A DNA stretch of 21,122 bases from a bacterium (GCA_024278215.1 JAJRTR010000019.1:1-21122), one strand, 5' to 3'; shown: positions 1 to 21,122, numbered from the stretch's first letter. The notes: generated from the sequence alone by a model not told the origin. Program-made: numbers and translations.

Positions 1-402
1 GTCATCACGTCTCCGGTTTTGAGCACCTTCGTGTTGTCCGCTGACGTAACGCCCGTCAGGGCGGAACCGTCGCCTGTATGTGTGCCTGAAATGGTGGTCG
101 CAGACACTGTCGTTGCCGTAACAGTAGCTGCCGTAATCGTGCCGGTCGCGGCGGTTATGTCGCCGGAAACAAGTACATTCGCATCCACATTCAGATCGCC
201 CGTCATCACGTCTCCGGTTTTGAGCACCTTCGTGTTGTCCGCTGACGTAACGCCCGTCAGGGCGGAACCGTCGCCCGTATGTGTGCCTGAAATAGTTGTT
301 GCGGATACAGTTGTTGCCGTAACGGTCGCCGCCGAAACGGTACCTGTCGCAGCGGTGATGTCGCCGGAAACAAGTACATTCGAATCCACATTCAGATCGC
401 CC
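1..402 (-). repeat. 201-bp tandem coding repeat, two near-identical copies
   Basis: Units 1-201 and 202-402 encode the same 67-residue module. Their first 74 bases (1-74 versus 202-275) are identical and the remainder differs mostly by scattered substitutions. A third unit at 403-555 is 48 bp shorter and more diverged. The window begins exactly at a unit boundary, so more copies probably lie beyond it. Confidence 0.9.
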
Positions 403-977
403 GTCATCGTGTCACCGGTTTTTGCTACATCACCAGTTGCGACAACCCCGGTCAAACCCGAGCCATCGCCTACAAAATTATTTGCAGTTATCGTTCCTGT
501 AGCAGCAGTAATATTTCCTGATGTGATAATCGCCGCATTGACCTCCAGATTGCCGGTCATCACATCGCCGGATTTCGACACACCGTCCATTCCAAGCGTA
601 TAAGCGGAGGACACAATTTCCTCAGATGGAGAAAGCACTTCACCCGCGACTGTTATTTGAAGGTACATCGTTCCCGAGCTCCACGGAACAGCGCTCAGAT
701 CGCAATTTGTCCCAATCAGATAGTTGAAACGACCGTAAGTCACCTGCACATTGTTCGCGGTATCAGAGCAATACACACTACCCGAGCAATCAGATGTGTT
801 GCATATCTTGAAAACAAAATCCGTTTGCACGTTCACAGGCGTCCCGGCACTGTTTTTCAGATACCCCTGGTAATTGATCTTCTGTGGTACAAAAGCTAAC
901 GAACGGTATTGCATTGAGATAGTAAAAACAGCGAGGAATACTAAACACAAACAAAAAAATCGTTTAAAGAACATCAT
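1..977 (-). CDS. Secreted tail-fibre-like repeat protein, 5' part only
   Basis: Open reading frame running off the left edge, so the C-terminus is missing. I chose the ATG at 977; a second ATG follows directly, and a GGGGCGG stretch lies just upstream as a weak ribosome site. The N-terminus (MMFFKRFFCLCLVFLAVF...) is a signal peptide or membrane anchor. It is followed by KINYQGYLKNSAGTPV, a motif typical of secreted proteins that carry phage-tail-like repeats. From about residue 140 the protein is built of repeats containing GDGSALTGV and SGDVMTGDL motifs with Ala/Thr-rich, beta-helix-like strands. In DNA the units start at 1, 202 and 403; the first two are 201 bp (67 aa) and the third is 153 bp (51 aa). 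Proteins of this design often end in a peptidase S74 chaperone domain, which would lie outside the window. Likely an exported surface fibre; function unknown. Confidence 0.8.
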   Translation of the reverse strand, partial: MMFFKRFFCLCLVFLAVFTISMQYRSLAFVPQKINYQGYLKNSAGTPVNVQTDFVFKICNTSDCSGSVYCSDTANNVQVTYGRFNYLIGTNCDLSAVPWSSGTMYLQITVAGEVLSPSEEIVSSAYTLGMDGVSKSGDVMTGNLEVNAAIITSGNITAATGTITANNFVGDGSGLTGVVATGDVAKTGDTMTGDLNVDSNVLVSGDITAATGTVSAATVTATTVSATTISGTHTGDGSALTGVTSADNTKVLKTGDVMTGDLNVDANVLVSGDITAATGTITAATVTATTVSATTISGTHTGDGSALTGVTSADNTKVLKTGDVM

Positions 978-1102
978 TGCACCGCCCCGAATTCATCCCA
1001 ACACATGGAAGTATAGAAGAATTTTGTATATTGTGGGGATATATCATAATAAATTTGGAATTACCACTTATACCGTCTTTTGCGATTTGCTTTATAACAT
1101 TT

Positions 1103-1131
1103 ATTATACTATATTCTGCGAAAAACCGCAA
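1103..1131 (-). promoter_or_regulatory. Sigma-70-type promoter for the tail-fibre-like gene
   Basis: On the minus strand a -35 element TTGCGG (1126-1131) is followed after exactly 17 bp by a perfect -10 TATAAT (1103-1108). The predicted start near 1096 gives a leader of about 120 nt before the ATG at 977. The gene therefore seems to be transcribed separately from the sigma-54 activator upstream. Confidence 0.6.
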
Positions 1132-1234
1132 CATTGCGTCTGTTAAATTCTGTAATTCAGAACCGTTTGCAGAGGGAAAAAAGAAATAGTGGCTATCCAC
1201 TTGACGCAAGTAACCCGGATTTCGGCGTGAGAAA

Positions 1235-2695
1235 TCAGGGGTAAGGGAGATTCGTTTTGATACAGTATCTTTTCATTTTGCGCCACAGTGTTGTACGGTG
1301 CATTCCGAGTTCGCGGGCGGCGTTTTCACGGTTGCCGTTGTGTCGCTGAAGCGTTTCCCGGATAACAGCTTCTTCAGAACTCTCCCCGAATCCATTTTTT
1401 CCCCCGTTAGCTGCAGCTTTTACAGTATCCTGTATCTTAACCGGCAGGTGTTCCGGACAAATTGTTTCACCGCTGCAGAGAACGAATGCGTGTTCGACGG
1501 CGTTTTCGAGTTCGCGCACATTGCCGGGGAAATCATATTGTCTGAGTATCGAAAGTGTTTCTGGTGACACATTGCGTATCGATTTGCCGGTTCGCGAGCG
1601 AAGTTTATTGATGAAATGTTCGATAAGCAGCGGAATGTCTTCCAGTCTCTGTTTCAGCGGCGGTATGTCTATGTTTATGACATTTATGCGATAGTAGAGG
1701 TCTTCCCTGAACCGGCCGGCTGCGATCATCTGCTCGAGGTTCTGGTTTGTCGCGGCGATGATTCGGGCATTAGTGTGAAGAGTATCCGTGGCGCCGACAG
1801 GCAGGAACTCGCCGTTATTGAGCACACGCAGCAACTTCGCCTGGATGGGCAGAGACATCTCGCTTAGTTCGTCGAGCAGCAGCGAGCCGTCGCGGGCAAC
1901 ATAGAAAAGGCCGGGTTTGTCTCGCAGCGCATCTGTAAAAGCACCCTTCACGTGTCCAAAGAGTTCGGATTCGAGAAGCGGCTCGGGCAGAGCCGCGCAA
2001 TTGATCTTCACGAACGCACCGCCGGCGTGCGGACTCATATTGTGGAGCGCAAGTGAAATAAGTTCTTTCCCCGAACCGCTGGGCCCCTGTATCAGCACAT
2101 TGCATTCAGACTTTGCGATCTCGGGCAGGATGCTGAATATCCGTTGCATTTCTTCGTTACAACTGACGATTTCTCCGAGTTTGTTGCCGCTCTTGATCTG
2201 TTTTCTCAAGTCCTCGATCATCGTCAGGTCCCTGAAGAACTCCACTGCGCCGATTGTCCTGCCGTTGTCGTCGCGCAAGATCATCGTGCTTACACTCACA
2301 ACAACCTTCCGCCCATCTTTTGTCATGATCGTCACACGCTCGTCCCTGATCGGTTTATGGTCCTTGAGCGTTGAGATCAGCGCACACTTCTGTTTGCAGA
2401 GATTCGTGCGGAAAACGTCGAAGCAATATTTCCCGACTGCCTCCTTCTTCGAAAACCCGGAAATCTCTTCGGCCGCGCGATTGAAAGAAGTGATTTTACA
2501 ATCGTGGTCAATAGTGAAAACACCTTCGCTTATATTGTCGAAGATGATCGGAAGGATTTCATTTTGTGTCATAATTGTCATGTCGCATCCGTGTTGCATT
2601 GTGTTGCCATATTTCGTATTCGTGCGATTATTACTACGCCTCTCTTGTATTTGAATTGAATAAGTTTTTCCATCGCAGGTCGCACTTTCAGCCAT
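1235..2695 (-). CDS. PAS-domain sigma-54-dependent transcriptional activator
   Basis: A 486-aa bacterial enhancer-binding protein. A PAS sensor (about residues 45-160) holds a Cys cluster (C91, C100, C104). The AAA+ sigma-54-interaction domain (about 170-410) has Walker A GPSGSGKE (204-211), Walker B SLLLDE (271-276), the sensor-I region RIIAATNQNL and the arginine-finger region FREDLYYRINV. The C-terminal Fis-type helix-turn-helix covers about 442-477. The family hydrolyses ATP to remodel sigma-54 RNA polymerase at -24/-12 promoters. The sigma-54-contacting loop reads GAFTDA (251-256) instead of GAFTGA. There is no receiver domain, so the signal is probably read by the PAS domain directly. 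The ATG at 2695 has an AAGG site, but it is embedded in a hairpin; in-frame ATGs at 2599 and 2581 are alternatives. It lies 141 bp downstream of cheW on the same strand. No target promoter was recognised. Confidence 0.93.
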   Translation of the reverse strand: MAESATCDGKTYSIQIQERRSNNRTNTKYGNTMQHGCDMTIMTQNEILPIIFDNISEGVFTIDHDCKITSFNRAAEEISGFSKKEAVGKYCFDVFRTNLCKQKCALISTLKDHKPIRDERVTIMTKDGRKVVVSVSTMILRDDNGRTIGAVEFFRDLTMIEDLRKQIKSGNKLGEIVSCNEEMQRIFSILPEIAKSECNVLIQGPSGSGKELISLALHNMSPHAGGAFVKINCAALPEPLLESELFGHVKGAFTDALRDKPGLFYVARDGSLLLDELSEMSLPIQAKLLRVLNNGEFLPVGATDTLHTNARIIAATNQNLEQMIAAGRFREDLYYRINVINIDIPPLKQRLEDIPLLIEHFINKLRSRTGKSIRNVSPETLSILRQYDFPGNVRELENAVEHAFVLCSGETICPEHLPVKIQDTVKAAANGGKNGFGESSEEAVIRETLQRHNGNRENAARELGMHRTTLWRKMKRYCIKTNLPYP

Positions 2696-2698
2696 TAT

Positions 2699-2714
2699 GC
2701 CTTTTTGAAAAGGC
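2699..2714. repeat. Short inverted repeat over the ribosome site of the sigma-54 activator
   Basis: GCCTTTT and AAAAGGC are separated by two bases, ending 3 nt before the ATG at 2695. The only Shine-Dalgarno-like bases (AAGG) sit in one arm, so a folded mRNA would hide them. It could equally be a protein-binding dyad. Confidence 0.4.
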
Positions 2715-2836
2715 GTTAAAGGGTTTTCATTCGGGTACTACTCAACAGAAAAGGGATAGCCCGCATATTTTAACAATGGGGGATAAGAAAGCAGTTTTGG
2801 CCCAAGCCGAATACCATTGGTTAATAAGCTGTAAAA

Positions 2837-3319
2837 TCATACACTTTTCAAAGCTTTTTCTTCATCAACGCTGAAAATCTTTTCCACATTAAGAAAAATA
2901 ATAAGCTTGTTGTCTTTTTTCGCAACACCTCTGATGAAGTTACGGTTGATGCTAGTTTTCAGATTTCCGAGTTGCGGTACACTTTTCATTTTATCGTGTG
3001 TTATCCGGAATACTTCGTGAACCTGGTCGACTATCATGCCCACAACAATGCCGATGTTGAGTTCGACAAGCACTATCCTTGTTTCTTTCCCATATTCTTT
3101 AGCTGTGAGCCCGAATCGTTTGCGCAGGTCTACGATAGGGATTATCGATTCCCTGAGGTTTATTACGCCTTCGACAAAATCGGGCATTCCCGGCAATGAT
3201 GTTATCTCACCTACCCTTTCGACGCCCTGAACTTTCATCACATTCACAGCGAATATTTCTTTATCGAGCACGAAACTCACCAGTTGCAGAATATCACTTA
3301 CTCTGGTATTTTGCTCCAT
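2837..3319 (-). CDS. cheW: CheW-like chemotaxis coupling protein
   Basis: 160 aa, the full length of a single-domain CheW. It starts with LQLVSFVLDKEIFAVNVMKV and continues through PDFVEGVINLRESIIPIVDLR, GMIVDQVHEVFRI and NRNFIRGVAKKDNKLIIFLN, the standard CheW landmarks in the right order. CheW couples chemoreceptors (MCPs) to the kinase CheA on the cytoplasmic side of the membrane. Start ATG at 3319, preceded by AAAGGA at good spacing. It lies 70 bp downstream of the giant FnIII/dockerin gene and 141 bp upstream of the sigma-54 activator, on the same strand. No cheA, MCP or flagellar gene is in the window, so its partner (flagellar, type IV pilus or gene-regulation array) cannot be told. 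Confidence 0.93.
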   Translation of the reverse strand: MEQNTRVSDILQLVSFVLDKEIFAVNVMKVQGVERVGEITSLPGMPDFVEGVINLRESIIPIVDLRKRFGLTAKEYGKETRIVLVELNIGIVVGMIVDQVHEVFRITHDKMKSVPQLGNLKTSINRNFIRGVAKKDNKLIIFLNVEKIFSVDEEKALKSV

Positions 3320-3389
3320 GTTTTCCTTTAACTCCTATGTTTTCTGATACATGCGCCATGCGTTCGCATCGTCGTGTATCGCTGCCGGC

Positions 3390-6300
3390 TCACTGGCACG
3401 GACTTGTTGATGAAGATGCTACGAGTGATCCCCAGAAACTTTTCATGATGGCAATATCCAGCGCATTAACAGTTCCGTCGCCATTGTTATCCACGTTGAT
3501 GTCATATTCGGGGTCCCCCTCGAGTTTACCCCATGCCGGTTTCATAACAGCAAGGTCGAGTGCGTTGACGATATTATCGCAATTCGTGTTGCCGATGACC
3601 GGGCCTGCACCTACAGGTGCCGGTTCCGGTGTAAGCAGATCGAACGGCGGCGAACCTTCCTGGAGATTGATGTCTTTGTGTAGAGTATAGTAACCGATGC
3701 CTCCCGACATGGGAGCGGAGACCGGGTAACCGCTTCCATCCACGACAAGAAGCCGGACATCATACTTCTCGCTTGTGCTGCCGTCTTCGTATATCAACTG
3801 ATAGTAGCCGTCCGAATCGGTGTAGGCGGTGGCGAGTGTCTGCCCGTCTGAGTCAACGAGCATAACGGTCAGGTTTTCCTTGCCGACTTTCATGTACTCG
3901 TTTGTGGCGGGGTCTCGCTGGTCCATGTCCCGAACCCTGATGCGGCCGCGGACGCCTTTTGTGCCGTATATGCAGGTAGTAACCGACGACGAGGCACTTT
4001 CATTGCCGCCTTCGTCGACCGCCGTGACAGAGTAGCTGTACAGTATACCTGTCGAAATTGTGTAATCGTTGTATGACGAACTCGGCACAAGCGTTTCGCC
4101 GTTGATCTTTACGGTTGTGGTAGCGCCGGTGTAATATCTGTAGACATTGTATCCCTGATGATCCGCATAAGAAGAGCCGTCGGTGTTCTGGGTGGGTTTC
4201 GTCCAGGAAAGGCCGCAAACGCCGCTGCCCGGCGTGGTCAGCAGGTTTGTGGGCGCATTGGGCGGGTAATCTGTCGGCGCGCCGGGTGTCGCATAAGTTT
4301 CCGACGAGAACGCGCTTTCATTCGCCGGATTAGAACTGTCCACTGATTTCATCGCATAATAGTATGTTGTTCCATCCACAACATTTGTGTCCTGGTAATT
4401 TGTTTTTGTCGGTTCCAGCTGTGATGTGAGAAGCTGATAATTACCGGAGGAGATGCCCCTGTAGAGGAGGAACCCCGCGAGATCGGTCAGGGGCGTCCCG
4501 TTCGTGTTTTCATCGGGAATCGTCCATGTGAGGTTCACCTGCCCGGTAGCGCCAAGGGCGAGCAGGTCACCCGGTGGATTAGGTATGGCGTCGTCGCTGT
4601 TCACCGCGGTCGCCGACACTTCCGTGGACTGCGGGCTGTAATTGACCGGGGCCGCGTCGTCACCCGCAACCACCACATAGAAATATTCCGTACCTGTGGC
4701 GACGGTATAATCTTTGTATGTTGTCCATGTCGCCGGTATCATGGCATCCAGCGTACCGTCGTTCCTGTTTACAGCGTACTGCGGATCGGGATTCTGCCCA
4801 CCACTTGTCGTACTCCTGAAGACTTCATAGCCCATAAGGTCTGTTAGCGCAGACCCATCGGTATTCAGCGTAGGTGTCGACCATGAGATGAGCACATATT
4901 CATCGCCTTCGGCGGTGGAATCATCGCCCGCGGCAGCCGCGACACTTCCGGGGGTTGCAGGTGCGACATTATCCTGATATTGAATGCCGATTTCCACTAC
5001 ATTATCGTCTTCGTTCGGAGGCGATACGCTGTCCTGCGCGCGCACTGTGAAGAAGGCCCACTGTTCGTCTTCGAAACCTGTGGCGATATATATTGTCGCC
5101 GTCGTTGTATACGTGGGCGTGGAGAACGTGTACAAGCCGGAGAGTGGCGCCTGGTAGATGTTATATTGCACCGGAGTGGACTGGTCCTGGGCTTCGTCCC
5201 ACTGAAGTTGAAGTTCGCCGTCGCCGCTGTATATCGAGAGTCCGGTGATGCCGCCGAACACCGGCGGGTCGGTGTCGCCGGGCGTGCCGGAGAGTTCTGT
5301 TGTCCATGTGCTGCTTTCGTTGGCATAGATACTTGCGTCCACAGAAGTGACGAGGTAGTAATAAGTTGTGCCGTCCGTCAGGCCGGTGACGTCGTAGTAG
5401 CTTCCGGCGGGTGCCTGATAAGTTGGTGAGCTGAAATCGTATATGCCGGATGTCGTTGTCTGGTAAATGTTGTATGTCACAGGTGTGGAACGGTCCGAAG
5501 CTTCATCCCATGAGACCCTTAGAGTGCCGCCTTCCGTAGTATTGGAGACAGACTGTGCGCCCGCGAATGTCGGCGGTGTCCTGTCAGTGGGTGTCGCGGA
5601 TACTATCACATCCGCCGTAGTTTCATTCTGCGGATAGAAATCGACAGCGTCGAACGCGCCGACGGCGAAGTAGTACAACTCGTTGTTGTCGAGACCGGTT
5701 ATGGACAGGGAAGTGCTTGCTGTATTGCTGACCGTATAGTCTGGTTCATCCAACAGATTCGTTGTTGTGCCCTTCTGGACATAAATGTTATATCTCACAG
5801 GCAGTGTGTCGTCGGTGGGCTGGCTCCATGTCAGTAGCACTTCGTTTCCGATCATTGTGTCCGCTGCCGACTCGAGGCCGTCGAAATCCGGTGGCACGTT
5901 GTCGACCGGCATACCGCCCATGATGTTTGTGTTGGTGTCTTCGTTGCCTGCCGAGTCCTCGGCGCGCACGACGAAGTAATATGTCTGCTTGTTTTCGAGA
6001 CTTGAAATCGTGACCGATGTCACCGAGGTGGACGTTTTTATTCCATCGGCGAGGACTTCCGCGAGGGTGCCGTTTTTCTTATAGTAGATGTTGTATGTTA
6101 TCGGTAGGGAATTGTCTGTCGCGGTGGACCACGATACTTTGATTTCCTTACTTGTGGTAGTCACGTTTTTAACTGATTCGACGCCCTCGAAACTCGGCGG
6201 CGACTGGTCTGTCGGAATGCCGGACAACTGCACTGTGTTCGTGGAATAGTTGGGTGGCGATGCCGCGTCTCTCGCCCAGATGGAAAACTTGTGCGACACC

Positions 6301-9300
6301 CCGTTTGTCAGGCCGTCCACGTCGTAATAGTTTGTCCCGTATACTTCGGCTATGGGCGTCGCGTAATCGATCGATGCCGACCCCGTCGCCATGAAAATCT
6401 CGTAGGTTACAGGTGACGACATGTCAACAGCGCTCGACCAGTATACCCGCAGGCTGCCCCCCGTCTCGTTGTCGACGACACTCGCGATACCGGCGAAAAC
6501 CGGTGGCGTCGTGTCGGTCGGAGTGGCGAAAAGTTCTTCGGTATTAGTCGATGTGAGTCCCGCGACATCGCGCGCGCGCACCGACACGTAATAGCCTGTC
6601 CCGTTTATAAGGCCTTCGAGGCTCACGGAAGTGACCGTTGTCGAGTAGTCAGGCGAGTTATAGTCCTGGCCGCTCGCCGTCATGGATATGAAGACCAGGT
6701 AAGTGATCGGCGATGAGTCGTCCGTGGCCGCGCTCCACGACGCGAGCAACGTGCCGTACGCGCCTGTGTCCACAAGTGACGATATTCCACCGAAAACGGG
6801 CGCGGCCCCATCGTTGGGTGTCGCGTATTTCTCGACTTCGTTGTTCTCTTCCCTTGTGCCCGCGTCCTCGGCTCTCACCACATAATAGTATTCCTGCCCG
6901 TTCGTCAGGCCGGTGATTATCGTCGAGGTGGCGGTGGTCTGATATGTCCATGAAGAGAAATTCTGCCCGCCGGATGTTTCCGCTTCGTAAATGTTGTAAA
7001 GGACAGGCGGTGAACTGTCGGTCGCGGCGTCCCACACGAGTTGTATCTCGCCTGATGACGCTGTCGGCGTGGCATAAGAAAGTCCGCTGAAGACAGGATC
7101 GACCCCGTCTGTCGGTATCGCCGAAAGCTCCACGCTGTTCGTGTCTTCATTGCCTGCCGAGTCTTCAGCCCGGACGACATAGTAGTACTCGACTCCCATT
7201 GTCAGCCCCGTGACCTGGTAGGTGGCGTTCTGTGTCTGGTATGTCCATGAACCGAAGTTGTAGCTCGTCGTCGATGTCTTCATGTAAATGTTGTAGCTGA
7301 TCGGGGTCGAATTGTCTGTCGCATCGTACCACAGAAGGTCGAGTGCCGTTCCGGTCTCGGCGTCGTCACACTTCGCTATACCGTCGAATATCGGATTCAC
7401 CCCGTCCGAGGGGGTCGCGGTCAGGACGACGACGTTTGTGTCCTCGTTGCCTTCCGCGTCCTCGGCGCGAACCGCGAAAGCATACTGGACATCATTTGTC
7501 AGCCCGGTAATATAATATCTGCCGGTTTGAGTTGTCGTGGTAATGTCGGGAACGGCATACGAGTCGATGGTCGCGCCCTGGTTGTAGTAGATGTTGTAAG
7601 TGATCGGTGGAGTGTTGTCGGTAGCGGCGAGCCACAGTATGTAAACCTCCGCGCCTTCTCCTGTGTCCAGCGCGTTGTCGATACCCGCGAATGTGGGGGG
7701 CGTCGAATCTGTCGGGATCGCGCTTTTTTCCGTTGTGTTTGTATTTTCCAGCCCCGAGACGTCCTCGGCGCGCACGACAAAGAAATATTCCTGCCCGTTC
7801 TCGAAGTCGAAGTCGGCGTCGAGAGCCGCATTTAGAGCGAGTGTCGTCGTTGTCGACGCGGCGGAATACGCGGGTGTGCTGAAATTCTGTCCGCCGGATG
7901 TCGCAGCCACGTAGATATTGTATACGAAATTGGAATTGTCCGCGGCCGCGCCCCATGTAAGCTGTATCTCGCCGCCGTTTCCCGTATCCGCCGCAGCGGA
8001 AACCTCTCCGCCTGTCGGCGCGGCCCCGTCCGAGCACAGCGTGCCCAGTTCGACTACGTTGTCGTCCTCATTGAGCGTGGCCGCGCTGTCCTGGGCGCGA
8101 ACCACGAACCATTTATAGTCGCCGTATTCGAGTTCACCGGGCGCCAGTATCCCCGCGGTGATCTGAACTGAGGTACCGGATACCGACTGGATAGGTCCCG
8201 CAAAGTTATACTCGCCCTGTGTTTCCGTCATATACACAAGGTAGGTTATAGGTGGAGACAGGTCGGTGGCGGCGTCCCAGGTGAGGTCTATCGTCGGTTC
8301 GACTGCGGATTGCCCGTCCGTTGCGGACGTAATCCCGTTAAAGGCCGGGGCGTAGGTATCCGTCTCCTCGATGATGCTCAGTTCGTTGTCCGAGGACGAC
8401 ACAGTGCCGAGCAGCCAAGGTTCCGTGCCGCCCGCCCCCGTGCCCGGTGTCACATAATCTATCCCGTATGGCGAAGCGCCTACTGTCACCGATGCCGACG
8501 CGCCTCCCGCGGGACCGTTGTCCGCCGAATCGAAAACATAGACTTTCCCCTCTGACGGCACCGTGATATATATCAGGTCCGTGTCGGGATGGTACGCGAC
8601 ATCATAAGGCACGCTGTCCGTGAATATCGTCGCCTCGATACTGTCATCCGAACCGTCAATGACAGTAGTCTGCCCGGCGGCGTCGTGTGTTATGTAAATT
8701 TTATTGGTTTCCTCGTTTATCGCGATGTTTTTCGGACTGTTGAATATGTTTACGGTTTCAATATATGAATTGTTCGTGCCGTCATATACGAAAAGCTTGT
8801 TATAAGCGGTGATGACATAAACCCTGTTGGTCGTTTCGTTTACGGCGACATCGACAGGGGCCGCCAATCCATCTCCGGAGATCGGCGTCAGCGAGGCATA
8901 CGTCTGCGCGTTTATCACCCTGACCTTATCGTTAGTGTAATCCACGATAAAAACTTCGTCCGTGGCGTTCGCCGTGTTGATCGCTATGCCGTTGCTGTAT
9001 TCCTGTCCCGTGGGTCCCGTACTCATCAACATGGAAATCGGCGACTCCAGCACCTCGGTATCCAGATCATAAATAAAAAGTCTGAAATAAGTGTTGTCGG
9101 TTACGAAAACCTTCGGGTCGCTAAGGTTCTCATAGATCGCAACACCCCACGGCTTGCTTGAACCGCCGTTAAGAGATATCACCTTCTGCGCGAATGTGTC
9201 GCCGGCGATTTCGAGCAGCAGCCCATCGTCCGGCACAGTCACGAAATACCGTGTGTGTGTCGCGTGCGGTATCGCCACGAACTGGCCGGCATACGTACCC

Positions 9301-9461
9301 ATATCCACGTTCGTCGGATTCGATGCCTCCGCTTCCGCTCTCCGCGCCACCCCGGACATCACCGCCATAACCAATATCAATATGGTAGCGAATACCACAC
9401 CGCAGAGGTTTCTGTAAAACAAACGACAGACGGCATCGCTCAATAATTCCTTGTTCTGCAT
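3390..9461 (-). CDS. Giant secreted beta-propeller / 14x fibronectin-III / dockerin protein
   Basis: 2023 aa. The N-terminal signal or anchor helix is at about 20-38, with likely cleavage near the AEAEA stretch around 44. Residues about 60-365 form a YVTN/YncE-type beta-propeller (motifs such as IYITVPSEGKVYVFDS). I count 14 consecutive FnIII-like modules of about 104 residues (about 372-1832). Most begin D-x-x-P-P-x-F-x-G and end with a YYFVVRAEDSAGNEDTN-like strand followed by ATPTD; the last three are divergent. A carboxypeptidase-regulatory-like beta-sandwich (about 1836-1936) follows. The C-terminus is a dockerin-like pair of F-hands: NTNCDNIVNALD and DNNGDGTVNALD, each followed by an IMK/VMK helix ending in WG. 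The second has Asp/Asn at calcium positions 1, 3, 5, 9 and 12. Start ATG at 9461 with AGGA upstream. Likely an extracellular scaffold or adhesion protein; no catalytic domain seen. Confidence 0.9.
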   Translation of the reverse strand: MQNKELLSDAVCRLFYRNLCGVVFATILILVMAVMSGVARRAEAEASNPTNVDMGTYAGQFVAIPHATHTRYFVTVPDDGLLLEIAGDTFAQKVISLNGGSSKPWGVAIYENLSDPKVFVTDNTYFRLFIYDLDTEVLESPISMLMSTGPTGQEYSNGIAINTANATDEVFIVDYTNDKVRVINAQTYASLTPISGDGLAAPVDVAVNETTNRVYVITAYNKLFVYDGTNNSYIETVNIFNSPKNIAINEETNKIYITHDAAGQTTVIDGSDDSIEATIFTDSVPYDVAYHPDTDLIYITVPSEGKVYVFDSADNGPAGGASASVTVGASPYGIDYVTPGTGAGGTEPWLLGTVSSSDNELSIIEETDTYAPAFNGITSATDGQSAVEPTIDLTWDAATDLSPPITYLVYMTETQGEYNFAGPIQSVSGTSVQITAGILAPGELEYGDYKWFVVRAQDSAATLNEDDNVVELGTLCSDGAAPTGGEVSAAADTGNGGEIQLTWGAAADNSNFVYNIYVAATSGGQNFSTPAYSAASTTTTLALNAALDADFDFENGQEYFFVVRAEDVSGLENTNTTEKSAIPTDSTPPTFAGIDNALDTGEGAEVYILWLAATDNTPPITYNIYYNQGATIDSYAVPDITTTTQTGRYYITGLTNDVQYAFAVRAEDAEGNEDTNVVVLTATPSDGVNPIFDGIAKCDDAETGTALDLLWYDATDNSTPISYNIYMKTSTTSYNFGSWTYQTQNATYQVTGLTMGVEYYYVVRAEDSAGNEDTNSVELSAIPTDGVDPVFSGLSYATPTASSGEIQLVWDAATDSSPPVLYNIYEAETSGGQNFSSWTYQTTATSTIITGLTNGQEYYYVVRAEDAGTREENNEVEKYATPNDGAAPVFGGISSLVDTGAYGTLLASWSAATDDSSPITYLVFISMTASGQDYNSPDYSTTVTSVSLEGLINGTGYYVSVRARDVAGLTSTNTEELFATPTDTTPPVFAGIASVVDNETGGSLRVYWSSAVDMSSPVTYEIFMATGSASIDYATPIAEVYGTNYYDVDGLTNGVSHKFSIWARDAASPPNYSTNTVQLSGIPTDQSPPSFEGVESVKNVTTTSKEIKVSWSTATDNSLPITYNIYYKKNGTLAEVLADGIKTSTSVTSVTISSLENKQTYYFVVRAEDSAGNEDTNTNIMGGMPVDNVPPDFDGLESAADTMIGNEVLLTWSQPTDDTLPVRYNIYVQKGTTTNLLDEPDYTVSNTASTSLSITGLDNNELYYFAVGAFDAVDFYPQNETTADVIVSATPTDRTPPTFAGAQSVSNTTEGGTLRVSWDEASDRSTPVTYNIYQTTTSGIYDFSSPTYQAPAGSYYDVTGLTDGTTYYYLVTSVDASIYANESSTWTTELSGTPGDTDPPVFGGITGLSIYSGDGELQLQWDEAQDQSTPVQYNIYQAPLSGLYTFSTPTYTTTATIYIATGFEDEQWAFFTVRAQDSVSPPNEDDNVVEIGIQYQDNVAPATPGSVAAAAGDDSTAEGDEYVLISWSTPTLNTDGSALTDLMGYEVFRSTTSGGQNPDPQYAVNRNDGTLDAMIPATWTTYKDYTVATGTEYFYVVVAGDDAAPVNYSPQSTEVSATAVNSDDAIPNPPGDLLALGATGQVNLTWTIPDENTNGTPLTDLAGFLLYRGISSGNYQLLTSQLEPTKTNYQDTNVVDGTTYYYAMKSVDSSNPANESAFSSETYATPGAPTDYPPNAPTNLLTTPGSGVCGLSWTKPTQNTDGSSYADHQGYNVYRYYTGATTTVKINGETLVPSSSYNDYTISTGILYSYSVTAVDEGGNESASSSVTTCIYGTKGVRGRIRVRDMDQRDPATNEYMKVGKENLTVMLVDSDGQTLATAYTDSDGYYQLIYEDGSTSEKYDVRLLVVDGSGYPVSAPMSGGIGYYTLHKDINLQEGSPPFDLLTPEPAPVGAGPVIGNTNCDNIVNALDLAVMKPAWGKLEGDPEYDINVDNNGDGTVNALDIAIMKSFWGSLVASSSTSPCQ

Positions 9462-9654
9462 TATTGGTTCCTATTTATCAATTGTGTACAGGCACACGAC
9501 AGCGGCACCTGTGTATTTATACTTGTGCGTTTTTCAATGTATGGTGAGAATTTTGGGAACATGACTGAAATTCGACCTTTAATTCCGGATCGTGTCCCCA
9601 TAAATTCTACTACTGTCACGTCAGGCTTGTAACGTCGCAAGAAAGTGTAGACAA

Positions 9655-9744
9655 GGGCGGGGTCACCGTACCCCGCCTGAACATATTTCTCGCGAAAACA
9701 GTTTGTACAGGCACAAGTTGAGGCGGGGTACGGTGACCCCGCCC
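9655..9744. repeat. Inverted pair of self-complementary 24-bp REP-like elements
   Basis: 9655-9678 and 9721-9744 are perfect reverse complements of each other, separated by 42 bp. Each arm is also a hairpin on its own: GGCGGGGT and ACCCCGCC form an 8-bp GC stem around a 6-nt loop. Two palindromic units in inverted orientation around a short spacer is the layout of REP doublets (REPIN/BIME). Folded as a whole it makes a 24-bp stem, which could also end transcription or protect RNA, although no T-tract follows on either strand. Confidence 0.75.
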
Positions 9745-10033
9745 TGCATCTTTATAGTTTTTACGCTACCCCATCTTACATCTTTTCTTTGTTGACATGG
9801 CACTGCCTTTTATAAAAACAAGCAAGTTTATACTTAATATTATAACATATCTTTTACAAAATAGATATATATTTCTGATGCGCAACATGCAATAATCGAG
9901 CTTCTCCGAGCAGCATTCTGTGATGTTTCGTACCCGCATATTTCATCAATGCGAGTAGAAACCACAGATTCCACGACAGAGCCATTTCCATAATGGCAAG
10001 CGAATAAATGCTTGTTTGCCCCCGTGGGGAAAT

Positions 10034-10050
10034 AAGCCATACCCCGGCTT
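10034..10050. terminator. Weak hairpin just after the acetoacetyl-CoA synthetase stop
   Basis: AAGCC and GGCTT arms with a 7-nt loop begin 5 bp beyond the stop codon. In the direction of the gene the hairpin is followed by ATTT rather than a run of T. A T-run follows on the plus strand instead. A weak terminator at best. Confidence 0.25.
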
Positions 10051-10055
10051 TTTCA

Positions 10056-12014
<1,959 letters not shown>

Positions 12015-12062
12015 TATATTTTCTCCAATCGGCGTTTAAATTCAGTGGTTTTCATAGAGAAT

Positions 12063-12092
12063 ATCGTACCGTGTGAGCGTGTGCGGTGTCAA
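12063..12092 (-). promoter_or_regulatory. Sigma-70-type promoter of the acetoacetyl-CoA synthetase gene
   Basis: Perfect -35 TTGACA (12087-12092 on the minus strand), an 18-bp spacer and -10 TACGAT (12063-12068). It sits about 50 bp upstream of the ATG at 12014. Confidence 0.6.
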
Positions 12093-12238
12093 GAAATAAG
12101 ATTGCGGGGCGGGCACACCGATAACGCGGCTCGGAGCAATTGCAGCCGGAAGTAGTAGAACTGAATTTTGCAATTGGCTCAGATATGGGTGCAATTCCAA
12201 AAAGTTTCGCAGGTATCGAGACAAGTTTCGCGGAACTC

Positions 12239-12269
12239 TTGACATGACAGGCTGAAAATAGTATTTAAT
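12239..12269 (+). promoter_or_regulatory. Promoter of the cobalamin-riboswitch transcript
   Basis: Perfect -35 TTGACA at 12239-12244. The -10 is either TATTTA after 17 bp (12262-12267) or the better-matching TTTAAT after 19 bp (12264-12269). Initiation near 12275 would place the riboswitch about 60 nt into the RNA and give a leader of about 520 nt. Confidence 0.5.
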
Positions 12270-12332
12270 ATCTCTGGATGTCGGTTTCTGTGAGTTGCAG
12301 TCGGAAAACATCCATGAAACTTGAATCGGACA

Positions 12333-12499
12333 GGCTTATCACAATGCCCGGAAAACGGGCGCACGGAATCCGGTGGGAAACCGGAACGGTCAGGCCGCTG
12401 TGAGCGAGGACGAAAACCGCAGGAGTGCCACCGCCGATAATTCGGCGGGAAGGCGCGGCGAGTAGGTTGATCCGCGAGTCAGAAGACGTGTGAAAAGCC
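12333..12499 (+). promoter_or_regulatory. Cobalamin (B12) riboswitch
   Basis: Closing stem P1 is formed by GGCTTATCACA (12333-12343) and TGTGAAAAGCC (12489-12499), 10 of 11 bases paired. Inside, in canonical order, are GGAATCCGGTGGGAAACCGG (from 12365), CGGTCAGGCCGCTGTGA (to 12402), a GCCACCG...GGGAAGGC segment around a CCGAT/ATTCGG hairpin (about 12427-12454), and the B12 box CCGCGAGTCAGAAGAC (12472-12487). These are the conserved core elements of the class that binds adenosyl- or other cobalamins. An intrinsic terminator follows, so B12 binding should switch off the downstream lipoprotein and TonB-receptor genes by premature termination. Confidence 0.95.
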
Positions 12500-12520
12500 G
12501 CCTTGCATTATGTTCTTCCA

Positions 12521-12581
12521 GCGAAAGAACGTAAGGTCTGATGCTGAATCATTACGTTCAATCAAACCCCGTTTCTTTCGC
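12521..12581 (+). promoter_or_regulatory. Candidate antiterminator pairing of the riboswitch expression platform
   Basis: GCGAAAGAA (12521-12529) is exactly complementary to TTCTTTCGC (12573-12581), which contains part of the left arm and loop of the terminator. Formation of this 9-bp helix would break the terminator. The same upstream segment can instead pair locally: GTTCTT (12512-12517) with AAGAAC (12525-12530), or GAACGTAA (12527-12534) with TTACGTTC (12552-12559). These mutually exclusive pairings are what a switching platform needs. Confidence 0.55.
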
Positions 12582-12600
12582 GAGAGAAACGGGGTTTTTT
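12564..12600 (+). terminator. Strong intrinsic terminator of the riboswitch
   Basis: A 13-bp perfect stem, AAACCCCGTTTCT (12564-12576) with AGAAACGGGGTTT (12585-12597), an 8-nt loop and a run of six T (12595-12600). It lies between the aptamer and the first structural gene, about 195 bp before the lipoprotein start, so it is the off-switch of the leader. Confidence 0.93.
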
Positions 12601-12681
12601 CGTTCCCGCCTGCCGCGACCGGCCCATGCGGCACATCGCGTGCCCGGTGTGTGCCGCTCACAGTCTCATTTGTGTATACGT

Positions 12682-12695
12682 GGCGACCGGTCGCC
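12682..12695. repeat. 14-bp perfect palindrome in the post-terminator leader
   Basis: GGCGACCGGTCGCC lies between the riboswitch terminator and the lipoprotein start. Just upstream, GCGGCACA (12628-12635) pairs with TGTGCCGC (12650-12657), and a further TGCCGC (12611-12616) can compete for the same partner. It may be a second RNA-level control element or a protein operator; unproven. Confidence 0.45.
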
Positions 12696-12795
12696 GACAG
12701 GCGTTCACATACTTGACACAGGTGTCGCGTGGAAGCAGCTTTTGTCGCGGCGCGAAAGTTTGTCAAAAAACAACAGAAGGAAAACGGAGGTTTTT

Positions 12796-14532
12796 ATGAA
12801 AAAGAGATACGCGGGATTTATTACAGGAATGTTTTTTGTTGTCGCACTGGGCGCAGTGTTTATCGCGGGTTGTGGCGGTAGCAGCGGTACAGGGTCCTAC
12901 ACGGTTTCCGGCACGCTTGAGATTCCGGACACAACGACCGGCGCGGCGAGGATGGCCGCTGCTATGGGCGCAGCTACAGGCACTGTGCAGTTGTCAATCG
13001 TCAGCGCCACCGGCACTGAAACAATTATTGCCGGTCCGATCAGTACCGACGACAACGGTAAGTATTCATTCGCTGTGTCCAACACATACTCATATACGGT
13101 AAACCACGTGATAGCGAGAGCTGTTGTGACAGCACCCGACGGCGCGACCGCCACGCTTCGCACCAATGTGACCGGCACAACTGCCGACATCACGCCTGTG
13201 ACGGAAGCCGCCTACCAGATCATCACAGAAAAACTCGTTTCGGACGGAAAAACTTTCAACGACCTGACCTACACGGAAGTCGCCGACATCGTGACAAAGG
13301 TGATAAGTGCTGTCGGAACCAGCGCGGACAGTCTCGCCGATTCGCTCGACACGATTATAAACAACGCCAAAAGCATCGCCGCATTCGACGCCGATGTGCA
13401 GTCCGCTCTGAACTCGGCGGTCGACGACACATCTTCCGCTATCAATTACATCGTGATGGCGAACACGCCTTCGGGATGGTCGGAAACACAGGGCGACTTC
13501 GCTTATATGGCACTTACGGGAAGCGCGGATATCGCTCCTTCGGCTACATACAATCTGCTGAGTCCCAACCCGGTCAACAGTGATGTGGCCATCGCGGTCG
13601 ACAACTCCTATGTATATATTCTCAACAGGTACGGATACGATACAGTCGTCGTGCTCGATCCCGCGGCCGGGTTCAGTGTGACCGCAAACTATTCGCTGAA
13701 AGAGAACTCTTCGGACGCAACGCTCAATCCCCAGGATATCGAAATTATCAGCTCGACAAAAGCTTATGTGACACTTAATGAAAAAGACTATATCCAGATA
13801 ATCAATCCGCTTACGGGTGAGCGCACAGGTACGATATCGCTTGCGCCCTACACGCAACAATTCGGGAGCGGCGACACACTGGACACTATTCCCGAAGCTG
13901 CGAATATGGTCGCGGTCGGCAGCAAAGTTTTTGTCGCTGTCCAGAATCTCGACAGATCAAACTACTGGGCAACCACGGATTACGCGAAGGTCGTCGTCAT
14001 CGACACCAGCACAGACACGGCCGTCGCGAGTATCGACCTGAGCGCGAACTGCGGGCAGAACCCCACGGGCGATCTTGTGTATGCGTATAACCTCATATAC
14101 CTGACATGTTCGGGCAGCACCTTCAACCCGACAGGCCCGGAATCGGCCGGCATAGCATCCATAGACCCGGCCACTTATGCCGTCACGAAAATAGCTTCGA
14201 AGGGGGACGGCGATTTCTCCTGTTCGCCCAGCAACATCGCAATAGCTTCCGCGACAAAAGGCTATTTCACATGTATTACATCGTGGCCGACTACCGCCGT
14301 GTATGCTTTCAATCCTTCGACCGGCGATGTAAACTCGACAGCGATTTTCTCGGGATCGGTCGGTTTCGATCTCGGCATCGACCCGGACGGCAACCTCGTG
14401 GTGCCCTCGCGCGACACATCCGCGCCGGGCCTGCTTTTCTTCGATACGTCCACAGACGAGCAGGTTTACAGCAGTGTCGTTCCTGTCGGTCTCATGCCCG
14501 AAGCTTTCGACTTCTTTACTTACACGCCGTAG
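12796..14532 (+). CDS. B12-regulated beta-propeller lipoprotein, candidate BtuG-like cobalamin-binding protein
   Basis: 578 aa. Start ATG at 12796 with GGAGG 5 bp upstream; the frame is open further 5' but that part overlaps the terminator and is leader. The lipoprotein signal ends in lipobox IAGC with Cys26, followed by a Gly/Ser-rich linker. Residues about 35-130 look like a beta-sandwich, about 135-225 are mainly helical, and about 245-578 are a YncE/YVTN-type propeller with blades such as YVYILNRYGYDTVVVLDP, KVVVIDTSTDTAVASIDL and AVYAFNPSTGDV. Control by a cobalamin riboswitch and position 99 bp before a TonB-dependent receptor suggest B12 capture at the cell surface. In Bacteroides, BtuG is a surface propeller lipoprotein that works with BtuB. 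The N-terminal region of about 200 residues is extra. Homology to BtuG is not established here; the fold and context are. Confidence 0.8.
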   Translation: MKKRYAGFITGMFFVVALGAVFIAGCGGSSGTGSYTVSGTLEIPDTTTGAARMAAAMGAATGTVQLSIVSATGTETIIAGPISTDDNGKYSFAVSNTYSYTVNHVIARAVVTAPDGATATLRTNVTGTTADITPVTEAAYQIITEKLVSDGKTFNDLTYTEVADIVTKVISAVGTSADSLADSLDTIINNAKSIAAFDADVQSALNSAVDDTSSAINYIVMANTPSGWSETQGDFAYMALTGSADIAPSATYNLLSPNPVNSDVAIAVDNSYVYILNRYGYDTVVVLDPAAGFSVTANYSLKENSSDATLNPQDIEIISSTKAYVTLNEKDYIQIINPLTGERTGTISLAPYTQQFGSGDTLDTIPEAANMVAVGSKVFVAVQNLDRSNYWATTDYAKVVVIDTSTDTAVASIDLSANCGQNPTGDLVYAYNLIYLTCSGSTFNPTGPESAGIASIDPATYAVTKIASKGDGDFSCSPSNIAIASATKGYFTCITSWPTTAVYAFNPSTGDVNSTAIFSGSVGFDLGIDPDGNLVVPSRDTSAPGLLFFDTSTDEQVYSSVVPVGLMPEAFDFFTYTP

Positions 14533-14579
14533 TGTAGTTAATGTATATTTTCAAGTTGCATAGACATTTATCAATCAAT

Positions 14580-14606
14580 CCGTGGCCGGTGCAATTCCGG
14601 CCGCGG
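14580..14606 (+). other. Intercistronic hairpin between lipoprotein and receptor genes
   Basis: CCGTGGCCGG (14580-14589) pairs with CCGGCCGCGG (14597-14606), ten pairs including one G-U, around loop TGCAATT. A pyrimidine-rich stretch (TGTTCTTTCTT) follows. It could be an attenuator lowering receptor expression relative to the lipoprotein, or an mRNA-stability element. Its CCGGTGCAATTCCGG core looks like the P3 arm of cobalamin riboswitches, but no B12 box or other core follows. Confidence 0.5.
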
Positions 14607-14631
14607 TGTTCTTTCTTACCGGATGGTTCGC

Positions 14632-16677
14632 ATGAGATCAACAACCAATAGTTTGCACATTTTATTTACGGCTTTGTTGGCGTCTGCGCTGGTAATGTGC
14701 GCGGCGCGGCAGGGCAGGGCGGCGGACACGCAGCCGGAACCGTTCTATCTCGGCGAGGTAGTGATCGAAGCCGATTATACCGACCACGATGTGGAAGAGA
14801 TAATGGACAGGCCGATAAATACGACGGTTATACGCCGCGAAGACTTCGAGAACAGGTTCACATCATTGCCTGAAGTGTTGTCCGAACAGGCGGGCGTCGA
14901 GATAAAAACTTATGGCGGATTCGGCAGCTACAGTACTGTTTCCATCAGGGGCGTTTCGTCGGATAAAGTACTGGTTATGCTCGACGGCATCCCGCTGAAT
15001 CTCGGGCTCGGCGGCGCTGTGAACATCGGCGACCTGCCGTTGAAAACACTCGAAAGAATTGAGGTGTACAAGGGGCATGTCCCCGCCGAATTCGGTACGA
15101 ACGCCATCGGCGGTGTGGTCAATCTCGTAACGCGGAAAGGCGGCGGAAAGACCGGGGGCGGCCTTTCGCTTTCAGCCGGCGACTACGATACACGTGAGTT
15201 CAATCTTTTCACGAGCTCGTCGGCTAAAGACCTCGACCTTGCCGTGAGCCTGACGAGGCGCGAGTCCGACGGCGATTTCGATTATCTCAACGATATGGGA
15301 ACGCCCTACAACAGCTCGGACGACAGCCGCATATCGCGCAAAAACAACTGGTTCAGGGACACTCATGCCGTCCTGAACGCGGAGTATGCCGTCGACAGGA
15401 ACCGGAGACTCATTTTCGGTCAGCGCTGGTCGTATAAGAACCAGGGTGTGCCCGGACCGGCCAACTCGCCGTCGCTCTTCGCCAACCTGAAAACTCTGAA
15501 TACCGTAATGAACCTCAAGTACAAAAACCGCGAAGGACTCGGCCCCGACACGGAGACGGGCGTCGACCTGCAACTTCATAAATACGAGTCGAGATTCAAC
15601 GACACCTACACAAACAGCGGCGAGATCGGCCTGAACAGGCAGGACAACAGGAACACCACAACAAGCACGTCTCTTACAGGGCATTTCAATACATACATCG
15701 GCGCGAATCATGAAATATACGGCTCCCTGTCGCGCACTCGCGAACACTACCAGCCTACAGACAGGATGAAGGAGATCGAAGTGGGGATGCCGAGCACGCG
15801 GACGGCATGGACCACACGCCTCGAATACCGGTTCAGGTCCGGCAGTGACAGGCTGCTCGCTACGGCGGCGGTCGGGCGCCAGGATGTGAAGTCTACTTTC
15901 CCAGGCGACGATCCCGACACCAGCTGGCTGTTGCAGCCCGACCAGACGGATAAACAGAAACTCGACGACTATCACCTGGGACTCCGCCTGCGGATTTCAG
16001 AGAGGCTGACGATGAAAGCCAACGCGGGTAAATACTATCGGCTGCCCGGCTTCTACGAGCTGTTCGGCGACCGCGGCAGTGTGGTGGGCAACACCGACCT
16101 CAGGCCCGAAAACGGCGAGAATCTGGACATCGGACTCTCGCTGACCGCAGGGCCGTCAAAAAATAATGTCACATTCGATTTTACTTATTTCGATCAGAAT
16201 ATCGACGACATAATCGTGTTTGTCGAAAAAACGAGAACCGTTTTCTATGCGACAAATCTCAAAAACGCCAGTATCAGAGGCACGGAAGCAAGTCTCAACT
16301 GGAAGATATCACCCTCATGGCGCTTCAACGCCAATCACACATGGAAAGACACGGAAAACGGTGGGGACCCACCCTCGGACTCCGGCAAGAAACTGCCGGG
16401 CCAATATGAAGACACGTGGAACTTCAAACTACAGTGGAACATCGCCGGCTTCGAGATATACAACAGCCTCGAACTCGCACGCAACGCCTATCTCGATTCC
16501 GCGAATTTCAATGAACTCGACGACCGTGACATTTATAACGCGGGCTTAAGTTATTCCGTCGGCGACTGGGTTCTGTCCGTCGACGTCAAGAATATTAATG
16601 ACAATGTAATCAGCGACGTAATCGGTTATCCACTCCCCGGCAGGTCTACCTACTTCACAGTGAAACGCACTTTCTGA
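14632..16677 (+). CDS. TonB-dependent outer-membrane receptor, BtuB-like
   Basis: 681 aa from the ATG at 14632, chosen because GGATGG lies 5 bp upstream; an in-frame ATG at 14623 lacks a ribosome site. A signal peptide covers about the first 30 residues (...LVMCAARQGRAADT). A TonB-box-like EVVIEA follows shortly. The plug domain (about 40-165) shows PINTTVIRREDF, LSEQAGVEI, SIRGVSSDKVLVMLDGIPLN, LERIEVYKGHVPAEFGTNAIGGVVNLVTRKG. The barrel ends in the typical aromatic terminus YFTVKRTF. Its size suits a vitamin B12 receptor (E. coli BtuB is about 600 aa). The riboswitch-led operon with a propeller lipoprotein supports cobalamin or cobinamide as the substrate, imported with TonB-ExbBD energy. 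No btuCDF genes are in the window, so substrate identity is inferred from context. Confidence 0.9.
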   Translation: MRSTTNSLHILFTALLASALVMCAARQGRAADTQPEPFYLGEVVIEADYTDHDVEEIMDRPINTTVIRREDFENRFTSLPEVLSEQAGVEIKTYGGFGSYSTVSIRGVSSDKVLVMLDGIPLNLGLGGAVNIGDLPLKTLERIEVYKGHVPAEFGTNAIGGVVNLVTRKGGGKTGGGLSLSAGDYDTREFNLFTSSSAKDLDLAVSLTRRESDGDFDYLNDMGTPYNSSDDSRISRKNNWFRDTHAVLNAEYAVDRNRRLIFGQRWSYKNQGVPGPANSPSLFANLKTLNTVMNLKYKNREGLGPDTETGVDLQLHKYESRFNDTYTNSGEIGLNRQDNRNTTTSTSLTGHFNTYIGANHEIYGSLSRTREHYQPTDRMKEIEVGMPSTRTAWTTRLEYRFRSGSDRLLATAAVGRQDVKSTFPGDDPDTSWLLQPDQTDKQKLDDYHLGLRLRISERLTMKANAGKYYRLPGFYELFGDRGSVVGNTDLRPENGENLDIGLSLTAGPSKNNVTFDFTYFDQNIDDIIVFVEKTRTVFYATNLKNASIRGTEASLNWKISPSWRFNANHTWKDTENGGDPPSDSGKKLPGQYEDTWNFKLQWNIAGFEIYNSLELARNAYLDSANFNELDDRDIYNAGLSYSVGDWVLSVDVKNINDNVISDVIGYPLPGRSTYFTVKRTF

Positions 16678-16734
16678 CAGGTCCTCGCTTCAGAAATAAT
16701 TGCCGGAATTTCAGCCTATCGCCACAAAGACACC

Positions 16735-16768
16735 GGCTGCCGGAAACTCTTTTGTGGTCCCGGCAGCC
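16735..16768. terminator. Hairpin after the receptor gene
   Basis: GGCTGCCGG (16735-16743) and CCGGCAGCC (16760-16768) form a 9-bp GC-rich stem with a 16-nt loop, 58 bp after the receptor stop. No T-run follows. An alternative stem CCACAAA (16722-16728) with TTTGTGG (16751-16757) overlaps it. Possibly a factor-dependent terminator or 3'-end stabiliser of the B12 operon. The -35 of the next gene lies in its loop. Confidence 0.45.
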
Positions 16769-16781
16769 TATATGTTATAAT
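16752..16781 (+). promoter_or_regulatory. Promoter of the DUF2059 gene
   Basis: TTGTGG (16752-16757), an 18-bp spacer and a perfect TATAAT (16776-16781). Initiation near 16788 fits the start codon at 16811 and argues against the in-frame TTG at 16793. Confidence 0.5.
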
Positions 16782-16810
16782 CCACTACCTTTTTGATTGG
16801 AGCTCTATTC

Positions 16811-17398
16811 ATGAGAACAAAATTTTATACGATGATCGCCATGATCGCATTAACTCTTATCATGTCGGTTTCGTCCTCTGTGCACGCACAGGATAAGAAA
16901 GCACCGCGGGACAAGAAAGATGCACTGCTGGAACTGTTCGAGATTATTGATTACAAGGGACAGATGTTGAAGATCTCCGAATCGATGACCGAGCAGGTGA
17001 AACAGCAGAGTGAAAAGATGATGGGCAGAATGATGAAGAGCAGCAGCCTTTCGGATGAAGAGAAAGAATACATCGAGACCGAATTCATGCCGGAGTATGT
17101 CAGGAAAATGACGGATGCCATTACCACGATATTCAAAAACGATGAGATAATAACAAACATCCTTATGCCGGTATATGCAAAGCAGTTCACGGGAGAAGAA
17201 GTAAAACAACTGATTTCCTTTTACAAAACACCGGTCGGAAAAAAAGTCGTGAAGACAATGCCGGAGATCACGCAGGAAGTCATGGGTGCGCTGTTGACGG
17301 AATATGGACCACAGATACAGGAAGCGGTAAAAAACGTGACGTTGGGAATGATGAAGAAGTTCCAGGAGAAGTTCGGGAGACAGATTATACCTGAATAG
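16811..17398 (+). CDS. DUF2059 domain-containing periplasmic protein
   Basis: 195 aa from the ATG at 16811, with TTGGAG upstream. The signal peptide (MRTKFYTMIAMIALTLIMS...) has a likely cleavage after VHA at residue 26. The mature part is highly charged and helical. The segment PVYAKQFTGEEVKQLISFYKTPVGKKV is the DUF2059 hallmark: a short helical domain found in many exported proteobacterial proteins of unknown biochemical role. It has its own promoter, so it is probably not part of the B12 operon. No terminator was seen after it. Confidence 0.88.
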   Translation: MRTKFYTMIAMIALTLIMSVSSSVHAQDKKAPRDKKDALLELFEIIDYKGQMLKISESMTEQVKQQSEKMMGRMMKSSSLSDEEKEYIETEFMPEYVRKMTDAITTIFKNDEIITNILMPVYAKQFTGEEVKQLISFYKTPVGKKVVKTMPEITQEVMGALLTEYGPQIQEAVKNVTLGMMKKFQEKFGRQIIPE

Positions 17399-17554
17399 GC
17401 ATAAAAACCAGCTCGAAAGCCATGGATGTTCCGGGCGCGCGCCGAAGTTTTTTATGGTGAACACAGCGCGTTCAGTCTATACGTTCCGGGTCGGAGCACC
17501 GAAACGATGAAAACTTCTGCCGTTTATTGCTGAAACACATCGGAGGCTACGTTT

Positions 17555-18193
17555 TTGAATATGAAAAGGTTGAGAATCTTTCTTACGAGACACGGCGAAA
17601 CGCAATGGAACGCCGAGTGGCGCATTCAGGGTCACACGGACATGGAATTAAACGACAACGGGATAGCGCAGGCTGAAGCACTGTCGAAGCGACTCGAAGG
17701 ATCGGGTATTTCCGCTATTTATTCGAGTGACATGTCGCGAGCGTCGCGTACGGCTGCGATCATTCAGAACCGGCTTCCCGACAGCCGCCTCATACTTTCG
17801 CCGCTTCTGCGCGAGCGGCACTGGGGCTCTTTCGAAGGCAAACAATGGAAAGAGATCGAGGACGAGTTGCCCGACGAGATAAAGGAACTGCGCAGGCACC
17901 CTGTCGATTTCAAGCCGGAGGGCGGCGAATCGCGGCGCGACGTTCTGAACCGCCTGACCGAATTTATGAATAATGTAAGGTCCGAACACGAAGACGGCAT
18001 AATTATGATTGTGACACACGGTGGTGTGAGTTCGCTGATGATCAAATACATCACAGACCTCGACCTGGCCACGATTACGCCGTTCAAAATTGATAATTGT
18101 TCGGTGAATATCATCGATCTCATTGACGGCGAGCATTGGCTGATACAGTGTCTGAACGATGTGTCGCATCTTGAAGACAGGCGCATAGTGTAG
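17555..18193 (+). CDS. Histidine phosphatase (phosphoglycerate-mutase superfamily), possibly CobC-like
   Basis: 212 aa. The TTG at 17555 is favoured as start because CGGAGG lies 8 bp upstream; the ATG at 17561 would be 14 bp away. Catalytic features: LTRHGETQWN with the phospho-accepting His13, Arg62 in SSDMSRASRTA, the acid Glu87 in LLRERHWGSFEG, and the second His155 in IVTHGG. These are the complete set for the branch-1 histidine acid phosphatase / dPGM-like family (GpmB, PhoE, CobC types). CobC removes the phosphate of alpha-ribazole-5'-phosphate in cobalamin lower-loop assembly. A B12 riboswitch operon lies upstream, but the DUF2059 gene separates them and sequence alone does not separate CobC from general phosphatases. 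It lies about 45 bp before the next gene, probably co-transcribed. Confidence 0.9.
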   Translation: MNMKRLRIFLTRHGETQWNAEWRIQGHTDMELNDNGIAQAEALSKRLEGSGISAIYSSDMSRASRTAAIIQNRLPDSRLILSPLLRERHWGSFEGKQWKEIEDELPDEIKELRRHPVDFKPEGGESRRDVLNRLTEFMNNVRSEHEDGIIMIVTHGGVSSLMIKYITDLDLATITPFKIDNCSVNIIDLIDGEHWLIQCLNDVSHLEDRRIV

Positions 18194-18238
18194 TACTATG
18201 GAAACAGCGATGTTACGCAAGCGGGCGAGGCGGTGAAT

Positions 18239-19360
18239 GTGAAAATGTTCAAAGAGATAATATGTATGTGCACCATGAAAAAGGTTGTTCCTCGTGCGCA
18301 TTCCGGGCTCGTTCCGCCGCCGCCCGGCAGGAAGCCGCCTCTGCCCATTTCACATATTGCGGTGTTGGCGATCATGGCGGCGGTTATGCTGTTTGTGTCG
18401 CCGGTGCAGGCGGCAACCGCGGGTTATGCAACCGGCACTGCGACACCGCCCGTTACGCTCGAGCCGCCGGTGAAAGATTATAAGTTTATCGAGCCGGATT
18501 CCGCAACGGATACGGAGCCCGGCAATATGGCGATAACACCTGTGGACACGGCGGGCCTCGTCGAGAAAACCGGTGCGGTAATAAAGGTTTCGGGCCTCGA
18601 TAAAGTCTATGTGGACCAGGGCGAAATACAGGGCGTCAAACCCGATATGCCGATGATAGTGTACCGCATGGAACCGATACGAAATATGGCCGGAGAAGTG
18701 CTGGATGAGGAAGAGCGCGTGATAGGCAAACTCCGGATATACGAGGTGCGTCCGCGCCTGAGCATCGGAAACGTGATACAGAGTTCGGAGGATATGAAGC
18801 GCGGACTTTTCGTCAGGTACTGGGTCGAGGAGGAGCGTGCGGTAACAGCGGGAGACGACAAGAGGTGTCCCAAAGGAATGATGTTCGACGGAGGCGGCCC
18901 GTTCGTTTTCCTGCCCGGCAACTATTTCCGGTCGACTCCCGTCACGGAAAAACAGACAAAACAGACAGAAGCTTTCTGCATCGACAAGAGACCGTCGAAA
19001 GATGTCGTGACATGGGCCGCCGCTACCGAGGCCTGCCGCAGCCAGGGCAAGCGGCTCTGCGCAAAAGAAGAAAAACAGAAGGTGTGCGTGACCTGGGACA
19101 AACCGCCGGCCTGCTCGCCGGAACAACAGCAGGCCGCCGAGTGTCCGGAACCCAACACAATAATAGGATTCAGCCGCGACCAGGAGTGGACCGCTGACCT
19201 TGTGGATAAAGACGGAGAACCTTTCATGGACGCCAATTCCTGCTCATGTCCCGGCGCGAGCCCGGTTTGTGTCCACTGCTATTTCGATCAATGCCGCGGC
19301 GCGAAAAAAATCTTCAGATGTTGCAGCGAACCGTTCAAGGTTGAAAAAAGCGGCAAGTAA
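18239..19360 (+). CDS. Exported FlgT-C-like / Cys-rich SUMF1-like fusion protein
   Basis: 373 aa from the GTG at 18239 (GAGG 8 bp upstream); a GTG at 18233 and ATGs at 18245, 18266 and 18275 are alternatives. Residue numbers here count from 18233. A Pro-rich N-terminus precedes a hydrophobic helix (about 42-58) with cleavage site VQA, so the rest is exported. Residues about 112-198 (GAVIKVSGLDKVYVDQGEIQ, VKPDMPMIVYR, GKLRIYEVRPRLSIGNVI) match the pattern of the FlgT C-terminal domain. From C212 (CPKGMMFDGGGPFVFLPGNY, AFCIDKRPSKDVVTWAAATE, ACRSQGKRLC) it resembles the formylglycine-generating-enzyme/SUMF1 C-type-lectin-like fold. This part has 14 cysteines, including a CSCPG...CVHC cluster and a final CC, suggesting disulfides. 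It is shorter than a full SUMF1 domain, so enzymatic function is doubtful. Confidence 0.75.
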   Translation: MKMFKEIICMCTMKKVVPRAHSGLVPPPPGRKPPLPISHIAVLAIMAAVMLFVSPVQAATAGYATGTATPPVTLEPPVKDYKFIEPDSATDTEPGNMAITPVDTAGLVEKTGAVIKVSGLDKVYVDQGEIQGVKPDMPMIVYRMEPIRNMAGEVLDEEERVIGKLRIYEVRPRLSIGNVIQSSEDMKRGLFVRYWVEEERAVTAGDDKRCPKGMMFDGGGPFVFLPGNYFRSTPVTEKQTKQTEAFCIDKRPSKDVVTWAAATEACRSQGKRLCAKEEKQKVCVTWDKPPACSPEQQQAAECPEPNTIIGFSRDQEWTADLVDKDGEPFMDANSCSCPGASPVCVHCYFDQCRGAKKIFRCCSEPFKVEKSGK

Positions 19361-19427
19361 ACGTACAGCGGTTTGAAACTCACGCTCCCTACCTCGATGG
19401 TAGCCAGAACCCAAAAGGTCGCATTTT

Positions 19428-19456
19428 CGTGCCCAAACAAATGCGGTTTGAGCACG
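19428..19456. repeat. Imperfect inverted repeat after the FlgT/SUMF1-like gene
   Basis: CGTGCCCAAAC (19428-19438) and GTTTGAGCACG (19446-19456), 10 of 11 bases complementary around a 7-nt loop. No T-run follows, so it is more repeat-like than terminator-like. Confidence 0.5.
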
Positions 19457-19519
19457 GCACACAGAGTTTTATCGTTCACAAGGTCATCGCACTCACACTC
19501 GTCCACACCAGTTTTTCAT

Positions 19520-19569
19520 CGTTCCCAAGGTCCACCCTGGGAACGCCGAAACCGGAAGCTCCAGCTTCC
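19520..19569. repeat. Two adjacent palindromes (dispersed-repeat candidate)
   Basis: CGTTCCCAAGG ... CCTGGGAACG (19520-19545) is a stem with one bulged A. Eight bases on, GGAAGCT and AGCTTCC (19554-19569) form a 7-bp stem with a 2-nt centre. I remember similar double palindromes recurring between genes in various bacterial genomes, but I cannot confirm copies from this window. Confidence 0.55.
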
Positions 19570-20175
19570 ACCGATCTCTTTTTCAGCATTTCTTTACCAT
19601 CCTGTCGATGATAGCCGTCGCCCCGCCGCACACACAACATCAACAGTCAAAGAAACTTCAGGCACACCGACATCATTGTCCAACCTGTTATGGTAATATA
19701 TAACACTTTTTTCCTGTTTTCGTATATTAACGCATGACCAATCAAATTAATTTTATGAGCACATCATACATCCGATATTTCCAGCGATAATCGGCAACAC
19801 ATATGAGTATTCTAAATACTACTTGCCATATACTCCAATTTTGGCATAACATCATGGTGCTATAACATACTTTTTATGTCTTTTCATAAACAATGATATT
19901 CCTGTCTCGTCTCCCTGTGAATATTTTATCCTTATCTGCATTGTTCATAAACAAATCATGAATATCCTGTTATTTAAAGGTTTTTTTGTTTCGGTATTAA
20001 GGAATTATCGGTTTTAGTGATTATCTGTATTTAGATTCTTTATAATTTAATTAATAATGTAACACACTATGGCCGGATCATTTTAAAAGTTAATGCTTTA
20101 CTTCCGATAAACATTGATAACGGTCATTTTCAAAGCTGGACAATATGGTCACTTACCCTGGTCACATGCAAAAGC

Positions 20176-20220
20176 ACAGTACTATAGCGCAATATCATAT
20201 TGCGTTATTGCGCATACTGT
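20176..20220. repeat. Nested inverted repeat upstream of the rsmA 3' end
   Basis: ACAGTA (20176-20181) pairs with TACTGT (20215-20220), and GCGCAATA (20187-20194) with TATTGCGC (20206-20213). Within it, CGCAATAT (20188-20195) and ATATTGCG (20197-20204) form a competing 8-bp dyad with a 1-nt centre. It may be a binding site, a repeat or a bidirectional RNA hairpin; no T-run. Confidence 0.5.
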
Positions 20221-20301
20221 CCTAATATCCGGTCATCGGGTCCGTCTTAGGGGATGTTGCGCCTCCGGCGTCGATCAATTTCGTCCGGCTCGCTGCGAAT
20301 A

Positions 20302-21066
20302 TCATTTTGCATTCGGCGCTTTGAACAGCAGGTTAGACAGGCGGATGAAGCTGTCGATGTCGACTTCCTGTGCGCGGGCACCGGCGGGGATGCCGATTGT
20401 TTCGAGGGTGGCGGCGATTATATCGGCTGCCGAATTTTTGTCTTTGAAATGTGCTGAAAGGGTACCTTTGTCGGCGCTGAACTTCATGGAATTGGATAGC
20501 GTTTTTCGCCTGTGCTCGAATGCGCTTTTAACGACGAGTTCGAAGAATACCCTGTTATCTATTTCGGGGCCGCTGCGGTCGACAGGCGTAAGTTGAACGA
20601 GGCAGGAGTCGACTCTCGGCGGAGGCCGAAAGGCATCGCGCGCTACGGTGAACAGAACTTCGCAGCGCGCTTCGAGTCCGCAGAAAAGCGACAGGGCACC
20701 GAAATCCGCTGACCCCGGTTCGGCTGACATACGTTCGCCGACTTCGCGTTGCACGAGCAATGTTACGCGCTCGAACAGGTGTTTGACGGCAAGCAACTTG
20801 AATACTATGGGGCTCGTAATGTAATAGGGCAGATTGCCCACAACAAGCGCGGGGCGCGCGGATTCCGGCAGGAGTTCCGCCGGGTCGATATCGAGGACGT
20901 TGCCCTGAACGATCTTAAGTGCGCTGTTGTGTCCGAGTTTTTGTACGAGAAGGCGTATCATTTTTTCGTCGAGTTCGACAGCGACAATGTCCGCGCCGCG
21001 TGCGAGCAGTTTTTCGGTGAGCAGACCGGTGCCGGGGCCGATCTCGAGGCAGAGGCGTCCGGCGCG
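20302..21066 (-). CDS. rsmA: 16S rRNA dimethyladenosine transferase RsmA/KsgA, N-terminus missing
   Basis: 254 codons read here; the 5' end is lost. The enzyme uses S-adenosylmethionine to dimethylate two adjacent adenines in the 3' hairpin of 16S rRNA during 30S assembly. Visible: AdoMet motif I LEIGPGTG with following LLTEKLLARGADIVAVELDEKMIRLL, the catalytic GNLPYYITSPIVFKLL, LLVQREVGERMSAEPGSADFG, and RDAFRPPPRVDSCLVQL. The C-terminal helical domain ends in LLFKAPNAK, so the 3' end is complete. An internal ATG exists at 20961 but lies after motif I and is not the real start. The roughly 30 N-terminal residues normally before motif I (including the substrate-binding QNFL region) are replaced by fold-back sequence beyond 21066. 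Confidence 0.95.
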   Translation of the reverse strand, partial: RAGRLCLEIGPGTGLLTEKLLARGADIVAVELDEKMIRLLVQKLGHNSALKIVQGNVLDIDPAELLPESARPALVVGNLPYYITSPIVFKLLAVKHLFERVTLLVQREVGERMSAEPGSADFGALSLFCGLEARCEVLFTVARDAFRPPPRVDSCLVQLTPVDRSGPEIDNRVFFELVVKSAFEHRRKTLSNSMKFSADKGTLSAHFKDKNSAADIIAATLETIGIPAGARAQEVDIDSFIRLSNLLFKAPNAK

Positions 21067-21122
21067 CGCGCCGGACGCCTCTGCCTCGAGATCGGCCCCG
21101 GCACCGGTCTGCTCACCGAAAA
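21011..21122. repeat. Perfect 112-bp palindrome at the window end (probable assembly fold-back)
   Basis: Bases 21067-21122 are the exact reverse complement of 21011-21066, with no loop, centred in an alternating CG stretch. The left arm is genuine rsmA coding sequence (motif I on the minus strand). The right arm is the same sequence turned round, so it is most simply an artefact of amplification or assembly at a contig end. Confidence 0.95.

Follow-up and report, generated by a model that had tools for sequence, protein, structure and literature searches.

A propeller lipoprotein and a BtuB-type receptor behind a cobalamin riboswitch outside Bacteroidota: a probable divergent sister of the BtuG-BtuB uptake system

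Introduction

Does a bacterium outside Bacteroidota encode a counterpart of the cobalamin-capturing BtuG-BtuB pair, and would such a pair be a divergent relative or an independent invention? The question is raised by a locus within 21,122 nucleotides of bacterial DNA (GCA_024278215.1 JAJRTR010000019.1:1-21122; this whole stretch is called the window, and positions are counted from its first letter). The window belongs to G000, a draft genome 4.5 Mb in size and 95% complete, from a poorly known phylum that is provisionally labelled UBP15 here and represented by seven genomes in the set searched. In 313 human gut genomes searched by BlastP at 1e-10, BtuG was found in Bacteroidetes alone (Wexler 2018; PMC6143338), and its discoverers asked why Bacteroidetes, unlike other Gram-negatives, had added such a component (PMC6143338). 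Lipoprotein-capped TonB receptors have likewise been described as seemingly exclusive to Bacteroidetes (Abellon-Ruiz 2023; PMC10404256). A 2026 paper on DUF4465 described B12 scavenging lipoproteins as wider than Bacteroides, reporting DUF4465 lipoproteins from eight clades of bacteria, some within and some beyond Bacteroidota (PMC13398666). In the open-access literature, to which our search was confined, no description of BtuG outside Bacteroidetes was found.

Organization of the operon

The order that an earlier note had read from the DNA, namely a cobalamin riboswitch with its terminator, a lipobox protein with a propeller and then a TonB-dependent receptor, was borne out by the riboswitch and terminator analyses, translation, Pfam and fold comparison (Table 1). 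The region 12500-12610 folds with a z of -4.2, and the arm at 12521-12529 set against the terminator forms the layout usual for a transcriptional off-switch, in which an antiterminator role for this arm would be as expected. The lipoprotein and receptor genes are co-directional with a gap of about 90 bp, and the hairpin between them, possibly an attenuator or a processing signal, could reduce receptor expression relative to the lipoprotein. The recurrence of the pair and the riboswitch in relatives (see below) indicates more than chance.

Table 1. Coordinates of the features in the riboswitch-propeller-receptor operon
Feature	Coordinates	Strand	Basis
Possible sigma-70-type promoter, 5' of riboswitch	12244..12271	+	ATGACA-16-TAATAT; consensus match alone, 9/12
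Cobalamin riboswitch aptamer RF00174	12325..12506	+	cmscan 87.2 bits (gathering score 31.5), E 1.3e-20; match spans whole model 1-189
Putative antiterminator arm GCGAAAGAA	12521..12529	+	Exactly complementary to 12573-12581 within the terminator; role inferred
Intrinsic terminator of riboswitch	12564..12597	+	15-bp stem and T tail
BtuG-like propeller lipoprotein, 578 aa	12796..14532	+	Translation, ribosome-binding site, signal peptide with lipobox Cys26, homologues in the operon of all UBP15 genomes
Spacer module at the N-terminus, residues 26-209: strands followed by four helices	12871..13422	+	AlphaFold2 model; recurs on other proteins of the genome
Seven-bladed beta-propeller, residues 214-578, presumed cobamide-binding domain	13435..14529	+	phmmer, VIA and Foldseek matches to BtuG
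Intergenic hairpin, 10 bp, 9 G-C	14580..14606	+	Stable; T tail poor (TGTTCTTTCT)
BtuB-group TonB-dependent receptor, 684 aa	14623..16677	+	Pfam plug and barrel, TIGR01779, PDB BtuB chains, tree
TonB-box-like segment EVVIEA, 5' of plug	14755..14772	+	Read by eye from the translation; inferred

The receptor, which could alternatively start at the ATG at 14632, contains a plug (residues 60-165; PF07715, E 1e-22) and a barrel (233-658; PF00593, E 7e-27). It matches TIGR01779 (TonB-B12) with 183 bits and an E-value of 8e-54, a score far under the equivalog cut-off of 599.7, and BtuB chains in the PDB at E 1e-19. Its assignment to the BtuB type is supported by the tree, in which it stands beside Bacteroidales BtuB and apart from the other UBP15 receptors.

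Relatives of the propeller by sequence and fold

The lipoprotein gave nothing in Pfam at E <= 0.2. DUF5074 (PF16819), a profile that the earlier note had proposed for comparison, was not matched by the window protein at E <= 1, and sub-threshold matches to it were found in three relatives (L051, L055 and L077). On the other hand, phmmer against all PDB chains returned nine chains, every one of them Bacteroides BtuG (E 2e-4 to 2e-3), while E. coli YncE, which is present in the PDB, was not matched by sequence. A profile of the UBP15 proteins improved the BtuG match to 4e-6, the sole other chain listed (E 1.2) being unrelated.

An AlphaFold2 model of the lipoprotein, built with 17 homologues, has pLDDT mostly of 85-97 in the propeller from about residue 260. 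The best 15 Foldseek matches were all BtuG chains, after which came a YVTN propeller of archaeal origin and then E. coli YncE; in VIA-align, ranks 1-11 were all BtuG entries (Z 30.7-33.1 over 308-317 residues at 2.8-3.2 A; best 3dsm, Z 33.1), with 1l0q as the first other entry (Z 29.9). Three fold searches all ranked BtuG at the top, with E. coli YncE lower; the lead of BtuG over other propellers is modest by structure but clear by sequence. The comparison with BtuG and YncE that the earlier note had called for thus places the B12-binding BtuG proteins as the closest solved relatives on both counts, at an identity of 16-20% in the structural alignments. The propeller it had delimited at 245-578 is indeed a propeller but slightly longer, the structural match to BtuG starting at about residue 213.

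A tblastn search of 72,556 plasmid records gave two matches, both in Bacteroidaceae. The first belongs to a btu locus with annotation of the type DUF4465 - PKD-like - lipoprotein - YncE - TonB receptor - BtuF - BtuC - BtuD, whose propeller aligns to BtuG chain 8bmx_D without visible mismatch (identical or nearly so). The second record carries no annotation.

Distribution and gene neighbourhood

All seven UBP15 genomes encode the propeller protein, the receptor and at least one riboswitch, the propeller proteins sharing 35-37% identity with that of the window. Three of them (G003, G004 and G005) carry riboswitch-btuB-propeller-btuF-btuD-btuC on one contig, as identified by Pfam Peripla_BP_2, ABC_tran and FecCD; in G006 the riboswitch, btuB and propeller are followed by the contig end, and in G001 and G002 the genes are split over contigs in a manner consistent with that arrangement. 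Within UBP15 the exception is the window genome: its propeller gene lies 5' of btuB and its btuD-btuC lies elsewhere (contig C147), where neither a riboswitch at btuD-btuC nor a btuF beside them was found.

Outside UBP15, a contig scan with the single window protein as query found no relative, and the UBP15 alignment was needed. Scanning 84,980 species genomes with two propeller-only motifs yielded 27 loci in Nitrospirota, Krumholzibacteriota, Myxococcota, Thermodesulfobacteriota, Pseudomonadota and Poribacteria. By tblastn, 23 of the 27 have a BtuB-like receptor adjoining the propeller in the same orientation (the exceptions are L051, L056, L072 and L077), and RF00174 is present in 21, with the riboswitch located downstream in L058; the distribution that the earlier note had named as adverse to its reading, with homologues mostly away from riboswitches or B12 genes, was therefore not observed. 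The btuF, btuC or btuD genes follow 3' in many of these loci. Variants include riboswitch-propeller-receptor-propeller (L057) and riboswitch-propeller in a locus without a receptor (L051 and L077), which in L051 reads riboswitch-propeller-btuF. Both in UBP15, where the operon runs on to btuF-btuD-btuC, and in other phyla, a genome survey thus recovered the pair behind cobalamin riboswitches. Two apparent peculiarities were discarded: a BtuB-propeller fusion in L052 proved to be a false ORF in the wrong frame, the true propeller gene starting from about 7818 with its own signal peptide, and selenocysteine at an in-frame TGA in some Thermodesulfobacteriota homologues was rejected on L117, the one examined, where the TGA is the normal stop that ends the gene, a little ahead of where the profile match finishes.

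The family was found in 24 of 297 evenly drawn Thermodesulfobacteriota genomes. Among 23 stretches examined from this phylum, several of them shortened by contig ends and two (L162 and L165) duplicating L058 and L062 of the 27-locus set, the receptor was adjacent in 20 and the riboswitch present in 15. The reverse search, starting from the receptor, found a clade receptor in 14 of 198 Thermodesulfobacteriota genomes; all 14 are among the 24 propeller genomes, and the two genes lie side by side in 13 of the 14, against a propeller base rate of 8%. Because the receptor profile was built from propeller-paired receptors, this result applies to the receptor clade paired with the propeller and not to all BtuB. 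An even draw of 299 Pseudomonadota genomes contained the family in the anchor genome alone, indicating that the system is sparse in this phylum. Desulfatibacillum alkenivorans and Solimonas terrae are examples of relatives available in culture.

Descent of the two partners

In the maximum-likelihood tree of the propellers, rooted on the single long outgroup branch of E. coli YncE, Bacteroidales BtuG sequences group together (97/92), with L077 of Poribacteria joining them, and UBP15 and the other proteins form the rest; the window propeller falls beside the Bacteroidales clade as its sister rather than within it. In the receptor tree, 26 propeller-paired receptors form one clade (100/100) whose sister group is Bacteroidales BtuB (93/85); E. 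coli BtuB branches outside, at a weakly supported position (83/49), and the other UBP15 receptors are more distant. The trees included few unpaired propellers and solitary BtuB. Subgroups are concordant between them, namely Thermodesulfobacteriota with Gammaproteobacteria, Krumholzibacteriota, and Myxococcota, which fits a common descent of the pair with both vertical and lateral spread.

The earlier note had allowed for an independently evolved or a divergent version of BtuG. Because both partners stand beside their Bacteroidales counterparts on the two trees, a single divergent sister family is favoured over independent invention. Under convergence, general YVTN/YncE propellers would have been recruited as BtuG-like partners on separate occasions within and beyond Bacteroidota. 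The low identity, the differing conserved pocket residues (see below) and the rooting of the propeller tree on one long branch would suit such a history, but by sequence the family picks out BtuG from among all propellers and the receptor and propeller trees are in agreement, and we regard convergence as unlikely. Divergence from a shared BtuG-type ancestry is accordingly the better supported half of the earlier proposal.

Cavity residues, charge and ligand

Ten residues outside the retrieval motifs are nearly invariant in the family: D263, N311, P312, D314, K322, Y324, Q383, N422, P423 and G440. R278 is conserved as well, although it belongs to a retrieval motif. These residues appear to line the cavity. 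Where the family has D263, R278 and D314, S, N and Y predominate in Bacteroidales. Conversely, Trp194 of BtuG2, which narrows the cavity (PMC10404256), aligns with Gln383 of the window protein, a Gln in 25 of 28 family members, and at BtuG2 Trp272 and Tyr316 the alignment is poor and the residues are not conserved in the family. Judged by these alignments, the family and BtuG each keep a conserved set of their own, and since positions conserved in one differ in the other, the binding chemistry is not transferable from BtuG. Charge is a more general likeness: the binding face of BtuG2 is acidic (PMC10404256), and the propeller is acidic throughout the family, with a net charge of -25 in the window protein versus -15 in BtuG2 and +3 in YncE.

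The unconserved BtuG pocket residues could also be taken to mean that the propeller binds another ligand, such as a cobalt complex, a siderophore, PQQ or heme d1, or that it is a structural subunit merely sharing the operon. Seven-bladed propellers bind many ligands, and the iron lid XusB and YncE (beside PqqU in E. coli), which have related folds, are partners of TonB receptors too. Nevertheless, cobalamin riboswitches, BtuB-group receptors and btuFCD are the recurrent neighbours across phyla, and the closest relatives bind cobalamin, which makes another ligand or a structural role highly improbable and leaves a cobamide as the predicted ligand.

Signal, N-terminal module and envelope anchors

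The lipoprotein ATG at 12796 is preceded by an ACGGAGG ribosome-binding site, and the signal ends in the lipobox F-I-A-G-C26; a lipobox with a lipidatable Cys is also present, by sequence, in most relatives. The residues that follow Cys26 read CGGSSGTGS, and the Bacteroidetes lipoprotein export signal (MKWD in BtuG2), described after the lipidated Cys of BtuG (PMC6143338), was not found there. Of the beta-sandwich plus helices that the earlier note had placed before the propeller, the helices were recovered by AlphaFold2 (four, at 134-209), and the strand part, modelled with low confidence between residues 38 and 122, is plausible but not reliably modelled. Five more proteins encoded elsewhere in this genome carry the module of residues 26-209, with a second one on contig C37, which identifies the module as a general spacer or anchor rather than a special B12 feature.

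Relatives carry other attachments on the same propeller. In Krumholzibacteriota the signal peptide is of the ordinary kind and the proteins end in a FlgD-like/T9SS-like tail (PF13860, E 2.6e-8 in L064; the T9SS matches are weak), Thermodesulfobacteriota proteins have choice-of-anchor U and CFI-box-CTERM domains, Granulosicoccaceae proteins have long low-complexity linkers, and further relatives have dockerin-like or long Gly/Asp/Thr-rich N-terminal stretches. Such varied anchors on one conserved propeller suggest selection for a propeller held at the envelope, without proving to which face of the outer membrane it is attached.

Lipoproteins of many Gram-negatives remain on the inner leaflet, and the propeller might accordingly be a periplasmic one, that is, an inward-facing outer-membrane lipoprotein that accepts the cobamide delivered by the receptor for transfer to BtuF instead of acting as a surface lid. 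A Cys26 without a Bacteroidetes-type export signal would be in keeping with this arrangement, as would the frequent adjacency of the propeller gene to btuF in UBP15 and elsewhere, including the receptor-less locus L051. However, the nearest relatives are surface lids (PMC6143338, PMC10404256), and the varied envelope and surface anchors of the relatives fit a surface position better; a periplasmic propeller is thus judged quite unlikely, and a surface propeller is preferred in the model below.

Proposed function and significance

Taken together, the operon probably encodes a two-part outer-membrane cobamide uptake system that is by descent a divergent sister of the Bacteroidota BtuG-BtuB, with cobamide binding, surface position and receptor contact as its predicted properties. 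The capture-and-import pair postulated in the earlier note is in this sense supported by the gene neighbours, the nearest relatives and the trees. The model drawn here starts from the riboswitch, the lipidation signal, the gene content and its pairing, the kinship of the propeller, and the conservation, fold class and phylogeny established above; the ligand, location, contact and hand-over within it are conditional. At low internal cobamide, the riboswitch would permit transcription, as expected from the RF00174 mechanism, and propeller and receptor would be made. A lipidated Cys26 would anchor the lipoprotein in the envelope, with the N-terminal module as a spacer, and the acidic propeller, by analogy with BtuG2, which delivers by closing on BtuB2 (PMC10404256), could catch the cobamide at the cell surface on its cavity face and deliver it to the BtuB-type receptor. 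The receptor would then carry it over the outer membrane with TonB energy, and BtuF-BtuCD would take it inward.

On a wider scale, we lean towards the view that the pairing of a BtuG-type propeller with BtuB is an old and widely inherited Gram-negative strategy and not a Bacteroidetes gut invention. The propellers described here would then make up a second family of BtuG type, marked by a conserved cavity set of its own (D263, R278, N311-P312-x-D314, K322, Q383 and N422-P423) and by repeatedly swapped anchors, and would serve BtuB in six or more phyla other than Bacteroidota, among them bacteria that are free-living or from the subsurface. By sequence and gene neighbourhood, the family contradicts the exclusivity of BtuG and of capped TonB receptors to Bacteroidetes; it was missed by Wexler et al. 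because of its sequence distance. The likely origin of the propeller-BtuB pairing consequently shifts away from gut competition, and the distant propellers offer a set for testing how cobamides can be bound and passed on to BtuB when pocket residues and envelope anchors differ.

Comparison with known systems

The DUF4465 lipoproteins (BtuJ) are also B12-binding products of btu loci (PMC13398666), but they have an unrelated fold and are absent from the window operon. XusB of Bacteroides fragilis, which serves xenosiderophore uptake, is likewise a propeller lipoprotein partnered with a TonB receptor and matches by fold; it differs in its ferric siderophore ligand and in a lower fold similarity (Z 26 versus 33). 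In E. coli, the yncE gene beside that of the PQQ receptor PqqU is another case of a seven-bladed propeller gene adjoining a TonB receptor gene, but YncE shows no sequence match, ranks below BtuG by fold and is not acidic, and its neighbour takes PQQ.

E. coli BtuB (TIGR01779, NF007926) shares with the window receptor the plug, the barrel, B12-riboswitch control and a significant profile match. It works without a propeller partner, whereas the window receptor scores under the equivalog cut-off and belongs to another clade.

The closest parallel is BtuG-BtuB of Bacteroides thetaiotaomicron (PMC6143338, PMC10404256). BtuG binds cobamides at sub-picomolar strength and caps BtuB. Unlike BtuG, to which it has about 18-20% identity, the window protein occurs outside Bacteroidota, forms part of a separate clade, bears an extra N-terminal module of about 185 residues, is without the Bacteroidetes export signal and has Gln in place of Trp194; as DUF5074, the export signal and Trp194 are unmatched, the family is not assigned to BtuG proper. 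What the two systems have in common is a cobalamin riboswitch locus in which a BtuB gene adjoins that of a propeller lipoprotein, with BtuF-BtuCD close by in relatives, and a seven-bladed fold for which BtuG is the closest match by sequence and structure; in Bacteroides finegoldii even the gene order, BtuG and then BtuB, is that of the window.

Further features of the window

The DUF2059 envelope protein gene probably forms a unit separate from the receptor operon. The large fibronectin III repeat protein matches the YncE propeller profile in its N-terminal stretch (E 1e-10).

Additional features of the window
Feature	Position	Strand	Remark
Tandem repeat, 201 bp unit, 2.1 copies	1-422		Within an ORF extending past the window start
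Fibronectin III repeat protein, 2023 residues	3390-9461	-	C-terminal dockerin domain
DUF2059 envelope protein gene	16811-17398	Same as receptor	Directly 3' of receptor gene

Related loci in this and other genomes

A propeller protein from a Thermoplasmata archaeon (locus L056, 1883-2965) bears the conserved D, R, NP-D, K, Y and Q residues of the BtuG-like family, and no recognisable B12 genes were found at this locus. At L057 (3090-8963), the gene order is riboswitch, propeller, BtuB and propeller, so that a single receptor is flanked on both sides by different family members. In locus L164 (G442:C9:112000-125000), a separate cobalamin riboswitch precedes each propeller gene and neither gene is adjoined by a receptor gene; this genome's receptor of the propeller-paired clade lies ~50 kb away.

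The source genome G000 carries a second cobalamin riboswitch (102 bits; G000:C109:6819-7001, locus L001; L043 7527-10728), followed downstream by genes for an HMGL-like protein, which is homocitrate/isopropylmalate/Re-citrate synthase-like with a sensor-like domain at its C-terminus, and an NADP-isocitrate dehydrogenase. Together, these genes apparently constitute a 2-oxoglutarate route under B12 control.
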